Part shown: piece by piece, positions 1 to 64,000 of the stretch
Layout of the letters: every line of letters starts with the position of its first letter
How positions within the stretch are numbered: the stretch's first letter is position 1
Source of the DNA: Candidatus Saccharimonadota bacterium
GTDB lineage: Bacteria > Patescibacteriota > Saccharimonadia > Saccharimonadales > Saccharimonadaceae
Length of the DNA: 64,000 bases
Assembly (NCBI GenBank): GCA_026395405.1
Contig: JAPLYU010000001.1
Location: forward strand, 62,001-126,000
Direction of reading: 5' to 3'
Position numbers and translations under genes: made by a program
Notes under the pieces: generated by a model
Seen by the model: the letters and a program-made list of their open reading frames with translations, nothing else
The model's database searches: none
Told to the model about the DNA's origin: nothing

Positions 1-279
1 TTGTAAATACCCAAGCTTTTCTGATAAATATAGAAAATTCTTGACTTCAAGTAATGAGCCGTAAGCCATTGTATAGAAGTGCAGTTTATCTTTTGTTGAC
101 GAGCGACCAAACCCTTCAGCAATGTTTGCTGATATTGAACTTGCAGCACGTCGTAATTGACTTGTTATAGCGAAAATCTCTTCTTTTGGGAAATGCTTTG
201 TTATTTTGTATACATCTACTGCGAACAATTGGCTTTCTTGCCAAACCGTTAAATTTTCGAATGAAGTAATACTTGCCAT
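1..279 (-). CDS. Four-helix-bundle protein (S23/TIGR02436 type), partial
   Basis: Reading leftward from an ATG at 277-279, the frame stays open to the window edge (93 codons). It begins MASITSFENLTVWQES and contains TSQLRRAASSISANIAEGFGR, matching the family once called 23S rRNA intervening-sequence proteins: a small four-helix bundle with a conserved R-RAA-S-ANIAEG core. The biochemical function of the family is unknown, although members are common beside polysaccharide loci. A GGAAGG ribosome binding site lies about 10 bases upstream of the ATG. The gene is read in the same direction as the sugar transferase at 304-1746, which lies upstream of it and ends 24 bases before it, so the two probably share a transcript. 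The C-terminus is missing because of the window boundary. Confidence 0.85.
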   Translation of the reverse strand, partial: MASITSFENLTVWQESQLFAVDVYKITKHFPKEEIFAITSQLRRAASSISANIAEGFGRSSTKDKLHFYTMAYGSLLEVKNFLYLSEKLGYLQ

Positions 280-303
280 ATTCTAATAGCTACCTTCCAA
301 TCG

Positions 304-1746
304 CTACTTCGCGCCCTTTTTATGCAGGACGACTCCAATTGTTTTGAACAAGATTTTTATATCCAACCAAAATGTCCAGTTCTGCGCATAATAAAGTTCC
401 AGCTCGATTCGTTCATCGAACGACAGCTGACTGCGTCCTGATACTTGCCAGATGCCAGTCATACCGGATTTGACGCTGTGAAGCAGAGAAGCGCGGCCTT
501 TTATCAGTTTTGATTCTTGGGGCAAAATTGGCCTTGGTCCTACAAGACTTAAGTCACCACGCAGAACATTAAACATTTGAGGTAGTTCATCGAGTGATGT
601 TTTTCGTAAAAAACTACCGAATTTTGTAATGCGCGGGTCATTTTCAACTTTGCGATTTTTTTCATATTCAATAACCAAATCATTGCGCCCCATTGCGCGG
701 AATTCTTCGGCCGCATCTTTTAAATCATATCCAGGCAAATGTTTCATCGTACGGAATTTTATTAAATTGATCGGCTCTGAAAAACGACTAAGGCGGGGAC
801 TGATATAAAGTGCCGGGCCCGGATCGGTAATCTTCATTATTAAGTAAATTACTAACAATACAGGTGAAAGGATAATAGTGATTAATACACCTGCTGATAA
901 ATCAAAAATTCGCTTGGCTATCGATCCCCAACCGATTAACGGAGTTTGATAAACGGAAATCATTGGATAGCCCAAAAAGACGTCGATTGTATTTTTGCCT
1001 GAATAAAACTCGGCTTCACCAGGAATGAAATTATAGCTAATGTGATGAGATTGAGCGGCCCCCAGAATCTTCTGATTACGTTCGGCGGAATCGTATAAAT
1101 CCGTTTGGATGATTGCGGTAATATTGTTGGTTTCTATGTCGCGCAAAGCGGTCTCGACTAGCGGGTAATGACGAACCTTCAGCCTACTTGGCACAATTTT
1201 TTTAGGTCCGGCGATTGCAATAATATGGTAGCCACTTTTTGCAGTATTAGATAGATTAAGTGCGATATCCCTTGTCGCATCAGATGCACCGATTAATAAC
1301 ACGCGGTTAACACCCTTGCCGTATCTGAACATCAGGCTTCGAATCAGTCGTAGTATTTCGCGTTCAATCACAATCAAAACGAAAGCGGCAATCAATCCAT
1401 ACACTGCAACCAATCTGGCGGGGAGGATGATTCTATTACTTACATATTGCCAGCCGACAATCAATAGGATGCCGATAAACGAACCGATGGCGATTTTAGA
1501 CCATTCGACAAGGCGGCGGTTGTAGGTACTGGATTTGTATAAACCAAGTGCCGCAAATATGATTATCCAAATCGGAATAATGATTAGAAATGCGTTTAAA
1601 TAATCTATGCCATAAACAGTGGACAGCAAGGGTCGATGATCAAGCCTTACGCGGATTACGTATGCCAGTAAAAACGATACAAGAATCGTAAAGACATCGG
1701 CTAAAATTAAAATCAAGCTGTAAAACTTAGTGTTTCTACCTATCAT
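304..1746 (-). CDS. Polyprenyl-phosphate sugar-1-phosphate transferase (exopolysaccharide priming)
   Basis: 480 residues with the layout of the WbaP/CpsE-type initiating transferases. Four N-terminal membrane helices (about 9-34, 49-70, 86-103, 112-130) are followed by a Rossmann-like cytoplasmic domain (143-250) and a C-terminal bacterial sugar transferase domain (278-480). Visible motifs are KRIFD at 278, FRTM at 331, DPRIT and G-FLR-TSLDELPQ at about 370-390, LVGPRP at 401, and GMTGIWQVSGR at 428. The family moves a hexose-1-phosphate from a nucleotide sugar onto undecaprenyl phosphate at the inner membrane face, starting a surface polysaccharide repeat unit. It is transcribed divergently from the O-antigen-ligase-like gene at 1877, so this end of the window is probably the edge of a capsule/EPS locus. 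The sugar specificity cannot be read from sequence. Confidence 0.93.
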   Translation of the reverse strand: MIGRNTKFYSLILILADVFTILVSFLLAYVIRVRLDHRPLLSTVYGIDYLNAFLIIIPIWIIIFAALGLYKSSTYNRRLVEWSKIAIGSFIGILLIVGWQYVSNRIILPARLVAVYGLIAAFVLIVIEREILRLIRSLMFRYGKGVNRVLLIGASDATRDIALNLSNTAKSGYHIIAIAGPKKIVPSRLKVRHYPLVETALRDIETNNITAIIQTDLYDSAERNQKILGAAQSHHISYNFIPGEAEFYSGKNTIDVFLGYPMISVYQTPLIGWGSIAKRIFDLSAGVLITIILSPVLLVIYLIMKITDPGPALYISPRLSRFSEPINLIKFRTMKHLPGYDLKDAAEEFRAMGRNDLVIEYEKNRKVENDPRITKFGSFLRKTSLDELPQMFNVLRGDLSLVGPRPILPQESKLIKGRASLLHSVKSGMTGIWQVSGRSQLSFDERIELELYYAQNWTFWLDIKILFKTIGVVLHKKGAK

Positions 1747-1876
1747 AAGTAACCCAATTATATCATCTTTGAGGGTTGGGATATGGAAGGTGGAATATAG
1801 AATATGGCGGGACTAATAGCCAAAAGCCAAATTCCAATAGCTAAGCAGTAGTAGATAACTTATACTAGGAGACAAT

Positions 1877-3208
1877 ATGAGCACGAAAAAGCTGGATATT
1901 ATTAAAAAAACATATGTAGGTATTTTGGCTGTTATTTTTGGCGGGATTGTTTTACATGCACCACTAACTGTAGCTTTGGGGACATTGTGGCCGAATTATT
2001 ACTTGTTAGCCAAGTCTTGGAAAGAAATATTGATGCTGTTTGCAGGGCTAACGGCGCTTTATCTGATGTACAAATCGGGGCAGATGAAAAAAATATTTCA
2101 TGACCCAATAATTATCGCAATAGCCGCATACGCCCTGTTGCACTTGTTTTTGTTATTTTTCATGAACCAAGGGTTGTCTGCAGGCATCGCCGGGTTGGCG
2201 ATTGATTTACGCTATGTGTTGTATTTTGCGCTGGTATATATCGCAATTACAATGTATCCAGGCTATAGAAAGTTATTTATAAAAATAGGTATCGGCGGGG
2301 CATTGACAGTGTTGGTCTTTGCACTTCTTCAGGTGTTTGTTTTACCATATGATGTTTTAAAATACATTGGTTATGACAAACATACGATTATTCCCTACCT
2401 ATTGGTCGATCGAAACTTTGCCTTTATCAGAATAAACAGTACCCTCAGGGGCCCAAATCCATTAGGGGCATATGCTGCGATGATACTTGTACTGTTGGCG
2501 GCCGCGGTTGCAAAGAAGAAAATTGCTAAAAACAAAAGGGCACTTACAATAGCAATAATTTTGGCTGTCGGTAGTTTAGTAGCATTATGGTCCAGCTATT
2601 CTCGTAGTGCCCAAATCGGCGCCATTTTTTCTATGGGTATATTGTTGGCTGTTGTATTTTGGAGTAAATTATCTAAAAAAATATGGATATATGCTGGGAT
2701 TGCTGCGATATTAATTTGTGGCGGATTGTATATGGCTCGTGATACCAATTTTGTTTCAAACGTACTTATGCACCAAAACCCAACAGCAGTAAAGATTAAG
2801 GGATCGAACGAAGGACACGTTAATTCAATCAATAGTGCTTTTAACCAATTACTACATCAACCAATAGGAGCTGGAATTGGCAGTACGGGCAGTGCGTCGC
2901 TACTGGGTAAAAATTCGGAAATAATTGAAAACCAATATCTGTTGGTTGCACATGAAGTAGGTTGGCTGGGGTTATTATTGTTCATATCAATTTTTGTGAT
3001 GGTTATGGCCAGATTATGGAGTTTGCGGAAAGACTGGTTGGCATTGGGAGTTTTTGCAAGCGGTGTCGGGCTAGCAATTATCGGTATATTTTTGCCGGTT
3101 TGGACCGACGACACGGTATCGATTATTTGGTGGGGACTAGCTGCAGTTGTGGTAGGTAGTAGATTGTATATAGTAGATGGTAGGGGCGATAAAAAACATG
3201 GCGAATAG
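1877..3208 (+). CDS. O-antigen ligase / Wzy-like polymerase membrane protein
   Basis: 443 residues, strongly hydrophobic with about ten or more predicted membrane helices and a large extracellular loop in the second half. The segment RINSTLRGPNPLGAYAAMI and the later GAGIGSTG...ENQYL...EVGWLGLLLF are typical of the Wzy_C (O-antigen ligase) family, which joins or polymerises lipid-linked glycans at the outer face of the membrane. An AGGAG ribosome binding site sits 8 bases before the ATG. The 3' end overlaps the LexA-like gene at 3198 by 11 bases. In a cell without an LPS-type outer membrane it more probably polymerises or ligates a wall or lipid-linked polysaccharide than an O-antigen. This is a family-level call. 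Confidence 0.85.
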   Translation: MSTKKLDIIKKTYVGILAVIFGGIVLHAPLTVALGTLWPNYYLLAKSWKEILMLFAGLTALYLMYKSGQMKKIFHDPIIIAIAAYALLHLFLLFFMNQGLSAGIAGLAIDLRYVLYFALVYIAITMYPGYRKLFIKIGIGGALTVLVFALLQVFVLPYDVLKYIGYDKHTIIPYLLVDRNFAFIRINSTLRGPNPLGAYAAMILVLLAAAVAKKKIAKNKRALTIAIILAVGSLVALWSSYSRSAQIGAIFSMGILLAVVFWSKLSKKIWIYAGIAAILICGGLYMARDTNFVSNVLMHQNPTAVKIKGSNEGHVNSINSAFNQLLHQPIGAGIGSTGSASLLGKNSEIIENQYLLVAHEVGWLGLLLFISIFVMVMARLWSLRKDWLALGVFASGVGLAIIGIFLPVWTDDTVSIIWWGLAAVVVGSRLYIVDGRGDKKHGE

Positions 3209-3650
3209 TGAGCGATCAACAAAACGGCAAAGGGAACTGCTAAATTTTGTCGATGGTTTTATTCAGGGACATGGGTACGGTCCCAGCTATCGCGAAATAA
3301 TGCGGTCATTAGGATATAAATCGGTTTCAACCGTAGCGGTTCATATCGATGGGCTGATAGCAAAAGGGTATTTATTAAAAAGAGACAACTCGGCTAGGTC
3401 ATTGGAAGTTGTAACGACGCATCTGGATGATGCACCAACGCGCAAGGGACCGACGCCCGCGCAAGAAAAATGGGTAGTTAATGCCATAACAAGTCGGTTT
3501 GATAAATTGGACAAAATGCACAACCAGCAAACTCTGGATGAACTGTATGTTTTGATTGGGACACTGAAGATTCTGGGGATTGATGGTGCGCACGTAGCTA
3601 TGAAAACGCGACTAATTGATTACCTGAAAACTCAGAATATAGCTAAATAG
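3198..3650 (+). CDS. LexA-type winged-helix DNA-binding protein without protease domain
   Basis: 150 residues. The first 66 residues match the LexA N-terminal DNA-binding domain: RQRELLNFVDGFIQGHGYGP, then SYREIMRSLGYKSVSTVAVHI, GLIAKGYL and ARSLEV. The remaining 85 residues do not contain the S24 peptidase Ser/Lys dyad of LexA, so it should not self-cleave like an SOS repressor. The ATG at 3198 is preferred over the ATG at 3177 because it follows TAGGGGCG at good spacing and starts exactly at the domain. The start lies inside the end of the O-antigen-ligase-like gene, so translation is probably coupled. Likely a transcription regulator; the target is unknown. Confidence 0.8.
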   Translation: MANSERSTKRQRELLNFVDGFIQGHGYGPSYREIMRSLGYKSVSTVAVHIDGLIAKGYLLKRDNSARSLEVVTTHLDDAPTRKGPTPAQEKWVVNAITSRFDKLDKMHNQQTLDELYVLIGTLKILGIDGAHVAMKTRLIDYLKTQNIAK

Positions 3651-3715
3651 TATACCTCTAGCGTTTATTTTGCTATATTAGAGATAAGCATTAAATCTAT
3701 TAGAAAAGGGGATAT

Positions 3716-4075
3716 ATGCAACCAAATGACGAGAATCTACCAGAAGAAAACGTAGAAGTAACACAGCCCGGGTTTACACCAGGGGCACAACCTACTGAGC
3801 AGCCAGAACCTACTCCTGCTCCGAGTAATGAATTTCCACCTGCAGAACCCCCAGCACCCTTAGTAGATAGTTTTTCACCGCCACCCGCTGCAACTCCACC
3901 TGCTGAACCTGTCGAGCCAACACCACCAACCCCTCCAACCGAGCCAGTTTCTTTTCAGCCACCAGTAACCGAGGCTGGACCAAATCCTGAGCCATTCCAA
4001 ACTCCTGCTGCTCCTGCACCGGCAGAACCACCAAAACACGTTGGATTCTTTGGTAAATTGTTCGGTAAAAAATAG
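3716..4075 (+). CDS. Proline/glutamate-rich low-complexity protein
   Basis: 119 residues, dominated by Pro, Glu, Thr and Ala (runs such as PAEPPAPLV and PTPPTPPTEP), with no signal peptide and no membrane segment. It ends in a short basic, aromatic tail, HVGFFGKLFGKK, which could bind a membrane surface or partner. An AAAAGGGG ribosome binding site precedes the ATG. I recognise no family. The composition is that of a disordered linker or tether. It stands alone between the LexA-like gene and the tRNA. Confidence 0.7.
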   Translation: MQPNDENLPEENVEVTQPGFTPGAQPTEQPEPTPAPSNEFPPAEPPAPLVDSFSPPPAATPPAEPVEPTPPTPPTEPVSFQPPVTEAGPNPEPFQTPAAPAPAEPPKHVGFFGKLFGKK

Positions 4076-4256
4076 TAATAGTCTACTTATCATTGACTAA
4101 TATAAGGGGTTTAAGACCACTTATAAAACAGCCTTCGCCCATATTGTGTGCCATTTTTGCTGCAAATTGACCGGAACCTCCGCAACATAATAATAATTAT
4201 GCTTTGTCGTTTTCAATCAATTTGTTACCAAAAATCATCACACTCTATGAACGAAG

Positions 4257-4285
4257 TTGTCTTCCAAGGGGCCTTAGGATATAAT
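4257..4285 (+). promoter_or_regulatory. Promoter of tRNA-Asn
   Basis: TTGTCT at 4257-4262 and TATAAT at 4280-4285 are separated by 17 bases. Expected transcription start is near 4292, only about five bases before the mature tRNA. Confidence 0.7.
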
Positions 4286-4296
4286 ATCCTTTGTAT

Positions 4297-4371
4297 TCCG
4301 GCGTAGCTCAATGGTGGAGCAAGAAGCTGTTAACTTCGAGGTTACTGGTTCGAGTCCAGTCGCCGGAGCCA
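4297..4371 (+). tRNA. tRNA-Asn(GTT), CCA encoded
   Basis: A full cloverleaf can be folded by hand: a 7-bp acceptor stem TCCGGCG/CGCCGGA, a GCTC/GAGC D stem, an anticodon stem-loop with loop CTGTTAA (anticodon GTT), a variable loop of five, and an ACTGG/CCAGT T stem with TTCGAGT loop. The discriminator is G and the CCA end is encoded. The only irregularity is an A-G mismatch at the top pair (27-43) of the anticodon stem. Confidence 0.97.
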
Positions 4372-4381
4372 AGAAAATAAA

Positions 4382-4407
4382 AAAAGAGGCTTATTAAAGC
4401 CTCTTTT
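4382..4407. terminator. Bidirectional intrinsic terminator
   Basis: AAAAGAGGC (4382-4390) and GCCTCTTTT (4399-4407) form a 9-bp stem with an 8-base loop. The A/T flanks make it able to act on both strands, ending the tRNA transcript and the convergent gene at 4419-4835. Confidence 0.85.
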
Positions 4408-4418
4408 CAATTCAGTAT

Positions 4419-4835
4419 TTACGCAGCTGATTTTCTAACCTCATCCCTTATTCGCTCACTTTTTTTTGCTTTTTGTTCCTTTATTAAATCCCATTGAGCA
4501 TTTGCCGAAATCCGCTGTTTAGCCTCGTTACTGATGTCTAAATTGCGAGTGGCCTCATTGGCTCTTCGACCAATTTCTTTTCTCATCGCCTCGCTTGATG
4601 CTTCGCCGGCAATACTTTCTACATATTCTTCCTGGCTGTCATAGCCTACGCCCCCATCACCAGTGGGCCCTTTGTGCATTAGATAGCCTAGTTTGTTTCT
4701 GATGTTTTTCCTTCTGGGTTTCTGCTCTGCCTCTGCCGCAATATGTGCTAATGAGGCATCGTCGATGTAACCCATGTTGGGACCCTGTTGAACTACAAGG
4801 TCTTTAGAATTTATTGATGGAATTAATTCACTCAT
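4419..4835 (-). CDS. Hypothetical charged helical protein
   Basis: 138 residues, soluble, with no signal peptide. The second half is rich in Arg, Lys, Glu and Ala and looks largely helical (EAMRKEIGRRANEATRNL and following). The middle holds a Gly-rich turn, KGPTGDGGVGYDSQEEYVES. The start is supported by AAGGA about 10 bases upstream. I recognise no family and no catalytic motif. It is a stand-alone gene that converges on the tRNA through a shared terminator. Confidence 0.65.
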   Translation of the reverse strand: MSELIPSINSKDLVVQQGPNMGYIDDASLAHIAAEAEQKPRRKNIRNKLGYLMHKGPTGDGGVGYDSQEEYVESIAGEASSEAMRKEIGRRANEATRNLDISNEAKQRISANAQWDLIKEQKAKKSERIRDEVRKSAA

Positions 4836-5026
4836 TTTTATTTTTCCTTAACTTAGTGTTAATTTGTATACTATCATATTTACACTAGTATGTCAACCGT
4901 GAGTCCAAAATGCTTGAGATTAATGTTGCGGAGTACGTCCACCAGGGGGAGCCAAGCATTGTAAAGTATTCTATATCAATTGGTATTTTTATTTAATAGA
5001 ATTCAATACATCATTTTTTGAAAATA

Positions 5027-5035
5027 TGGTAATAT
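5027..5035 (+). promoter_or_regulatory. Extended -10 for leaderless TspO gene
   Basis: TGG-TAATAT ends six bases before the ATG at 5042 and no Shine-Dalgarno is present, so the mRNA should start at or within a base of the start codon. Confidence 0.6.
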
Positions 5036-5041
5036 TCGAAT

Positions 5042-5446
5042 ATGGATACTAAGAATTGGTACCTTAGGCTTTTAAAGCCTTCGTGGGCACCTCCCGAATG
5101 GCTTTTTGGGCCAGTATGGTCAATTTTATATGTAATTATTTTCTTTTCATTTGCTAGAATATTTTATGGTGTCTATACAAAAGAGGTAGCTTGGCTAATT
5201 GCACTACCATTTTTATTGAACTTAATTTTTAACTTCTCATACACTCCTATTCAATTTGGCTTAAGAAACAACCTACTTGCTTCAATCGACATAATTCTAA
5301 TTTTAACAACCTTGATATGGGCACTTTTTTCAACTTGGCAGGCTTTACCTGGCCTACATTGGGTTGTCTATGCCAATATTCCTTATCTTTTATGGGTCAT
5401 CTTTGCTACGATACTTCAAATAAATATAACCTACTTGAATAAATAA
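5042..5446 (+). CDS. TspO/MBR family membrane protein
   Basis: 134 residues with five predicted membrane helices, close to the usual length of bacterial TspO. The N-terminal motif KPSWAPPEWLFGPVWSILY is the family signature, and aromatic-rich helices follow (LNLIFNFSYTPIQFGLRN in place of the usual WNALWSPLFFG-type segment). TspO proteins bind porphyrins and related tetrapyrroles or sterols, and in bacteria influence stress and tetrapyrrole responses. A cell without haem synthesis could use it for handling host-derived tetrapyrroles, but that is inference. It is read from an extended -10 promoter directly abutting the ATG. Confidence 0.9.
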   Translation: MDTKNWYLRLLKPSWAPPEWLFGPVWSILYVIIFFSFARIFYGVYTKEVAWLIALPFLLNLIFNFSYTPIQFGLRNNLLASIDIILILTTLIWALFSTWQALPGLHWVVYANIPYLLWVIFATILQINITYLNK

Positions 5447-5588
5447 TTGTTGACCACTTTTGCACCTATTTGACTCGAAATGATTTGTGACCTGTATGCT
5501 GAGTCGTAAAAAATTGATAAATATTGTATTTATAGCAATGTTTTATATCTGTTAGTTTTACAAAATCTATCAATTTTTCAAAAAAGTA

Positions 5589-5617
5589 TTGACGTGTTTT
5601 TTGGACTTTGCTAAATT
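5589..5617 (+). promoter_or_regulatory. Strong promoter of candidate small RNA
   Basis: TTGACG at 5589-5594, a 17-base spacer, and TAAATT at 5612-5617. Predicted start is about 5625, where the first GGGAAGAC arm of the RNA begins. No coding sequence with a ribosome binding site follows. Confidence 0.65.
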
Positions 5618-5624
5618 AATTATC

Positions 5625-5779
5625 GGGAAGACCAAGTAAAACAGCACGTTAAGAATATATGTAGCCAAACAAGTTCAATAGTTCAATTGTTCAAGTTAAG
5701 TTATTTAGTTAGTAGGCTACATCTGTGGGTGCAAGTCTTCCATCAGTTTCAGAAAAGAGGCACAAAAGGTGCCTCTTTT
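5625..5779 (+). ncRNA. Candidate structured small RNA, about 155 nt
   Basis: This stretch lies between a promoter and a strong terminator and has no convincing ORF. Two nested long-range helices can be drawn: GGAAGAC (5626-5632) with GTCTTCC (5735-5741), and ATGTAGCC (5659-5666) with GGCTACAT (5715-5722). Together they enclose an AT-rich apical part containing repeated GTTCAA/TTCAA words that can form one or two hairpins. The 3' end is an 11-bp stem followed by T residues. A closing helix joining the two ends with an internal bubble is the plan of 6S RNA and several other abundant bacterial ncRNAs, but I cannot assign a family by eye. It could also be an unnamed lineage-specific RNA. Confidence 0.6.
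5753..5779. terminator. Intrinsic terminator of the small RNA
   Basis: AAAAGAGGCAC (5753-5763) and GTGCCTCTTTT (5769-5779) form a perfect 11-bp stem around a 5-base loop. The symmetry suggests it also serves the convergent gene at 5829-6074. Confidence 0.85.
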
Positions 5780-5828
5780 CGATTACGTTGAAGAAGTATG
5801 CAGCAAGCATTTACGCTAATATATATTT

Positions 5829-6074
5829 TTATCCGACTATTGGCAAAGCTTCAACTGGTATTTCGAGTATTTTTGCTAATAGCTCAATCTGTTGGAACTT
5901 ACAATATTTTATTGGCATTCCGTCACTGTCATAAATACGATAATAATGAGTAAAGTTGACCGTTTCACCTTTATAATTCTTTGCGCTAGTCGGTTCGTCA
6001 ATTCGTCTTATTACCCAATTATCGTGTTGTTGGTCTAAGATGCGTTTAATTTTTGCGTAGTGATTAAAGGCCAT
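5829..6074 (-). CDS. Small hypothetical protein
   Basis: 81 residues, soluble, aromatic-rich in the middle (NFTHYYRIYDSDGMPIKYCK), with no recognised family. It is supported as a gene by an extended -10 box (TGT-TATAAT) whose last base is six bases before the ATG on the minus strand, and by the terminator just beyond its stop. It is divergent from the NUDIX gene, which uses the same kind of leaderless promoter. Function unknown. Confidence 0.6.
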   Translation of the reverse strand: MAFNHYAKIKRILDQQHDNWVIRRIDEPTSAKNYKGETVNFTHYYRIYDSDGMPIKYCKFQQIELLAKILEIPVEALPIVG

Positions 6075-6080
6075 ATGATA

Positions 6081-6089
6081 ATTATAACA
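6081..6089 (-). promoter_or_regulatory. Extended -10, leaderless gene at 5829-6074
   Basis: On the minus strand TGT-TATAAT is followed by six bases and then the ATG at 6074. No Shine-Dalgarno is present. Confidence 0.6.
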
Positions 6090-6117
6090 ATTAACTAGTT
6101 CGCTGAGGATTGCCGTT

Positions 6118-6126
6118 TGCTATAAT
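6118..6126 (+). promoter_or_regulatory. Extended -10, leaderless NUDIX gene
   Basis: TGC-TATAAT (6118-6126), then six bases, then ATG at 6133. No Shine-Dalgarno is present. Confidence 0.65.
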
Positions 6127-6132
6127 GGCCTC

Positions 6133-6621
6133 ATGCAAAACAAAAATGTGGTCAACGGAGCAATCCCTCATCCAAACAACCCAGACCTTAAAAATTATCT
6201 TTTTCGCGTTTCGTTGAAAGCAGTTATATTTAATAAAGATGGCCAAGTGCTAGTAGTAAAAGAAAGCGGTCGCGACTGGTGGGATATTCCAGGGGGAGGC
6301 CTTGACCACGCCGAATCAATTAAGGGGGCATTGGGCCGCGAGCTCCACGAAGAGGTGTCACTATCGGGCGAATTCGATTACGAGGCGATTCTCGCAGAAG
6401 ATCCAAGATATCTCGAGGCTAGTAACTTATATCAAATGAGGATTACTTTCTTGGTCAAGCCCGAGGTTTTGTCTTTCAGCCCAGGTGATGACGGTGATGA
6501 AGTGGCTTTTGTTGATCCGCTGGGATTTAAAAACTCAGAAATTATTACTGAGCGTTTGATATATGAATATTGTCAGTTGGCTGCCAAAAGATTGAGTACA
6601 CAATCAAGGCCGCAAAGCTGA
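6133..6621 (+). CDS. NUDIX hydrolase
   Basis: 162 residues with one NUDIX domain. The NUDIX box occupies about residues 55-77: G55-x5-E61-x7-R69-E-L-x-E73-E74, which supplies the metal-binding glutamates. The last glycine of the classical box is Ser here. The upstream strand LKAVIFNKDGQVLVVKES and WWDIPGGGLD are typical. The family cleaves nucleoside diphosphates linked to another group, often clearing damaged nucleotides or alarmone-like compounds; the exact substrate is not predictable. It is read from a leaderless promoter. Confidence 0.9.
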   Translation: MQNKNVVNGAIPHPNNPDLKNYLFRVSLKAVIFNKDGQVLVVKESGRDWWDIPGGGLDHAESIKGALGRELHEEVSLSGEFDYEAILAEDPRYLEASNLYQMRITFLVKPEVLSFSPGDDGDEVAFVDPLGFKNSEIITERLIYEYCQLAAKRLSTQSRPQS

Positions 6622-6720
6622 GACTCGAAACAAAACAGAGCTATGGCCAAGTCGCTGCTTGTGCTTATCCTCGCCATCTGATTAAATTAAGCCATCATTA
6701 ATTTACGAAAGGGCTTCTTC

Positions 6721-7470
6721 GTGAACAAACAAAAATCACAATTAGGATTCGCTCATTTAATCATTGTACTTATATTGGCAGCGGGGTTGGTTGGCGCACT
6801 CGGGTTTATTTTTTGGCAGAACTTTATCAAGAAGGACAGTTCCACGTCTCTTCAAAAATCATCGGATGACAATAAAATTCCTGTTCTTAAAAATGCGGCT
6901 GAAAAAACTGTTGCATTAAGTGAGACCGTGTCAGAAGATGTTTCCGGAGAAGGGCTTACGGTTAATTACCCAGCGACGTGGAAAGCGAATAGCGTCACTA
7001 CACTAAATCCTGACCAGACCACTTCAAATACAAAAACAAAAATCACAAGCCCAAGCGGTGATATAACCGTCTCTTTATGGGCTGATATAAGTGGTGTTGG
7101 TGGCACGTGCTTGGTTGAGCCCGGCAGCACTTATGCGATAACCGCATTGAACACCTATGGCCTGAGTCAATATCCAGGATTTACCCTTTATACCGGTAAA
7201 ACTCTGCTGACGGCGGGCAATTCTTCACAGATTAATGGATACTTTGCGGGGGTTCTGAATAATACAGATAAAATAAAAGTTGGAGAATCCGGCTGTAATG
7301 CAAGTATGCTGGGATTTCAGCCATCGGGTAATATTCTTAACAGCCTAACTATTACAATAAATAGTTTATCTGGCGATGAACAAATGTCATTAGATAAAAT
7401 CAACAGCGCAATGGCATCGGATGAATTTAAGGCTGCTGTAAAAATTATTCAGTCGTTACACAAAAAATAG
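6721..7470 (+). CDS. Membrane-anchored exported protein with pilin-like N-terminus
   Basis: 249 residues starting at GTG (6721), with AAAGGG upstream. A short basic N-terminus and one hydrophobic helix (about 9-34, GFAHLIIVLILAAGLVGALG) are followed by an extracellular domain. The KSQLGFAHLI segment resembles a prepilin cleavage site, but the Glu normally at +5 is missing, so it may just be an anchor. Two cysteines in the ectodomain (in GGTCLVEPG and ESGCNASML) could form a disulfide, fitting with the DsbA-like protein at the right edge of the window. No known domain recognised. Confidence 0.7.
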   Translation: MNKQKSQLGFAHLIIVLILAAGLVGALGFIFWQNFIKKDSSTSLQKSSDDNKIPVLKNAAEKTVALSETVSEDVSGEGLTVNYPATWKANSVTTLNPDQTTSNTKTKITSPSGDITVSLWADISGVGGTCLVEPGSTYAITALNTYGLSQYPGFTLYTGKTLLTAGNSSQINGYFAGVLNNTDKIKVGESGCNASMLGFQPSGNILNSLTITINSLSGDEQMSLDKINSAMASDEFKAAVKIIQSLHKK

Positions 7471-7491
7471 GCTATAAATGGCATTTAAATA

Positions 7492-7514
7492 GCGGGGGCG
7501 CTTAGCGCCCCCGC
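7492..7514. terminator. GC-rich hairpin between convergent genes
   Basis: GCGGGGGCGC (7492-7501) and GCGCCCCCGC (7505-7514) form a perfect 10-bp stem around TTA. The three loop bases are the stop codon of the minus-strand gene, so the hairpin overlaps its last codons. There is no T tract on either side, so termination strength is uncertain. Confidence 0.55.
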
Positions 7515-8071
7515 CTCTTGTCCACTCCTTTCAGGATTTCGCCAAGCTCTGTCAGCGTATTCTTGCTGAACCCAACTTGGCCACCCACGAGAGGATTTAT
7601 AAGGACGAGCCTCATCAGACTCTCGTTGTTGTCTTCGTAGACCAGGTGTCGAAGGTACCGGTGAGGGAACCCAAGTTGTCCAGCCGCCTCGCCGACAGTG
7701 ACCCACAGCCGGTCCGCAACGATAGCTCGGACAAGCAGTTCCGTAGGGATTGTGTCGTCACGACGTAACTTGACGGCCCTGTTGAAGGACCCTCTCCTCG
7801 AGAAACCAGTACTCCGAAACAGTTCAACGACTGTTTGGTTTGAAACTGATTCCACGATTGAGTACGTTGAGTGCATCGTCGGTTTTGCTGCGATTATCGG
7901 GCCCAGCAGTAAAGCCACCGCAATTGCGTCCTCGCCCGTCATGCGGTACTCCGCACACGCTGAGATGATTAATTGCAGGACTAGCCGTAGGGCCAGCTGG
8001 TGATCTCCGCAAATCCTGGTCTCGACAACAGAATTGTTGCAGCCAGGCCAAGCACACTTAATGAAATTCAT
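7502..8071 (-). CDS. Hypothetical protein with N-terminal Cys/His cluster, GC-rich gene
   Basis: 189 residues. The N-terminus has CAWPGCN...RICGDH, a C-x4-C-x9-C-x2-H spacing that could bind zinc. The rest is soluble and partly helical, and segments such as VTVGEAAGQLGFPHRYLRHL look like a helix-turn-helix, so a DNA-binding role is possible. The start has an ideal AGGAG site six bases away. The coding sequence is clearly richer in G+C (about 52% in a hand-counted stretch) than its neighbours, which suggests recent acquisition. No family recognised. Confidence 0.7.
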   Translation of the reverse strand: MNFIKCAWPGCNNSVVETRICGDHQLALRLVLQLIISACAEYRMTGEDAIAVALLLGPIIAAKPTMHSTYSIVESVSNQTVVELFRSTGFSRRGSFNRAVKLRRDDTIPTELLVRAIVADRLWVTVGEAAGQLGFPHRYLRHLVYEDNNESLMRLVLINPLVGGQVGFSKNTLTELGEILKGVDKRRGR

Positions 8072-8147
8072 GGCTTCTCCTGACCACAGAAGGGTCTGTA
8101 TCTGATGGACTAATTAATTATAAACTTAATCTAGGTTTAGTCAATAG

Positions 8148-8156
8148 TGGTATTAT
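8148..8156 (+). promoter_or_regulatory. Extended -10, leaderless GT4 gene
   Basis: TGG-TATTAT (8148-8156), then six bases, then ATG at 8163. No Shine-Dalgarno is present. Confidence 0.6.
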
Positions 8157-8162
8157 TGATAT

Positions 8163-9809
8163 ATGTTGAAAACAAAAACCAAAAAAATATTGACAAGTCT
8201 GGTCGGCATTTATGCCCCTGCGGTCCGCAATAAAGAAACATTCAAAGTCTACCGTAACCCTATAACCTACGAAGTGACTACAACCAGCGATGTTACCCTT
8301 GAAGATTATCGCCGCTCCACTCCGGTTGCGGATTGGGAACTGTTAGAGAGATGGGCCAAAACCATGGCTGGAAAATCGGTAGTATTCATCAATCCAACCA
8401 TGGAGGGCGGAGGAGTTGCAATGCTGCGTCCGCCTTTAGTCTATTTACTTAATATGCTGGGAGTCGAGGCACACTGGTATGTTATGAATGGCAAGAAAAA
8501 TCCTGATGACCCAAATCCGTTTATCTTTACTAAACAAATGCATAATATATTGCAGCGCAGAGCTGCCCGTGAGGAGCGTATAAATGAAATTGGCAAATCA
8601 ATACATCAGAAATGGAACCAAGAGAATGCAGATGTTTTAGCAGCTCAGCCGATTATACGAACAGCTGACGTTATTGTGATAGACGACCCTCAGCCTGCGC
8701 CTTTAAAAAAATATATAGATAAAGTTAACCCGAACGTAAAGTGGGTTTGGCGAAGTCACATAGACACAAGTGGAAAATTGATGTCTGACCCATCAACACC
8801 ACAGGGTGAGGTGGCCGCATATATTATGAATGAATGTGGCATAAGAGAAGTTGATGCCGTCGTGGCCCATCCGGTTAAAGAATTTATATACCCGGGCATG
8901 TATGATAAAACCTTTTTTGCGCCTGCGACCGTAGAACCGCTCGACGATTTGAACCAGACACTTAGCAGGAAAGAAATAAAGGCTGGGATATTATTTATCA
9001 ATCACGAGATTTCGATAAAAAATAAAGAATTTGCCTCTGAAGGACGATTGGCGGATATCCAAAGTGAGATAAACGTAAAGCGACGCAGAATTGTTTTGAT
9101 TGCCAGGTTTGACGAGTCCAAAGGCATGGATAAAGCTATGGCCCTTGGTGCAAAGACCAGACAAAAAATGCGTGACTTAGGTATCCCAGAGGCACAACTA
9201 CCACAAATAATAATTGTCGGTAATGGGTCAGTCGATGATCCAAGCGGCGTGCCAATGTATGAAAAAATGCTTCAAATCAGGCGAGAAGAATATCCGAATG
9301 ATAAAAAAGATATTATCATCATGTTACTTCGGCACAATTACAAGGCCATTAACGCGCTAATGCACCAAACTGTCAGTAGAAATAGTCGCCGACCCAATCA
9401 AATGATTGCCCTGCAGACTTCAGAGGCAGAGGGGTGTGAAACACGCATCAGTGACTGGATTCGTCATGGCGTGCCCGTGGTAGTGTCGAATCGTGGGGGC
9501 ATGTCACTTCAAGTTGTGGAGGGCAAGTCTGGGCTGGTACTGAATTATGACAAGCCGGATTTTGATATCGAAAGGGGCGCATTGTTCATAACCCAACTGA
9601 TGGTGGATGATAAAAAATATGCGGCTATGACAAAAAGTGCTATGGAATTGGCTGAAAGTTTCAACAATCGTGAATTTACAACCACAGCAAATGCCACTCG
9701 TTTACTTCGCGTTTTTCATATCGCTATTAATGGTAAAAAAGCAGACAAAATTTGGAAGATAGGTGAGATGGTTGAAAATAAGCAGTTGCAAAGCTCGTCC
9801 AGTCGCTAG
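8163..9809 (+). CDS. GT4 glycosyltransferase, trehalose synthase (TreT)-like
   Basis: 548 residues. The N-terminal lobe contains NPTMEGGGVAMLRPPLVYLL (about 77-96), EAHWYVMNG, FTKQMHNILQ, DDPQPAPL and WVWRSHID, all of which parallel the trehalose glycosyltransferring synthase/trehalose phosphorylase branch of GT4. The C-terminal lobe has IARFDESKGMDKA (phosphate/nucleotide site), QTSEAEGCETRISDWIRHGVPVV (the conserved Glu-rich donor-sugar motif) and SNRGG. The family joins glucose from a nucleotide sugar or glucose-1-phosphate to glucose, so trehalose or a related disaccharide is the best guess; other acceptors are possible. It is longer than archaeal TreT by about 130 residues, including a charged insert near 285-305. 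Single-gene unit from a leaderless promoter. Confidence 0.8.
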   Translation: MLKTKTKKILTSLVGIYAPAVRNKETFKVYRNPITYEVTTTSDVTLEDYRRSTPVADWELLERWAKTMAGKSVVFINPTMEGGGVAMLRPPLVYLLNMLGVEAHWYVMNGKKNPDDPNPFIFTKQMHNILQRRAAREERINEIGKSIHQKWNQENADVLAAQPIIRTADVIVIDDPQPAPLKKYIDKVNPNVKWVWRSHIDTSGKLMSDPSTPQGEVAAYIMNECGIREVDAVVAHPVKEFIYPGMYDKTFFAPATVEPLDDLNQTLSRKEIKAGILFINHEISIKNKEFASEGRLADIQSEINVKRRRIVLIARFDESKGMDKAMALGAKTRQKMRDLGIPEAQLPQIIIVGNGSVDDPSGVPMYEKMLQIRREEYPNDKKDIIIMLLRHNYKAINALMHQTVSRNSRRPNQMIALQTSEAEGCETRISDWIRHGVPVVVSNRGGMSLQVVEGKSGLVLNYDKPDFDIERGALFITQLMVDDKKYAAMTKSAMELAESFNNREFTTTANATRLLRVFHIAINGKKADKIWKIGEMVENKQLQSSSSR

Positions 9810-9860
9810 AGCTAAGAAAAAATGGTATAATTAGTTTATCAATTAACTAGGAGGTATATA

Positions 9861-10106
9861 ATGTTTGCAACAACAATCTTGGGTTACACGCTTAGCACGA
9901 TGTGGTTAATTATCTGGTCAGTTATTATTTTGGTTGTGTGGATTGCCTTGGCTTTTTGGCCTGCTTCGATAGCGCAAAGCAAAGGTCGCAGTTTTTGGCT
10001 GTTCTTTTTGTTGAGCATTTTCTTTTGGTGGATAATGCTTTTTGTAGCAATTTTTATGAAAGACGAATCTTCTCCTACTCAGACAACCACGCACACTGAA
10101 GAGTAG
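9861..10106 (+). CDS. Small two-helix membrane protein
   Basis: 81 residues with two predicted membrane helices (about 5-35 and 43-66) and a short charged tail. A perfect AGGAGG lies 6-7 bases before the ATG and an extended -10 (TGG-TATAAT, ending at 9831) lies upstream. Resembles small phospholipase D-nuclease-like or superinfection-type membrane proteins only in size and layout; no family is assigned. It ends 15 bases before the acetyltransferase, so the two are probably cotranscribed. Confidence 0.7.
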   Translation: MFATTILGYTLSTMWLIIWSVIILVVWIALAFWPASIAQSKGRSFWLFFLLSIFFWWIMLFVAIFMKDESSPTQTTTHTEE

Positions 10107-10121
10107 AACATTACCAATCAC

Positions 10122-10667
10122 ATGCCAAAGACTATAGAAACTATTCAAGACGATTTGACATACCCAGAAATAGATATTGACTCGGGCCTTCGCCTTAAAC
10201 AGCTAAACGCAACGCAAGCCGAACAACTTTTTTCAATGACCCAGAAAGATATGGAATATCTGTCAAAGTGGCTACCTTGGCCTAAACACACTCATTCCAG
10301 CAAAGATTCGAAAGCATTTATTGAATCCGTTGCCCAAAAACGATCAAAAGGGGAAGAATACGGTTTTGGTATAGAATCATATGGAAATCTGGTTGGACAT
10401 ATCAGTTTGATGCATTTAAAAGATGATAAGGAGCCCGAGATTGGATATTGGGTCGCATCAAATTCTTCCAGGCAAGGCGTTACAACAAAAGCGGCAATTG
10501 CTCTTACGCAGTTTGGCCTGGATACGCTTAAATTAAAAAAGATAATAATACGTGCCCATCCAGATAATATTGGCAGTAATAAAGTCGCAGAAAAAGCTGG
10601 TTATAGGTTCGGCTATCTAGGCGAGGACGAAGACGGGCCTCTGAATATTTGGGAAATTACCCCATAA
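10122..10667 (+). CDS. GNAT acetyltransferase, RimJ/RimL type
   Basis: 181 residues with the GNAT fold of the RimJ/RimL/ribosomal-protein N-acetyltransferase branch: LKQLNATQAEQLFSM at the start, then GHISLMHL, PEIGYWVA, the CoA-binding SSRQGVTTKAAIALTQFG (Q/R-x-x-G-x-G/A variant) and the late IIIRAHPDNIGSNKVAEKAGY. The family uses acetyl-CoA to acetylate the alpha-amino group of proteins or small amines. Start has only a weak ribosome site, consistent with coupling to the small membrane protein 15 bases upstream. Substrate unknown. Confidence 0.88.
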   Translation: MPKTIETIQDDLTYPEIDIDSGLRLKQLNATQAEQLFSMTQKDMEYLSKWLPWPKHTHSSKDSKAFIESVAQKRSKGEEYGFGIESYGNLVGHISLMHLKDDKEPEIGYWVASNSSRQGVTTKAAIALTQFGLDTLKLKKIIIRAHPDNIGSNKVAEKAGYRFGYLGEDEDGPLNIWEITP

Positions 10668-10686
10668 TTTACAAAATTGAGATTAT

Positions 10687-11328
10687 TTATCGATTATTGG
10701 TCACTGTGGTCGAATTTGTGTGAATGTTGATATTGCCAGTATTTACGTTTCGTCCATTAGTATTTTTGCCGCTTGTTGTTTGGGTTATATGAACGTCTTT
10801 TCGTGAGGTCGTATTATTTTCGACGGTCGTACTGCTGTTACTTGTAACCACAGTTTGGGCATCGTTTTTAGCGTTATTTTCCGAACTCTGGTTTATTTGG
10901 ACACTTTTTTTAACGTTAGTGTCATCTTTATTCCCATTATTTTCCGTAACCGTAGTTATTTGGACGTCATTATGGACAGCAGAGTTGCCCTCATCGTTCA
11001 GCGGAACTATTCGCGAAAGGGTAATTACATTATCAGGCGATTGTGTTCCCCAGACCGTTACGTGTTTTCCAATTTGCCGATTAAGTACCGAATCCGTTCC
11101 GCCAACAAGGTGAAAAGTACCATGATTAGTTTGCAACCAGAATTGACCATCCTTTTTACTAAGCGTACCTGTGGATACAATAGTTGTAATACGGTTAAAT
11201 CCCATAGCACCACTTGGCCACCACTGGCTAAGATTTACGCCCTGAGCCATTACTACCGGTGTCGCCAAAGCCCCTGTCACAACAACAGCGGTTACCGCAA
11301 CAGAGAACCTTTTAATACCTCTTCTCAT
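10687..11328 (-). CDS. Secreted protein with Asn/Thr-rich C-terminal tail
   Basis: 213 residues. A signal peptide (about 1-29, ending VVMAQG) is followed by a compact region (30-115) with FWLQTNHGTFHLVGG and KHVTVWG, which looks like a small beta-barrel of the DUF5666/OB type, and then by a low-complexity tail rich in Asn, Thr and Ser (115-213). A near-perfect GGGAGGT site precedes the ATG. The tail recalls the Asn-rich repeats of the secreted proteins at 25167-30214 but is not the same repeat. Probably displayed or released at the cell surface. Confidence 0.75.
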   Translation of the reverse strand: MRRGIKRFSVAVTAVVVTGALATPVVMAQGVNLSQWWPSGAMGFNRITTIVSTGTLSKKDGQFWLQTNHGTFHLVGGTDSVLNRQIGKHVTVWGTQSPDNVITLSRIVPLNDEGNSAVHNDVQITTVTENNGNKDDTNVKKSVQINQSSENNAKNDAQTVVTSNSSTTVENNTTSRKDVHITQTTSGKNTNGRNVNTGNINIHTNSTTVTNNR

Positions 11329-11452
11329 TACGTACCTCCCTTCAAATAAAGGCTACAGTGTTAATGTTAAAGCAATCGCGGCGTAGAACATATTAGATTT
11401 TTTACATTTAAAAGTCGCAACTGCAGATATAATACGGGCGAGGAGGAATTAT

Positions 11453-11905
11453 ATGAATAAAGTTATTACGCCAAATTTATGGTTCGACGGCAACGCCAAA
11501 GAGGCAGTTGATTTTTACGTGTCGGTGTTTGATGATAGCAAAATAATTTCGACTTCGTACTATCCTAGTGATGGGTTACTGGATTTTCAACAAGAACTTG
11601 CCGGTAAAGAACTGGCTATCGAGTTCGAACTAGACGGCAATCATTTTGTCGCTATTAACGCTGGCCCGGAATTCAAATTCAACGAATCAATTTCTTTTTC
11701 AGTTCCATGCGAAGACCAGAAAGAAATCGATTACTATTGGGAAAAACTTTCTAGTGTGCCGGAATCAGAGCAGTGCGGTTGGTGCAAAGATCAATATGGG
11801 CTGAGTTGGCAGATTGTACCGAAAAACATGGAGAAACTAATGAAGCGCCCTGGTGCTTTTGCTAATATGATGAAGATGAAAAAGATCGTTATCGATGATT
11901 TCTAA
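11453..11905 (+). CDS. VOC-fold PhnB-like protein (3-demethylubiquinone methyltransferase-like)
   Basis: 150 residues spanning one vicinal-oxygen-chelate fold of the PhnB/YjdN type: ITPNLWFDGNAKEAVDFYVS at the start, HFVAINAGPEFKFNESISF in the middle, and CGWCKDQYGLSWQIVPK near the end. The family name in databases mentions ubiquinone methyltransferase, but most members have no proven activity and none of the methyltransferase motifs are present. GAGGAGG and TATAAT (11428-11433) lie upstream. It converges with the carboxypeptidase gene, separated by six bases. Confidence 0.88.
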   Translation: MNKVITPNLWFDGNAKEAVDFYVSVFDDSKIISTSYYPSDGLLDFQQELAGKELAIEFELDGNHFVAINAGPEFKFNESISFSVPCEDQKEIDYYWEKLSSVPESEQCGWCKDQYGLSWQIVPKNMEKLMKRPGAFANMMKMKKIVIDDF

Positions 11906-11911
11906 GCTGAA

Positions 11912-13846
11912 CTAAATATTAACCATTTTCCAAAGCATGTTCAGATGCGCATTAAAATAATACCCAGTTGAAGTAGGCAATTCTATAAGGATGGCTGGTG
12001 TGCCGTATTGCTCACCGGCCCACTGCTCGTATTCACCCGTAATTGAATAACCCATAGTTTCTTCGGCATGTCCAATCATGCTGGTATAGCCGACGCTTGC
12101 GGCATACAGATTACCTATAGCCACAGAATCGCCAAACTCATTGGCGCCGACCAACCGTCCAGAAGAGTGGAATGATACCTCCAGCCTTGGCTGCGTGTTT
12201 GTCGTAATACTGGCTAGGGCTTTGGTTTCGGGTTCGGACATAGGTGTTGACCCTCCGCCACCCGCGACGATGCCACTACTGGTATCGATATCTGCTTTCC
12301 AATTGGCAGAGGCAAAGTTTCGATCTATGTTTACATTATGGGCGTTGTAACGAGAGTTTTTAGCTAGTCCATCAGGATTTACGGCTGGAACTATGACAAC
12401 TTGCCTTCCAGCGGGGATTTTATATGCATTACTGTCAAGATAATTTACCCAGTCTTGCATAATATATTTGCCACTTGGCTCGTTGCCATGTATGCCACCG
12501 GAAAATAGTATCGTTGTCGGACCACTACCGTAATAATAGGCAACAATTGGCCGGCCATTAACCGAATAGCCGATTGTCGAAGTCGCACGGCAATTTATTC
12601 GTGATGTGTACGCCCAGGCGGTTTTTGACACGAATCCATATTGGCTGAGTAAACCTTTGTTGATAGTCAGCGAGAATAAACCACATCGGGGAAGACCTTG
12701 CAGTTGATATATGATTTGATTACCGGTGCGACTGATGGTGGCATTGCCACCACTAAAGCTGACTAGATTGGATATGTCTTGGGTCTGAGAAAGCGTTTGG
12801 TCAAAAGTAACCACAACTTTGGCGTTGGCATCGACTCCGCTGGTGCCAACATTGACGCCAGCGACGACTGGTCCGCCTGATGTTTGGATGTTCATTACAT
12901 TTGGAGCTTCCAATAGACTGCCGTCTTCACCCTCGGCTGAGTTCAAAGTTAATACATATTTAGACTCCCGGTCCAGGTCACTAGCAAACGATAATTCGAT
13001 GGTTGACCCGGTTATTTTGGTCGTCGCATCTATTTTGACTGGTTTGCCGTTTTCAATTTTATTTAAGGTCACATTTGCACTGATTAGTTTTTTGTCGGTT
13101 TCGATAGTAAAGGATTTTGGTTTGGAATAAATCGTTTCTCCATCTGCAACCGAAGTTTTTATAACACTAGTTGGGGATAGTAAACTTATCGATCCCTCGG
13201 CCGCATTTGACGGGTCTTCGGTACTGCCGAAGGTTCGAGCTAGTTTATATGTGTATTTTTGTCCCTGTTTAAGGCTGAGTGATTTAATATCACAGGTGAT
13301 TGTACCCGATTCATTTTTACATTGACCAGTCTTGTCATCAATTTTTATTTTGTAAATAAATACTTTGTCGGGTTGATCAAGGTTGAACTGAACGGGTTTT
13401 GCCAGGGCAATCGGTTTGTTGAATTTGGCACTGGCCTTTGGTCGTGACCCAGTATCGATAATGTAATTGCTGCGAAAAACAGGCCCGCCAAATAGGGAAT
13501 AGCTAATTTTTATATTTTCTCCAGCAGGAGGAACGACCGGTTTAAAGCAAATTTTGTTTGAAAATAGGTTAAAACTGCCTGTCTTGGTCAATCCCTCGGG
13601 TTGTAGCTTGAATTTGGTTTCACCAGATTGTTTATATAAATCGGGTAATAAGGTCAATTTGCTGATGCAGTATCGGGACTCAGCATAGGTAAAGTCGATA
13701 TTTTTTGGAACGATAAAACAAACAACGTAAATTATTATCAAGATAAGAACAAATGAGATAGCCCAGAATTTTATGGGCACTTTTAATAATAAAGATTTTA
13801 CATTTTTCAAGAATAAAACTATTTTTTGTTTTGACTCACCGAACAT
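11912..13846 (-). CDS. Membrane-anchored M14-family zinc carboxypeptidase with Ig-like region
   Basis: 644 residues. One N-terminal membrane helix (about 23-47) is followed by beta-rich Ig-like regions (about 90-420; the part around 325-420 has the VVTFDQTLSQ style of Big_5 modules) and then an M14 peptidase domain. Zinc ligands are H453 and E456 (GGIHGNEPSG) and H560 (SFHSSG); the substrate-binding NPDG/NIDRNF follows at about 485-510; the general base is E622 (ILIELPTSTG). All catalytic residues are therefore present. The closest functional parallels are the secreted murein-peptide carboxypeptidases/amidases (MpaA-like), so cutting peptidoglycan stem peptides outside the membrane, its own or a host cell's, is plausible but not shown. 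Confidence 0.9.
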   Translation of the reverse strand: MFGESKQKIVLFLKNVKSLLLKVPIKFWAISFVLILIIIYVVCFIVPKNIDFTYAESRYCISKLTLLPDLYKQSGETKFKLQPEGLTKTGSFNLFSNKICFKPVVPPAGENIKISYSLFGGPVFRSNYIIDTGSRPKASAKFNKPIALAKPVQFNLDQPDKVFIYKIKIDDKTGQCKNESGTITCDIKSLSLKQGQKYTYKLARTFGSTEDPSNAAEGSISLLSPTSVIKTSVADGETIYSKPKSFTIETDKKLISANVTLNKIENGKPVKIDATTKITGSTIELSFASDLDRESKYVLTLNSAEGEDGSLLEAPNVMNIQTSGGPVVAGVNVGTSGVDANAKVVVTFDQTLSQTQDISNLVSFSGGNATISRTGNQIIYQLQGLPRCGLFSLTINKGLLSQYGFVSKTAWAYTSRINCRATSTIGYSVNGRPIVAYYYGSGPTTILFSGGIHGNEPSGKYIMQDWVNYLDSNAYKIPAGRQVVIVPAVNPDGLAKNSRYNAHNVNIDRNFASANWKADIDTSSGIVAGGGGSTPMSEPETKALASITTNTQPRLEVSFHSSGRLVGANEFGDSVAIGNLYAASVGYTSMIGHAEETMGYSITGEYEQWAGEQYGTPAILIELPTSTGYYFNAHLNMLWKMVNI

Positions 13847-13941
13847 AAGCGTAAGCTCTAGCGTTATTATAACACAATGGATTGGTGATAATTAAGTGAT
13901 ATACTTATCTGTAAGTAAGCATAAACCTAAAAGGAAAAACG

Positions 13942-15090
13942 ATGGACGAAGAATCAGACGACCAAGAGCAAGTGCTAAATGTTCATGTACATCATAAAGA
14001 GGTAACAGAAGATTCAGAATCAATCGAACCGACACCAGATGTTCCAGATTCAGAGTCAATTGAACCTCCAAAAACTTTTGAACCGCAGCCTATTGGACCC
14101 GAGTTGGTAGCTACACCGAAAAGAAAGCGCAAATTGAAAAAATGGATGATTATAGTACCAGTATTGTTAGTATTGGTTGTTGCAGCCGGGGCAGGAGCCT
14201 TTTACCTGGCTAATAACAAAAAACCCGTACCCGAAAAGACAAAAACACCCGCCGTATCGAAAACGGCAAGTGTTAAGGCGGTACCTTCGTTGAAACCAAC
14301 GGACGTTGTGACTAAAGTTCAGGATTATATAAAAACAAAATATCCTCAGGTTATGCCAGAAGGCACAAAACTTACAGGAGAACAGATATATTTTAAGGAT
14401 TCTAGCGCTGCTCCAAATTGGAAAATTCCTGGAGAAAAGTTCTATGTAAGTTATTCGGATAACGGCGCCGCCAAGACCGATATTTACTATAACTGGGAAT
14501 CAGTCGCAGACAATATTGTTTCGGCAAGGTATATGGCTATAAGTGGCGCGGCGATTAAGTCGCTCACCGACCAAGGCTTTGTTAAAAACACCGATAGTGT
14601 GTATGGCGAAGGGTCCGGAAGCGTTGCATACACCAAGGGTGATGTAGTTTGTGTAACTAGCAGCCCTGATAATGGGACAATCAGTCCGCCATCGTCATTA
14701 GCTTGTGGCCAAATATCTAAATATACCAAAAACCTTGAAAGTTACAAGGAAATTGAACCTTATGCATTGGCAATTGCAAAATCTGGGGAAATGGATGTTG
14801 GAGCTGTATTTAGCTTTTCAGAACTCAAGGCAGGTATAAAAGGGTACAAAAATGCAAAAGTAGGACTGAGCAATGCTGGGACTTATGTCGGTGGATCAAT
14901 GGGACTGTTTTATAAATCTCCTACAGGCGACTGGCAGTTCTTTAAGGGGTCACAATCTTTGATAATGTGTAAAGATTTTAATACAAAAGATATCCAGTAC
15001 GCATTTGCCTTTGAAAGCTGCTACGATGACAACAAAACCGGAGACGCAGCCATGGTAAACGTCGCAGGTTTCTATAACCTACAGCCATAA
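13942..15090 (+). CDS. Single-pass membrane protein with acidic cytoplasmic tail and unknown ectodomain
   Basis: 382 residues. Residues 1-65 are acidic and repetitive (ESIEPTPDVPDSESIEPP), then a basic stop-transfer KRKRKLKK and a membrane helix at about 73-93, then a 290-residue extracellular region with two cysteine pairs. The ectodomain has no family I recognise. AAAGGA upstream of ATG. Divergent from the M14 peptidase gene, sharing a 95-base intergenic region. Probably an anchored surface protein. Confidence 0.75.
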   Translation: MDEESDDQEQVLNVHVHHKEVTEDSESIEPTPDVPDSESIEPPKTFEPQPIGPELVATPKRKRKLKKWMIIVPVLLVLVVAAGAGAFYLANNKKPVPEKTKTPAVSKTASVKAVPSLKPTDVVTKVQDYIKTKYPQVMPEGTKLTGEQIYFKDSSAAPNWKIPGEKFYVSYSDNGAAKTDIYYNWESVADNIVSARYMAISGAAIKSLTDQGFVKNTDSVYGEGSGSVAYTKGDVVCVTSSPDNGTISPPSSLACGQISKYTKNLESYKEIEPYALAIAKSGEMDVGAVFSFSELKAGIKGYKNAKVGLSNAGTYVGGSMGLFYKSPTGDWQFFKGSQSLIMCKDFNTKDIQYAFAFESCYDDNKTGDAAMVNVAGFYNLQP

Positions 15091-15157
15091 ATTCATTTGT
15101 TGGTTTTATCACATAAATCTCAGGTCTGATAGTGCATACTGAACTGGGAGGTACATT

Positions 15158-16399
15158 ATGAAAATATGTATGATTGCGCCGGTAGTGTTGCCACTTCTTG
15201 GAGATAACCAAAAATATGGCGGTATCGAGGTAGTAGTATCGGTCCTAGCAGAGGAACTTACAAGAAAAGGGCATGATGTCATAGTCTTTGCCAGCGGGGA
15301 TTCAAAAATAAAAGCGAACGTTGTTCCAGTTGTCCCAAATGCTTTGGGGATTGGGACAAATTTTAAAAAAGAAAAAGAATACAATCGGTTAGCATATGAA
15401 ATGGCCGTTAGTGAGAAACCGGATGTTATCTGGGATAATACTTTGGCGGTTCATGGATATGTGAAACAGCCATCGAAACAAAGGCTACCATTTTTACCGA
15501 CTAATTCTTTCAGACTAACAAGGGTTATCAATACTGATGGTATACCGGTTATTCACACGATTCATAGCCCAGCAAAAAGATATTGGCCTAGGGTTGTACA
15601 TAAATTGTCAAAAGCCGGTCACTATTTTGTCACAATTAGTCGAGACCAAGCACGGGGCTATAAGAAGTATATAAAATCCGGGCAACATCTGGGCACAATC
15701 TATAATCCAGTAGATTTGGATTTTTTCAAACCAGCAAAGGTTAAAAAAGGAGATTTTCTATTATGGTTGGGCAGGTTTAGCGTTGAAAAGGGGGCTCATA
15801 TAGCACTAGCCGCTGCACAAAAAATTGATATCCCGATTATTCTTGTAGGCAAAATGATGGATAAATACGAAATTAAATATTTTAAAAAATTCATTCAACC
15901 ATACCTAGGTCCAAACGATCGTTTTATAGAGAATGGTACCACGAGGATGAACGCTGACTTATTTAAAAATGCCAAAGCTTTTTTGATGACAAACCTTTGG
16001 AAAGAACCATTCGGGATGGTGGTTGCCCAGTCTATGGCTTCGGGTACGCCGGTAATCGGTCCGTCATTAGGTTCGCTAACTGAGCTTATCGGCAATTCGG
16101 GCAAGCTGGTAAAAGTTAAAGACTTGTTCATATCTGAAAACGCCAAGAGCATAACTAGATCTCAAAAAATATATATTAACAGAGTTGCCGATGCCATAAA
16201 ATCAGTCGACTCCATATCTTCAAAAGCTCCAAGACAAAGAGCAGAGGAACTGTTTTCTTCCAAGAAAATAGCAAACTCTTATGAAAAAGCCTTTCAAGAA
16301 GCTGTGTATTTGAATTCAATGGTCAAAACAAAACAATTGATGAAAAAATACGGTCAAAAAGACAAGCGTTCACAGATTGGCATAACGGACACTATTTAA
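15158..16399 (+). CDS. GT4 glycosyltransferase
   Basis: 413 residues. The N-terminal lobe shows the GT4 start MKICMIAPVV...YGGIEVVVSVLAEEL with the glycine-rich donor loop, and the C-terminal lobe has LWLGRFSVEKGAHIALAAA and EPFGMVVAQSMASGTPVIG, containing the E-x7-E-type donor-sugar motif. The family transfers sugars from nucleotide donors with retention; the product is unknown. An ideal GGGAGGT site precedes the ATG. Followed 75 bases later by a small basic protein gene that may be cotranscribed. Confidence 0.9.
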   Translation: MKICMIAPVVLPLLGDNQKYGGIEVVVSVLAEELTRKGHDVIVFASGDSKIKANVVPVVPNALGIGTNFKKEKEYNRLAYEMAVSEKPDVIWDNTLAVHGYVKQPSKQRLPFLPTNSFRLTRVINTDGIPVIHTIHSPAKRYWPRVVHKLSKAGHYFVTISRDQARGYKKYIKSGQHLGTIYNPVDLDFFKPAKVKKGDFLLWLGRFSVEKGAHIALAAAQKIDIPIILVGKMMDKYEIKYFKKFIQPYLGPNDRFIENGTTRMNADLFKNAKAFLMTNLWKEPFGMVVAQSMASGTPVIGPSLGSLTELIGNSGKLVKVKDLFISENAKSITRSQKIYINRVADAIKSVDSISSKAPRQRAEELFSSKKIANSYEKAFQEAVYLNSMVKTKQLMKKYGQKDKRSQIGITDTI

Positions 16400-16474
16400 A
16401 CTGGGCAAGGTGTGGTATTTATCACAGAAATCTCAGGACAGCCAGATACAATGGTAAATGGGAGGGAAACAATT

Positions 16475-16675
16475 ATGGCTAGAAAACCTACCAAAAAACA
16501 ACGAAAAGAAATCAAAGAAGGTATAAAACAAATGGTAAGGGAGTTTGAGGATACGGGAATGATACAAACTTCTAGGGCTAAATATCACCCTAGCAATAGA
16601 AGAGCAGCGATAAAGCAAGCTTTGGCGATTGAGTACGGCTGGCATCGCGTACACAGAGCTAATTCCCCTAGGTAA
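16475..16675 (+). CDS. Small basic hypothetical protein
   Basis: 66 residues, highly basic (MARKPTKKQRKEIKEGIKQM start). The ATG at 16475 is chosen because it follows GGGAGGG at good spacing; the frame is open further upstream but without a site. Pattern of helices and charge would suit a nucleic-acid-binding protein. No family recognised. Confidence 0.65.
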   Translation: MARKPTKKQRKEIKEGIKQMVREFEDTGMIQTSRAKYHPSNRRAAIKQALAIEYGWHRVHRANSPR

Positions 16676-16684
16676 CCATAAGCA

Positions 16685-16730
16685 TTGCGTTTTAGCGTCA
16701 AGTGGTTATAATGGTCCCTAGCAATTAGGG
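16685..16730 (+). promoter_or_regulatory. arc operon promoter and leader hairpin
   Basis: TTGCGT at 16685-16690 and TATAAT at 16707-16712 (16-base spacer). Immediately downstream CCCTA (16716-16720) and TAGGG (16726-16730) form a small hairpin near the predicted 5' end of the arcA message. arcA has no clear Shine-Dalgarno site. Confidence 0.55.
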
Positions 16731-16758
16731 GGCTAATAAAAACACCGCAGACAAAAAA

Positions 16759-17997
16759 ATGAATGACGCTTTACATATAACATCTGAAATCGGAACTCTT
16801 AAAACTGTTCTGTTGCACCGTCCGGGAGCAGAGCTTGAGAATTTGACCCCAAATTATTTAAAGGATTTATTATTCGATGACATTCCGTTCCTAAGGGTCG
16901 CGCAGGCAGAGCACGATGCATTTGCCGATGTTTTGCGTTCTAGGGGTGTTGAAGTGCTGTATTTGGATCAAATGTCGGCCGAAGCGGTGAATGAGGACTG
17001 GGTCCGTGACCAATTCATACGCGAAATGGTGAACGAATCAAAACAGGGCGACAGGCGCGTGACCGACAGCATTATTGAATACTTATCTCATATGTCACCT
17101 ATCGACATGGTTCATAAAGTCATGTCAGGAATCCGCAAAAGTGAGTTGCCAGTTCCGGAAGAGCATATTCAGCAGTTGCATACAATGATTGAAAAAGACC
17201 CGTATCCTTTTTACTTGGATCCAATGCCGAATTTGTATTTTACACGCGATCCCGGAGCAACTATTGGCAATGGCGTAACTATAAATCGCATGCATTGGCC
17301 GGCCAGACGTCGCGAGTCGCTGTTTTTGAAATATATTATCGAGCATCACCCACGTTTTGCCGGGCAAAATATACCGGTTTGGTATGACCGTAGCAAACGA
17401 TTTTCGATGGAAGGCGGTGATGAACTAGTACTCAGCAGCGAGGTCATGGCAATCGGCATTAGCGAACGAACTACGCCCGAGGCGATTGAGACGATGGCGG
17501 CAAATTTATTTGAAAATTCGCAGTTTAAAAAGATTATTGCTATCGAAATTCCGAAATCGCATGCTTTTATGCATCTGGATACGGTCTTTACAATGATTGA
17601 TTACGACAAATTTACTATTCATCCCGAAATTCGTGACGAAGGTGGCAAGTTGAACATGTTTATCCTGGAACCACGTGAAGGTTCTCGTTATCCGCGAATT
17701 TCCAAAGAAACCGATGTCCAAAAAGTTTTGGAACATGCACTGGGCCGCGAACATATTGATTTGATTGAATGTGGTGGCGGCGATGACATTGCAGCTGCCC
17801 GCGAACAATGGAACGACGGCAGTAATACGCTGGCAATCGCACCTGGCGTGGTTGTGACTTATGACAGAAATTATGTGACGAACCAAAAACTTCGCGAACA
17901 CGGTTTGGAAGTTATAGAGGTAGCCGGAGCCGAATTGGGACGAGGCCGCGGTGGACCGCGCTGCATGAGTATGCCGCTGATTAGAGAGGATATCTGA
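16759..17997 (+). CDS. arcA: Arginine deiminase
   Basis: 412 residues, the usual length. It converts arginine to citrulline and ammonia, the first step of the arginine deiminase pathway. Family segments are clear: ITSEIGTLKTVLLHRPGAEL at the start, PNLYFTRDPGATIGNGVTIN in the middle, ERFSMEGGDEL-like RFSMEGGDELVL, HLDTVFTMI containing the catalytic His, and the C-terminal GRGGPRCMSMPL with nucleophile C402. Its TGA stop is directly followed by the arcB ATG. First gene of arcA-arcB-arcD-arcC. In Saccharibacteria this pathway is known as an energy and pH-protection trait of some host-associated members. Confidence 0.97.
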   Translation: MNDALHITSEIGTLKTVLLHRPGAELENLTPNYLKDLLFDDIPFLRVAQAEHDAFADVLRSRGVEVLYLDQMSAEAVNEDWVRDQFIREMVNESKQGDRRVTDSIIEYLSHMSPIDMVHKVMSGIRKSELPVPEEHIQQLHTMIEKDPYPFYLDPMPNLYFTRDPGATIGNGVTINRMHWPARRRESLFLKYIIEHHPRFAGQNIPVWYDRSKRFSMEGGDELVLSSEVMAIGISERTTPEAIETMAANLFENSQFKKIIAIEIPKSHAFMHLDTVFTMIDYDKFTIHPEIRDEGGKLNMFILEPREGSRYPRISKETDVQKVLEHALGREHIDLIECGGGDDIAAAREQWNDGSNTLAIAPGVVVTYDRNYVTNQKLREHGLEVIEVAGAELGRGRGGPRCMSMPLIREDI

Positions 17998-18987
17998 ATG
18001 GACAGTGTTATTAAAGGCCGCTCGCTTTTGACGCTGAATGATTTTACGTCAGACGAAGTCCGATTAATGTTGCGCACGGCGCATGATTTGAAACATCGAA
18101 AAAAGAATGGGCAAGACCATCGCATGCATGATGGTAAAAATGTTGCTTTGTTGTTCGAAAAAACATCCACCAGAACTCGTTGTGCATTTACGGTTGCTGC
18201 CAACGACTTGGGCGTAGCGCCGGAATTTTTAGGAAAAGACGATATCCAATTAGGCAAAAAAGAAACAGTCGAAGATACGGCCAAAGTTTTGGGCCGTATG
18301 TTTGATGGAATTGAATTTCGTGGTTTCGCGCATGACACCGTCGAGCAATTGGCAAAATTTTCAGGTGTTCCGGTTTGGAACGGTTTAACGGACAAATTTC
18401 ATCCCACGCAAATTTTGGCCGACTTTATGACATTAGAAGAACATATTGGGGAGTTGCAAGGACTGAAACTGGTTTTCGTTGGCGACGGCCGCAATAATAT
18501 GGCTAACAGTTTACTACTAGGCAGTGCGCAACTTGGCCTTGATTTTAGAATTTTGGCACCAAATGAATTACGTCCGGAACAAGAAATTGTTGACTTAGGA
18601 AACAAACTGGCCGAGGAAAATGGCGGTCGAATTACGATTACCGATAATTTTGACGAAGCATTACAGGGTGCGCAAGCAATCTATACTGATGTTTGGGTAT
18701 CAATGGGCGAGGAAGACAAGTTCGCCGAGCGGATTGAACAACTGAAAAACTACCAAGTTAATATGGACATGCTACGCCGGACGGGCAACCCGGACGTAAA
18801 ATTCATGCATTGTTTGCCCGCATTTCATAACCTTGATACGGATACTGCACATAAAGTACACGAACAGTACGGACTTACCGAAATGGAAGTGACCGACGAG
18901 GTCTTTCGTAGTCCGAACAGTATTGTGTTTGACGAAGCAGAGAACCGTATGCATACAATAAAAGCCGTAATGGCACTAACTTTATAA
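17998..18987 (+). CDS. arcB: Ornithine carbamoyltransferase (catabolic)
   Basis: 329 residues. Carbamoyl-phosphate binding motif STRTR at 57-61, HPTQ at 135-138, ornithine-specific SMG loop in DVWVSMGEE (231-239) and HCLPAFH at 271-277 containing the Cys that contacts ornithine. In this operon it should run in the phosphorolytic direction, splitting citrulline with phosphate to ornithine and carbamoyl phosphate. It abuts arcA with no gap, and the ArcD antiporter gene follows after 24 bases. Anabolic use is unlikely since no other arginine biosynthesis gene is nearby. Confidence 0.96.
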
Positions 18988-19011
18988 GAGGGATTAGGAG
19001 CCTCATAAAAT

Positions 19012-20514
19012 ATGAATAGTAAAAAAGAAAGAAAGAACTTGGGACTGCTGTCGCTATCTGCACTGGTTGTGGGTTCGGTAATTGGAAGCGGCGTTTTCAA
19101 CTTGATGACCAATATGTCAACGTCAGCCTCACTGATGGCCATCCTGATTGGCTGGGCTATTACCGGTGTTGGTATGCTATTTTTGGTACTATGTTTTCTA
19201 AACCTTAATAAAAAACGTGCTCATTTAGACGCCGGAATCTATAGCTATGCGGAAGCCGGTTTCGGAAAGTTTATGGGTTTCAACGCAGCCTGGGGGTATT
19301 GGATATCGGCCTGGGTTGGCAATGTGGCCTATGCGACGTTGATGTTTAGCTCGCTAGCTTATTTTTTCAAAATGTTTGACGGAGGGATTAATCCCTTCAA
19401 CGGAAATACATTCATAGCTGGACAAAATATCCCTTCAATCATTGGCGCTTCGGTAGTGCTGTGGGTTGGGCATTTCTTGATTCTTCGCGGCGTAAAATCG
19501 GCCAGCTTTACTAACATAATTGTAACGGCAGCAAAGCTTATCCCGATTGCAATATTTATTTTGACTGCATTTATTGCATTTAAACTCAACATTTTTACGG
19601 CTGATATTTGGGGAACAGCTACAAAGGGATTCGAATTTAACAGCGTGTTCGAACAAGTTCGCAGCACAATGCTGGTAACCGTCTGGGTGTTTATTGGTAT
19701 CGAAGGAGCTGTTATTTTCTCTGGTCGAGCCAAAAAACGTAAAGATGTCGGTAGGGCAACTATTCTTGGCTTTTTAACCGTCCTGTCAATTTATTTGCTG
19801 GTATCGGTATTATCACTTGGAGTAAAAACGAGTCCAGAGCTTGCTGCTCTTGGGCAACCAGGAATGGCAACACTACTGGAATCAATTGTTGGTACGTGGG
19901 GCGCAGTACTGGTAAATATTGGCGTAATCGTATCGATTGCTGGCGCATGGTTGGCATGGACAATGTTTGCATTCGAACTACCATATCAAGCAGCCCTAAA
20001 AGGGACATTCCCTAAGGTATTCGCCTTGGAAAATAAAAACGGTACACCAGTTGTTGCGCTGACAATAACAAATCTGTTAGTGCAGGCTTTTCTATTTACA
20101 TTCCTAATTGATGGATCGGCATATACATTTGCCTTTTCACTAGCGACAACAACAATCTTGGTTCCATACGCATTTACAGCGTTTTACCAACTTAAATATT
20201 CTATGCAAGAAAAAGCGGGAACTTCGCACAGGAATTTGAATATTGCCGTGGGATTGGTAGCAAGTATTTATGCAATCTGGTTGGTATATGCTGCCGGATT
20301 GTCATTCTTACTATTAACTTCTGTAATATATGCGCCAGGTATAGTAATCTTTGCTTGGGCAAGACTAAGCAGCAAGAAGAAAAAAGTATTTGCAATGTGG
20401 GAAATGGGCGTAGCTCTTGCGCTGGTAATACTATGCGTATATACGATTTACCTAATATCGACCGGTCATTTCATTGACGGTGCACTAGAAATCCCATCAT
20501 CAATCTTTCCCTAG
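19012..20514 (+). CDS. arcD: Arginine/ornithine antiporter, APC superfamily
   Basis: 500 residues with about 12 membrane helices. The start of the first helix region (LSALVVGSVIGSGVFNL) is the APC substrate-binding loop and HLDAGIYSYAEAGFGKFMGF is the ArcD/BasC-type signature. It would exchange external arginine for internal ornithine without energy cost, feeding arcA. GAGGGATTAGGAG-type site lies upstream. It is inside the arc operon, between arcB and arcC, which supports the arginine/ornithine assignment over other amino acids. Confidence 0.94.
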   Translation: MNSKKERKNLGLLSLSALVVGSVIGSGVFNLMTNMSTSASLMAILIGWAITGVGMLFLVLCFLNLNKKRAHLDAGIYSYAEAGFGKFMGFNAAWGYWISAWVGNVAYATLMFSSLAYFFKMFDGGINPFNGNTFIAGQNIPSIIGASVVLWVGHFLILRGVKSASFTNIIVTAAKLIPIAIFILTAFIAFKLNIFTADIWGTATKGFEFNSVFEQVRSTMLVTVWVFIGIEGAVIFSGRAKKRKDVGRATILGFLTVLSIYLLVSVLSLGVKTSPELAALGQPGMATLLESIVGTWGAVLVNIGVIVSIAGAWLAWTMFAFELPYQAALKGTFPKVFALENKNGTPVVALTITNLLVQAFLFTFLIDGSAYTFAFSLATTTILVPYAFTAFYQLKYSMQEKAGTSHRNLNIAVGLVASIYAIWLVYAAGLSFLLLTSVIYAPGIVIFAWARLSSKKKKVFAMWEMGVALALVILCVYTIYLISTGHFIDGALEIPSSIFP

Positions 20515-20521
20515 TTAGCTT

Positions 20522-21466
20522 ATGGCAAGTAGAATAGTTATTGCGCTCGGTGGTAATGCCCTTCAAAAACAGGGCGAGGCGAGCGCAATCGACCAACAAA
20601 AAGAAGCTGTTCAAACAGCTCGTCAATTGGTGCCACTAATCGCCCAGGGCCATCAGATTGTGATTGTCCATGGCAATGGTCCCCAAGTCGGTGATATTTT
20701 ATTGCACGAAGAGGCGATTAATACATCGGAAAACCCAACTATGCCGCTGGATAGTTGCGGGGCGATGAGCCAAGGGTCAATCGGTTATTGGTTGCAACAA
20801 GCAATTGGTAATGAACTGAAAAAACAGGGTATTGATATGCCAGTTGCAACAGTTTTGACGCAAACGGTAGTTGATTCGGCTGATGTTGCATTTCAAAACC
20901 CATCGAAACCAATCGGGCCTTTCTATGCCTCTGAATCAGAGGCACGTACGGCGGCCGAGGCCAGAAAATTTGTCGTCAAAGAAGATTCTGGTAGAGGTTG
21001 GCGACGCGTTGTGCCTTCACCAATGCCGAAATCAATCGTTGAGAAACCTGTTATAGAAGAGTTGATTAACAAAGGGTATTTAGTTATCGCTGCCGGTGGT
21101 GGTGGCGTGCCGGTTGTAGAAACAGACGATGGCTTTAAGGGTGTAGAAGCAGTAATTGATAAAGATATGAGCGCTGCAGTTATGGCGGATATGATTGATG
21201 CTGAAACGTTAATAATACTGACATCTGTTGATGCGGTGACGATTCACTTTAGAAAACCGGATGAAACCGCGCTTCACAGGGTTACAGTCGAAGAAATGCA
21301 ACATTATTGCGACACACAGGAATTTGGAGCCGGCAGTATGATGCCAAAAGTTCTGGCGTCAATTGCATTTGTTCAAAAAAAACGCGGTCGCCGAAAAACA
21401 ATTATCGGATCCCTTGATAAAGTGCAACAATCGATAGCCGGCGAAACCGGAACGATTATTTCTTAA
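20522..21466 (+). CDS. arcC: Carbamate kinase
   Basis: 314 residues, normal size. Amino acid kinase fold with RIVIALGGNALQKQGE at the N-terminus, IVHGNGPQVG (phosphate loop), LDSCGAMSQGSIGYWLQQA, GRGWRRVVPSP, AAGGGGVPVV and VIDKDMSAA. Transfers phosphate from carbamoyl phosphate to ADP, giving ATP, CO2 and ammonia: the energy-yielding step of the pathway. It starts seven bases after arcD and overlaps the convergent metallo-beta-lactamase-fold gene by 11 bases. Confidence 0.97.
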   Translation: MASRIVIALGGNALQKQGEASAIDQQKEAVQTARQLVPLIAQGHQIVIVHGNGPQVGDILLHEEAINTSENPTMPLDSCGAMSQGSIGYWLQQAIGNELKKQGIDMPVATVLTQTVVDSADVAFQNPSKPIGPFYASESEARTAAEARKFVVKEDSGRGWRRVVPSPMPKSIVEKPVIEELINKGYLVIAAGGGGVPVVETDDGFKGVEAVIDKDMSAAVMADMIDAETLIILTSVDAVTIHFRKPDETALHRVTVEEMQHYCDTQEFGAGSMMPKVLASIAFVQKKRGRRKTIIGSLDKVQQSIAGETGTIIS

Positions 21467-22094
21467 AAATCACAATTTTTTTATTTAACAAATCAATGGT
21501 TAAACCACTAATTTCCAATTCGTCCATTCGTTCAATCACGTCCCATCCCAGCAGTTTATTAAAATTACCTACGCCTTCAATCGGAAGTTGCAACGGGCTT
21601 CCTTGTGGCTTAAAGTGCATCGGCATAACAATACTAGGGTTAATTTGGCGGACAACTTGAACCGCTTCGTTTGCATCGATAGTGTAATAGCCGCCGACAG
21701 GTATCATTAATATATCAACGTTTCCAATTTCTTGAACTTGTTCGGCACTAAGTATATGTCCCAAATCTCCCAAATGACAAAGTTTTATATTTTCGGTTGA
21801 TATGCAAAAAATAATATTATCTCCGCGTTTTGCGCCACCTTCATTATCATGAAATGATTTGATTCCTTTAATGTCAAAGCCTTTTATACTAAATTCGCCA
21901 GGCCCGTCAATTATTTGAGGGTTATCTGATACTCCATCCGTGTAATTATGATCAAAATGTTGATGTGACACGGTCACGACATCAGCCGTCAGTTCCGCAG
22001 GCAGTTCGCCGATTTGTGGGCCATATGGGTCTAATACTAGTTTAGACTGACTTTTTATTTGGTAAGATGAATGCCCTAGATATTCTATCTTCAT
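21456..22094 (-). CDS. Metallo-beta-lactamase-fold metal-dependent hydrolase (UlaG/UPF0173-like)
   Basis: 212 residues. Start MKIEYLGHSSYQIKS is typical of the UlaG-like branch. Metal ligands are visible in SHQHFDHN (H44, H46, D48, H49), in HLGDLGH, and in the late MPMHFKP. Substrate unknown; members act on lactones, phosphodiesters or cyclic esters. GGGAGGT lies seven bases before ATG 22094; the frame remains open 23 codons further upstream to ATG 22163 but that start lacks family similarity. Tail-to-tail overlap of 11 bases with arcC. Confidence 0.88.
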   Translation of the reverse strand: MKIEYLGHSSYQIKSQSKLVLDPYGPQIGELPAELTADVVTVSHQHFDHNYTDGVSDNPQIIDGPGEFSIKGFDIKGIKSFHDNEGGAKRGDNIIFCISTENIKLCHLGDLGHILSAEQVQEIGNVDILMIPVGGYYTIDANEAVQVVRQINPSIVMPMHFKPQGSPLQLPIEGVGNFNKLLGWDVIERMDELEISGLTIDLLNKKIVIFKK

Positions 22095-22254
22095 ATTTAC
22101 CTCCCGGGAACCATACCTGATGACCCGCCAGTTATGATAATTATTTTATTCTTAACATTCATGGAACACTCCCGCAGTTATTATACGCCTAAAGTATTGA
22201 GGCACCGCTTAGAACGATTGCAAATATGTGTAATTTAGTGTATAATATACACAA

Positions 22255-23952
22255 ATGCCGCCACGAAGTGAAAAAGAAAATAATAGTTTTGAGAAAGCCT
22301 TTGATTTTAAGTCGGAGGTAGATTCAATTGTTAATCGCCCTCTGGTTCCAGACACAATTGACAGCTATGCTGACTACGCCCTTAACGACCTGATTAATGT
22401 GGTTGAGCGCGTAACTAAATCCTATAACTATCAACCGACCATTGGTTTTATTTCGGACAGAAATACCGAAACTGCGGCTTTTAATTATTTTGGTCTTGGT
22501 GATATTGGACTGATGCTTGATAATATTGCCGACCGTGCTGACGAGCTGAAAGACATAGATGGAGTAATTGAAAACCTAGAACCAACGGAAAGAGTTATAA
22601 CACCAGCTGATAGCAGCATGGGGGGTCTGGCTGTCAGACAATGCGATGGTTCATTTGAAAGAAACCGGTCAGTCCCAAAACTAAAAACGTTTTTATTCGT
22701 TTTACATAACGATTTTGATGTCGATATACATGACGACGAACAGGTAAAAATTATATCTGGTTCGATTGAAAGCAGGTCTATACAAAAACGATGTTATTAT
22801 TCAGTCGAGGTCCCAACGCTAGAACGTAGCGCCCTCGTTTGTGACGAGGCTGGCAATACGACATTTGTATTTGATAGTGGTGTTTTGAAAAAACATGGTG
22901 TGGAAAATGGCGATTTGATAAAGCTTAACAAAAAAGAAATTGAAGAATTAATAGACAAAGACCCGAAAGTTGGCCGAAAAGTTTATTATTCTAAGAATTT
23001 TGTCAGTCGTATTGTTGGTGCACTTGAAAACCCTGCAACCGTTAAAAATGAAACCTTTGATGAAAAATCTGACGAAACAGCCGGAAGATACTTGTTACCA
23101 AAAGCTCCAGAAGGAATATTACCGGTTAATGGCATGGTAAGGCTTTGGGGTGTTGGTGGCACATCTATTAGCCAAATTATCGATGATAATCAAGAATTGA
23201 TTGGCCAAACGGCGGATTATCGGTTTGGAGCGCATAAATCTGCTGGCTATTTGCCCGAGCAACAAGACGTCATTCTACGGCTGATTAATGAAAGGGGATT
23301 ACTGAGACTTGCAAGTGAAGATATCCTTTCGGTTAGCGCCATGAGAGATGAATGGGGGGTGTCATACGGAATTATCAAAAGGACTATTGCAGAAAATCGC
23401 GAGCAGATTGGGATAGTTAATAAATATAAATTCCATACCAAAATGGCACCCGGTTATACACCTGAACAACAAGTAATTATTAAAAAATCACTTGAGGAAA
23501 AGGGATTGTTGGACAACGACCCAAAAGACCGTGTGTCAATCCCCGTAATGTCCGAACTTTGGGACCTAGACCCCAAAACTATTAGGAAAGTCATTTCAGC
23601 AAATAACGGGCTTGTCGGAGAAGTTAAGGAATATAAGTTTCATACTCAAACGGCCCCTGGGTATACATCCGAACAGCAAGAGATTATCAGGCAATTGCTG
23701 GAAGAAAAAGGATATTTTAGTGACGAAGCGCCCGAGGGGTTTTTAACTGTTTATTCTATGGCTCAAGCATGGGGCGAAACCCACGCTGTAGTTAGTAAGG
23801 CTGTCGCACACGTAAAAGACGAATTGGGCGACACACCAAAATATAAGTTTGGCAAATTCGGCGGGCGAATCGTACCGGGATATTCACCCGAACAGCAGGT
23901 GATTATCAAACGATATATCGACGAAAAGAGACAGAAAAAAACGTCTAAATAA
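22255..23952 (+). CDS. Protein with four C-terminal helix-turn-helix-like repeats
   Basis: 565 residues, soluble. Residues 1-280 are a mixed region with no family I recognise. From about 285 four repeats of 66-70 residues follow (285-350, 351-419, 420-488, 489-560). Each has a block such as LSVSAMRDEWGVSYGIIKRTI, which fits a helix-turn-helix, then Y-K/R-F, then GY-PEQQ-II---EEKG. The frame has TATAAT (22241-22246) eight bases upstream and no Shine-Dalgarno, so it is probably leaderless. Tandem HTH-like modules suggest a nucleic-acid-binding protein contacting an extended or repeated site. Function not assigned. Confidence 0.75.
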   Translation: MPPRSEKENNSFEKAFDFKSEVDSIVNRPLVPDTIDSYADYALNDLINVVERVTKSYNYQPTIGFISDRNTETAAFNYFGLGDIGLMLDNIADRADELKDIDGVIENLEPTERVITPADSSMGGLAVRQCDGSFERNRSVPKLKTFLFVLHNDFDVDIHDDEQVKIISGSIESRSIQKRCYYSVEVPTLERSALVCDEAGNTTFVFDSGVLKKHGVENGDLIKLNKKEIEELIDKDPKVGRKVYYSKNFVSRIVGALENPATVKNETFDEKSDETAGRYLLPKAPEGILPVNGMVRLWGVGGTSISQIIDDNQELIGQTADYRFGAHKSAGYLPEQQDVILRLINERGLLRLASEDILSVSAMRDEWGVSYGIIKRTIAENREQIGIVNKYKFHTKMAPGYTPEQQVIIKKSLEEKGLLDNDPKDRVSIPVMSELWDLDPKTIRKVISANNGLVGEVKEYKFHTQTAPGYTSEQQEIIRQLLEEKGYFSDEAPEGFLTVYSMAQAWGETHAVVSKAVAHVKDELGDTPKYKFGKFGGRIVPGYSPEQQVIIKRYIDEKRQKKTSK

Positions 23953-23954
23953 AT

Positions 23955-24995
23955 TTATGAAGTCCGTTGTTCGGGGATGACTAATGCTCCGAAACCATCA
24001 ACACCTATTCCCGAATGAGCTGCTGTGGTTCGATGTTCAATAAAGTCTAATATCTCAAGTTGTTGACCACTTGTGTTTGTAGCTAGTCTGAACTTACCTG
24101 ATTTTACTTCGTCACTGTCAGTTTCCTGCTGGACTCGTTTCATTGCCTTGGCGCGTAAATCAACTATTTGGTCAGATTCAAAATGCACAAATCCCAATCG
24201 GACTGCCACATTGCCAAGTTTTCCTTTGGGGTCATGACTGGCGACACCTTCAGCGACATATTCAACGATAGCTTTGTGGGCTTGGTTCCAGCCGGGTCTT
24301 TTTTTTATTGCCTTAAGATCACCATCTTCGTCGATACCAATTATAGGTATAATATTGAAAGCCCCACCTACCACGCTTGCTATACTTGCGACCCTTCCCA
24401 TTCTTCCGCCTTTTCGAAGTCGTTCAAGGTCAGAGAAGGCTTGAGCTAGATATAATCCTTTTGATAATTCCTCGACTCGATTAACTAGCTGTTTTGCGGT
24501 GTCGAATTTACCCTCTTTATTTTCTTGGTCGGCTTGGGCAATTAACAAGCCTTGGCCTATCGAAACGGTTTTGGAATCAAAAACCTCTACCTTTGCTTTA
24601 TATTTGTTTTTTAAAACTTCCGCCGCTGACCTTGCCGAGTCAATGGTCCCGCTCATTTGAGGACCCTTGGTTCCTTTGGTCATATCAATCATCACCATTT
24701 CAGTGATTCCTGTTTCCAATACTGCTTCACCCGTTTCTATAAAATCTTCCGTAGTTGGCATAGAGGTCGTGACCTGTCCTGCATTAAGATGGCGGAGGAA
24801 TTCTGCCTTTTCTTCGTCCGATTCAAATGGGTTGTCAAAAATCGTACTGATACCTTCGTCCGTATCAATATTAATCTTGAGTGGGACTTCTACTAGACCA
24901 GGGTATCCTGTCCTATATTCGTCGGGCATCGAAGAGGCGCTGTCGTGGATGATAGCCACCTTTTCACCGTCAAAAGCTTCAAATTTGTTCGCCAT
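23955..24995 (-). CDS. DegV family protein (fatty-acid-binding)
   Basis: 346 residues. AIIHDSASSMPDEY near residue 15 corresponds to the DSTADLP motif of DegV/FakB proteins, TTSMPTTEDF to their TSQPSPGEF region, and GRMGRVASIASVVGGAFNIIPII to the R-x-G-RI-----G---KI-PI segment. These proteins hold a fatty acid for FakA kinase, feeding exogenous lipids into membranes. That would suit a cell that takes lipids from a host. It has an unusual N-terminal extension of about 12 residues and an insert at 48-65. FakA is not in the window. Confidence 0.85.
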   Translation of the reverse strand: MANKFEAFDGEKVAIIHDSASSMPDEYRTGYPGLVEVPLKINIDTDEGISTIFDNPFESDEEKAEFLRHLNAGQVTTSMPTTEDFIETGEAVLETGITEMVMIDMTKGTKGPQMSGTIDSARSAAEVLKNKYKAKVEVFDSKTVSIGQGLLIAQADQENKEGKFDTAKQLVNRVEELSKGLYLAQAFSDLERLRKGGRMGRVASIASVVGGAFNIIPIIGIDEDGDLKAIKKRPGWNQAHKAIVEYVAEGVASHDPKGKLGNVAVRLGFVHFESDQIVDLRAKAMKRVQQETDSDEVKSGKFRLATNTSGQQLEILDFIEHRTTAAHSGIGVDGFGALVIPEQRTS

Positions 24996-25166
24996 ATGCT
25001 GTGGATAACTTTAACATAATATTTACGGGTTTGCCACTTGAGTGTTATCTGTAGTATCCAAGATAAACAAATCATAACCAGCTTATGAAGTTCTTAAAAT
25101 GTTAATAAATTCACATACATATAAAATTACTAAGCCTATATTAATTGCATAAGGAGGTAAATTGGT

Positions 25167-25715
25167 ATGAGAAGAATATCAAAAATTTTAGCTACGGTTG
25201 CCATTATTTTGGCGCCCTGGGCTGTAAGCGGAACAGCTTTTGCTGCGTCAACGTGTCAGATAGGCTACACGGGACCGGATTCGAACAATATGTGTACATC
25301 CGAGACAAAATTTGCCTGTACAGTTAATAACAATACAAATATTGCAACAGTTACGGAAAATAACCAGTCAGCTGTCAGTGGTACGGTTAACCTAGTGAAT
25401 AATACGACATCGGGTTCAGGCAGTACGGGTTCAGCCACAAATAGTAACGGTGTGACATTTAATGTAACAGTGAAAAACGAAGCCTGCACAGTAGCAGCGG
25501 TTACTCCTGCTACGCCGACTCCAACACCTACCCCAGCCCCAACAACACCAACCGGTGGTGGCGCAGTAGCTCCAGTAAGTAAAGTTGCGGCAACAACGTT
25601 GCCTAACACTAGTGGTGATGTAACTTCAGGTTACTTCGTCATGCTTGCCAGCGTATTGGGTGTGGGCGCATTAGCGTCTTATCTGGTTGCTTCCCTTTAT
25701 GGTCGCAAATCTTAG
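25167..25715 (+). CDS. Secreted repeat protein with LPNTS sorting signal
   Basis: 182 residues. Signal peptide 1-27 (ends AFAAS), one copy of the TGPDSNN...NNNTN...NQSAVSG...NNTTSGSGSTGSATNSN repeat (35-95), a Thr/Pro stalk (112-130), then LPNTS at 145-149, a membrane helix (about 155-176) and a short basic end GRKS. This is a complete cell-wall sorting signal except that the fifth motif residue is Ser instead of Gly. AGGAGG lies upstream of the ATG. The sortase gene follows after 23 bases, so it is the probable dedicated substrate. Confidence 0.82.
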   Translation: MRRISKILATVAIILAPWAVSGTAFAASTCQIGYTGPDSNNMCTSETKFACTVNNNTNIATVTENNQSAVSGTVNLVNNTTSGSGSTGSATNSNGVTFNVTVKNEACTVAAVTPATPTPTPTPAPTTPTGGGAVAPVSKVAATTLPNTSGDVTSGYFVMLASVLGVGALASYLVASLYGRKS

Positions 25716-25738
25716 ATAATTATTAACAAGAGGTTTAT

Positions 25739-26320
25739 ATGAAAAAGGTTAGAGGCGGTTTTTGGCTATATGCTCGGATTGTAGCTATAAACATAGTGGT
25801 TGCCGGTATGTTCTTTACTGTTAGCCAAACTCCGCCATCTGCCAAACTAAATCAATATTTGCCAAACAACTTTGGATATCTTCAAACAACTAAGTACATA
25901 AAATCAGGTATACCAAATCGTATCGTGATCAACAGTATCGGAATGGATTTGGCTGTTGGAATGGGCACGTTCGATCCAAACACCGGAAATTGGACGATTG
26001 ACGATACGAAAGCGTACTTTGCTGACATCTCTGTTCCAGCTAATAATCATAATGGCACCACTTTAATCTATGGACATAATCAAGGACCCGTATTTGGGGC
26101 AGTGAATACTATCCAACCAAACACCAAAGCCGTTATATATACCGACACTGGCTATCATTTCCACTATATTTATCAGTCAATGCGACAGGTTTTACCTAAT
26201 GACGTAAGCATCTTTCAAGTAAATGGCAAGCCGTCTTTGGTCCTTTTGACATGTTCCGGCGGGTGGGATACTTACCGCTCGCTATACAACTTTAAACTAG
26301 AATCGGTGAATCGAATATGA
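25739..26320 (+). CDS. Sortase
   Basis: 193 residues. N-terminal membrane anchor (about 10-28) and a sortase beta-barrel with catalytic H113 (IYGHNQG), C172 (LVLLTCSGG) and R180 (TYRSLYN). These three residues are in the expected order and spacing. The enzyme should cut the LPNTS signal of the neighbouring protein and attach it to a surface acceptor. Class D/E-like by size and context, but the class is not certain. It ends with an ATGA overlap with the GT2-like gene, so the three genes form an operon. Confidence 0.92.
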   Translation: MKKVRGGFWLYARIVAINIVVAGMFFTVSQTPPSAKLNQYLPNNFGYLQTTKYIKSGIPNRIVINSIGMDLAVGMGTFDPNTGNWTIDDTKAYFADISVPANNHNGTTLIYGHNQGPVFGAVNTIQPNTKAVIYTDTGYHFHYIYQSMRQVLPNDVSIFQVNGKPSLVLLTCSGGWDTYRSLYNFKLESVNRI

Positions 26321-27429
26321 ACCAGCAATTATCCGTCATACTATCAGAAGGGACATTAGCCGTGTTTTTGATTGTAGCATTTATCCTAGTGGTGGCTGCA
26401 AATATCTATGATATTAGACTAACGCTACGCAGGAAGTCACTAGGGAAAATGAAAACCAAGTTCCGTCGAGCTCATAAGTCCGCCATCACCGTACTGGTAT
26501 ACGCCCGAAACAATGCCGATTCAATAATTAATTGCCTGGAAAGCATCCGACGAAATCGATACTCACGTTTTGATATCGTCGTCATTAACGATTTGTCGAT
26601 GGATAATATTGGCAGTGTAGTACGATCATATATACAAAAACATCCACGACTTCCAGTCAGGCTTTATTCGAAAAGAAAATACACTAATAAATCCGAAGCC
26701 CTATTACAAGGCTATCGTCGCAGCCAGAAGGGTGATTATGTGATGGTAATCGACGCAACTAACACTATTCCAACTTCGCTTTTAAGAGATAGCGCATCCA
26801 GATTTTGGCATGACGAAAAACTTGATACATTGCATTTTAATGTTAATAACCAAACTTCTGATAGTTTAACCCTGTTGTATTTTCGCTTCGTGCAGTTAAG
26901 CCGATCGATGTTGGATAAGTTTTATACGCTGGTATCGGAATACAGGGTGGTAACTAATTTGAGCGGCAGCATGTATAGTCTTTTGGCGTTTAAAAACGCC
27001 TGTAAGTCAATTGCTGCCGCTGGCAAGTATGACAGTGATTTAATAGTTTTTGATAGTTCCGTAAGCGATGATAAAACGGCTATTATTGGCCAAATCTCAA
27101 AAGAAAATAGCGGTATATATTATTCCGTATTTGCGGCGGTCACCGTGTTGCTTCAAACGTACTCGATGTACATTGCTGCCACACTTCAAAGCAGTTTAAT
27201 TTTAATAGTCGGATGGTTAGCAGCGGCGTTTTGGTTGCTGTTGGTGACATGGTCATCCAGGGCAATAAGAACTAAAGATAAAATAACGCTGTCATTATGT
27301 GCGCCGTTTATATATTTCTTGATTTATGTGCAATTTATATCGCATGTATTTTATGTATCAGCAAACGCTATTTCATCTGTTTTAAAGCAAATTGGCCATG
27401 AATTTGTAGTCGGTGCAATGGCAGGATAA
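26317..27429 (+). CDS. GT2-like membrane glycosyltransferase, divergent
   Basis: 370 residues. One N-terminal membrane helix (about 10-30), a GT-A domain beginning SAITVLVYARNNADSIINCL with VVINDLSMDN (counterpart of VVDDGSTD) and GDYVMVIDATN (counterpart of the D-A-D motif, here D-A-T), and C-terminal membrane helices (about 275-350). This resembles PgaC/hyaluronan-synthase-type enzymes, but the metal-binding DxD is altered and the late Q/RxxRW motif is not evident, so activity is uncertain. Overlaps the sortase stop codon and is probably translated with it; it may build or modify the acceptor glycan. Confidence 0.75.
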   Translation: MNQQLSVILSEGTLAVFLIVAFILVVAANIYDIRLTLRRKSLGKMKTKFRRAHKSAITVLVYARNNADSIINCLESIRRNRYSRFDIVVINDLSMDNIGSVVRSYIQKHPRLPVRLYSKRKYTNKSEALLQGYRRSQKGDYVMVIDATNTIPTSLLRDSASRFWHDEKLDTLHFNVNNQTSDSLTLLYFRFVQLSRSMLDKFYTLVSEYRVVTNLSGSMYSLLAFKNACKSIAAAGKYDSDLIVFDSSVSDDKTAIIGQISKENSGIYYSVFAAVTVLLQTYSMYIAATLQSSLILIVGWLAAAFWLLLVTWSSRAIRTKDKITLSLCAPFIYFLIYVQFISHVFYVSANAISSVLKQIGHEFVVGAMAG

Positions 27430-27509
27430 GATTGATTTTTCCACAATACTATTTAATTGTTAGATTTTTAATATACATGTAGACCTCCTTAGACTAAAAT
27501 CGGTATATC

Positions 27510-27657
27510 ACTGAGATTTTGGTGATGTGAGGCAGAGTGGAAGTGCGGGATTTCAGTCAACTTACATAAGCGAAACTCGCACTTCAGTCCGCCTGCTAGC
27601 GTGGTCAAGTGACCTTTGGCGGTAAGTGAAACCCCCTTTGGTCGGGTGAGCACCCGA
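27510..27657 (+). promoter_or_regulatory. Structured leader upstream of secreted repeat protein
   Basis: The noncoding stretch before ATG 27694 contains several perfect or near-perfect hairpins in a row: GAAGTGCG (27540-27547) with CGCACTTC (27578-27585), extended outward by AGGC/GCCT; GGTCA (27603-27607) with TGACC (27610-27614); and CGGGTG (27643-27648) with CACCCG (27651-27656). A weaker one occurs at 27508-27525. No T tract follows the last one. This looks like a folded 5' untranslated region, possibly stabilising a highly expressed mRNA or sensing something. Confidence 0.5.
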
Positions 27658-27693
27658 GAAACAATAAATAATAATAGGAAAAGGGGGAAGAAT

Positions 27694-28281
27694 ATGAGCA
27701 AAATAAAACAGGTACTTGGGGCGACAGTAGCATCGGCGGGCTTGGTTGCGGGACTAGCCGGCTTTGTGGGCGCGCAAACAGGTACTATTGACACAACCGG
27801 GCCAAACTCGAAGAATACAATCGAGTACAGCACGTCGTCCAAGGTCAAAGTCAATAATGATAACGACCTTAACGCCAACAACAGTAACCATCAAACAGCG
27901 AAGTCCGGCAATGCCGAGACAGAGCACAATACAACTGGTGGTGGCGCTGGGACTGGCGACGCATCGAACTCTAACAGCTTAGATGCAAGTCTATCTGTAG
28001 ATAATTCTATGGGAGGCGGCCTTGGCGGAGGCGGTGGTTTTGGAGACCTATCGGGTAGTATCAGCAACACTGGTCCTGACTCAACTAACAAAATAACTGC
28101 TAAAAGCACAACTGATGTAAATATTCATAATAACAACGATTTGAGAGTTACTAACAACAACACTCAGAACGCTACATCAGGTAACGCTGAGGTTACAGGC
28201 AATACAACCGGTGGATCGGCAACAACCGGTGATGCTTCTAATACAAACGCAACAACCTTAACATTCAGTGTCACTAACTAA
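27694..28281 (+). CDS. Secreted protein with two Asn/Gly-rich repeats
   Basis: 195 residues. ATG 27694 is chosen because it follows AAGGGGG and begins the signal peptide (1-27, ending VGAQ); an upstream in-frame TTG is not credible. The mature part is two copies of one repeat: TGPNSKN...NNDNDLNANNSNHQTAKSGNAE...NTTGG-A-TGDASNSN and TGPDSTN...NNNDLRVTNNNTQNATSGNAE...NTTGGSATTGDASNTN, separated by a Gly-rich linker. There is no C-terminal anchor or sorting signal. It shares the repeat with the proteins at 25167 and 28406, so it may assemble with them at the surface. Confidence 0.8.
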   Translation: MSKIKQVLGATVASAGLVAGLAGFVGAQTGTIDTTGPNSKNTIEYSTSSKVKVNNDNDLNANNSNHQTAKSGNAETEHNTTGGGAGTGDASNSNSLDASLSVDNSMGGGLGGGGGFGDLSGSISNTGPDSTNKITAKSTTDVNIHNNNDLRVTNNNTQNATSGNAEVTGNTTGGSATTGDASNTNATTLTFSVTN

Positions 28282-28325
28282 ATTTCTTAGGTTGAATTAA
28301 GAGATTTGTTGAGGGAGTGTGAGTC

Positions 28326-28354
28326 GAGGGGGTGCCCCCGCAGGGCATCCTCTC
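28326..28354 (+). repeat. Stable intergenic hairpin between two secreted-protein genes
   Basis: GAGGGGGTGCCC (28326-28337) pairs with GGGCATCCTCTC (28343-28354) over 12 pairs including two G-U pairs, with a five-base loop. No T tract follows, so it is more likely an mRNA-stabilising or processing structure than a simple terminator. Confidence 0.5.
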
Positions 28355-28405
28355 GCCCCACCGCGGACTTATTTTACCGAATAACGACTGGAGGAGTGAG
28401 AATAT

Positions 28406-30214
28406 ATGAGAATCATTAATCGTTCCATAAACAAAATGTTAATCTATGTATTTGCACTTCTTATAGCAGTTAACTTCCCGCTTTCTGCAGCAGTTGGAGC
28501 TGTAGATTCTACCCCAGCGGCGACTCCACCTGCCGCACCTGCCACGACATATACTTATGACGCCGCTACAGGTCATTGGAACACCAACTCTTGGTACTAC
28601 GACGCAACAACGGGTACATATAAAGCGGTTGTGCAACCCATAGCAGCTCCACCGCCTGCCGTGGCTTCACCTGCCGTTGATCCAACCATAGTGACACCGC
28701 AATCAAATGCGCCAGTGTCTGACACACAGGCAGCGGCAACAACGGATACAAGTAATCAAGCAACAGCTGCGAACAATATTGGTTCACAAGCAACAACGGG
28801 CAATGCGACAGTGCTAGCTAATACTGCTGCGGGCAGTGCAGCCACGGGCAATGCCGCATCGACTGCGACGATATTGAATAACGTTAACTCGACATTATCA
28901 ACCGCTAATAATCAGGCGGCAGCGAGTTTTGTGTCTAATGTTATGGGCAACGTTAACGGCGATATACTATTGCAGCCAATGATATTAAAAGCAGTTTTAG
29001 AGAACGGGGCGACCAACCCAACGTCGTCTGCGGCAACAATTACAAACACCAATAATTTGACAAATAATGTGAATCTGGGGGCCACGTCAGGAAATGCTGG
29101 GGTTGTAGGCAACACATCTGCCGGCAACGCCACATCTGGTACCGCCAATACCGTTGCCAACGTAGTAAATATTATTAATTCATTAGTCGCCGCCAATCAG
29201 TCGTTTGTTGGCACAATAAATATTTATGGGAATTTGAATGGCGACATTTTGATTGCGCCTAACTTCATCCCTCAATTGATAGCCAGTAATGGTGGGAATA
29301 CGAGTGGTTCCAGTCTAAATTCTGCGCCAACAGCGGCCACAATCACTTCAAATAATATGCAAAATATCGTAAATAATGTGTCGCTAGCGGCTGCCAGCGG
29401 AAAAGCTGCAGTGATGGACAATACGACTGCCGGCAATGCAACAACAGGCAATGCAAATACGAATGTCGTAATATTCAATCTGTCCGGACATGCTGTCGTT
29501 GCCAGCAACAGTCTGTTGGTATTTGTAAATGTACTAGGGAAATGGGTTGGTGTCATTGTAGATGCGCCAGTTGGAGCTACGTCTGCGGCGATAGGTAACG
29601 GTGTGACAAGCAATACAGTTGTTCCGCCGAATCTGACAATCGTCAACAACAATAATAATCAGATTACGAATAACATCAATCTGAACTCACTGTCGGGTAA
29701 TGCAACAGTCGCAGCCAATACATTGGCCGGAAACGCAGTCACCGGCAATGCTACTTCATCAGCGAATATAGCAAATATATCAAACAGCCAGTTTGGATTA
29801 ACAGGTTGGTTCGGTGTACTGTTTATAAATGTCTTTGGAACGTGGGATGGGAGTTTCGGAATAAATACATCAGCGGGTGATCCAATTAATACCAGTTCAG
29901 GAGGTTCAAATAATCGAGTTATCGAATTTGTACCAAAACCGAGCGCTACTACTTCAAACGTCAAACTTGTCAGCAATAATGGTGGTACTGGGAAATATTC
30001 TGTCACGGAAACTAACAACAAGTCTGACCCCGGCAAAGTTCTGGGTGGTGCAACCAATAACACAACAAAACCAACCGGTTATCCTACTGGGCTGACTTAT
30101 CCGGCTAAAACCCTGAATGTCGCGTTGATGGCCGGATCGGTATTTATAACTGCTGTCTCAGCCGCCGGGGTCAGGCGGTATGTCTTGGCTGGAAAAACTA
30201 GGGCAGCCGTTTAG
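28406..30214 (+). CDS. Cell-surface protein with four long Asn/Ala/Gly repeats and C-terminal anchor
   Basis: 602 residues. Signal peptide 1-32, a Pro/Ala region with two aromatic YDAATG/YDATTG motifs (about 49-72), then four repeats (about 110-197, 209-290, 310-390, 409-490) of the form TITNNNN-NNVNL-A-SGNA-V--NT-AGNA-TGNA-T-AN, each ending in a hydrophobic strand such as INIYGNLNGDILIAP. A linker and a C-terminal membrane helix (about 568-590) with basic end follow. There is no obvious LPxTG. GGAGGAG lies upstream of the ATG. The repeat is the same as in the two neighbouring secreted proteins and would suit a beta-solenoid; that is inference. Confidence 0.82.
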   Translation: MRIINRSINKMLIYVFALLIAVNFPLSAAVGAVDSTPAATPPAAPATTYTYDAATGHWNTNSWYYDATTGTYKAVVQPIAAPPPAVASPAVDPTIVTPQSNAPVSDTQAAATTDTSNQATAANNIGSQATTGNATVLANTAAGSAATGNAASTATILNNVNSTLSTANNQAAASFVSNVMGNVNGDILLQPMILKAVLENGATNPTSSAATITNTNNLTNNVNLGATSGNAGVVGNTSAGNATSGTANTVANVVNIINSLVAANQSFVGTINIYGNLNGDILIAPNFIPQLIASNGGNTSGSSLNSAPTAATITSNNMQNIVNNVSLAAASGKAAVMDNTTAGNATTGNANTNVVIFNLSGHAVVASNSLLVFVNVLGKWVGVIVDAPVGATSAAIGNGVTSNTVVPPNLTIVNNNNNQITNNINLNSLSGNATVAANTLAGNAVTGNATSSANIANISNSQFGLTGWFGVLFINVFGTWDGSFGINTSAGDPINTSSGGSNNRVIEFVPKPSATTSNVKLVSNNGGTGKYSVTETNNKSDPGKVLGGATNNTTKPTGYPTGLTYPAKTLNVALMAGSVFITAVSAAGVRRYVLAGKTRAAV

Positions 30215-30282
30215 TCAAAGATAAGAAACGTAAATCGGCACTTAACAATAGTGCTGATTTATAGTATAATAACTATTTAGTT

Positions 30283-31398
30283 ATGTCAGAGATAGATCAA
30301 ATTAGAGGCTTTTCAGAAAAGATGCGTGACCGTTATGGCCCTGCTGGCACTTTGCTGTCAGAGCAAGCCCACGAAGCATTCACGCCATGGGGCGAAGAAA
30401 TGCAAGAACGCTCGCATGGTGCGCTTGTTCTTATGGAACACGATGAAGAGCGCTACCCGGAACAGAGTATCTTTTCTCCTGTTGCCGATATGCAAGGTGT
30501 GCCTGACGAGGCTGTTTATGAAGGCGTCAAAAGCCGGCTTATTCAGCAACTAGGGGAAGGTACATATTATCGACTGCTGGATCAGGTAAAGAATCAACCG
30601 ACTTCGTCGGAAGACTCTATGCCACTACTGAAAAGGATTGCCTTGGATAAAAAGAACCACAAAAACATCATGGTTCCTTCGCCACACACAACCTATATAG
30701 AACTTGCCATCATTAATAACTTGCTTTTTATTGCAGAACAGGACATGAAAGAACAGTATATGGAAGAACTGGACATGACCAAAGAGGAAATGGAAAACAG
30801 CGGGAATAATTTATTAGTAATGAGTAAATTTTTATCTCGTATGTCATACTACGGGCAAGCCCCAACACTTGAAATTGCTAGGTTAAACTCAAACGTATTG
30901 CAATCTTGCCCCATCAGTGAGAGTAGCGAAAAACATAAAATACCACCAGTTGCGGCCAAAATTATGAATGCACTGTTTGTTTATTCATTACGTGCATATC
31001 AGAGTACGGGCGGAATGGAGCTTCACGTTGCGTTGACTGGCAGACAAGTTATATGGCATCCCGGAAAAGGTGAAGGCAAAGACGACGGATACTACGAGAT
31101 ACCAAAAGTAGCCCGTACCTCAGCCGGGTTGACTAGGTGCGTTGACGATATTGTACCGATAACAGTAGTTGATTCGCCTGTAACAAGCGAATGGGAAATG
31201 GCAATTGATAATGTTATCGATGCCAAGAAAGAATTAGCGGATAACAACGACAACCCTCTCGAGGTCGTTCAGCCAATGTATAAGAAAATGGCAGGGCATA
31301 TCGAGACTTTTACAGACAAAGAGGTAGATTATCCAGGTTCACCAAGACAAAAAGCGATAGAGGCTGCCAGAAAAGCAATCCATAACGGCTTTCAATAA
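30283..31398 (+). CDS. Hypothetical cytoplasmic protein
   Basis: 371 residues, soluble, acidic, no signal peptide or membrane helix. I recognise no family and no catalytic motif. The sequence is of normal complexity with mixed helix and strand. TATAAT at 30265-30270 lies 12 bases before the ATG and there is no Shine-Dalgarno, so the leader should be about five bases. It stands between the surface-protein block and a run of small membrane proteins. Confidence 0.7.
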   Translation: MSEIDQIRGFSEKMRDRYGPAGTLLSEQAHEAFTPWGEEMQERSHGALVLMEHDEERYPEQSIFSPVADMQGVPDEAVYEGVKSRLIQQLGEGTYYRLLDQVKNQPTSSEDSMPLLKRIALDKKNHKNIMVPSPHTTYIELAIINNLLFIAEQDMKEQYMEELDMTKEEMENSGNNLLVMSKFLSRMSYYGQAPTLEIARLNSNVLQSCPISESSEKHKIPPVAAKIMNALFVYSLRAYQSTGGMELHVALTGRQVIWHPGKGEGKDDGYYEIPKVARTSAGLTRCVDDIVPITVVDSPVTSEWEMAIDNVIDAKKELADNNDNPLEVVQPMYKKMAGHIETFTDKEVDYPGSPRQKAIEAARKAIHNGFQ

Positions 31399-31468
31399 GC
31401 GTATACGCAATTGTCTTTTCGTTGTTTTCAGCGTATTCTTAGATTAAGAATTAAAAAAGGAGTGTCAA

Positions 31469-31864
31469 ATGAAACAACGAAACCCTATAGCTGTACTTTT
31501 ATTACCTTTTATCACGTTAGGAATTTATTCGTGGTACTGGCTAGTAAAAACTAAAGGTGAAATGAACAGTCTTGGTGAAAAAATCCCTACGGCCTGGGTA
31601 TGGTTGATACCATTTGTCGGAGTTATTTGGTGGTACTATGAATATTCAAAGGGCGTCGAACATGTTACCGGCGAAAAGATTAACTGGATAATATCATTTG
31701 TATTGTTATGGGTACTTGGGTGCATAGGACAAGCGATACTCCAAGATTCATTTAATAAGGTCAGCGCTCCGGTAGCCGCAAGTTCTACCCCCGCATACCA
31801 GCCACCAACAGTAGCAGCTACAAACGATGATTCAACGAATCAGAATAAGCCGCTAGTCCAATAG
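31469..31864 (+). CDS. DUF4234-type small membrane protein
   Basis: 131 residues with three predicted membrane helices (about 7-25, 43-62, 73-92). NPIAVLLLPFITLGIYSWYWLVKTKGEMN is the DUF4234 signature: a first helix, then the Y-x-x-x-W-x-x-K turn. A Thr/Ala/Pro-rich tail follows (100-131). Function of the family is unknown. Good AAGGAG ribosome site. Confidence 0.85.
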   Translation: MKQRNPIAVLLLPFITLGIYSWYWLVKTKGEMNSLGEKIPTAWVWLIPFVGVIWWYYEYSKGVEHVTGEKINWIISFVLLWVLGCIGQAILQDSFNKVSAPVAASSTPAYQPPTVAATNDDSTNQNKPLVQ

Positions 31865-31953
31865 ATACAATTATAATAAATCGACAATTGATACCGGATA
31901 ACCCTTATGTTATGATTGAAAGAACGGAAATGTTATAAAAGGGGAGATTTTGA

Positions 31954-32517
31954 ATGGATATTATACCAGGTCGTGAAAACAACCAGCCTCAAGTTGAGAA
32001 ATCCGAACGGGCTACAAGTGCGAAAACAGAGCCGGAAGAAAAGGCCGTTGAAAGGCCTAGCTTTCGAAGGCAAAGCGAGCCAAGCCGTCACGTAAAACCT
32101 AAAAAAAGTAGATTTAAATGGATTACCTATATCGTAGGTGTTGTTATCGTACTGGCGATTGCCGTATCAGCCTTTTTGTTTTTTACCCAATCAACCACCG
32201 CATCTAGTATCGAGTCTGATAAATATCAGGCCGTGTTCTTTACTAACGGACAAGTATACTTTGGTAAATTGCACACGATGAATAACGACTATATGAAACT
32301 TACTGACATATTCTATTTGCAGGCAAAAACCGATACGACAAATCCTCAAAAAACAACTGACCAAACTGCAACCGGAGTCGAGCTGATTAAACTTGGCAAT
32401 GAGATACATGGCCCAGAGGACGAGATGGTCATCAGTAAAAGTCAGGTTTTATTCTTTGAAAACCTTAAAAACGACAGCAAAGTATCAAGCACGATTGTCC
32501 AATACCAGAAAAAATAA
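31954..32517 (+). CDS. Single-pass membrane protein with small beta-rich ectodomain
   Basis: 187 residues. Charged cytoplasmic part (1-52), basic KPKKSRFK stop, membrane helix (about 54-76), then an extracellular region containing KYQAVFFTNGQVYFGKLHTM and YMKLTDIFYLQ. This small beta module occurs in membrane-anchored proteins of related bacteria as far as I recall, but has no known role. AAAGGGGAG lies upstream of the ATG. First of three adjacent anchored proteins. Confidence 0.75.
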   Translation: MDIIPGRENNQPQVEKSERATSAKTEPEEKAVERPSFRRQSEPSRHVKPKKSRFKWITYIVGVVIVLAIAVSAFLFFTQSTTASSIESDKYQAVFFTNGQVYFGKLHTMNNDYMKLTDIFYLQAKTDTTNPQKTTDQTATGVELIKLGNEIHGPEDEMVISKSQVLFFENLKNDSKVSSTIVQYQKK

Positions 32518-32556
32518 AACTTAATCTAGCTTTTCAAACTAGAATAATAAAAATTC

Positions 32557-33090
32557 ATGCTCAAACAAAAAAATAGTAGTTTAAAACATATTAAAAGATA
32601 CCGCAGAAGGTCGGGTATGTTGCGATACTTTCGGAACATTTCAATAGGGTTTTTCGTCCTTTTAGTTTTAGCAGTTGGGGCTGGTATTATTTACACCTGG
32701 TATATGGGCCAGCACGCCACCGTTAAAGAGAAAGTTGTGCCCGTAAAAACAACGAATCAACCAAAGACAACTTCACCGGTGCAATTGGCGCCAAATGCTA
32801 AAGAAGGTGTCGCAATCCAATCGATAACGTCACCCGTGCAACCTGGAACAAATGCATCGGTTTATATACACACCAATCGTGATTCAAACTGCACAATAAC
32901 AGCCGTTTATAACAAAGTCCCCAGTAAAGATTCGGGTTTGGCCCCGAAAACTGCCGACGAGTTCGGGTTAGCTAGTTGGTCTTGGACTGTCGAAAGTACA
33001 GTGCCAGTTGGTAAATGGCCAGTTACAGTAACGTGCGAATGGAACAAAAAAATCGCCGTTGTTATTGGCGATTTAGTAGTCTCAAAATAA
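32557..33090 (+). CDS. Membrane-anchored protein with Ig-like ectodomain
   Basis: 177 residues. Basic start (KHIKRYRRRSG), membrane helix at about 27-50, a Lys/Thr/Pro linker, then an extracellular domain (about 85-177) with NASVYIHTNRDSNCTI, SWSWTVESTVPVGKWPVTVTC, the pattern of a small Ig-like fold stabilised by one disulfide. No Shine-Dalgarno; AT-rich -10-like sequence lies just upstream, so it may be leaderless. Function unknown. Confidence 0.72.
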   Translation: MLKQKNSSLKHIKRYRRRSGMLRYFRNISIGFFVLLVLAVGAGIIYTWYMGQHATVKEKVVPVKTTNQPKTTSPVQLAPNAKEGVAIQSITSPVQPGTNASVYIHTNRDSNCTITAVYNKVPSKDSGLAPKTADEFGLASWSWTVESTVPVGKWPVTVTCEWNKKIAVVIGDLVVSK

Positions 33091-33094
33091 CAGT

Positions 33095-33784
33095 CTATTG
33101 CAACGAATTAATATATTGCTCCCATTTGTTTTGGCTGATTGCAGAATCTGATTTTATTAAAATTAACAGATTGTTTTTTACAAAAAAGACTGATTGCGGA
33201 CCATGGGACGAGGTGCCAATGTATATCGTGTCGTTGCCGACGGTAATTTTTTCTGTGGCATTTTCATTTTGGGCCAGTTGTTCGAGTTGTTTGGCGGTGT
33301 CAGTCTTGAAACTTGGAGGCAGAGGCTGTTCGCTGACGTTAATTTGAACTTTGTCAAGTTTGTCGATATATGTGTAAACCGGGCTGGCCTTTGGCGGGCT
33401 AATCCTTGTCCATCCACCCAGTGATTTGATAGTTTTTCCTTGTGGCAGTACGGTAGCGTAATTTGGCGTTCCTTTTTCAAGTTTTGGCGCGTGGGTTGAA
33501 CCCTGGCTAACGGTTGTATTTTGGGGTCTGTTAAAAATCAAATTGTAACCACAGAAAAAGATAATAACTATAATAACCGCCACGCCAATCGTTTTGTTTC
33601 TTTTTGAAACTTTCGCCAGTTTCGCATCGACCTTTTTATAAATTGTTGTTTTTTGGAGTTTCGCGTAGTAGGGTCTTACAATTTTAATAAACTCCAGCCA
33701 CATTTTATTTATCTTGGCAAGATTTTTTTCGGACACGACTTTTCGCCACGGCAACGAATTAATGCGATTTCTCCACGTAGTCAT
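33095..33784 (-). CDS. Single-pass membrane protein, hypothetical
   Basis: 229 residues. A basic helical N-terminus (1-80), a membrane helix (about 86-105), and an extracellular domain ending close to the convergent gene at 32557. The region FFVKNNLLILIKSDSAIS near the end is beta-like. No family recognised. Converges with the Ig-like protein with a four-base gap. TATACT lies nine bases before the ATG on the minus strand, consistent with a very short leader. Confidence 0.72.
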   Translation of the reverse strand: MTTWRNRINSLPWRKVVSEKNLAKINKMWLEFIKIVRPYYAKLQKTTIYKKVDAKLAKVSKRNKTIGVAVIIVIIFFCGYNLIFNRPQNTTVSQGSTHAPKLEKGTPNYATVLPQGKTIKSLGGWTRISPPKASPVYTYIDKLDKVQINVSEQPLPPSFKTDTAKQLEQLAQNENATEKITVGNDTIYIGTSSHGPQSVFFVKNNLLILIKSDSAISQNKWEQYINSLQ

Positions 33785-33814
33785 ATACGTAATAGTATAT
33801 CAGACACGTTTATC

Positions 33815-35014
33815 CTAATGGGCGTAGTACGGCGTATCATCGGGCATCTGCAGGCCGCCGACAAAGGTGCGTCCATGCATCAAACGTTTTGCAGGGTCGG
33901 CAGTGAATTGCAGAGTAAGGTCGGTAATCGTCGGACCGCGGGACACGTCATCTGGATATCCGAACGCCTGCGAGCTATCGATTGTAACATTCATGTAATA
34001 GAATCTGGCACAGTTAGTTGTAACGCCACTGCCGTCAAGCGGAGTGTATGTGCCTGGTAAAGCAAGCTGTACATTACCAAAATTAGTCTCGGTTCCCCAA
34101 GTTGTCATGGCTGGCGTCTTACATAAAGTCGTGGTATTTGTCATCGACCTGTATTTTAATTGCCAAGCGGCACCAATTGAGTTGTCTACGCCATTTAACA
34201 GCCAATTATTTGGGAACACATCGGTGTCGGTATCCATCATTATGGAATATTTGGCGACTTGTGGCTGGGACAACAGAGCAGTTTGTTGTATGACGGTGTT
34301 CGGATATGCACTGAAAGTAATTAATATCTTGCCGTCAGATCCGGCTGTGCCGACACCGGCACTTGCCCCAGCATTTCCGCCGCCGCCAGCTGTACCACGA
34401 TCAGAATCACCAGAGTTACCGGGGTTTTGCACACCACCAGAACCTCCTTGGGTATTCGAGACCGATGTGTCACCGGGGTCAGTATAGCTGGAACCACCAC
34501 CGCCCCCACTACCACCGCTGGTCACGGCAACATTAGTGCCACCGCCACCGCCACCGCCGAACCAGCCTGATCCGCCACCGCCACCGGCTGCATAAGTTGT
34601 AGTTAGGACTGATCCACCAGCACCACCAGTTGCGATACCACCATTAGCCGCACCACCATCAGTCGTTACGGTGCCTGATCCATTTGCTCCAAGCCCACCA
34701 GTTAATGACGTGCCGGCAGTACCATTGTTAAAGCCACCCGTTCCAGCACCACCACCCGCGGATGGCGTGCCAAAGCTACCGCCGGTTACGGTTGTACCCG
34801 TACCGCCAGCGCTAGTGCCGGCAACTCCATTCGTTCCACCACCGGGACCACCAGCTCCGCCAGTTTGTCCGGCAGTGTTTCTTCCGCCGCCGCCACCACC
34901 ACCACCGGCAACTACAGCCAATGCTGTAGCGCCTCGATAAATGCTGGAATACCCGCCGCCGCCACCACCACCACCGGCTGTATTTCTAACACCGGCGGCC
35001 ACCACCGGCACCAA
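33815..35014 (-). pseudogene. Frame-shifted 3' part of the kelch surface protein (Gly-rich domain and C-terminal domain)
   Basis: Continuous open frame of about 399 codons that begins inside the end of the kelch gene in a different frame. It has no ribosome site, ATG or signal peptide at the overlap. The first 240 residues are very rich in glycine (runs of GGGGGGG, with SGWFGGGGGGG and GGSSYTDPG), continuing the Gly-rich region already started in the kelch frame. The last 160 residues form a C-terminal domain with MMDTDTDVFPNNWLL, DLTLQFTADPAKRLMHGRTF and DDTPYYAH. Read as one protein with the upstream part, the product would be about 1885 residues. Confidence 0.75.
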
Positions 35015-38000
35015 CGTATAAATTCAATGTTTCGCCTGGCGTGACAGCCATAGTTGCCTGCACAAAACCGGAACCACCCCCAGCACCCCCAGCAGCTGCC
35101 GATCCACCAGCACCGCCGCCACCGCCGCCGCTCCAGGCTTTGTATGTTATGCTTGTGACCCCAGTTGGGACTACGAATGTGCCAGCTCCAGTCGAGCTGT
35201 CCGTCACTGGACTGGTTAATGCGTTGCAAAGACCACCACCAACCACATAGGCCTTGCCGTTGTAATATTCGGCTGAATTACCATATCTTTGGTCGGTATA
35301 GCGTTGATTTGTTTCATACCAGGCTCCAACACCGGTTGGGTCATTGCCAGAGGCGATTGTAGTATTGGCACTAACTGGGGTAACTAGAGCTATTGGGTCG
35401 CAAGTATTGGTGCTGGAACGTCCTCCCATTAGGTAAATATAACCGTTTGCGGCAAAACCGTCAGATGACGCTAATGGACCCGGCATGCTGGTCGAATATG
35501 TCCAGGCACCGACTGAACCATCTGCTGTACTTATTTGAGAGTATTGACTGTCACTCAGATAATTTGATCCGTCATAACCTCCGAATAGATATATATTATT
35601 GGCGTAGGCGACAACAGTTAGGCCACTGCGGGCTACATTGAATGATGTGCTGGTTGTTGTCCAAGCCGAGTTAATATTACCGCCGGCGTTCAGTTGGGGA
35701 CTGACATAAACCGTGGCAGTAGAGGCAGCGTTAGTATCTAGTCCACCAACTACATACAGCCGATTGTTCCAAACCGCCGATCCAAATTTTGTTCGTACGT
35801 TTGGAAGGCCGTTTGCGGCAGTTCCCCACGAAGTAACATTGCCAGATGCAGGGGTGCCGTAATAAACTTCGCCTCTTTCATCCGTTGATGTACTGCTTTG
35901 GCCGCCCATGTAATAAAGCGTACCTCCGGCCGCTTCCAATTTACCCCAAGCTCGTACTGCTGTCAAAGGTGCAGTTGTGTTAGTCCATGCGCCTAATGCC
36001 CCATTAACATCAATTGGGGCATAAGATACCTTATCGATTGCAGTCGTGCAGTCAGTTGCACTATTACATCCACCCGCCACGTACATGTATCCATTTAAAA
36101 TTGTGGCGCTGGCTCCAAGCCTATTAGGTTCAGTACTTGTCGGTGAGTTTGTCCCGTATGTGTTAGCAGATGTCGAAAAGGTGGATGGCGATCCGCTGTC
36201 ATTGTTATAGATTTGAAAAGTTTGAACAACATCTGTTCTGGCGGTACAGTTGCTGGGGCTGTTACCTGTAGTACAGCCGCCGATAACGTATGCATATGAG
36301 TTTGATACTGTGACACTTAACCCCCAGCGCTGGTTAATCGTAACTGCGGACACGTGGAATGTATCAGTCGCACTGCCCAAACTACCATCACTGACATTTA
36401 CTTTAATGAACTCGATATCTGCAAGCACACCTGCAGTAGCATCAAACCCACCGACGACATAAAGATAGCCGTTATAACCAAAGGCGTCAGCTCGACGACG
36501 GCCAACAACCATGTGATTTGGTGATTCAATCCAAGCACCCCCACTGACGGCAACGACATTATTACTATTGTTAAATTTGGCATAGCGTACTGTGGTTAGG
36601 TCTTGTAAACCAGGGGCGACCCCACCAATCAGATATATGTAGTTGGCGTATACCGTGCCACTCATTATGGCGAGGCCAGTACCCGTTGCCCCCGGTAGTG
36701 TGCCAATCTGTTGCTGGCCAGTAGTTGTACAACCATTTGCGCCAGGAAGCTCAATAGTACCGTCTGTTTTGATGTTGCATTTATATACCGCTTGGCTATT
36801 TGCTCCAGTAGTACAACCGGCGGATCCGCTGGTTGTGCAGCCACCAAATATATACAAATTGCCGGGATAAGTTCCAGCGGATGCAGGGTTGGCTCTGGCA
36901 TAGGCATAACTATACGATACACTTGTTATACCAAGGTTATTGGTACCACTACCCATAGGCTGTTCAGTCGCCCACGCAGATAAACTTCCATCATTATTTA
37001 TGTCAGCTCGATTTATGGAATTGGTGTTAGCTGTCCCATCTAGACCCCCGACCAGATAAATACGGTTGTTGAACACTACAGGGCTGGAAGCCGCTACCCC
37101 CCCCGAAATTGGGTTGGTCGAATCGACGCACCAAGTGTTTCCTCTGTATGTTCCGCCCGGACAGGTTGCTGGTTTAGACATTATACCGGTGGACGAAATA
37201 GCCACGTACGCAGTATTTCCAATTGTTGCCGAACATGCATTGTTTGTGCAACCTCCGATTACATATAAATAGCCATTTACTATAATTGTCGGAGACAACA
37301 TATTACCTATATAAGTTGTGCCAGGTAGATTACAGCTGGTAGGGGTTCCGTCGCTACATGGCGCTGTCGAGGTATCAACTGATTGGTCAACCGTCGACGC
37401 GTCTCCATCCTGGTTTATTGTTCCATATACAATTCTATTTAACATAGTAGTACAAGCCCCGGTTCCAGTGTTTTGGGCTGAACAGCCGCCAATCTCGTAG
37501 ATATAGCCACGCCAAGCAACCATGCTGTATCCCGAAACTTGATTGCTGACACCCCCAACGCCGTTCCAGGCATCCAAGCTGCCGTCGGCGTTAATACTTG
37601 CGACCTGGGTGTCAGAACCAGCAGTGGTGCAGTATCCGCTTCCATTTACTACGGTACAACCGCCAGAGATATAGATATATGCACCCCACGCCGAAGTCAT
37701 ATTACCGCCATTCGTTATGCGCCCGCCTGCGAAACTGGTTGTTTGGACCCAGTTGTTCAATGTTCCGTCACTATTAATCTTGTTATAGTAAACCGAATTT
37801 GACAGTGCGCCACCAACAGTTGCGTCACCGCCTAGTATGTATAATCGATCATTGTAGACTTGCGAACTTTGCCCGTACAGCCCAGCGTATGGCAAGGCCG
37901 TGGATGAAGTCCATGTTCCGAGTGTACCCATTGGGTTTATATCAGCAATTTGGACAGTATTAACTGGGGTACCGCTGGTTGAACGTCCGCCCATCAGATA

Positions 38001-39476
38001 CATGCGGTTGTTATAGGCAACTGCTGACATATCAGAGCGGATAGAACTGAGGTTTGCATCCTGGTACCAATAAACCCAGTTGGCTTTATTCGTATCTGTC
38101 GGATGCCATAATCTTGGTTCGCCATTGGCTCCGAGTTTGGCAATGTAAACAGTGTTTTGAGGAGTTCCTGAACTCATTCCTCCAAAGGCGTAAAGAAAAC
38201 CGTTATAAGCGACCAGCGAAAAATTAGTTCTGGCAGTAGGTAAGTTATAAGCCGCACTTGTACACCAACTGCCACAGGCGCCATTTCCGGGGTTAGCGCT
38301 GTCAACTGTACCGGTACTGGTGTTAAATTTGGCCCAATTTACTGCCGCTGACGCCGTTGTGGTCCCTGCCGTAAAACCACCTACAGAATACAAGAAACCA
38401 CCTGCAGCAACCGAGCTACCGGCCCATTCAGTCGCCGGTAAATTTGTTGTGCTGTCCCATTGGTTAAATCGTGCACCGGTAGTTCCACCTTTTTTAATTA
38501 ATTTGTTTGCTACATCAAAGTCGATATTGGTTTCGTTGTTTCCGTTCATAAATTGTTGGGCAGTCACGACGTAAACACTAGGGTCGATGGTTAGGGGATA
38601 ATTACCCTTTTTTAAACCAGTTACATTAATCTTTAAATCGCTGCCTTGCAAGGTAAATGTTGCCTTGGCAGTTGATATTTTTTTATCTTTTTCCAATATG
38701 ACCGGTCTGGGGATACTGAACATAAATGTGTCTTTTTCGGCATTTTTTCGGGCTTTTAGCAGTAGGTCAGCGTCCTTTTCGGACCCGGCCGTTATATTTG
38801 TGCTGAAAAGTTTACTGCCATATACGCCGACGCTGCCATCGGCCTCCATCCGAGCTTCTAGGCCGTCGCCAAGCCCCAGTTTATAGTCGAAAGTTGCGCT
38901 GTCGCCGTTTGCCTGTTTTAGTACAATGTCCTCTTTAACCCCAGTGCCCTGCATTGTATAAACAGCCCACCCCTGGCCGTTATCGAAAGGATAAACGACG
39001 CGATTGTTGTCTTGTTTGCCGGGTAACAGTTTATACTTTGGCGTCATAGAAAAATCAACTTTGTTGACAGGGTCAGTTACCGACAGCCCCTTGGATGCGT
39101 CCTGATAGGCGGTTGCTGATATTTGCTGTGACCCAATACCGGTACTTTCGGCACTGGGCAGGTTTATACCGTTATTAAATGAAAATGATTCCTTTTTTGA
39201 GTCATATTTAAGTTTGCTGGCCATGGACTGGTTGGTCTCTGGCAAAAGTGCGCCAGCCATCCCCATGGCGTAGGCTTGTTGCTGCAAGAAAGGCTGCAGT
39301 ATTTGAACCGCTTCAAATAACACCATTACGGTTAAAACAAAGATGACGGACGACCGTTTTTTATGAGCACGATAATAAACAGGTAATTTTTTTAACCTTT
39401 TTATTTTTCTGACAGCCCTCGTCTTTATTTTCTCCAAATCCATCCCCTTTATTCTACCATAGGCGGTATGATTCAT
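34986..39476 (-). CDS. Giant surface protein with kelch-type propeller repeats (5' part of frameshifted gene)
   Basis: 1496 residues. Basic start, one membrane helix/signal (about 38-62), a region with DFSMTPKYKLLPG and AVYTMQGTG (about 130-290), then from about 345 to 1400 more than a dozen kelch-like blades of the style YNNRMYLMGGRSTSGTPVN or GYLYVIGGC, each ending near W. Several blades hold cysteine pairs. After residue 1420 a Gly-rich domain starts (KAWSGGGGGGAGGSAAAGG) and the frame ends prematurely at TAG 34986. Propellers of this kind bind proteins or glycans; a surface adhesin is the best guess. Same direction as the other surface genes up to 51667. Confidence 0.88.
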   Translation of the reverse strand: MNHTAYGRIKGMDLEKIKTRAVRKIKRLKKLPVYYRAHKKRSSVIFVLTVMVLFEAVQILQPFLQQQAYAMGMAGALLPETNQSMASKLKYDSKKESFSFNNGINLPSAESTGIGSQQISATAYQDASKGLSVTDPVNKVDFSMTPKYKLLPGKQDNNRVVYPFDNGQGWAVYTMQGTGVKEDIVLKQANGDSATFDYKLGLGDGLEARMEADGSVGVYGSKLFSTNITAGSEKDADLLLKARKNAEKDTFMFSIPRPVILEKDKKISTAKATFTLQGSDLKINVTGLKKGNYPLTIDPSVYVVTAQQFMNGNNETNIDFDVANKLIKKGGTTGARFNQWDSTTNLPATEWAGSSVAAGGFLYSVGGFTAGTTTASAAVNWAKFNTSTGTVDSANPGNGACGSWCTSAAYNLPTARTNFSLVAYNGFLYAFGGMSSGTPQNTVYIAKLGANGEPRLWHPTDTNKANWVYWYQDANLSSIRSDMSAVAYNNRMYLMGGRSTSGTPVNTVQIADINPMGTLGTWTSSTALPYAGLYGQSSQVYNDRLYILGGDATVGGALSNSVYYNKINSDGTLNNWVQTTSFAGGRITNGGNMTSAWGAYIYISGGCTVVNGSGYCTTAGSDTQVASINADGSLDAWNGVGGVSNQVSGYSMVAWRGYIYEIGGCSAQNTGTGACTTMLNRIVYGTINQDGDASTVDQSVDTSTAPCSDGTPTSCNLPGTTYIGNMLSPTIIVNGYLYVIGGCTNNACSATIGNTAYVAISSTGIMSKPATCPGGTYRGNTWCVDSTNPISGGVAASSPVVFNNRIYLVGGLDGTANTNSINRADINNDGSLSAWATEQPMGSGTNNLGITSVSYSYAYARANPASAGTYPGNLYIFGGCTTSGSAGCTTGANSQAVYKCNIKTDGTIELPGANGCTTTGQQQIGTLPGATGTGLAIMSGTVYANYIYLIGGVAPGLQDLTTVRYAKFNNSNNVVAVSGGAWIESPNHMVVGRRRADAFGYNGYLYVVGGFDATAGVLADIEFIKVNVSDGSLGSATDTFHVSAVTINQRWGLSVTVSNSYAYVIGGCTTGNSPSNCTARTDVVQTFQIYNNDSGSPSTFSTSANTYGTNSPTSTEPNRLGASATILNGYMYVAGGCNSATDCTTAIDKVSYAPIDVNGALGAWTNTTAPLTAVRAWGKLEAAGGTLYYMGGQSSTSTDERGEVYYGTPASGNVTSWGTAANGLPNVRTKFGSAVWNNRLYVVGGLDTNAASTATVYVSPQLNAGGNINSAWTTTSTSFNVARSGLTVVAYANNIYLFGGYDGSNYLSDSQYSQISTADGSVGAWTYSTSMPGPLASSDGFAANGYIYLMGGRSSTNTCDPIALVTPVSANTTIASGNDPTGVGAWYETNQRYTDQRYGNSAEYYNGKAYVVGGGLCNALTSPVTDSSTGAGTFVVPTGVTSITYKAWSGGGGGGAGGSAAAGGAGGGSGFVQATMAVTPGETLNLYVGAGGGRRC

Positions 39477-39490
39477 CAGATGAAACCAGC

Positions 39491-42400
39491 CTACTTGTTG
39501 CTAAATGCAAAGTTCAGATTACCGATGTAGGCATTTGCGTTATTAGATGCAATGGCGTCAATCTTGAAGACGATGCTATTATTGGCAGCAAATCCACAAG
39601 TAGATGGGTCAGCCGCGCCGTTGGCATAGCCAGTTAACCAAGCCGCCTGCACGTTAGTAGATACAGGGACAATCGAACCGCACAGGGCGAGGCTGGCGCC
39701 ATCGTTTTTGTAAACACTATATTGGACAGTGGAGTTTGTACTGTCAGTCTTGCCCATAAGTGATGTCGAGCCGGAGTTAAAGGCTTTGAAGGTTCCCGGT
39801 AATTGGTAGGTGACATAGATGCTGTATGTCTGCGGGCTAGCCTGAGGCGAAGTCCACTTATAGAAGTTATAAGTCTCGTTATTTCCGCAGATTGCTGGTC
39901 CATTCGTCGGATCATTTATATTAAGAAGGTCTGAACAGAAGTCGGATGTCATCGTACCGACACCTGTGCCGTGCAAAACAGCGTTGGTGTATTCCGGCGA
40001 TATGGTGACTATATTGTCAGGGGAAGAACCACAGGCGCCCCAGCCATCAGATTCGTAACACTGTAATTTGCCCAATGTCGTGTCGTAGTACATTGACCCC
40101 AGCAGGGCATCGTTATTTGCTGCAATTGGTGCAGATGCGCCTCGGTCTACGGTGAATAATGTCGTTGGGCCGCCGTTTACGCCACTTCCTACCTGAACGC
40201 CCGGTGTTGAGGCAGAGGCTAACGTCATCGATGCTGTGTCGACCGAGAATTGATGGGCCGAGGCTGCTGTCTGGACAAAATAAAGATACGGTGTCGTTGG
40301 ATTGGTCGCATCAGTTGTAATATAGCAGGTCACCAAAGTCCATGATGATGTTGAAATAGTCTGTGTATTATAGTCAACGCAATCAACATAGTTCGCGGCT
40401 CCGGATGTTTGAACTCCGGTTGCAGAATAGCGGACCTTGAAGTCACTAAAGGCCGCTGTAGCTTTTGCATAGACAGTTACTCGGTAAAGTGTGCTGATCA
40501 GAGGGTTAATTGAAAGTTTATTCCTAATACCAGAGTTTGCAGTGGCAGGGTTTCCTGTTATCTTTGCGCTACTGCTAGCCGCCTGACCATCAGTCAAATC
40601 CTGGGCTACCGTACCACCAGCACCGCCTGCCGTTGCAGCATTCCAGTTTGTACTAAAGCTTCCTGCGTTGTCTACGCCACCGTCGGTAGTGTAGTTCTGG
40701 CTGGCGGCAATCGTTACACTTAGGTTGTCAACGTAGAATGTCCGGACGGTACCGCTGGCAGTTTGTCTAATCAAGATCGCATTGCCTGCAGTGATACTTG
40801 ACGCAGGGGCGGCGAACGAGCAGTTCACCTTCGTCCAAACACTCGTGTAAGCGACCTGGTTGGTCTTGCAGGCAACCGAAGCAGCCGTTCCATCAATCGA
40901 GTAATAAACGTTCATATCCGTAAATGAGCCGCTCAAAAGCCTGGTAGTGAACGATACATTATAGCTCATATTTGCGGTTAGGGCGCTAGTTAAAGTGTTT
41001 TTGGCGCCGTCTTGAGCCGCTGAGGTTGTAATAACTTGTACCGAACCTTGCCCTGTTGCGATATTATTACCAGCAGTAACGTAGCGGCTGACCGCAGAAG
41101 CACCGTTAACTGCCCAGGTGCTGGCAGGGAAGGTCGTAGATGAACCTCCGGCAACTTCTGCTCCAGCATCGGTTGCATATTCAGTCACGTTACTGTTGAC
41201 CGAGAATAATCCAGCCGCTGTAGAGTTTTGGACACTTAGAAGTGTGCCGTTAACCGGGTTGGTCGAACTATCACGAATTGTCAAGCCATTAGTATTACTG
41301 GTATGGCTGACGACAAGTTCTGCTCCACCGGCGCTTTGCAAGGTATTATCGTAGGCTGATTGCAGGGTGGTCGAGCTGGAGGCGCCGGCTGCGGTCCAGT
41401 CAGCACCGTTCCAAATCATTGTTGCAGTCGTGTTTTGGCGCATAGCAATCGTGTTACCGACGCCACCACCGTTGACAGACAGTGTAAAGTCGCTTGATGC
41501 ATTTGCTGCCGTTATATATATAACACGTCCGGCAGCGGTTGCCTGGCCATACGATGGGTCTGGCATTGCGACGGTAAAGCCGACTCCCGTCTCTTTGGCG
41601 ACAATGGCCGAATAGTTATCAATACTGGTCGTCGCAATAGTACAGTTGCCGCTGGCATTTGAACAGTTGGCGTCGTTTATTATCGTATTGAAAGTTGGCG
41701 TGCTTAGAACAACCAAACCTCGCACTCCCGTGCCAACACCAGTACCGCCGGTTACCGTGATATTGCCACCATTAGCATTACCAACAGTAGCATTACCGCC
41801 CTGAAGGGTGATAGCGCCACCAGCTACAGCTGTAGTGGTGCTGCCAGTGCCTTGTATTGTAAAGTTATTTGGCGTGCCTGCCGTTACACCGTTTCCTAAA
41901 TAAAGACTGTTTGCCGTATCTAATGTAGCCCGAACAACGCCATTTGTAGTAAATGTCGTGTTGCCACTACTACTTAGACCAATTGTTCCAGCCGTGCTGG
42001 TCAGTGACGAGTTCCCACTACTGCTGATTGTCATCGTACCAGCTGTCGCCGATATTCCGACATTTCCGGCATTGCTATTTACAGTCAAATCACCCTTAGA
42101 CCTCAATGTTGTCGTGCCGGCCAAAGCCGTACTAGCAGCTCCAATCGTGACGTTGGTTGTGCTATTGACTGTGCCGTTAGTTCCGATGTTAATTCCCTGG
42201 ATACCGGCAATTGTTGTATTGCCCATCTGTACGGTCCCAAGGTTACTGGTGCCTATATTAATATTTCCATCCGTGCCCGTACTGAATTTGTTACCAGAGT
42301 TAAGACTGACATCACCCCCGTTAGACACCCCAGCAGTAGCGTTGCCACCCTGAATCGCAACCGCGCCACCTGCCCCGGCTGTTGAGCCACCTGCGCCACC

Positions 42401-45400
42401 TTGCAAACTTAATTGACCACCGGCCGAGTTTGACCCACCAGCTCCAGATTGGACAGTCAATTGGCTGCCGGCAACGCCAGCTGTACCGCCAGATGAGCTG
42501 ATAGTGAATGGATTCAAACCTGCAGTTGCACCCAGACCAAGGTAAAGGGCGTTTGCCGTATCAAAAGTGGCACGAACCGCACCATTTGTTGTGACAGTAG
42601 TATTAGTCTTGCTGCTCAAGCCAATCGCCCCAGTTGTACTGGTTGCGGTCGTATCACCACTGCTACTTAGGGCGATAGTGCCAGCTGTGGCTGTCATGGT
42701 CGTGTTGGTTGCGCTGGTTATACCAACAGTGCTACCAGTACTGGCAAGTGTTGTCGCTCCACTGCCACTGACGCCCATTGTTCCGGCCGTAGCAGCTAGC
42801 GATGAGTTGCCGCTGCTGCTGATTGTCATTGTGCCAGCTGGTGCTGTCATACTGACGTTACCGTTGCTACTGGATACACTTAGAGCATCTCGTGATCGAA
42901 TAGTCGTTGTTCCGGCCGCAAGTGTGCCGGATCCGATATTAACATTGGTTGTGCCACCAGCGGTGTTGCTGTAACCTACGTTAATTGTCTGGATATTAGC
43001 GGCTAGGTTAGTGCTGCCGATGCTAATAGTTTGTGTACCGGCTGCGACTGCATTATTACCAATTCCAATACTGGTTGTGGCAGAGTTGCCCATTGCAATA
43101 GTGCTGGCTGAAACAGTGCCGATGTTAATTGCACCAACCGTACTGCTGCCGCTGGTACCACCCTGAATATATACAGTACCGCCGATACTTGCGCCGGTTC
43201 CGGCACCACCCTGTAAGGTCAAATCACCACCAACTCCAGCCGTCGTGCCGCCGCTTCCACCAGAAATGGTTGTAGCGCCACCGGCACTGCTTGGGCCGCC
43301 GGTTCCACCGGTAACAGTTGCCGTACCGCCAGCACCAGATGTAGCGCCACCGTTTGCGCCCTTGACTGCTGCTGTGCCACCAATGCCGGTTGCACCAGCC
43401 GTTCCGCCCTGAAGGGTTGCTGTTCCGCCTTGACCAGTTGTGCTGCCCGAACCACCTTGAACGGTAAGGGTTGCACCATTTCCACCGGCCGTACTGTTAC
43501 CGCTACCAACTACAGTAAAGGCATTCGGCGTTCCTACCGAAACGCCATTACCTAAAACAAGGTTATTTGATGTATCAAACGCCCCACGCACCACACTGTT
43601 TGTCGTAAATGTCGTGTTGCCGTTGCTAACTAAACCAACGGTGCTACCAGTACTGGTAACCGTCGTCGCCCCACTGCCGCTGACACCCATGGTGCCAGCA
43701 GTTGCGCTTAGCGATGAGTTGCCACTGCTGCTAATTGTCATTGTGCCATTTGGTGCGGTCATGCTGACGTTGCTATTACTGCTGGTAACACTTAGGGCAT
43801 CTCGTGATTGGATTGTTGTCGTACCAGCAGCAAGTGTGCCGGAACCGATAATGACGTTAGTCGTGCCACCTGCGGTGTTGTTTGTGCCAATATTTATGGC
43901 TTGAATACCAGCCGAAAGGGCAGTATTACCAACCTGAATAGTATTGGTATTTAAGTTACCGATGCTGATGTTGCCATCAGTACCACCACCAAACTTTGTA
44001 CCCGCGTTTAGCGTTAAATCACCACCGTTAGAAGCACCAGCAGTAGCGTTGCCCCCCTGAATCGCAACTGCGCCACCGGCCCCCGAAGTGGACCCGCCAG
44101 CCCCGCCTTGAAGGGTTAATTGTCCACCGGCACTGCTCGATCCACCGACACCACCACGAACGGTCAATTGGCTACCGGCAACACCAGCAGTACCACCGCT
44201 GGAGGCGATAGTGAACGGGTTCAAACCTGCTGTTGCACCGAGGCCAAGATAAAGGTTGTTTGATGTATCAAATGTTCCGCGAACTGCGCTGTTTGTCGTA
44301 AATGTCGTGTTGCCGTTGCTGACTAAACCAACCGTACTACCAGTGCTGGTAACTGTCGTCGTGCCGCTGCCACTGACGCCCATCGTACCGGCGCTGGCGG
44401 ATATTGATGAGTTCCCACTGCTGCTGATTGTCATTGTTCCAGCAGTCGCCGATATGCCAACATTGCCGGCATTGCTGTTAACGGTCAAATCGCCCTTTGA
44501 ACGTACAGTTGTCGTCCCGGCGGTCGCCGAAGTCCCGGCTCCGATGATTACATTAGTTGTGCTGCTGGCAGTGTTGTTGGTACCAATATTTATGGCTTGG
44601 ATACCGGCGATTGTCGTATTCCCAACCTGAATAGTACCCAGGTTGCTGGTGCCGATATTGATATTTCCGTCTGTGCCTGTACTGAATTTATTACCAGAGT
44701 TAAGGCTGACATCGCCTCCGTTGGACACCCCAGCAGTAGCGTTGCCCCCCTGAATCGCAACTGCGCCACCGGCCCCCGAAGTGGACCCGCCAGCCCCGCC
44801 TTGAAGGGTTAATTGTCCACCGGCACTGCTCGATCCGCCGACACCACCTTGGACAGTTAGTTGGCTGCCGGCAACACCAGCTGTACCGCCAGATGAGCTG
44901 ATAGTGAACGGGTTCAAACCTGCAGTCGCACCCAGGCCAAGATAAAGCGCGTTTGCCGTGTCAAAAGTGGCACGAACCGCACCATTCGTAGTGACTGTCG
45001 TGTTAGTCTTGCTGCTTAAACCAACTGAACCAGCTGTGCTTGTTACAGTTGAATTTCCACTGCTGCTGATACCCATCGTTCCAGCTGAGGCAGATAATGT
45101 TGAGTTACCACTGCTGCTGATTGTCATTGTCCCGGCCGTAGCTGTTACGCCGACATTTCCGCTGGCGCTGGTTACATTCATGTCGCCTTTTGATTGGACG
45201 GTTGTTGTACCACCGGCGGCTCCGCTAGCAGCGCCAACCGTGACGTTGGTTGTACCAGTGCCGTTGTTGCCGATAGCGACAGTTTGCGTGCCAGCTAGTG
45301 CAGTACCACCAATCTGAATAGTGCTGGCGTGACTGGTACCGATATTGATGTTGCCATCAGCACCCGAGCCACTTTTGACACCGGCATCAATCGCGACATT

Positions 45401-46279
45401 ACCACCGGCACTGTTGGTACCACCGGCTGCTCCGCCTTGTAACAATAAATCGCCACCAGCTAATGCAGCACCACCTGTACCAGCTGCACCGGCCCCAATT
45501 GTAAGTGATTTACCAGCTACACCAGCTCCTGCAGTTGCAACTGAAAGCGTATGGTTAGCGTTAACGCCGAATGTCAAATCACCGGCGTTGCTAATCATGA
45601 ATGAATCTACGCTCCCGGATTGAAGTTCCATGATATTGCCAGTACCGGTCTTGTTGATGAATACGCTGCTGGTGTTGGTTGAAGCGTCAGTTTGTACACC
45701 CTGGGCCAGCTGTACAAAATTCGCACTGGTCAAACCATTTAGCTTACCAGAGTTAAGCGCGTACGGAGTTGACGACAATCGTTTCATTGGCACCATCTCG
45801 CCATCAGGTACACAAGAAGTGAATGGGGTACAGGTGGTATTGGTGTTACCGATGTTTACTGACAAGTACAAAGTGTCTTGGTTCCAGTCAACACTGGCGC
45901 CAAATGGGGTAATCGAACCCAGGTTAACCGACATGTATCCGTTAATGACCTTTACGCCCTGGCCACCACCGTTGTTATTTAGGTAATTCTCTGTCCATTT
46001 CAATGCACCCGATGGAGAACCGGTAGCATCACCAGCAGTTAAGCCGTCACCATCTTGGTAGATTTTAAACTGCATATTGTAGTAGCCATCAGGGACAGTA
46101 GCGCCCTGAGCGTTAAGTAAACGACCCTGGAAATTCAATTGTTGATTAATGCCGGCAGTGGCGTGAGCGTGGGGAATAGAAATAATTCCAAATACGACAA
46201 ATACGCCCAATAAAAGGACGCCTATAAACCACTTATAGTAAACTCTTTTTGCCCCTGAATACATGTTTGTTTTTTGCAC
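39491..46279 (-). CDS. Giant repetitive secreted protein (2262 residues) with two C-terminal jelly-roll modules
   Basis: Signal peptide at about 15-42 (ends AHATA). Residues 43-210 form an N-terminal domain (NFQGRLLNAQGATVPDGYYN, ending RLSSTPYALNSGKL) of a kind common on large surface and fibre-like proteins. About 240-1510 is low-complexity Gly/Thr/Ser/Ala sequence made of six large degenerate units, each with GTMTISSSGNS, TTNVTIG and LQGGAGGS-type strands, probably a fibre. Two carbohydrate-binding-like jelly rolls follow (about 1697-1860 and 1863-2020), then a final domain. The start is GTG 46279 or ATG 46264; neither has a good ribosome site. Probably a long adhesin or stalk. Confidence 0.85.
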   Translation of the reverse strand: MQKTNMYSGAKRVYYKWFIGVLLLGVFVVFGIISIPHAHATAGINQQLNFQGRLLNAQGATVPDGYYNMQFKIYQDGDGLTAGDATGSPSGALKWTENYLNNNGGGQGVKVINGYMSVNLGSITPFGASVDWNQDTLYLSVNIGNTNTTCTPFTSCVPDGEMVPMKRLSSTPYALNSGKLNGLTSANFVQLAQGVQTDASTNTSSVFINKTGTGNIMELQSGSVDSFMISNAGDLTFGVNANHTLSVATAGAGVAGKSLTIGAGAAGTGGAALAGGDLLLQGGAAGGTNSAGGNVAIDAGVKSGSGADGNINIGTSHASTIQIGGTALAGTQTVAIGNNGTGTTNVTVGAASGAAGGTTTVQSKGDMNVTSASGNVGVTATAGTMTISSSGNSTLSASAGTMGISSSGNSTVTSTAGSVGLSSKTNTTVTTNGAVRATFDTANALYLGLGATAGLNPFTISSSGGTAGVAGSQLTVQGGVGGSSSAGGQLTLQGGAGGSTSGAGGAVAIQGGNATAGVSNGGDVSLNSGNKFSTGTDGNINIGTSNLGTIQVGNTTIAGIQAINIGTNNTASSTTNVIIGAGTSATAGTTTVRSKGDLTVNSNAGNVGISATAGTMTISSSGNSSISASAGTMGVSGSGTTTVTSTGSTVGLVSNGNTTFTTNSAVRGTFDTSNNLYLGLGATAGLNPFTIASSGGTAGVAGSQLTVRGGVGGSSSAGGQLTLQGGAGGSTSGAGGAVAIQGGNATAGASNGGDLTLNAGTKFGGGTDGNISIGNLNTNTIQVGNTALSAGIQAINIGTNNTAGGTTNVIIGSGTLAAGTTTIQSRDALSVTSSNSNVSMTAPNGTMTISSSGNSSLSATAGTMGVSGSGATTVTSTGSTVGLVSNGNTTFTTNSVVRGAFDTSNNLVLGNGVSVGTPNAFTVVGSGNSTAGGNGATLTVQGGSGSTTGQGGTATLQGGTAGATGIGGTAAVKGANGGATSGAGGTATVTGGTGGPSSAGGATTISGGSGGTTAGVGGDLTLQGGAGTGASIGGTVYIQGGTSGSSTVGAINIGTVSASTIAMGNSATTSIGIGNNAVAAGTQTISIGSTNLAANIQTINVGYSNTAGGTTNVNIGSGTLAAGTTTIRSRDALSVSSSNGNVSMTAPAGTMTISSSGNSSLAATAGTMGVSGSGATTLASTGSTVGITSATNTTMTATAGTIALSSSGDTTATSTTGAIGLSSKTNTTVTTNGAVRATFDTANALYLGLGATAGLNPFTISSSGGTAGVAGSQLTVQSGAGGSNSAGGQLSLQGGAGGSTAGAGGAVAIQGGNATAGVSNGGDVSLNSGNKFSTGTDGNINIGTSNLGTVQMGNTTIAGIQGINIGTNGTVNSTTNVTIGAASTALAGTTTLRSKGDLTVNSNAGNVGISATAGTMTISSSGNSSLTSTAGTIGLSSSGNTTFTTNGVVRATLDTANSLYLGNGVTAGTPNNFTIQGTGSTTTAVAGGAITLQGGNATVGNANGGNITVTGGTGVGTGVRGLVVLSTPTFNTIINDANCSNASGNCTIATTSIDNYSAIVAKETGVGFTVAMPDPSYGQATAAGRVIYITAANASSDFTLSVNGGGVGNTIAMRQNTTATMIWNGADWTAAGASSSTTLQSAYDNTLQSAGGAELVVSHTSNTNGLTIRDSSTNPVNGTLLSVQNSTAAGLFSVNSNVTEYATDAGAEVAGGSSTTFPASTWAVNGASAVSRYVTAGNNIATGQGSVQVITTSAAQDGAKNTLTSALTANMSYNVSFTTRLLSGSFTDMNVYYSIDGTAASVACKTNQVAYTSVWTKVNCSFAAPASSITAGNAILIRQTASGTVRTFYVDNLSVTIAASQNYTTDGGVDNAGSFSTNWNAATAGGAGGTVAQDLTDGQAASSSAKITGNPATANSGIRNKLSINPLISTLYRVTVYAKATAAFSDFKVRYSATGVQTSGAANYVDCVDYNTQTISTSSWTLVTCYITTDATNPTTPYLYFVQTAASAHQFSVDTASMTLASASTPGVQVGSGVNGGPTTLFTVDRGASAPIAANNDALLGSMYYDTTLGKLQCYESDGWGACGSSPDNIVTISPEYTNAVLHGTGVGTMTSDFCSDLLNINDPTNGPAICGNNETYNFYKWTSPQASPQTYSIYVTYQLPGTFKAFNSGSTSLMGKTDSTNSTVQYSVYKNDGASLALCGSIVPVSTNVQAAWLTGYANGAADPSTCGFAANNSIVFKIDAIASNNANAYIGNLNFAFSNK
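41860..45560. repeat. Large tandem DNA repeats inside the 2262-residue gene
   Basis: About six repeat units of 630-1015 bases. The segments beginning near 44047 and 44731 are almost identical for more than 100 bases at a spacing of about 690. Other conserved words recur near 42495, 44210 and 44900. Such repeats allow unit gain or loss by recombination and are prone to assembly collapse. Confidence 0.8.
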
Positions 46280-46421
46280 CTAAATACATGTTTGTTTATG
46301 TATTTTGTTTTATGTATTGTTTGTTAAAATAAAAGCCCTATGTCTCACACGTCTTTTATCTGTTCTAATCATAAACGGTATGAATTTTTTTTGCAAGTGT
46401 TGGACAGGGGAAAATTACTTT

Positions 46422-47411
46422 TTAAACATTTACTTGCGGATTTTGGATTAAACCACGTAATTTTAGGACACGTTTTTCTCGTTTTTCGCCAATGAAAAAG
46501 CTAGCCACAACGGCAACTGAGCCTACATATAAGGGCCACAAAACTAGAAGGTTATTGGTCGTTGTACTCGAAATCTTCCCTGTTGAGTCCAGGTTTCCTT
46601 GGCCATTGACGATAGAAGCGAATGACAAAAAGGCAACCCGGCCTTTGGAGTCGCTGGCTTGGATGCTTGCTTGATATGTACCGGCACGACTGTAAATATG
46701 GTCTGTTGTAAAACTAACATTATCATTACGAGGAACCATTTTATTGGTTGAATCCCCCCACATTACATTGACTGCGTATGGTGGAGTACCTCCAAGAATG
46801 CTGATGGGTATGTTTAGTTGCTGGCCAGGGAAGGTACCTCGATAAACGGCGTCGGTGTTAATTACAAGTTGAGAATCACTAAGACCTAATGAGGTAATTG
46901 GCCCAGCTTGTGCTGCCGAAGCGTCATAATAAACAACTACAGAGTTCGAATCCGGCCCGGCCTGGTTCAACGAATCATAAACCCGGGCTACCAATGTATT
47001 TTGACCGTACATAAGATCACTTTCCAACGAATAAAGCCCAGTATCACTGCAGGGGGTAGAGCCAGCGAATATTTCATTTTTAAATACCTCAACCAACGTA
47101 GTTGCCGGGCACGTACCAGAAATACTTATCGGGACGGTGCTGAAATGTTGTCCGTTTACGGGTGTCTTGATGGTCGCAGAAACGGTGGGTGGCTTGCCGG
47201 GCATTATTCCGGTCAGACCGACCGAAGCCGATTCTGGGCCGTTATATGGGGTTGCAGCATACACAGTGAAGGTTGTCAGCGCAAGTCCAATTAGCAATAG
47301 TAAAAAACCGAGTGGAATATACGAAGTATGTTCGTGAGGGCGCAGGCGACCACTGTGACGATGGTGACTTAATTTAAGCCATTCTAACATAAACTTTATT
47401 ATATCACGCAC
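46422..47411 (-). CDS. Surface protein with Ig/PKD-like domains between two membrane helices
   Basis: 329 residues. N-terminal helix (about 32-52), Ig-like domain with IKTPVNGQHFSTVPISISG (about 80-165; Cys pair in SGTCPAT/STPCSD), a PKD-like domain (about 195-270; VMWGDSTNK, the usual W-x-F/W-G-D core, and HIYSRAGTYQASIQ), and a C-terminal membrane helix (about 285-305) with a basic tail. Anchored at both ends. Lies between the giant secreted protein and the DUF916-like gene, in the same orientation, so it may be a scaffold of one surface assembly. Confidence 0.8.
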   Translation of the reverse strand: MRDIIKFMLEWLKLSHHRHSGRLRPHEHTSYIPLGFLLLLIGLALTTFTVYAATPYNGPESASVGLTGIMPGKPPTVSATIKTPVNGQHFSTVPISISGTCPATTLVEVFKNEIFAGSTPCSDTGLYSLESDLMYGQNTLVARVYDSLNQAGPDSNSVVVYYDASAAQAGPITSLGLSDSQLVINTDAVYRGTFPGQQLNIPISILGGTPPYAVNVMWGDSTNKMVPRNDNVSFTTDHIYSRAGTYQASIQASDSKGRVAFLSFASIVNGQGNLDSTGKISSTTTNNLLVLWPLYVGSVAVVASFFIGEKREKRVLKLRGLIQNPQVNV

Positions 47412-47426
47412 CTTTTGTCAGATTAT

Positions 47427-48443
47427 CTATCTTCGTCTTCGGTAACTATGGGATTTGTTGACTACATAGCGGTTATAACGTTTGATTCCGAAGATAAGGG
47501 CAATTATTACACCAATCAGGACTACGATGATTACCAATATCAATCGCCACGGGATAACCCAGAATGTCAAAACTTGGGTTAATGTCTGATTTTTTGCACC
47601 ATAAGTAAGTTTTAATGTTGCCGTATATTTTCCAAATAGCCATTTGTTGCCTAATTGTCCTTCGTTTAAGACCTGACTGAATTTACGGATACTGTGGGGC
47701 AAGACAAAACCCGGAGGCTGATTTACATTTACGTCAGCGACTTTTTTACCAAACATATCATTTATTGATATCACGCCAGCTGGTTGCTCAAATACATTAC
47801 CATTGTTTTGCAGTCTGACATCAAAGTTTATTGGTGTTTGTTCGAATAACCAACTCGACTTGCTAGTGCCGGGGACTGTAGCCGTATAGCTTGCAACCGT
47901 TAGGTTTTCTTTGGCATCACCGTTGACTCTGATGAATATTAATGCCCCCAGGCTTGGAGTCAACGCTACTCCGGTTCCCTTGAGTTCCGGTGCAGTAGCA
48001 GTAAATCGGATAACTCCGTAATAACCACCAGGCGATGCGTTGGCTGGCACATGAATGGTTATTGGCAGAGTCTTTATCTGTTTTGAATTCAAAGTAAGCT
48101 GCGCCGGTGGAGCTATCCAATTAATAATTGAATATGGGCCAGGCGTAGTGTTATCGATGTTAACTTTTGGAAGCCCCTGTTCGCCGGACGCACCGAAATC
48201 GTCGACTTGACCGGTGACTACTTGCGGAACCAATGATATATTACGCAGGTTAATCTGAGCAGAGACAGTTTGTCCAGGGTCGGCCTTTAGGACTAGTACT
48301 GGAGGTGCGATTTCTAGGGCAGATCCGCTTCCAGGAAGTGATTTCGTTGTCTGCGCAGCTACAATCGGACCAGTTGCAAACAAAATGGCAGCAAAAATAG
48401 CCAGCCCAATTGTTGTCATAGCGTATATGGTGTATTTTTTCAT
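47427..48443 (-). CDS. DUF916/WxL-interacting-like membrane protein
   Basis: 338 residues. Signal peptide (about 1-30), two Ig-like regions (about 45-150 with LVLKADPGQTVSAQINLRN and THVPANASPGGYYGVIRF-type strand; 160-275 with FDVRLQNNGN) and a C-terminal membrane helix (about 293-317) followed by a basic cytoplasmic tail RYNRYVVNKSHSYRRRR. This is the layout of DUF916 proteins that hold WxL surface proteins in Gram-positive bacteria. It is followed upstream by secreted proteins that end in a shared C-terminal domain, the arrangement seen in WxL loci. Confidence 0.75.
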   Translation of the reverse strand: MKKYTIYAMTTIGLAIFAAILFATGPIVAAQTTKSLPGSGSALEIAPPVLVLKADPGQTVSAQINLRNISLVPQVVTGQVDDFGASGEQGLPKVNIDNTTPGPYSIINWIAPPAQLTLNSKQIKTLPITIHVPANASPGGYYGVIRFTATAPELKGTGVALTPSLGALIFIRVNGDAKENLTVASYTATVPGTSKSSWLFEQTPINFDVRLQNNGNVFEQPAGVISINDMFGKKVADVNVNQPPGFVLPHSIRKFSQVLNEGQLGNKWLFGKYTATLKLTYGAKNQTLTQVLTFWVIPWRLILVIIVVLIGVIIALIFGIKRYNRYVVNKSHSYRRRR

Positions 48444-48446
48444 ATT

Positions 48447-49571
48447 TTAAAACGTCGGCGTACAAATGTAGGTTAGTGTTGTCGTGTATGAACCGGCAGG
48501 CTGACTACCTGGTACGTTAACTATATAAGACACGGTATAGATTTGAGCATCGGTACCACCGGCTCCACCGCTTGCACTGTTAGCGATAGGGTCACCAGTT
48601 AAAAACTTAAAACTATCGACGGTATTGTAGCCAGCCAAAGCTTGACCCTTAAGGTTTGTCCCGTTGGCAGCAGGAGCAACTTCTGCACCTACAACCGGGT
48701 TAGACACACCAAGTGTATTTAACCTCAGGTTTAATCCAAACTGACTGACACCGTGTTTGCTGACGTCGATTGCACCCATTGCCGTAATTGGGTTGGTCCC
48801 GTTGGTCATAGTCGATCCGTTGGCGCTAATCGAATATCCCGCACCGGCATTGGTTGATGCCGCTAGTTGTGACGATGCCGTAGCGGTTACAGCCGGTGAG
48901 AATTGCGTGCTAAACGCGACCGCACTGACGGTTGCAGTACTACAATCTGGAACACCAGAAGTCCCGTCTACGGTAATTGTTGCACCAGCGCAAAAGACTA
49001 GCGATTCGGGCATAGTCCCGGTAAGGACGATTTGTAACGCCGTTGCTGCGGCAACAGTACCAGTGTCAGTTACTGTGCCTCCTAATGTAGCCAATGTATA
49101 GGTCGATATGCGGACATAGAATGTTTGTGCTGTGATGGTAGGGTTGGTTACTCCGGCTAAGGTGTAGTCAACCACTTGCGGTCCCGTAACAGACGCCGGT
49201 ACTCTGGTAATATATGGCTGACCGTTGACATGGGCAGCATCTATCGTAAATCCGGTCGCACCGTTTTGGGCTGATAAAGTCGCAGTTGCGGTGTTTAAAC
49301 CGGTCGGAGTAACACATGCTCCACCAGCAGTCGTACAATACAAAAACTGAATCGAGCCGACATTGCCAGTCGTAGGGATTGTAAATGCGAAATGATGGTT
49401 TACAGAACCACCAATTTTTGAACCTTCATCGGTTGCACCTTTTTGTAAAGTCAAAGTTCGTGGTTGAAGCGGTGCTGCATATGACATCTGGCTTTGCAAT
49501 ACTGGTATAACAGTAGCGCCAAACAAAAATACCGCTACCAGTGCTATTCTTCGAATTTTTATTTTACCCAT
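48447..49571 (-). CDS. Secreted protein, paralogue of the 49677-50813 product
   Basis: 374 residues, signal peptide 1-32 (ends MSYAAP). It is closely similar along its length to the next protein upstream: RTLTLQKGATDEGSKIGG, HHFAFTIPTTGNVGSIQFLY, YCTTAGGACVTPTGLNTATAT, MPESLVFCAGATITV, and the end IYTVSYIVNVPGSQPAGSYT, ending in YICTPTF. Predicted to be all-beta with two or more disulfides. It starts within 65 bases of a promoter whose -35 lies in a hairpin arm. The C-terminal domain could be the part recognised by the DUF916-like neighbour, four bases downstream. Confidence 0.8.
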   Translation of the reverse strand: MGKIKIRRIALVAVFLFGATVIPVLQSQMSYAAPLQPRTLTLQKGATDEGSKIGGSVNHHFAFTIPTTGNVGSIQFLYCTTAGGACVTPTGLNTATATLSAQNGATGFTIDAAHVNGQPYITRVPASVTGPQVVDYTLAGVTNPTITAQTFYVRISTYTLATLGGTVTDTGTVAAATALQIVLTGTMPESLVFCAGATITVDGTSGVPDCSTATVSAVAFSTQFSPAVTATASSQLAASTNAGAGYSISANGSTMTNGTNPITAMGAIDVSKHGVSQFGLNLRLNTLGVSNPVVGAEVAPAANGTNLKGQALAGYNTVDSFKFLTGDPIANSASGGAGGTDAQIYTVSYIVNVPGSQPAGSYTTTLTYICTPTF

Positions 49572-49619
49572 TATTAGCGTTAGCCCTCACTCTCGTTAAG
49601 GGAATTGTAACATAAGCAA

Positions 49620-49656
49620 TTAATAACCGTCAACAACATTTTTTGACGGTTATTAA
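49620..49656. terminator. 14-bp hairpin that overlaps the next promoter
   Basis: TTAATAACCGTCAA (49620-49633) and TTGACGGTTATTAA (49643-49656) form a perfect stem with a nine-base loop, after the stop of the 49677-50813 gene. On the minus strand the TTGACG of one arm is correctly spaced (17-18 bases) from TACAAT to serve as -35 for the gene at 48447-49571. Confidence 0.55.
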
Positions 49657-49676
49657 TATTTATTACGAATTCTGGT

Positions 49677-50813
49677 TTAGAAAGTTGGAGTACAAATGTA
49701 AGTTAGGGTTGTTGTGTAAGTACCGGCAGGCTGGCTACCAGGGACGTTCACGATGTACGATACCCGGAAGATTTGAGCGTCGGTTCCACCGGCACCACCA
49801 CCATAGCTATCAGCAACTATGTCACCAGTCAGATAACTAAAATGATCGACGGTGTTGTAGTTTGCATGTGCCTGGCCTCGATAGTTGGTACCGTTTTCTG
49901 CTGGGGCAACTTCAAGCCCTACTGGAACCGTAGATGTTAGAACCGTGTTCAACTTAAGGTTCATGCCGAACTGGCTGGCGCCATGTGCACCAAGTGATGC
50001 CGTACTACCTAACCCAGTGATAGTGTTAAGACCTGAGGTTAGCGTCGGTCCATTAACAGTAATTGCATAACCCGCCCCGGCATTGGTTGATGCGGCCATT
50101 TCCGAAAAGGCAGTAGCAGTGTCGGTTGGAGAAAACAATTGATTAAAGGCGACATCACCAATCGTTGCAGTTGCGCAGTCTGGTAACCCAGATACCCCAT
50201 TTACGCCAACTGTACCACCTGCACAAAAGACTAGTGATTCTGGCATTGTCCCGGATAGGTTGATTTGGGTTGCAGTACTAGCGGCAACAGTACCAGCGTC
50301 AATCGCTGTACCAGAGGTGTCGATCGAGGTATAGGTCGATATGCGAACGTAGAAAGTTTGATTGGTAGTGGTAGGGTTTGTCACACCTGACAACTCATAT
50401 GTAACCGCCTGAGTAGCACCGACTGGCGCTGCGACCCGTGTAATATACGGGTTACCGTTAAGATGAGTAGCGTCCATCGAAAATCCAGTAGCGCCGGTTT
50501 GATCAGTCAAGGTAGCAGTCGTTGTATCTAGTCCAGTAGGGGTCACGCAAGCAGTGGCCGCCAAGGTACAATATTCAAATTTAATCGATCCAACAGTTGT
50601 ATTGCTGTGAATTGTGAAAGCAAACTGGTGTTTTACAACGCCTCCGGGTTTTGAGCCACCATCAGATGCTCCAGCAACCAGAGTTAAAACTCGGGGAGCG
50701 ATTTGAATAGGTGCGGCATAAGCCGTCATCGGCCATACCGTCTGTAATACTAAAATTCCGGCGATACTAATAACGCCTAATACTCTTGCGACTGTTTTTT
50801 GGTGGACTTTCAT
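49677..50813 (-). CDS. Secreted protein, paralogue of the 48447-49571 product
   Basis: 378 residues, signal peptide 1-33 (ends MTAYAAP). Same plan as its paralogue: PRVLTLVAGASDGGSKPGG, KHQFAFTIHSNTTVGSIKFE, ACVTPTGLDTTTATL, MPESLVFCAGGTVGV, and IFRVSYIVNVPGSQPAGTYT, ending YICTPTF. This tandem pair suggests a duplication that has been kept, possibly for antigenic or binding variety. It has a consensus-like promoter (TTGACA, 17, TATATT) about 40 bases upstream. Confidence 0.8.
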   Translation of the reverse strand: MKVHQKTVARVLGVISIAGILVLQTVWPMTAYAAPIQIAPRVLTLVAGASDGGSKPGGVVKHQFAFTIHSNTTVGSIKFEYCTLAATACVTPTGLDTTTATLTDQTGATGFSMDATHLNGNPYITRVAAPVGATQAVTYELSGVTNPTTTNQTFYVRISTYTSIDTSGTAIDAGTVAASTATQINLSGTMPESLVFCAGGTVGVNGVSGLPDCATATIGDVAFNQLFSPTDTATAFSEMAASTNAGAGYAITVNGPTLTSGLNTITGLGSTASLGAHGASQFGMNLKLNTVLTSTVPVGLEVAPAENGTNYRGQAHANYNTVDHFSYLTGDIVADSYGGGAGGTDAQIFRVSYIVNVPGSQPAGTYTTTLTYICTPTF

Positions 50814-50855
50814 GTTTTTGTTTTCTCAATCTTTTAAAATTGTGTTGTTAAATTG

Positions 50856-50884
50856 AATATAGCACTAGCGTAATAAGCTGTCAA
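50856..50884 (-). promoter_or_regulatory. Promoter of the 49677-50813 gene
   Basis: On the minus strand TTGACA (50884-50879), a 17-base spacer and TATATT (50861-50856), giving a leader of about 35-40 bases. Confidence 0.75.
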
Positions 50885-50929
50885 CTATTTTTATATGATA
50901 TATGATATAAGTTATCCACAGGGGCGAGG

Positions 50930-51667
50930 TCAGTATGTACCGGTTACGACGATGGTTTGGCTAGTCGTGTATGCTCCACCAGGGGTCAATCCAGCTACAT
51001 TAACCATGTAGGTGATGGTGTAATTTGTCAGACCCGAGCTTTTTGGGGCATTGGCAATTGTCTCACCACTGACGTAGCGATATTGGTTAGTCGTATTATA
51101 GTTGGTGGCAGCTGTTCCATAGCCAAACTGTCCATTATCTGGGTTAGCTCCGACCGAAACCGGTGTGGTATTAGCCACTAAATTAATTCCGAACTGCTCA
51201 GTTCCTTTGTGGGACGAATCATTTGCCGACATGGCTGTAATTGTATGAGCGCCATACGACGGTGGATTACCATAAATCATGGCCACGTATCCAAAGCTGG
51301 TGTAATTTAAAATCGAAAAGGTTGCGGTTGTAAATGTAGGATTACTGGGGCTGAAACTGCCGAAATCAATACTGCCGCTGGTGATAGCGAAAGACAGAGC
51401 CGGGTCAGGGGTTGTCTGAGACCCAGTGTTAATCTGGTAACCGTTGCTGGCGGTATTGCCAACGGCTAAATCGCCAATCGAAGCAGCCGCCTGGTAGTGC
51501 GCCGAAGTTCCTTGGCTAACGTCACCAACGCCGAGGGCGCTTTCATCAATATGATAATGAGCAGACTGAAGGGTTTCGGCGTAAGTTTTTGTTGCAACCA
51601 AAGATACCATAAACAGCATAATAATAAACAGGCTTACCCACCAGCTTAACCTTAACCTCTTTGGCAT
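50930..51667 (-). CDS. Secreted protein sharing the C-terminal domain of the two paralogues
   Basis: 245 residues. Signal peptide 1-30 (ends TYAET). N-terminal part HYHIDESALGVGD...YQAAASIGDLAVG is a short motif often found at the start of such exported proteins. The last 110 residues (TEQFGINLVANT, ATNYNTTNQYRYVSGETIA, TITYMVNVAGLTPGGAYTT) align in order with the C-terminal domain of the two paralogues (SQFGLNLRLNT, YNTVDSFKFLTGD, YTVSYIVNVPGSQPAGSYTT). So three consecutive genes encode one C-terminal module with different heads. Confidence 0.8.
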   Translation of the reverse strand: MPKRLRLSWWVSLFIIMLFMVSLVATKTYAETLQSAHYHIDESALGVGDVSQGTSAHYQAAASIGDLAVGNTASNGYQINTGSQTTPDPALSFAITSGSIDFGSFSPSNPTFTTATFSILNYTSFGYVAMIYGNPPSYGAHTITAMSANDSSHKGTEQFGINLVANTTPVSVGANPDNGQFGYGTAATNYNTTNQYRYVSGETIANAPKSSGLTNYTITYMVNVAGLTPGGAYTTSQTIVVTGTY

Positions 51668-51725
51668 AGTACTATTGTCGAGTAAATATAGTTATTTTGC
51701 AAGTTAACGGCAATTTGCGTGCCAT

Positions 51726-51744
51726 AAGTATAAGCGCTATACTT
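51726..51744. promoter_or_regulatory. Inverted repeat between divergent surface genes
   Basis: AAGTATA (51726-51732) and TATACTT (51738-51744) are perfect 7-base arms around AGCGC, in the 104 bases between divergent genes starting at 51667 (minus) and 51772 (plus). A dimeric regulator site is possible. The half-site resembles CATACTT words near the AbrB-like gene at 61224. Confidence 0.4.
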
Positions 51745-51771
51745 ATACAGAAGTAAAACCTAGGTATTTTT

Positions 51772-52818
51772 ATGGATAAAGACACGGATCAAAAACCAAC
51801 AGACAATCCGAATGAACCGCCAGCTCCCGAAGTTCTGCGGTCTCAATTCGACGATCCGTCAAAAGCAGCGGCAACACCCGAACAGGGCGCCGTTCCAGCT
51901 GCAAAACCAAAACCGCGACATAATATATATAGACCCAGCCACAAAGCCACTTTCATTGGATTGGGCGTAGTAGCAGTAATTTTGCTGATTAATGCCGCAA
52001 TAATAATTGTTCTGATGAATATTCAAAGTAAAAACAATTCCGAAGTCAGTATCGGTGGTGTAAAAATCAGTCCAGAGGTCCTAGAAACGCTCGGCGTCAG
52101 TCGAAATACAGTCGGCAAGACTGGGTCCGAACTGGTTGTTAATCCGGATGCGAAGTTCACGGGTAATATAACAGTGGGCGGGAATATACAAATTGCAGGA
52201 AAACTTGAAATGAACAGCGGTATTTTAGCCAGTGAGGCAACTTTTACAAAACTTTCAGCAGGTGATACTTCGCTTTCAAAATTAAATGTTAACGGCGACG
52301 CAACTATCAGCGGTCTAGTTTTGCGTAATAATCTATCTGTTGCTGGCTCAACTACTTTGCAAGGGCCGGTGGTAGTCAGTTCACTTATGACAGTCAGCAA
52401 CAATATGAACGTAGCGGGTAATTTGGCTGTCGGCGGAGTCTTGTCGGTCAGGAGTTTTGAGGCCAGCAGCTTGACATCAGATACGACACTGACAATCGGC
52501 GGGCATATAATTACTCGTGGCTCGAGCCCCGGTGTTTCAAAGGGGAGTGGTCTGAATGCGGTTGATACGGTCTCAATCAGCGGAAGTGATGCAGCCGGGA
52601 CGGTTAATGTCAATATAGGGGCCGGAGGCCGTAGTGGTACCGTGGCCAACATCAGCTTTGTACAACAATACGCTAACACCCCGCACGTAATAATTACGGC
52701 AATCGGTAGCGGGGTAACAGACGCCTATATTGCAAGCCGAACTTCCACAGGTTTTAGTATTGGAGTTGGTTCAATCGCGGTTGGTGGCCACTCATTTGAC
52801 TATATTATTATGCAATAG
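51772..52818 (+). CDS. Membrane-anchored fibre-like protein
   Basis: 348 residues. A disordered acidic/Pro-rich cytoplasmic segment (1-60), one membrane helix (about 62-84), then about 160 residues of short repeated beta strands (ITVGGNIQIAGKLEMNSG, NLSVAGSTTLQGPVVV, NMNVAGNLAVGGVLS) typical of trimeric fibre shafts, and a C-terminal knob (about 265-348, SGTVANISFVQQYANTPHVI onwards) of the tail-fibre/H-type type. Topology would place the knob outside the cell. Probably a surface adhesin. Confidence 0.78.
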   Translation: MDKDTDQKPTDNPNEPPAPEVLRSQFDDPSKAAATPEQGAVPAAKPKPRHNIYRPSHKATFIGLGVVAVILLINAAIIIVLMNIQSKNNSEVSIGGVKISPEVLETLGVSRNTVGKTGSELVVNPDAKFTGNITVGGNIQIAGKLEMNSGILASEATFTKLSAGDTSLSKLNVNGDATISGLVLRNNLSVAGSTTLQGPVVVSSLMTVSNNMNVAGNLAVGGVLSVRSFEASSLTSDTTLTIGGHIITRGSSPGVSKGSGLNAVDTVSISGSDAAGTVNVNIGAGGRSGTVANISFVQQYANTPHVIITAIGSGVTDAYIASRTSTGFSIGVGSIAVGGHSFDYIIMQ

Positions 52819-52820
52819 CA

Positions 52821-53084
52821 TTAAATGTTGACGAAAAGCATTACTTCGTTGTCGCGGACAGTGACAATACCATTGCTGACATTGAAAACTATCGGTTCGG
52901 ATGAAGTTTCAATAATAATTTCACCGGGGCTGAGGATAGAAAAAAAGTCAGCGTGTGCAGGCAGAATATCGAATTTTCCGACTCTATTAGTCGCTGTTAC
53001 GGCCTCGGCGTCACCTTCGTAATATACATTGAAAGGGGCGCGGGCGATGACCTTCAGTTTTTCATTAGTTTGCGGTAGTGCCAT
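52821..53084 (-). CDS. F1 epsilon-like subunit, N-terminal domain only
   Basis: 87 residues, compared with 130-140 in usual AtpC. The beta-sandwich half is recognisable (LKVIARAPFNVYYEGDAEAVTATNRVGKFDILPAHADFF, ILSPGEIII and NGIVTVRDNEVMLFV). The C-terminal helical hairpin, which inhibits ATP hydrolysis in many enzymes, is missing. It starts two bases after beta on the same strand and is the last gene of the operon. It should still link gamma to the membrane rotor but cannot act as a brake. Confidence 0.85.
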   Translation of the reverse strand: MALPQTNEKLKVIARAPFNVYYEGDAEAVTATNRVGKFDILPAHADFFSILSPGEIIIETSSEPIVFNVSNGIVTVRDNEVMLFVNI

Positions 53085-53086
53085 GA

Positions 53087-55288
<2,202 letters not shown>

Positions 55289-55302
<14 letters not shown>

Positions 55303-56791
55303 CTTTTTTCTCCTTCGTCTTACCTTCGGGATTTTCTGCGGGTTCAGGTTTTTCTTCCTTTGGTTTTTCGACCTCTATCTTTTTAGAGAATTTTTTAAGC
55401 AATTCAGCCTCGATTGTATCGAAATCCTTTTCTTCTTTGACTTTTTGGCCGACTTGCTTGACCTCTTTTTTCAGTCCTGGTACATCTATGGAATCTCCAC
55501 CATCACTTAAAAGCACAGTTTCTAGCATTAATTGTTGTTCGGTCAAAGTATGCCGCTCCTCAGGCGGTTGCGAAAGAACTTCGTAAATTGATTTTCCAAT
55601 ATTCAAGTCAGTTGTTGTTTCTTTGGATAATTGTGTACTAAAGTGTGAAAATTCCTCAGCCTGGTGATAACTAGCTAATTTTTTAAACAGCGTAGCCGAT
55701 AACTTTTTCTGGCGGACAGTTTGGGCCTGGCTACCCACGCGCGAGACTGACAAACCGGCATTGACCGCTGGCCGGATACCTTGGCGGAAAACTTTCAAAT
55801 CAAAGATGATTTGCCCATCGGTAATCGACATAATATTGGTCGAAAGATAGGCTGTAATATCGTCATTTGGCGTCAAAACCACCGGTAGGGAGGTCAAAGT
55901 TTTGCCGTTTGATAATAATTTTCCAGCTCGTTCCAATAAACTGGAGTGAGCGTAAAACATGTCGCCTGGATACGAATCGCGCCCAGGGTCAACTTCCTGC
56001 AATAGTGATAGTTGCCGATAAGCTTCGGCGTGGCTGGTCAAATCGTCGTAAATCACAATTACATCTTCGCCCTGGTTCCATAAATATTCTGCCATAGCGC
56101 AGGCGGCATAGGGCGCCAGGTAAGATTGCGATAAAGAATCAAATATGTCGGCCAAAACCACGATTGTATTTTCCATGGCGCCAGATGTCTGCAATTCGTT
56201 CAATAAATGTTCAATATCAACCTTACGTTTGCCAATCAGGACGTAAACCACAATCCGGTTACTGCCTTGTTGGTTGGCACTCAGTTGACCCAGAAAAGTA
56301 CTTTTACCTGATTTGCTGTCACCCAGCATTGCGATACGCTGGCCTAATACGATTGGGAAAAAGCTGTCGACTGCCGTCACGCCACTAGCTAGCTGTGTAT
56401 CCAGCATGCTACGGTCCATAATGCCAGGAGCTGGATTGAATATGCCAGACATAGCCGTGGCCCTAATAGCGCTACCACCGTCCAACGGTATTCCCATTGG
56501 CGAAACAACGCGACCGACTAAATCTTTTCCGACGGGCACGCTTAACATGTCTTTTTCTACTACAGCCAAAGTACCGATTGCCAATTTTTCCGAATCAATA
56601 TTGAATAAAATTACTCTATCGCCATAGGCTTCACGAACTATACCGTGCTGGCCGTCGGCAAATAGAATTTCGGCACCCAGACAAACACCCTCCAGACCCT
56701 TAACCTCTACTATAAAACTGTTGACAGCAACAACCTCGCCGGTCAGGTTGTCGGCTTCAACTAGTTTTTGAAAGGTCGGGTTGTCAAACAC
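55289..56791 (-). CDS. F1 alpha-like subunit, divergent
   Basis: 500 residues when started at GTG 56791, which follows AGAGGT and gives FDNPTFQKLVEADNLTGEVV, the normal start of alpha. Longer frames would run into delta. P-loop GDSKSGKS at 157-164 (usual GDRQTGKT), VGRVVSPMGIPLDGG, and the arginine-finger region SVSRVGSQAQTVRQKK are present. A charged Lys/Glu/Pro tail (about 455-500) is unusual. Overlaps delta by eight bases. Catalytic-interface arginine is retained, so the hexamer is probably functional. Confidence 0.9.
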
Positions 56792-57269
56792 GGCGTAATA
56801 CCTCTGGGAAGATTCTGCGGTTTTCCAGTATTTTCCGCTTGAATGACCAGTCAAAGACATGGCTGCCGTATTGCACGACCATTCCACCCAACAGACTAGT
56901 ATTGAACCTAAAAGAAACCAAAATATCTGGTGCAATGTTGGCTCGGCACCAATTGACTAATGCAGTTTTCAAACTACTGGTGGGTAAAGCTGCCAAAGTA
57001 ATTGTTATCGTTGGGGAATTGGACACGTATTGCTCTAATGTTTTAATCAGTAAATCCAGACTTTCGGCGCTGATTTGCTGATTGGCTTTCCAGTCGCGTA
57101 ACAGTTCAAGCGTAGCCGCTGATAATGTAGGCGATGGCGAGCTGACTTTGGCATTGACCTTCGTTTTCACTGATTCATGCGCGTACCAATTGGCATATTC
57201 ATGGACTTCCATTATCAAGGACTTTAAGTCCTGCGATGAAGCTACGCTGCCGGGCAGGCGAAGGCTCAC
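56784..57269 (-). CDS. F1 delta-like subunit (OSCP)
   Basis: 161 residues. The C-terminal signature is clear: FRFNTSLLGGMVVQYGSHVFDWSFKRKI corresponds to VDPSLIGGIRIRIGDKVIDGSV of delta. The N-terminal helical domain is divergent. It should bind the top of the alpha/beta hexamer and the b stalk. Overlaps b by four bases (ATGA). Confidence 0.85.
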   Translation of the reverse strand: MSLRLPGSVASSQDLKSLIMEVHEYANWYAHESVKTKVNAKVSSPSPTLSAATLELLRDWKANQQISAESLDLLIKTLEQYVSNSPTITITLAALPTSSLKTALVNWCRANIAPDILVSFRFNTSLLGGMVVQYGSHVFDWSFKRKILENRRIFPEVLRRV

Positions 57270-57907
57270 TGCGCTATTCCTTTTAAGAGTTCTTCTTTGT
57301 GTTCTTCCAGCATTGCTGTCAGGTAAGCAGTCTGGGTTCCTAGGTCAATATTATGGCCCAGCGTCTCAACCAGGAACGATGCTACGGCGTCAGCCAATTT
57401 TGCATTAGCCAGATTTATCAGAACTTGCTTTTCAGCTGTAACTTCCGCATTCATTGCGGCTTCCAGTTCAGCCCGGCGAGCATCAATTCTAGCCTTAAGG
57501 TCTGCTTGATGCGCATTAATATCCTTTTGGGCATCCTCGATGTTGGCTTCAGTTTGTTTACGCAGTTGTTCTAGGTCTACGCGATATCGCTTCATCTCTT
57601 CACCGACAATTTCTGAACCAAGCTTGCCAAGCCGGCTGTCCAGTTTTGCCGCTGTAGTTTTTAAATCATATTCTAACTCTGCAGCCGAATGGTTGATAAT
57701 AGTCTGGAATTTCACTTCGGACGCCTCCAGCAAATGCTCTTTCACTTCAGCTGGCAGGCGTACTGGCGGCTGGGTGTTTTTATGTGGTTTGTCTTCATCT
57801 TCACGAGGTTTGAAATGGGCATAGGCATGACGAACTGCCGTAGCCGACACCACTCCGATAAGGAAGAATGTCACCAGTAATGTTATTTGTAGAAAGCTTG
57901 CGTACAT
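57266..57907 (-). CDS. F-type b-like stator subunit
   Basis: 213 residues, longer than usual AtpF (about 160). One N-terminal membrane helix (about 5-27), then a long, highly charged coiled coil (about 60-195; KARIDARRAELEAAMNAEVT and similar). No conserved Arg in the membrane part was seen. It starts four bases after the c-like gene, and the AAGGATG ribosome site is formed by the last codons of that gene. Confidence 0.82.
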   Translation of the reverse strand: MYASFLQITLLVTFFLIGVVSATAVRHAYAHFKPREDEDKPHKNTQPPVRLPAEVKEHLLEASEVKFQTIINHSAAELEYDLKTTAAKLDSRLGKLGSEIVGEEMKRYRVDLEQLRKQTEANIEDAQKDINAHQADLKARIDARRAELEAAMNAEVTAEKQVLINLANAKLADAVASFLVETLGHNIDLGTQTAYLTAMLEEHKEELLKGIAQ

Positions 57908-57911
57908 TTTA

Positions 57912-58769
57912 TTACATCCTTGTTAACACTAAATAGATTGATATCATGCCAACGGCCAGTATTGCCATAACAAGGGCGGAAAGTTGTATTAAATCTCTGT
58001 AAATTGCCGATTGAGACATTGGATTTCGACCAACTGATATGATGCTGCTGCGGACCATTGCAAAAACAATACTGACGACAACGATGATGGTGATAATAAA
58101 TATCGCAACACTAATGACAATTGGCAAAGTACTAACCGTTTTCCCGGCCAGAGTATTTGCTACATTCTGTATAGCGGCGGGCACAATAGTTTTATCGGGT
58201 TCTTTGAAAAAATATGACACGGCGACCTGCAACGGTATTTGCCCGATAAATACTGTCTTTTTCTTGCCGTCTTTATCGGTGTAGGGTTGTTTGCTGCCGT
58301 TTCTGGTATCCAAGGCACTTTGAGCGATACCGATAACTCGGACGTTTTGATTTGCCTTCATGCCAACACCGTCAATTGGCGAAGCCGTTATTTGATCGCC
58401 ATTAGAAATCGAGCCGTTTATATCTGATACTAACACCTGCAGCACGCCATTCGTTGCCACCTCGGCGGTATTCTTTTGGCCGCTTGTTACGGACATTATT
58501 GAATTACCCGGGTTAACGACCACACCAAGTAAGTTTTCTACATTACCATTGTTAGCCGCTATGACTTCGTCATTAGTATTATTTTTAAGGCTTACGATTG
58601 AACCGATTGTCAGTTCACCTGCAGTTGTATAACTCTGCGAAAATTGTTGGGTTGCATGGACAACTACGGGTATTAATAATGCAAAAATTACGATGCTAAA
58701 AAGAGACAAGATATGCTCAAAGCCGAAATGTCTGATGCGACTCACTTTTATTAGGCCCCTTACCTTCAT
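57912..58769 (-). CDS. Membrane protein in place of subunit c: extracellular domain plus c-like hairpin lacking the carboxylate
   Basis: 285 residues when started at ATG 58769. Membrane/signal helix (about 17-38), an extracellular beta-rich domain (41-212; GSIVSLKN, LLGVVVNPG, GDQITASPIDGVGMKA), helix 214-238, a polar loop with SSIISVGRNPMSQSAIYRD (GRNP at 247-250), helix 258-281. The last 75 residues match the subunit c plan: the polar RNP loop faces the cytoplasm and both ends face out. Where c has Glu/Asp in helix two (ALAEAIA-type), this protein has ALVMAILAV (V267-M268). No other a or c gene is next to the operon. The F1 operon starts here, with an extended -10 upstream. Confidence 0.75.
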   Translation of the reverse strand: MKVRGLIKVSRIRHFGFEHILSLFSIVIFALLIPVVVHATQQFSQSYTTAGELTIGSIVSLKNNTNDEVIAANNGNVENLLGVVVNPGNSIMSVTSGQKNTAEVATNGVLQVLVSDINGSISNGDQITASPIDGVGMKANQNVRVIGIAQSALDTRNGSKQPYTDKDGKKKTVFIGQIPLQVAVSYFFKEPDKTIVPAAIQNVANTLAGKTVSTLPIVISVAIFIITIIVVVSIVFAMVRSSIISVGRNPMSQSAIYRDLIQLSALVMAILAVGMISIYLVLTRM

Positions 58770-58795
58770 ATATCCAGATATGCTCCTTAGCCTCA

Positions 58796-58804
58796 AGTAT
58801 AGCA
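58796..58804 (-). promoter_or_regulatory. Extended -10 promoter of the F1-like operon
   Basis: On the minus strand TGC-TATACT (58804-58796) lies about 27 bases before ATG 58769, leaving a short leader with an AAGGAG sequence. The LtaS-like gene upstream ends at 58851, so the seven F1-like genes appear to be an independent unit. Confidence 0.5.
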
Positions 58805-58850
58805 AATAAACATAAGCGTAGCGAGACAATCAATACTAGATATATGAAAA

Positions 58851-60653
58851 CTATTTTGGCAAATTTTGAAACTGGTTATAACGGATGATTGTTGCTGATT
58901 GATTTTTTTCTTTCACCAACATCGCGTTGCAGTCGCTTGATGTCGGGAAAACTACCATTTGATCAGAGCAAACCTTTAGGGAATTTTTTCCTTCAGCGAA
59001 CAGACTTTGACCAAACATCAATTGATTGGTTTTAATACCCAACAAATCCAAGATGGTCGGCATTATATCGATATGTGAACCTTGGTTCGAATATGTCTTG
59101 CCAGAAGTCTGACCCGGCAATTTGATTACTAGTGGCACTTCTTTTTCGGATACCGATTCGGGGTCGTAATTGATAGTCCCAGCTGAAAATGCCGGTAGTA
59201 CCGGAGTGTGGTCACCATAAACAATTATTAATGAATCATCGTATAAACCTTCAGCCTTTAATTTTGTAAAGAAATTACCTAACTCGCTGTCGGTGTAGTT
59301 AATGTCGTCCAGATAACCTCCAACTTGATCAGGATATTTGCTGGCGTCAACACCCAATTTATCAGTTTGATCATTTGTAGAAAATGGGACGTGGGAAGAC
59401 AGTGTTATAGCATAGCTGAAACTCGGTTTTGGTTGGTCTTTTATGTATTCGGCCGTTTTTGACAGGAAAGTACCATCGTTTAGACCCATGTTTATATCAA
59501 AACCCTTCGGGTAATTATCAGCAGCATAGAATTTTTGATATCCCAGTGATTTTAGAGCAACATTGCGGTTCCAAAAATTACGGTTAAAACCGTGGTAGGC
59601 GTACGCCGAGTAGCCGTTACCGATTAGTGTTTTAGGTAGGCTGTTGAAGTTATCATGTCCAAATCGGACAAAGACCGCCGCATCGTCGAGTGGAAAATAC
59701 GAGGAGTTTGCCACAAAGTCCGTGTCGCTGGTGTGACCAGCTGCAAGCACGAATCTTTCATTTGGAAAGAACTGGGAGGTTTTTGCTAATCTGTTTAGAT
59801 TCGGAGTAATTTCTTTGCCGTCGATTGTCTGGTTAATTACAAATCCACCCAGTGATTCGACCTGTATCATAATAACGTTTTTCCCCTTGGCTGTACCAGT
59901 TAGCGAATTTGTGGTCTGTTTTGGTGTATTATTTTTAACCCAATCGGCCAAAGCCTTTTTCTGTTCCGATGACAACCTAGTGGTCTCTTCTTGAACAAAT
60001 CTGGAAACATCAATAATATGAGCTCCTAAAACACCATAATAATTTGCGGTCGAAGTGGTGTCATAAGCCCTGTCCACTATTTGAGTAAAATAATTAATTC
60101 CACCAATGCTTATGAAAATTCCACAGAAACTAATTAAAATTAAAACAACAAAAGTCCAAACGGTTTTTATATTTGTTTTTTTAACATGGTACTTGGTTTT
60201 TAATCGGACAAATAATTTGTCAATTTTTTTATGGAATATTAAAACGACGATAACGTCTACAAAATACAAGATTAGCCACCACTGGAGTAGGGCTATAATA
60301 GCTGGACCGATAGACTCTGTTTGGCCCAAAGAACTAATCAGCCCTGCGGTTGGAAGTGCTGAAAAATAAGAATAATAAACAGTATCAACAACCAAAAGAA
60401 TTGAAAAGAGAAGGGATACCGTAATAGCTGTTTTGTTTTTATGTCTTTTTACAAAAAAAATGGGCAAAAATATCACGGCTGGAAGTAGAAAAATAAACAA
60501 TAGTTCGGATACAGACCACCTGTCTTTATGCAAAACAGAGGAGCTAAAGAAAAACTGTTTATATCCGGCGGCTAGGGCCAAAAATATAACAATATACTGG
60601 TCACTGATAAATGACAAGGTCTGTCGCCAGACCTTTTTGTGGGATTGACTCAT
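58851..60653 (-). CDS. LtaS-like membrane phosphoglycerol transferase (sulfatase fold)
   Basis: 600 residues. Five membrane helices (about 18-205), then an extracellular sulfatase-type domain. Metal and catalytic residues: E266 (IQVESLGG), T308 nucleophile in AAGHTSDTDF (counterpart of GQGKTSDSE in LtaS), D481 and H482 (YGDHTP). The family builds polyglycerolphosphate on lipid or modifies glycans with phosphoglycerol. It suggests a teichoic-acid-like surface polymer or scavenging from host lipids. Same strand as, and upstream of, the F1-like operon. Confidence 0.9.
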   Translation of the reverse strand: MSQSHKKVWRQTLSFISDQYIVIFLALAAGYKQFFFSSSVLHKDRWSVSELLFIFLLPAVIFLPIFFVKRHKNKTAITVSLLFSILLVVDTVYYSYFSALPTAGLISSLGQTESIGPAIIALLQWWLILYFVDVIVVLIFHKKIDKLFVRLKTKYHVKKTNIKTVWTFVVLILISFCGIFISIGGINYFTQIVDRAYDTTSTANYYGVLGAHIIDVSRFVQEETTRLSSEQKKALADWVKNNTPKQTTNSLTGTAKGKNVIMIQVESLGGFVINQTIDGKEITPNLNRLAKTSQFFPNERFVLAAGHTSDTDFVANSSYFPLDDAAVFVRFGHDNFNSLPKTLIGNGYSAYAYHGFNRNFWNRNVALKSLGYQKFYAADNYPKGFDINMGLNDGTFLSKTAEYIKDQPKPSFSYAITLSSHVPFSTNDQTDKLGVDASKYPDQVGGYLDDINYTDSELGNFFTKLKAEGLYDDSLIIVYGDHTPVLPAFSAGTINYDPESVSEKEVPLVIKLPGQTSGKTYSNQGSHIDIMPTILDLLGIKTNQLMFGQSLFAEGKNSLKVCSDQMVVFPTSSDCNAMLVKEKNQSATIIRYNQFQNLPK

Positions 60654-60735
60654 GGATTTCTATTTTATCATTTTTATACAATTGAGACACCTAGGATTAT
60701 AATTAGAATTACATTATAAAAAAGGAGGAATAAAT

Positions 60736-61182
60736 ATGAGTTTAATAGATAAAGTATCGACATATTCCGATGAATTGAGGGCAGATTTGTCTGACAAAAA
60801 AGGCGTATACAAAGTAGAGTTATTAATTGCTGAAAGAAAAGCCTTCCTATCGAAAAAGAAGTTACGATATATCGCAAAATTTAGGATTAATGATGACGCC
60901 AAAGAACTAAAATTTACTGAAATGCTGGCTGAATCCGGGTCCGGACTTTCCAGCAGCAGCGGTGATTTTGACGGCGGAATGTCAACCGGCTTCGGTTTTA
61001 AAACCGAATCATATAAAACCGGCGGTGGTGGGCGAGAAGGTTCAATCGAGGAACAATCAAAACTTTTTGGCAAAGATTACAGCTATAATTTTGACTACAA
61101 AGCGGTCCGTTCAAAATTTGAAGATTTGGCTAAAAGTGAAGGCTACAGTTTTAAATACCAAATCACCCCAATCGGGCTGTAA
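60736..61182 (+). CDS. Hypothetical protein
   Basis: 148 residues, soluble. First half mixed alpha/beta with KKKLRYIAKFRINDDAKELKF; the middle is Ser/Gly-rich (SGSGLSSSSGDFDGGMSTGF), and the end KAVRSKFEDLAKSEGYSFKY is helical. A near-perfect AAAGGAGG site precedes the ATG. No family recognised. It lies just upstream of the AbrB-like gene on the same strand. Confidence 0.68.
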   Translation: MSLIDKVSTYSDELRADLSDKKGVYKVELLIAERKAFLSKKKLRYIAKFRINDDAKELKFTEMLAESGSGLSSSSGDFDGGMSTGFGFKTESYKTGGGGREGSIEEQSKLFGKDYSYNFDYKAVRSKFEDLAKSEGYSFKYQITPIGL

Positions 61183-61188
61183 CAGTAG

Positions 61189-61230
61189 TTGACATACTTT
61201 TCATACTTGTATAAAATAGAAGTATGCACG
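61189..61230 (+). promoter_or_regulatory. Consensus leaderless promoter with CATACTT/AAGTATG repeats
   Basis: TTGACA (61189-61194), 17 bases, TAAAAT (61212-61217), six bases, ATG 61224. Two direct CATACTT words lie in the spacer (61193-61199 and 61202-61208) and an inverted AAGTATG spans the start codon (61220-61226). Binding of a dimer or tetramer here would block RNA polymerase. Confidence 0.65.
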
Positions 61231-61451
61231 AAAGAAAATTATTCGGAACAGCAACGGTTGGGACGAAAGGCCAAGTGGTCATTCCGGCGACGGCACGCGA
61301 AGAACTTGGTATTAACACCGGCGACAGGCTTTATGTTCTTGGTGCGCCTAAAAAAGGCTTCGTTATGCTGATGAAAGAAGACGAGCTGGATAAGTTCATC
61401 GAACACATGAATTTTCACATCGAAGAATTCAAGAATATAAAAAAATCCTAA
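61224..61451 (+). CDS. AbrB/SpoVT (MazE-fold) transcription regulator
   Basis: 75 residues. The swapped-hairpin domain covers residues 5-50: TATVGTKGQVVIPATAREELGINTGDRLYV contains the T-x-x-x-Q-x-x-I-P motif of the family, followed by a charged helical C-terminus. The mRNA is leaderless. Repeats across its promoter suggest autoregulation. The MFS exporter gene follows after 17 bases and is probably under the same control. Confidence 0.9.
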   Translation: MHERKLFGTATVGTKGQVVIPATAREELGINTGDRLYVLGAPKKGFVMLMKEDELDKFIEHMNFHIEEFKNIKKS

Positions 61452-61468
61452 TATAGGGGGCAATTTAC

Positions 61469-63157
61469 ATGCAGCACCACCTAGATTTACGCACTAAAGT
61501 AATAATTATGCTGTCAGTTATGGCTGGCCTATTTTTAGTTGCGCTTGATCAGACTATTTTTACAACCTCTTTAGGTAGAATTGTTGAAGAATTTAATGCA
61601 TTTTCAGCACTTTCCTGGGTGGTGACAGCTTATCTAATCACGTCAACGGTCAGTGTTCCTATCGCCGGTAAACTTTCGGATATGTACGGACGTCGTATAT
61701 TGCTTCTTACCGGTATTTCGATATTTGTCATTGGCTCGCTTTTTGGTGGAATGAGCGGATCTATGAATCAATTGATCCTTTGGCGGGCTATAGAGGGAAT
61801 AGGAGCCGGTATCATAACGGCCAATGCCTTTACTATCATCGGCGATTTATTCGCTCCTCGTGAACGAGGACGATGGCAGGGGATGATTGGTGCCGTGTTC
61901 GGAATTGCGACAGTCATAGGACCAATATTGGGCGGATATTTAACTGAGGCTCATACTATATTATGGTTGACCACGGGTTGGCGTTGGACTCTTTTCATCA
62001 ACATACCAATCGGTATTATCGCGTTTCTGGTAATTATGATATTTTGCCCAACCCTAAAACACGAGAAAAAGCCAAAAGTCGATTATGCCGGCGCAGCCTT
62101 TTTGGCAATTGCTTTATCGGTTTTAGTACTAGCTATTGATAATACCGAACAAATTTTTGCGGGGCTAATTAGCTCGACTGGCATTACACTTCTAGGCTTA
62201 CGCGTAATAATGTTTACTATCGTAGCAATTGCAGTCGCAATATTTATCGCCGTCGAAAGACGTGCCAAAGAGCCGATTCTGCCACTCCGCTTCTTTAAAA
62301 ATCGTAATTTCATATTGATTATCACTATAAGCTTGCTGTTTGGGGCGGCCTTTATTGGGACTATTTTGTACTTGACTCAATTTAATCAACAAGTTTTTGC
62401 AGCCAGCCCATCTCAATCCGGGCTGATGTTACTGCCTATGGTGGGCGGACTGGTATTATCCAGTATTGTTGGAGGTCAATTAATATCACGAACAGGTAAA
62501 TATAAAATGTTCATGCTGGCGGGCACAGCGCTTGCAACGGTTTCTATTATATTTTTGACAGCTCTAAAGCCGGAATCGGGCTATTTTTACGAATCAATAA
62601 TTATGGTGTTTTTGGGGATGGGGCTGGGGATAGTTCTGCCAGTTCTTAACCTAGCTGTTCAGAATGAATTTAAACAGTCAGAACTGGGCGTCGCTACCAG
62701 TTCGAGTCAGCTATTTCGCAATTTGGGGTCTACTATAGGTGTTGCAATGTTTGGGGCAATCCTGACCGCGGGTATTATTTCTGGATTGGGTGATACCAAT
62801 AAAATTCCATATATCAAAACACTTTCTCAGAATCCGGCCGCTTCTAAAATTGGTAGTTTTAGCGATTCAAACACGTTACTTACTATTAACACTCCCGATA
62901 TTAAACAAAAAATCAACAGTCAAGCAGACGTGGCTTTTACAAAACTTCCTTTACCAATCAAGACTATGGTAGCTCAGAAATTTAAAGCCCAACAAGACAA
63001 CTTTTCCTCGATTGTAACCCATGCGTTTAGTGACGGTATGCATAATATATTCGTTCTGTCAGCAGTTCTTATGGGTATTGCAACGATAGTGGTACTTGGA
63101 ATCAAAGAAAAGACTTTGGGCACTGGTAAACCGCAGGAAACCCCTGGTGAAATCTAG
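61469..63157 (+). CDS. MFS drug exporter, DHA2 (14-TM, EmrB/QacA) family
   Basis: 562 residues, 14 predicted membrane helices. Motif D1 LFLVALDQTIFTTSLGRIVEEF near 25-45, then SWVVTAYLIT, motif A GKLSDMYGRR, motif B RAIEGIGAGII, motif C GPILGGYL. Proton-driven export of drugs or amphiphiles. A large external loop occurs between the last two helices. Cotranscribed with the AbrB-like regulator. Confidence 0.93.
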   Translation: MQHHLDLRTKVIIMLSVMAGLFLVALDQTIFTTSLGRIVEEFNAFSALSWVVTAYLITSTVSVPIAGKLSDMYGRRILLLTGISIFVIGSLFGGMSGSMNQLILWRAIEGIGAGIITANAFTIIGDLFAPRERGRWQGMIGAVFGIATVIGPILGGYLTEAHTILWLTTGWRWTLFINIPIGIIAFLVIMIFCPTLKHEKKPKVDYAGAAFLAIALSVLVLAIDNTEQIFAGLISSTGITLLGLRVIMFTIVAIAVAIFIAVERRAKEPILPLRFFKNRNFILIITISLLFGAAFIGTILYLTQFNQQVFAASPSQSGLMLLPMVGGLVLSSIVGGQLISRTGKYKMFMLAGTALATVSIIFLTALKPESGYFYESIIMVFLGMGLGIVLPVLNLAVQNEFKQSELGVATSSSQLFRNLGSTIGVAMFGAILTAGIISGLGDTNKIPYIKTLSQNPAASKIGSFSDSNTLLTINTPDIKQKINSQADVAFTKLPLPIKTMVAQKFKAQQDNFSSIVTHAFSDGMHNIFVLSAVLMGIATIVVLGIKEKTLGTGKPQETPGEI

Positions 63158-63169
63158 GGTAAATGGTAC

Positions 63170-63198
63170 TTGTGTTTTACAAAATAGTATTCTATAAT
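63170..63198 (+). promoter_or_regulatory. Promoter upstream of the 30-codon ORF
   Basis: TTGTGT (63170-63175), 17 bases, TATAAT (63193-63198). A second possible promoter, TTGACT (63232-63237), 17 bases, TACGAT (63255-63260), lies further down. Both lead into the 30-codon ORF. Confidence 0.55.
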
Positions 63199-63339
63199 AA
63201 CCAGCACAAGCGTTTTTAATTAACGCCCGTCTTGACTTGACTAGCAAAAATTGATACGATAATTATCGTGTCTCGCACCAAAACTATATTTTAAAGGTCG
63301 AAGAGCGTGAGGCTGTACATAGTACAAGGAGTAAATCAC

Positions 63340-63432
63340 ATGCCAATAGCCATCGAGATTGTGCCTACAAGGCGCAAGAAGATAGCCGTGGATGTGGTGC
63401 CTGCCGAATGGCAACTGTATATCGCACAGTAA
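63340..63432 (+). CDS. Small ORF, 30 residues
   Basis: Starts at ATG 63340 with an AAGGAG site (63326-63331) at ideal spacing of eight bases and a small TGTAC/GTACA hairpin just before it; the stop is TAA 63430. The peptide begins MPIAIEIVPTRRKKIAVDVV and has no membrane helix; it alternates hydrophobic and basic residues. It lies in a 366-base interval between two larger genes, with two upstream promoters and a strong terminator. It could be a true small protein or a translated leader inside a longer regulatory RNA of about 310 nt. Confidence 0.5.
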   Translation: MPIAIEIVPTRRKKIAVDVVPAEWQLYIAQ

Positions 63433-63486
63433 GAGTCGTTTGACTCAACAAATCCATCCGCCTAAAAAGTGGATACAAAAAAATAG

Positions 63487-63515
63487 AAAACACCCCAAGG
63501 CACCGGGGTGTTTTT
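63487..63515. terminator. Bidirectional intrinsic terminator
   Basis: AAAACACCCC (63487-63496) and GGGGTGTTTT (63505-63514) form a 10-bp stem with an eight-base loop and T run. Serves the small ORF transcript and the convergent DsbA-like gene. Confidence 0.88.
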
Positions 63516-63524
63516 ACTTTTTGA

Positions 63525-63998
63525 TTAATTTGGCAGTGAGACGCCAGCTTTTTTCAGTTCGGCGTTAATTGTGTTCTCAAAGTCAGACTGGGTTCCATAG
63601 GCTGACGTGCCTAGCTTTGTGCCGTTTAAGATAAATGTTGGAGTTGCCTCAACAGATTGTTTGCCCCCCAGGGCAATATCATAATTTATTTTGGAAGTTA
63701 CAGCATCGGCTGACATATCAGTATCAAATTTTTTCATATCCAAACCCAAACCCTTGGCAAGGCCATCAAAGAACTTTGTGCGCTCAGTCGCCGATAAATT
63801 ACTCCAATCATTTTGGGTTTCGTATAGCTTGTTGTGCATTTCCCAGTATTTACTCTGTAATCCGGAAGCTTCTGCACTAGCAGCGGCAGCTTTGGCGTTC
63901 GGATGCAAATCGGGAATTGGGAAATTACGAAAAACGAACTGCAGTTGGTTTTGATATTTTTCAGTGATAGATTTTACAACGGGATAAATGCTACCACA
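63525..63998 (-). CDS. DsbA-family thiol-disulfide oxidoreductase, partial
   Basis: The frame runs leftward from the window edge (158 codons visible, N-terminus missing). It begins with CGSIYPVVKSITEKYQNQL, i.e. just at or after the second active-site Cys of a thioredoxin-fold C-x-x-C, then FVFRNFPIPDLHPNAKAAAA, KYWEMHNKLYETQNDW and EATPTFILNGTKLG with the cis-Pro (TPTF). This is the DsbA_2/thioredoxin_4 type. Usually membrane-anchored; it introduces disulfides in exported proteins, fitting with the many Cys-bearing surface proteins in the window. Confidence 0.9.
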   Translation of the reverse strand, partial: CGSIYPVVKSITEKYQNQLQFVFRNFPIPDLHPNAKAAAASAEASGLQSKYWEMHNKLYETQNDWSNLSATERTKFFDGLAKGLGLDMKKFDTDMSADAVTSKINYDIALGGKQSVEATPTFILNGTKLGTSAYGTQSDFENTINAELKKAGVSLPN

Positions 63999-64000
63999 TG

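Follow-up and report, generated by a model that had tools for sequence, protein, structure and literature searches.

Mycoplasmas provide a precedent for F1-like ATPases that drive surface machinery (PMC12994834, PMC11864180). Among their F1-like X0 ATPases, Type 2 drives gliding, and antibody evasion by MIB-MIP requires Type 3 (PMC3369863, PMC11864180, PMC12994834). Protein 5 of these systems carries a signal peptide, a large outer part and two C-terminal TM helices, and is encoded beside the F1-like genes; homology of this protein to the c subunit of ATP synthase has not been found or reported (PMC3369863, PMC12994834). The 'ATP synthases' of Patescibacteria have been discussed as PMF machines (PMC8080830, PMC10633639, PMC13059738, PMC10656485), and one cultured member of the phylum is able to lose its 'ATP synthase' genes without a growth cost (PMC10633639). 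No earlier account of a patescibacterial form that lacks subunit a and has a converted c was found in the open literature searched, a scope that left out preprints and most subscription journals. The present analysis concerns such a form, encoded in the window, by which we mean the whole stretch of 64,000 nucleotides that was analysed.

An F1 operon with X in the atpE position

The source genome consists of 855 kb in 4 contigs and is 97% complete. X, a c-derived hairpin fused to an extracellular domain, is 285 aa long when read from its ATG (57912–58769, minus strand; an alternative TTG start is possible at 58829), and it is the first of seven minus-strand genes in the order X-b-delta-alpha-gamma-beta-epsilon. 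Compared to the ordinary order atpB-E-F-H-A-G-D-C, X occupies the atpE position directly upstream of the atpF-like b, and atpB is missing from the operon of the window. The b-like subunit (57266–57907) has an N-terminal TM helix and a coiled coil, and was assigned to the peripheral stalk on the basis of its position and family conservation, the Pfam scan being without a match. It is followed on the same strand by a delta/OSCP-like subunit (56784–57269; PF00213, E 2.1e-5), the alpha subunit with its Arg finger kept (55289–56860; PF00006, 4.2e-67; the ORF extends to 56935, the probable start being the ATG near 56860), gamma (54442–55302; PF00231, 1.7e-25), beta with intact catalytic residues (53087–54445; PF00006, 9.9e-65) and an 87 aa epsilon (52821–53084; PF02823, 2.7e-13) which is reduced to the N-terminal beta-sandwich and lacks the C-terminal inhibitory helices. 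PF00137 (c) and PF00119 (a) have zero matches anywhere in the source genome, while the same searches succeed in control genomes, and the alpha/beta pair of the X operon is the only one that the genome has. A gene for an LtaS-like lipoteichoic acid synthase/sulfatase (58851–60653, minus strand) lies directly upstream of X and is not conserved at other X loci.

Conservation of the operon is shown by its distribution. Within the source family, 51 of the 151 genomes have a match to X, or 49 after two with the ectodomain only were dropped, and delta and alpha lie beside X at all 30 loci returned, as they also do in the Saccharibacteria MAGs UBA2018, UBA2951 and UBA2952. In a phylum sample of 380 genomes, full-length X, counted as matches that reach the hairpin, is present in at least 50 genomes from some twenty families. 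Forty larger regions were collected across the phylum, and 33 of these contain X together with the F1 operon; the other seven, in which no F1 adjoins X, are orphans or lie, in several cases, at contig ends. Because the same gene recurs beside F1 genes at 30/30 family loci and in 33/40 phylum regions, X is not a chance gene, and the synteny with F1 genes on which an earlier, sequence-only reading of the locus depended was confirmed. The possibility that the operon is a recent or local acquisition was dropped, as it is phylum-wide and its tree follows taxonomy.

X is usually additional to a normal FoF1, c being found as well in 44 of the 49 X-positive family genomes; outside this family, c is missing from 17 of the 37 X-positive genomes of the phylum. 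PF00119 (a) is absent from 20 of the 21 X-positive, c-negative genomes and present in all six controls. Four X-only genomes are single contigs (G058, G383, G413 and G293), so that the missing a and c are not explained by assembly gaps.

The ATPase residues of the X-type F1 are conserved throughout: all 36 X-type F1s keep the P-loop Lys and Thr of beta, the catalytic Glu (E. coli E181) and the arginine finger of alpha (R376), and it is inferred from this invariance, which is evidence from sequence alone, that ATP hydrolysis should be intact. In trees of concatenated alpha and beta, all X-type F1s form one clade (FastTree 0.998; IQ-TREE UFBoot 100) on a long stem (0.57–0.65), apart from the canonical F1 of the same genomes, and the branches inside this clade follow taxonomy. 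E. coli was the sole outgroup, the exact root is therefore unresolved, and long-branch effects are not excluded for the deepest X branches. The single, ancient origin of the X-type F1 is also backed by the shared fusion, the truncated epsilon and the loss of a. The epsilon subunits of all X-operon relatives have 82–110 aa and no inhibitory C-terminal helices. Gamma, delta and b are retained; of 35 b subunits, 32 have the N-terminal TM helix. At three loci (L117–L119) the b-like subunit has no such helix, and the peripheral stalk is thus not membrane-anchored by b.

A partner surface protein is encoded on the opposite strand (51772–52818, plus strand), adjoining epsilon and facing it. It is single-copy in the source genome and is built from an acidic cytosolic tail, one TM helix, a repetitive, bactofilin- or tail-fibre-like outer beta part and a conserved C-terminal tip. 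The linkage of X to this fibre is shown by the 151 family genomes (Saccharimonadia), where the partner is present in 42 of 49 X-positive versus 4 of 102 X-negative genomes (Fisher p 2.5e-25, uncorrected for shared ancestry); two of the four X-negative, partner-positive genomes have the F1 operon with X cut off at a contig end. In two single-contig genomes the order is b-delta-alpha-gamma-beta-epsilon-X followed directly by a 3090-aa type II membrane protein that shares this tip, and at another locus a 1599-residue version of the fibre overlaps the start of X. The outer domain of X was not detected by HMM in the first set of operon neighbours, but X-type outer domains were found within the fibre proteins of a few genomes, and at one locus (L188) the fibre carries one just before the tip. 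In other classes a different giant protein stands beside X; its cytosolic domain is MerR-like, and a TM helix connects this to a fibre that bears a chaperone domain of the endosialidase type and a K1-lyase C-terminal domain. Such domains belong to phage tail fibres, and fibres of this kind are normally trimers.

Several further observations concern the surface proteins in the vicinity of these operons. X-type ectodomains recur inside surface proteins of 1000–4400 aa in many Patescibacteria of the phylum sample in which no full-length X was matched. At thirteen loci the giant surface proteins beside the X operon start with a cytosolic MerR/excisionase-like DNA-binding domain, so that, oddly, a surface fibre is combined with a DNA-binding tail, and one of these fibres (L113) has a Peptidase_S74 domain. 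FG-GAP (integrin-like beta-propeller) repeat proteins are encoded downstream of another X operon (L187:72-4602), one of them ending in the tip domain of the partner, and in the three loci L117, L118 and L119 the cytosolic tail of the partner has a conserved DALSRTPEDLE-like motif. In the window, a run of secreted proteins lies next to the partner gene (47430–51667, minus strand), which includes one protein that resembles WxL-interacting proteins and has two TM segments (weak PF06030), and three secreted, related proteins that Pfam does not match; two families of this run recur beside X operons in the distant patescibacterial family f85.

The hairpin of X and its relation to subunit c

Protein X starts with a signal peptide (residues 1–39; 58653–58769, minus strand, as are all parts of X), which is supported by the sequence, the alignment and a modelled helix at residues 15–32, and has an AxA-like site between VHA and T (...VVVHA-T). 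This is followed by an extracellular beta domain of about residues 40–190 (58200–58652) that is similar to phage capsid-decoration proteins, and by a c-like transmembrane hairpin at residues 209–285 (57915–58145) with the polar loop G247-R248-N249-P250 (58020–58031). In the full-length AlphaFold2 model (pLDDT 84), the beta domain spans residues 40–190, a short helix residues 198–208, and two long helices, 214–246 and 250–284, meet at GRN(-P). When the hairpin is modelled alone (pLDDT 91), it forms helices 6–40 and 42–76 and has full c length. The signal peptide indicates an outside ectodomain and a cytosolic loop; the predicted topology, with the beta domain and the C-terminus outside and a cytosolic loop, is that of subunit c, and it rests on sequence and model only. 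Two claims of the sequence-only reading therefore held, namely that two hydrophobic C-terminal helices are joined by GRNP, as in the AlphaFold2 model, and that GRNP is cytoplasmic and the ectodomain outside, as the signal peptide indicates.

The outer domain was compared with the PDB by Foldseek, and its fold matches phage decoration/cement proteins and the phi29 gp12 C-terminal domain (best E 1.3e-5) with low TM-scores, making this only a distant fold match. PF23982 was matched in 14 of 30 X members (best E 1e-6), and PHROGs returned nothing useful for X. The loop is the best-conserved part of the protein, with 89% identity versus 48% for the ectodomain among 24 closer relatives.

The hairpin of X is homologous to subunit c of the ATP synthase. 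An HMM built from 73 X hairpins and run against 7172 ORFs ranks canonical c subunits first after X itself, from E 1.1e-10 downward; the first unrelated ORF appears at E 0.01, and most of the canonical c subunits in the set score better than that. When a 63-row alignment of the hairpin was compared with all PDB sequences, 14 matches were obtained up to E 10, and all 14 are subunit c, the best being Chloroflexus c (E 2.3e-4), which aligns ungapped across both helices. The similarity to c profiles, which the sequence-only reading had set beforehand as one of its tests, was thus borne out. In hhalign, the X hairpin and canonical c align with a score of 41.7 and a probability of 95% over 65 ungapped columns, while none of 150 shuffles made separately inside helix 1, the loop and helix 2 scores above 19.0. 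If the loop is left unshuffled, the mean is 32.4 and the highest score 38.2; with the loop masked, the score falls from 41.7 to 13.1 and the signal is lost. These controls indicate that most of the signal comes from the loop and that the helices add to it; the claim of homology accordingly rests on the loop, the helices and the operon position together.

Searches with single sequences do not recover this relationship. Scanning X with Pfam and NCBIfam models did not return any c family, the gathering score of PF00137 was not reached, and PF00137 gave no match for X of the window and E 0.33 for one relative; therefore a phylum-wide profile was required to establish the link. In structural terms, the hairpin model superposes on many c subunits at about 1.6–2.6 A, and Foldseek with the hairpin alone lists c subunits first with non-significant E-values (0.97 and above), a ranking that supports but does not prove kinship, helical hairpins being common. 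Foldseek with the whole X model was dominated by the beta domain and matched no c. The predicted structure, the third point on which the sequence-only reading could have failed, is a c-like hairpin, as a single chain, so that all three points went in favour of that reading.

The loss of the ion site is likewise shown. Canonical Saccharibacteria c reads GRNPEKLSDIRTLMITAIVFADSLAIIG, and in canonical patescibacterial c a D or E, the ion-binding carboxylate, stands 18 residues after the Pro, whereas X has Met268 (57966–57968) preceded by Val267 in this place, as the sequence-only reading had it. Among 73 X relatives the +18 position is L in 35, I in 18, F in 7, V in 6 and T, M, G or A in the few others, and none of the 73 has a D or E between +14 and +34 after the Pro. 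Since the carboxylate is absent throughout, its loss is ancestral to the X family. The GxGxGxG packing motif of c-ring helix 1 is gone from X as well. The loop residues are nearly invariant in the same relatives (R in 72/73, N and P in 73/73). In F-type enzymes the polar loop of c binds gamma-epsilon, and the GRNP loop of X is inferred to couple to gamma/epsilon, for which there are no binding data.

Models for the function of the X operon

The features shown above are the homology of X to c, the conserved operon, the lost ion site, the missing subunit a, ATPase residues that are intact, one ancient clade of F1 and the link with the fibre. On this basis, the reading favoured here, with a probability of roughly 0.62, is that of an ATP-hydrolysing F1 motor in which a c-derived, ion-incompetent X rotor passes force to the cell surface. 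In this view, alpha3-beta3-gamma-epsilon would hydrolyse ATP and thereby turn gamma-epsilon, the X hairpins would be the membrane rotor or rotor anchor that is gripped to gamma-epsilon via the GRNP loop, and delta and b would constitute the stator stalk. In the absence of subunit a and of the carboxylate no ions would be moved, and X with its outside beta domains would be the sole thing turned or strained across the membrane. Because there is no ion path, the work would be mechanical and delivered outside, where the beta domains would probably act on, against or together with the adjacent membrane-anchored tail-fibre-like protein. The proposal that X simply replaces c in a normal pump was dropped, given that subunit a is missing too.

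Ring assembly, rotation and force on surface fibres, which might serve for example host adhesion or movement on the host cell, are inferred. The sequence-only reading had also proposed a ring of X as a rotor turned by ATP hydrolysis, and this part stays an inference: no ring has been predicted or observed, the models being of single chains only, turning has not been shown and the copy number is not established. As helix 1 of X is without GxGxGxG, a tight c-type ring may not form. The weakest point of the rotor model is the stator, since without subunit a nothing has been identified that would hold b, and the model is also without expression data. The orphan X genes in seven of the 40 regions, and the dominance of the loop in the profile similarity to c, likewise count against it. 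A bolder reading, slightly less likely than not, is that Patescibacteria have from their common ancestor an ATP-driven trans-membrane rotary motor: a ring of c-derived subunits, with extracellular domains attached, would rotate a phage-tail-fibre-like surface appendage or put it under tension. The unexplained two-TM Protein 5 of the mycoplasma gliding and MIB-MIP motors is maybe a more degenerate version of this. As a separate observation, three loci of family f85 (L106, L107 and L108) have two different X genes near one F1 operon together with a 4–5 TM protein without a Pfam match, and a heteromeric X rotor or an unrecognised stator part is possible there.

The main rival is a static anchor, which remains possible. 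According to this model, a few X hairpins tie the F1-like ATPase to the membrane and the surface layer without forming a ring, and the ATPase undergoes conformational cycling or regulatory hydrolysis with no full rotation. The missing GxGxGxG in helix 1, the merely inferred ring, the b stalk without a TM helix in one subgroup (L117–L119) and the mycoplasma X0 sector, which has no recognised c ring (PMC12994834), are in its favour. Against it, the conserved loop corresponds to the part of c that binds gamma-epsilon in known F-type enzymes, gamma, delta and b are all retained and would be needless for a mere anchor, and the AlphaFold2 hairpin is as long as a full c.

It is unlikely that F1-X is a secretion or assembly device which energises the export of the large surface proteins encoded nearby, or their assembly outside the cell, rather than moving them once they are assembled. 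Surface-protein genes do cluster beside the X operon, and the ATPase is also related to the FliI/SctN export ATPases, though this kinship is general to F1; however, the partners have the usual signal or TM anchors of Sec substrates, beta and alpha resemble F1 and not FliI, and the operon has no pore protein. Even less probable is a cryptic ion pump, in which X would move ions via another polar site with an unrecognised substitute for a. Part of the X family has Q, E or H at +12 and part has D at +9, but neither is conserved family-wide (+12 is elsewhere F, I, L or K), a mid-membrane acid in helix 2 occurs in 0/73, PF00119 is missing from the X-only genomes (20/21), and there is no conserved multi-TM gene in the operon, the 4–5 TM neighbour being confined to the f85 clade. 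A decaying FoF1 remnant, in which a c gene was accidentally fused to a gene for a surface domain, would fit the fact that a, the carboxylate of c and the C-terminus of epsilon have been lost, but is practically ruled out, as these losses are common to all relatives while the catalytic residues and the loop are near-invariant, and the operon is ancient and stands beside an intact FoF1 in many genomes.

If the force-transmitting rotor model is true, an F1 motor has exchanged ion pumping for mechanical work at the surface, with its own c subunit as the means of conversion, in a phylum that represents a huge group of episymbionts with poorly understood host contact. The model also bears on the puzzle of why non-respiring Patescibacteria keep 'ATP synthase' genes. 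In some genomes, the source genome included, the sole alpha/beta genes belong to a complex unable to make ATP from an ion gradient, and therefore surveys that count alpha plus beta as an ATP synthase miscall these genomes.

Comparison with known systems

The Type 3 F1-like X0 ATPase (MMCAP2_0575-0581, MIB-MIP) is similar to the X operon in that it comprises an extra alpha, beta, gamma and epsilon without a, together with a membrane protein that combines a signal peptide and an outer part with two TM helices at the C-terminus, and in that it is linked to surface proteins and coexists with a normal F1F0 (PMC3369863, PMC12994834). The statement of the sequence-only reading that no protein of this architecture had been described thus held only in part, as the outline was already known for Protein 5, without c homology there. 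The X operon differs from the mycoplasma Types 2 and 3 in having b, delta and a demonstrably c-related hairpin and no 12-TM protein, and it does not fit their seven-gene cluster, which includes a 12-TM protein and a small cytosolic protein and has no b or delta. The alpha and beta of the X operon score 266–388 bits against NF045863, NF045858, NF045934 and NF045936, the cut-offs of which are 520–850, and ordinary F1 models score higher. Being well below the cut-offs of the mycoplasma models and fitting ordinary F1 better, they are likely to have a separate origin. The G1-ATPase of Type 2, which acts in Mycoplasma mobile gliding, is likewise F1-derived and considered to transmit force to an adhesin 'leg' at the surface (PMC11864180, PMC12994834), but it is a dimeric, chain-forming motor with an extra beta domain, and the beta of the X operon matches it at E 2.4e-87, more weakly than ordinary F1 beta (E 2e-120).

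The N-ATPase, an alternate F1F0 (TIGR03305/TIGR03324), is comparable in that it, too, is encoded by an F-type operon that is the second in its genome. N-ATPases have retained a and c and are ion pumps. The X operon has neither a nor c and reaches 422.9 of 752 bits for TIGR03305 and 348.8 of 750.5 for TIGR03324, so that the definition is not met. With subunit c (AtpE, PF00137), X shares the hairpin fold, the topology, the GRNP loop and the place in the operon, and it differs by the lack of the carboxylate and of the GxGxGxG helix, by the added signal peptide and outer domain of about 150 residues, and by scoring below the Pfam cut-off. Phage decoration/cement proteins and the phi29 gp12 C-terminal domain are alike in outer fold, whereas X is tethered to the membrane by its c hairpin. 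To conclude, the X motor may, by analogy, work like the mycoplasma X0 ATPases in a broad sense without being a member of that group, and if the model is correct, its c-related hairpin would open a way, by homology, to the still unexplained X0 sector of the motors that mycoplasmas use for gliding and antibody evasion.
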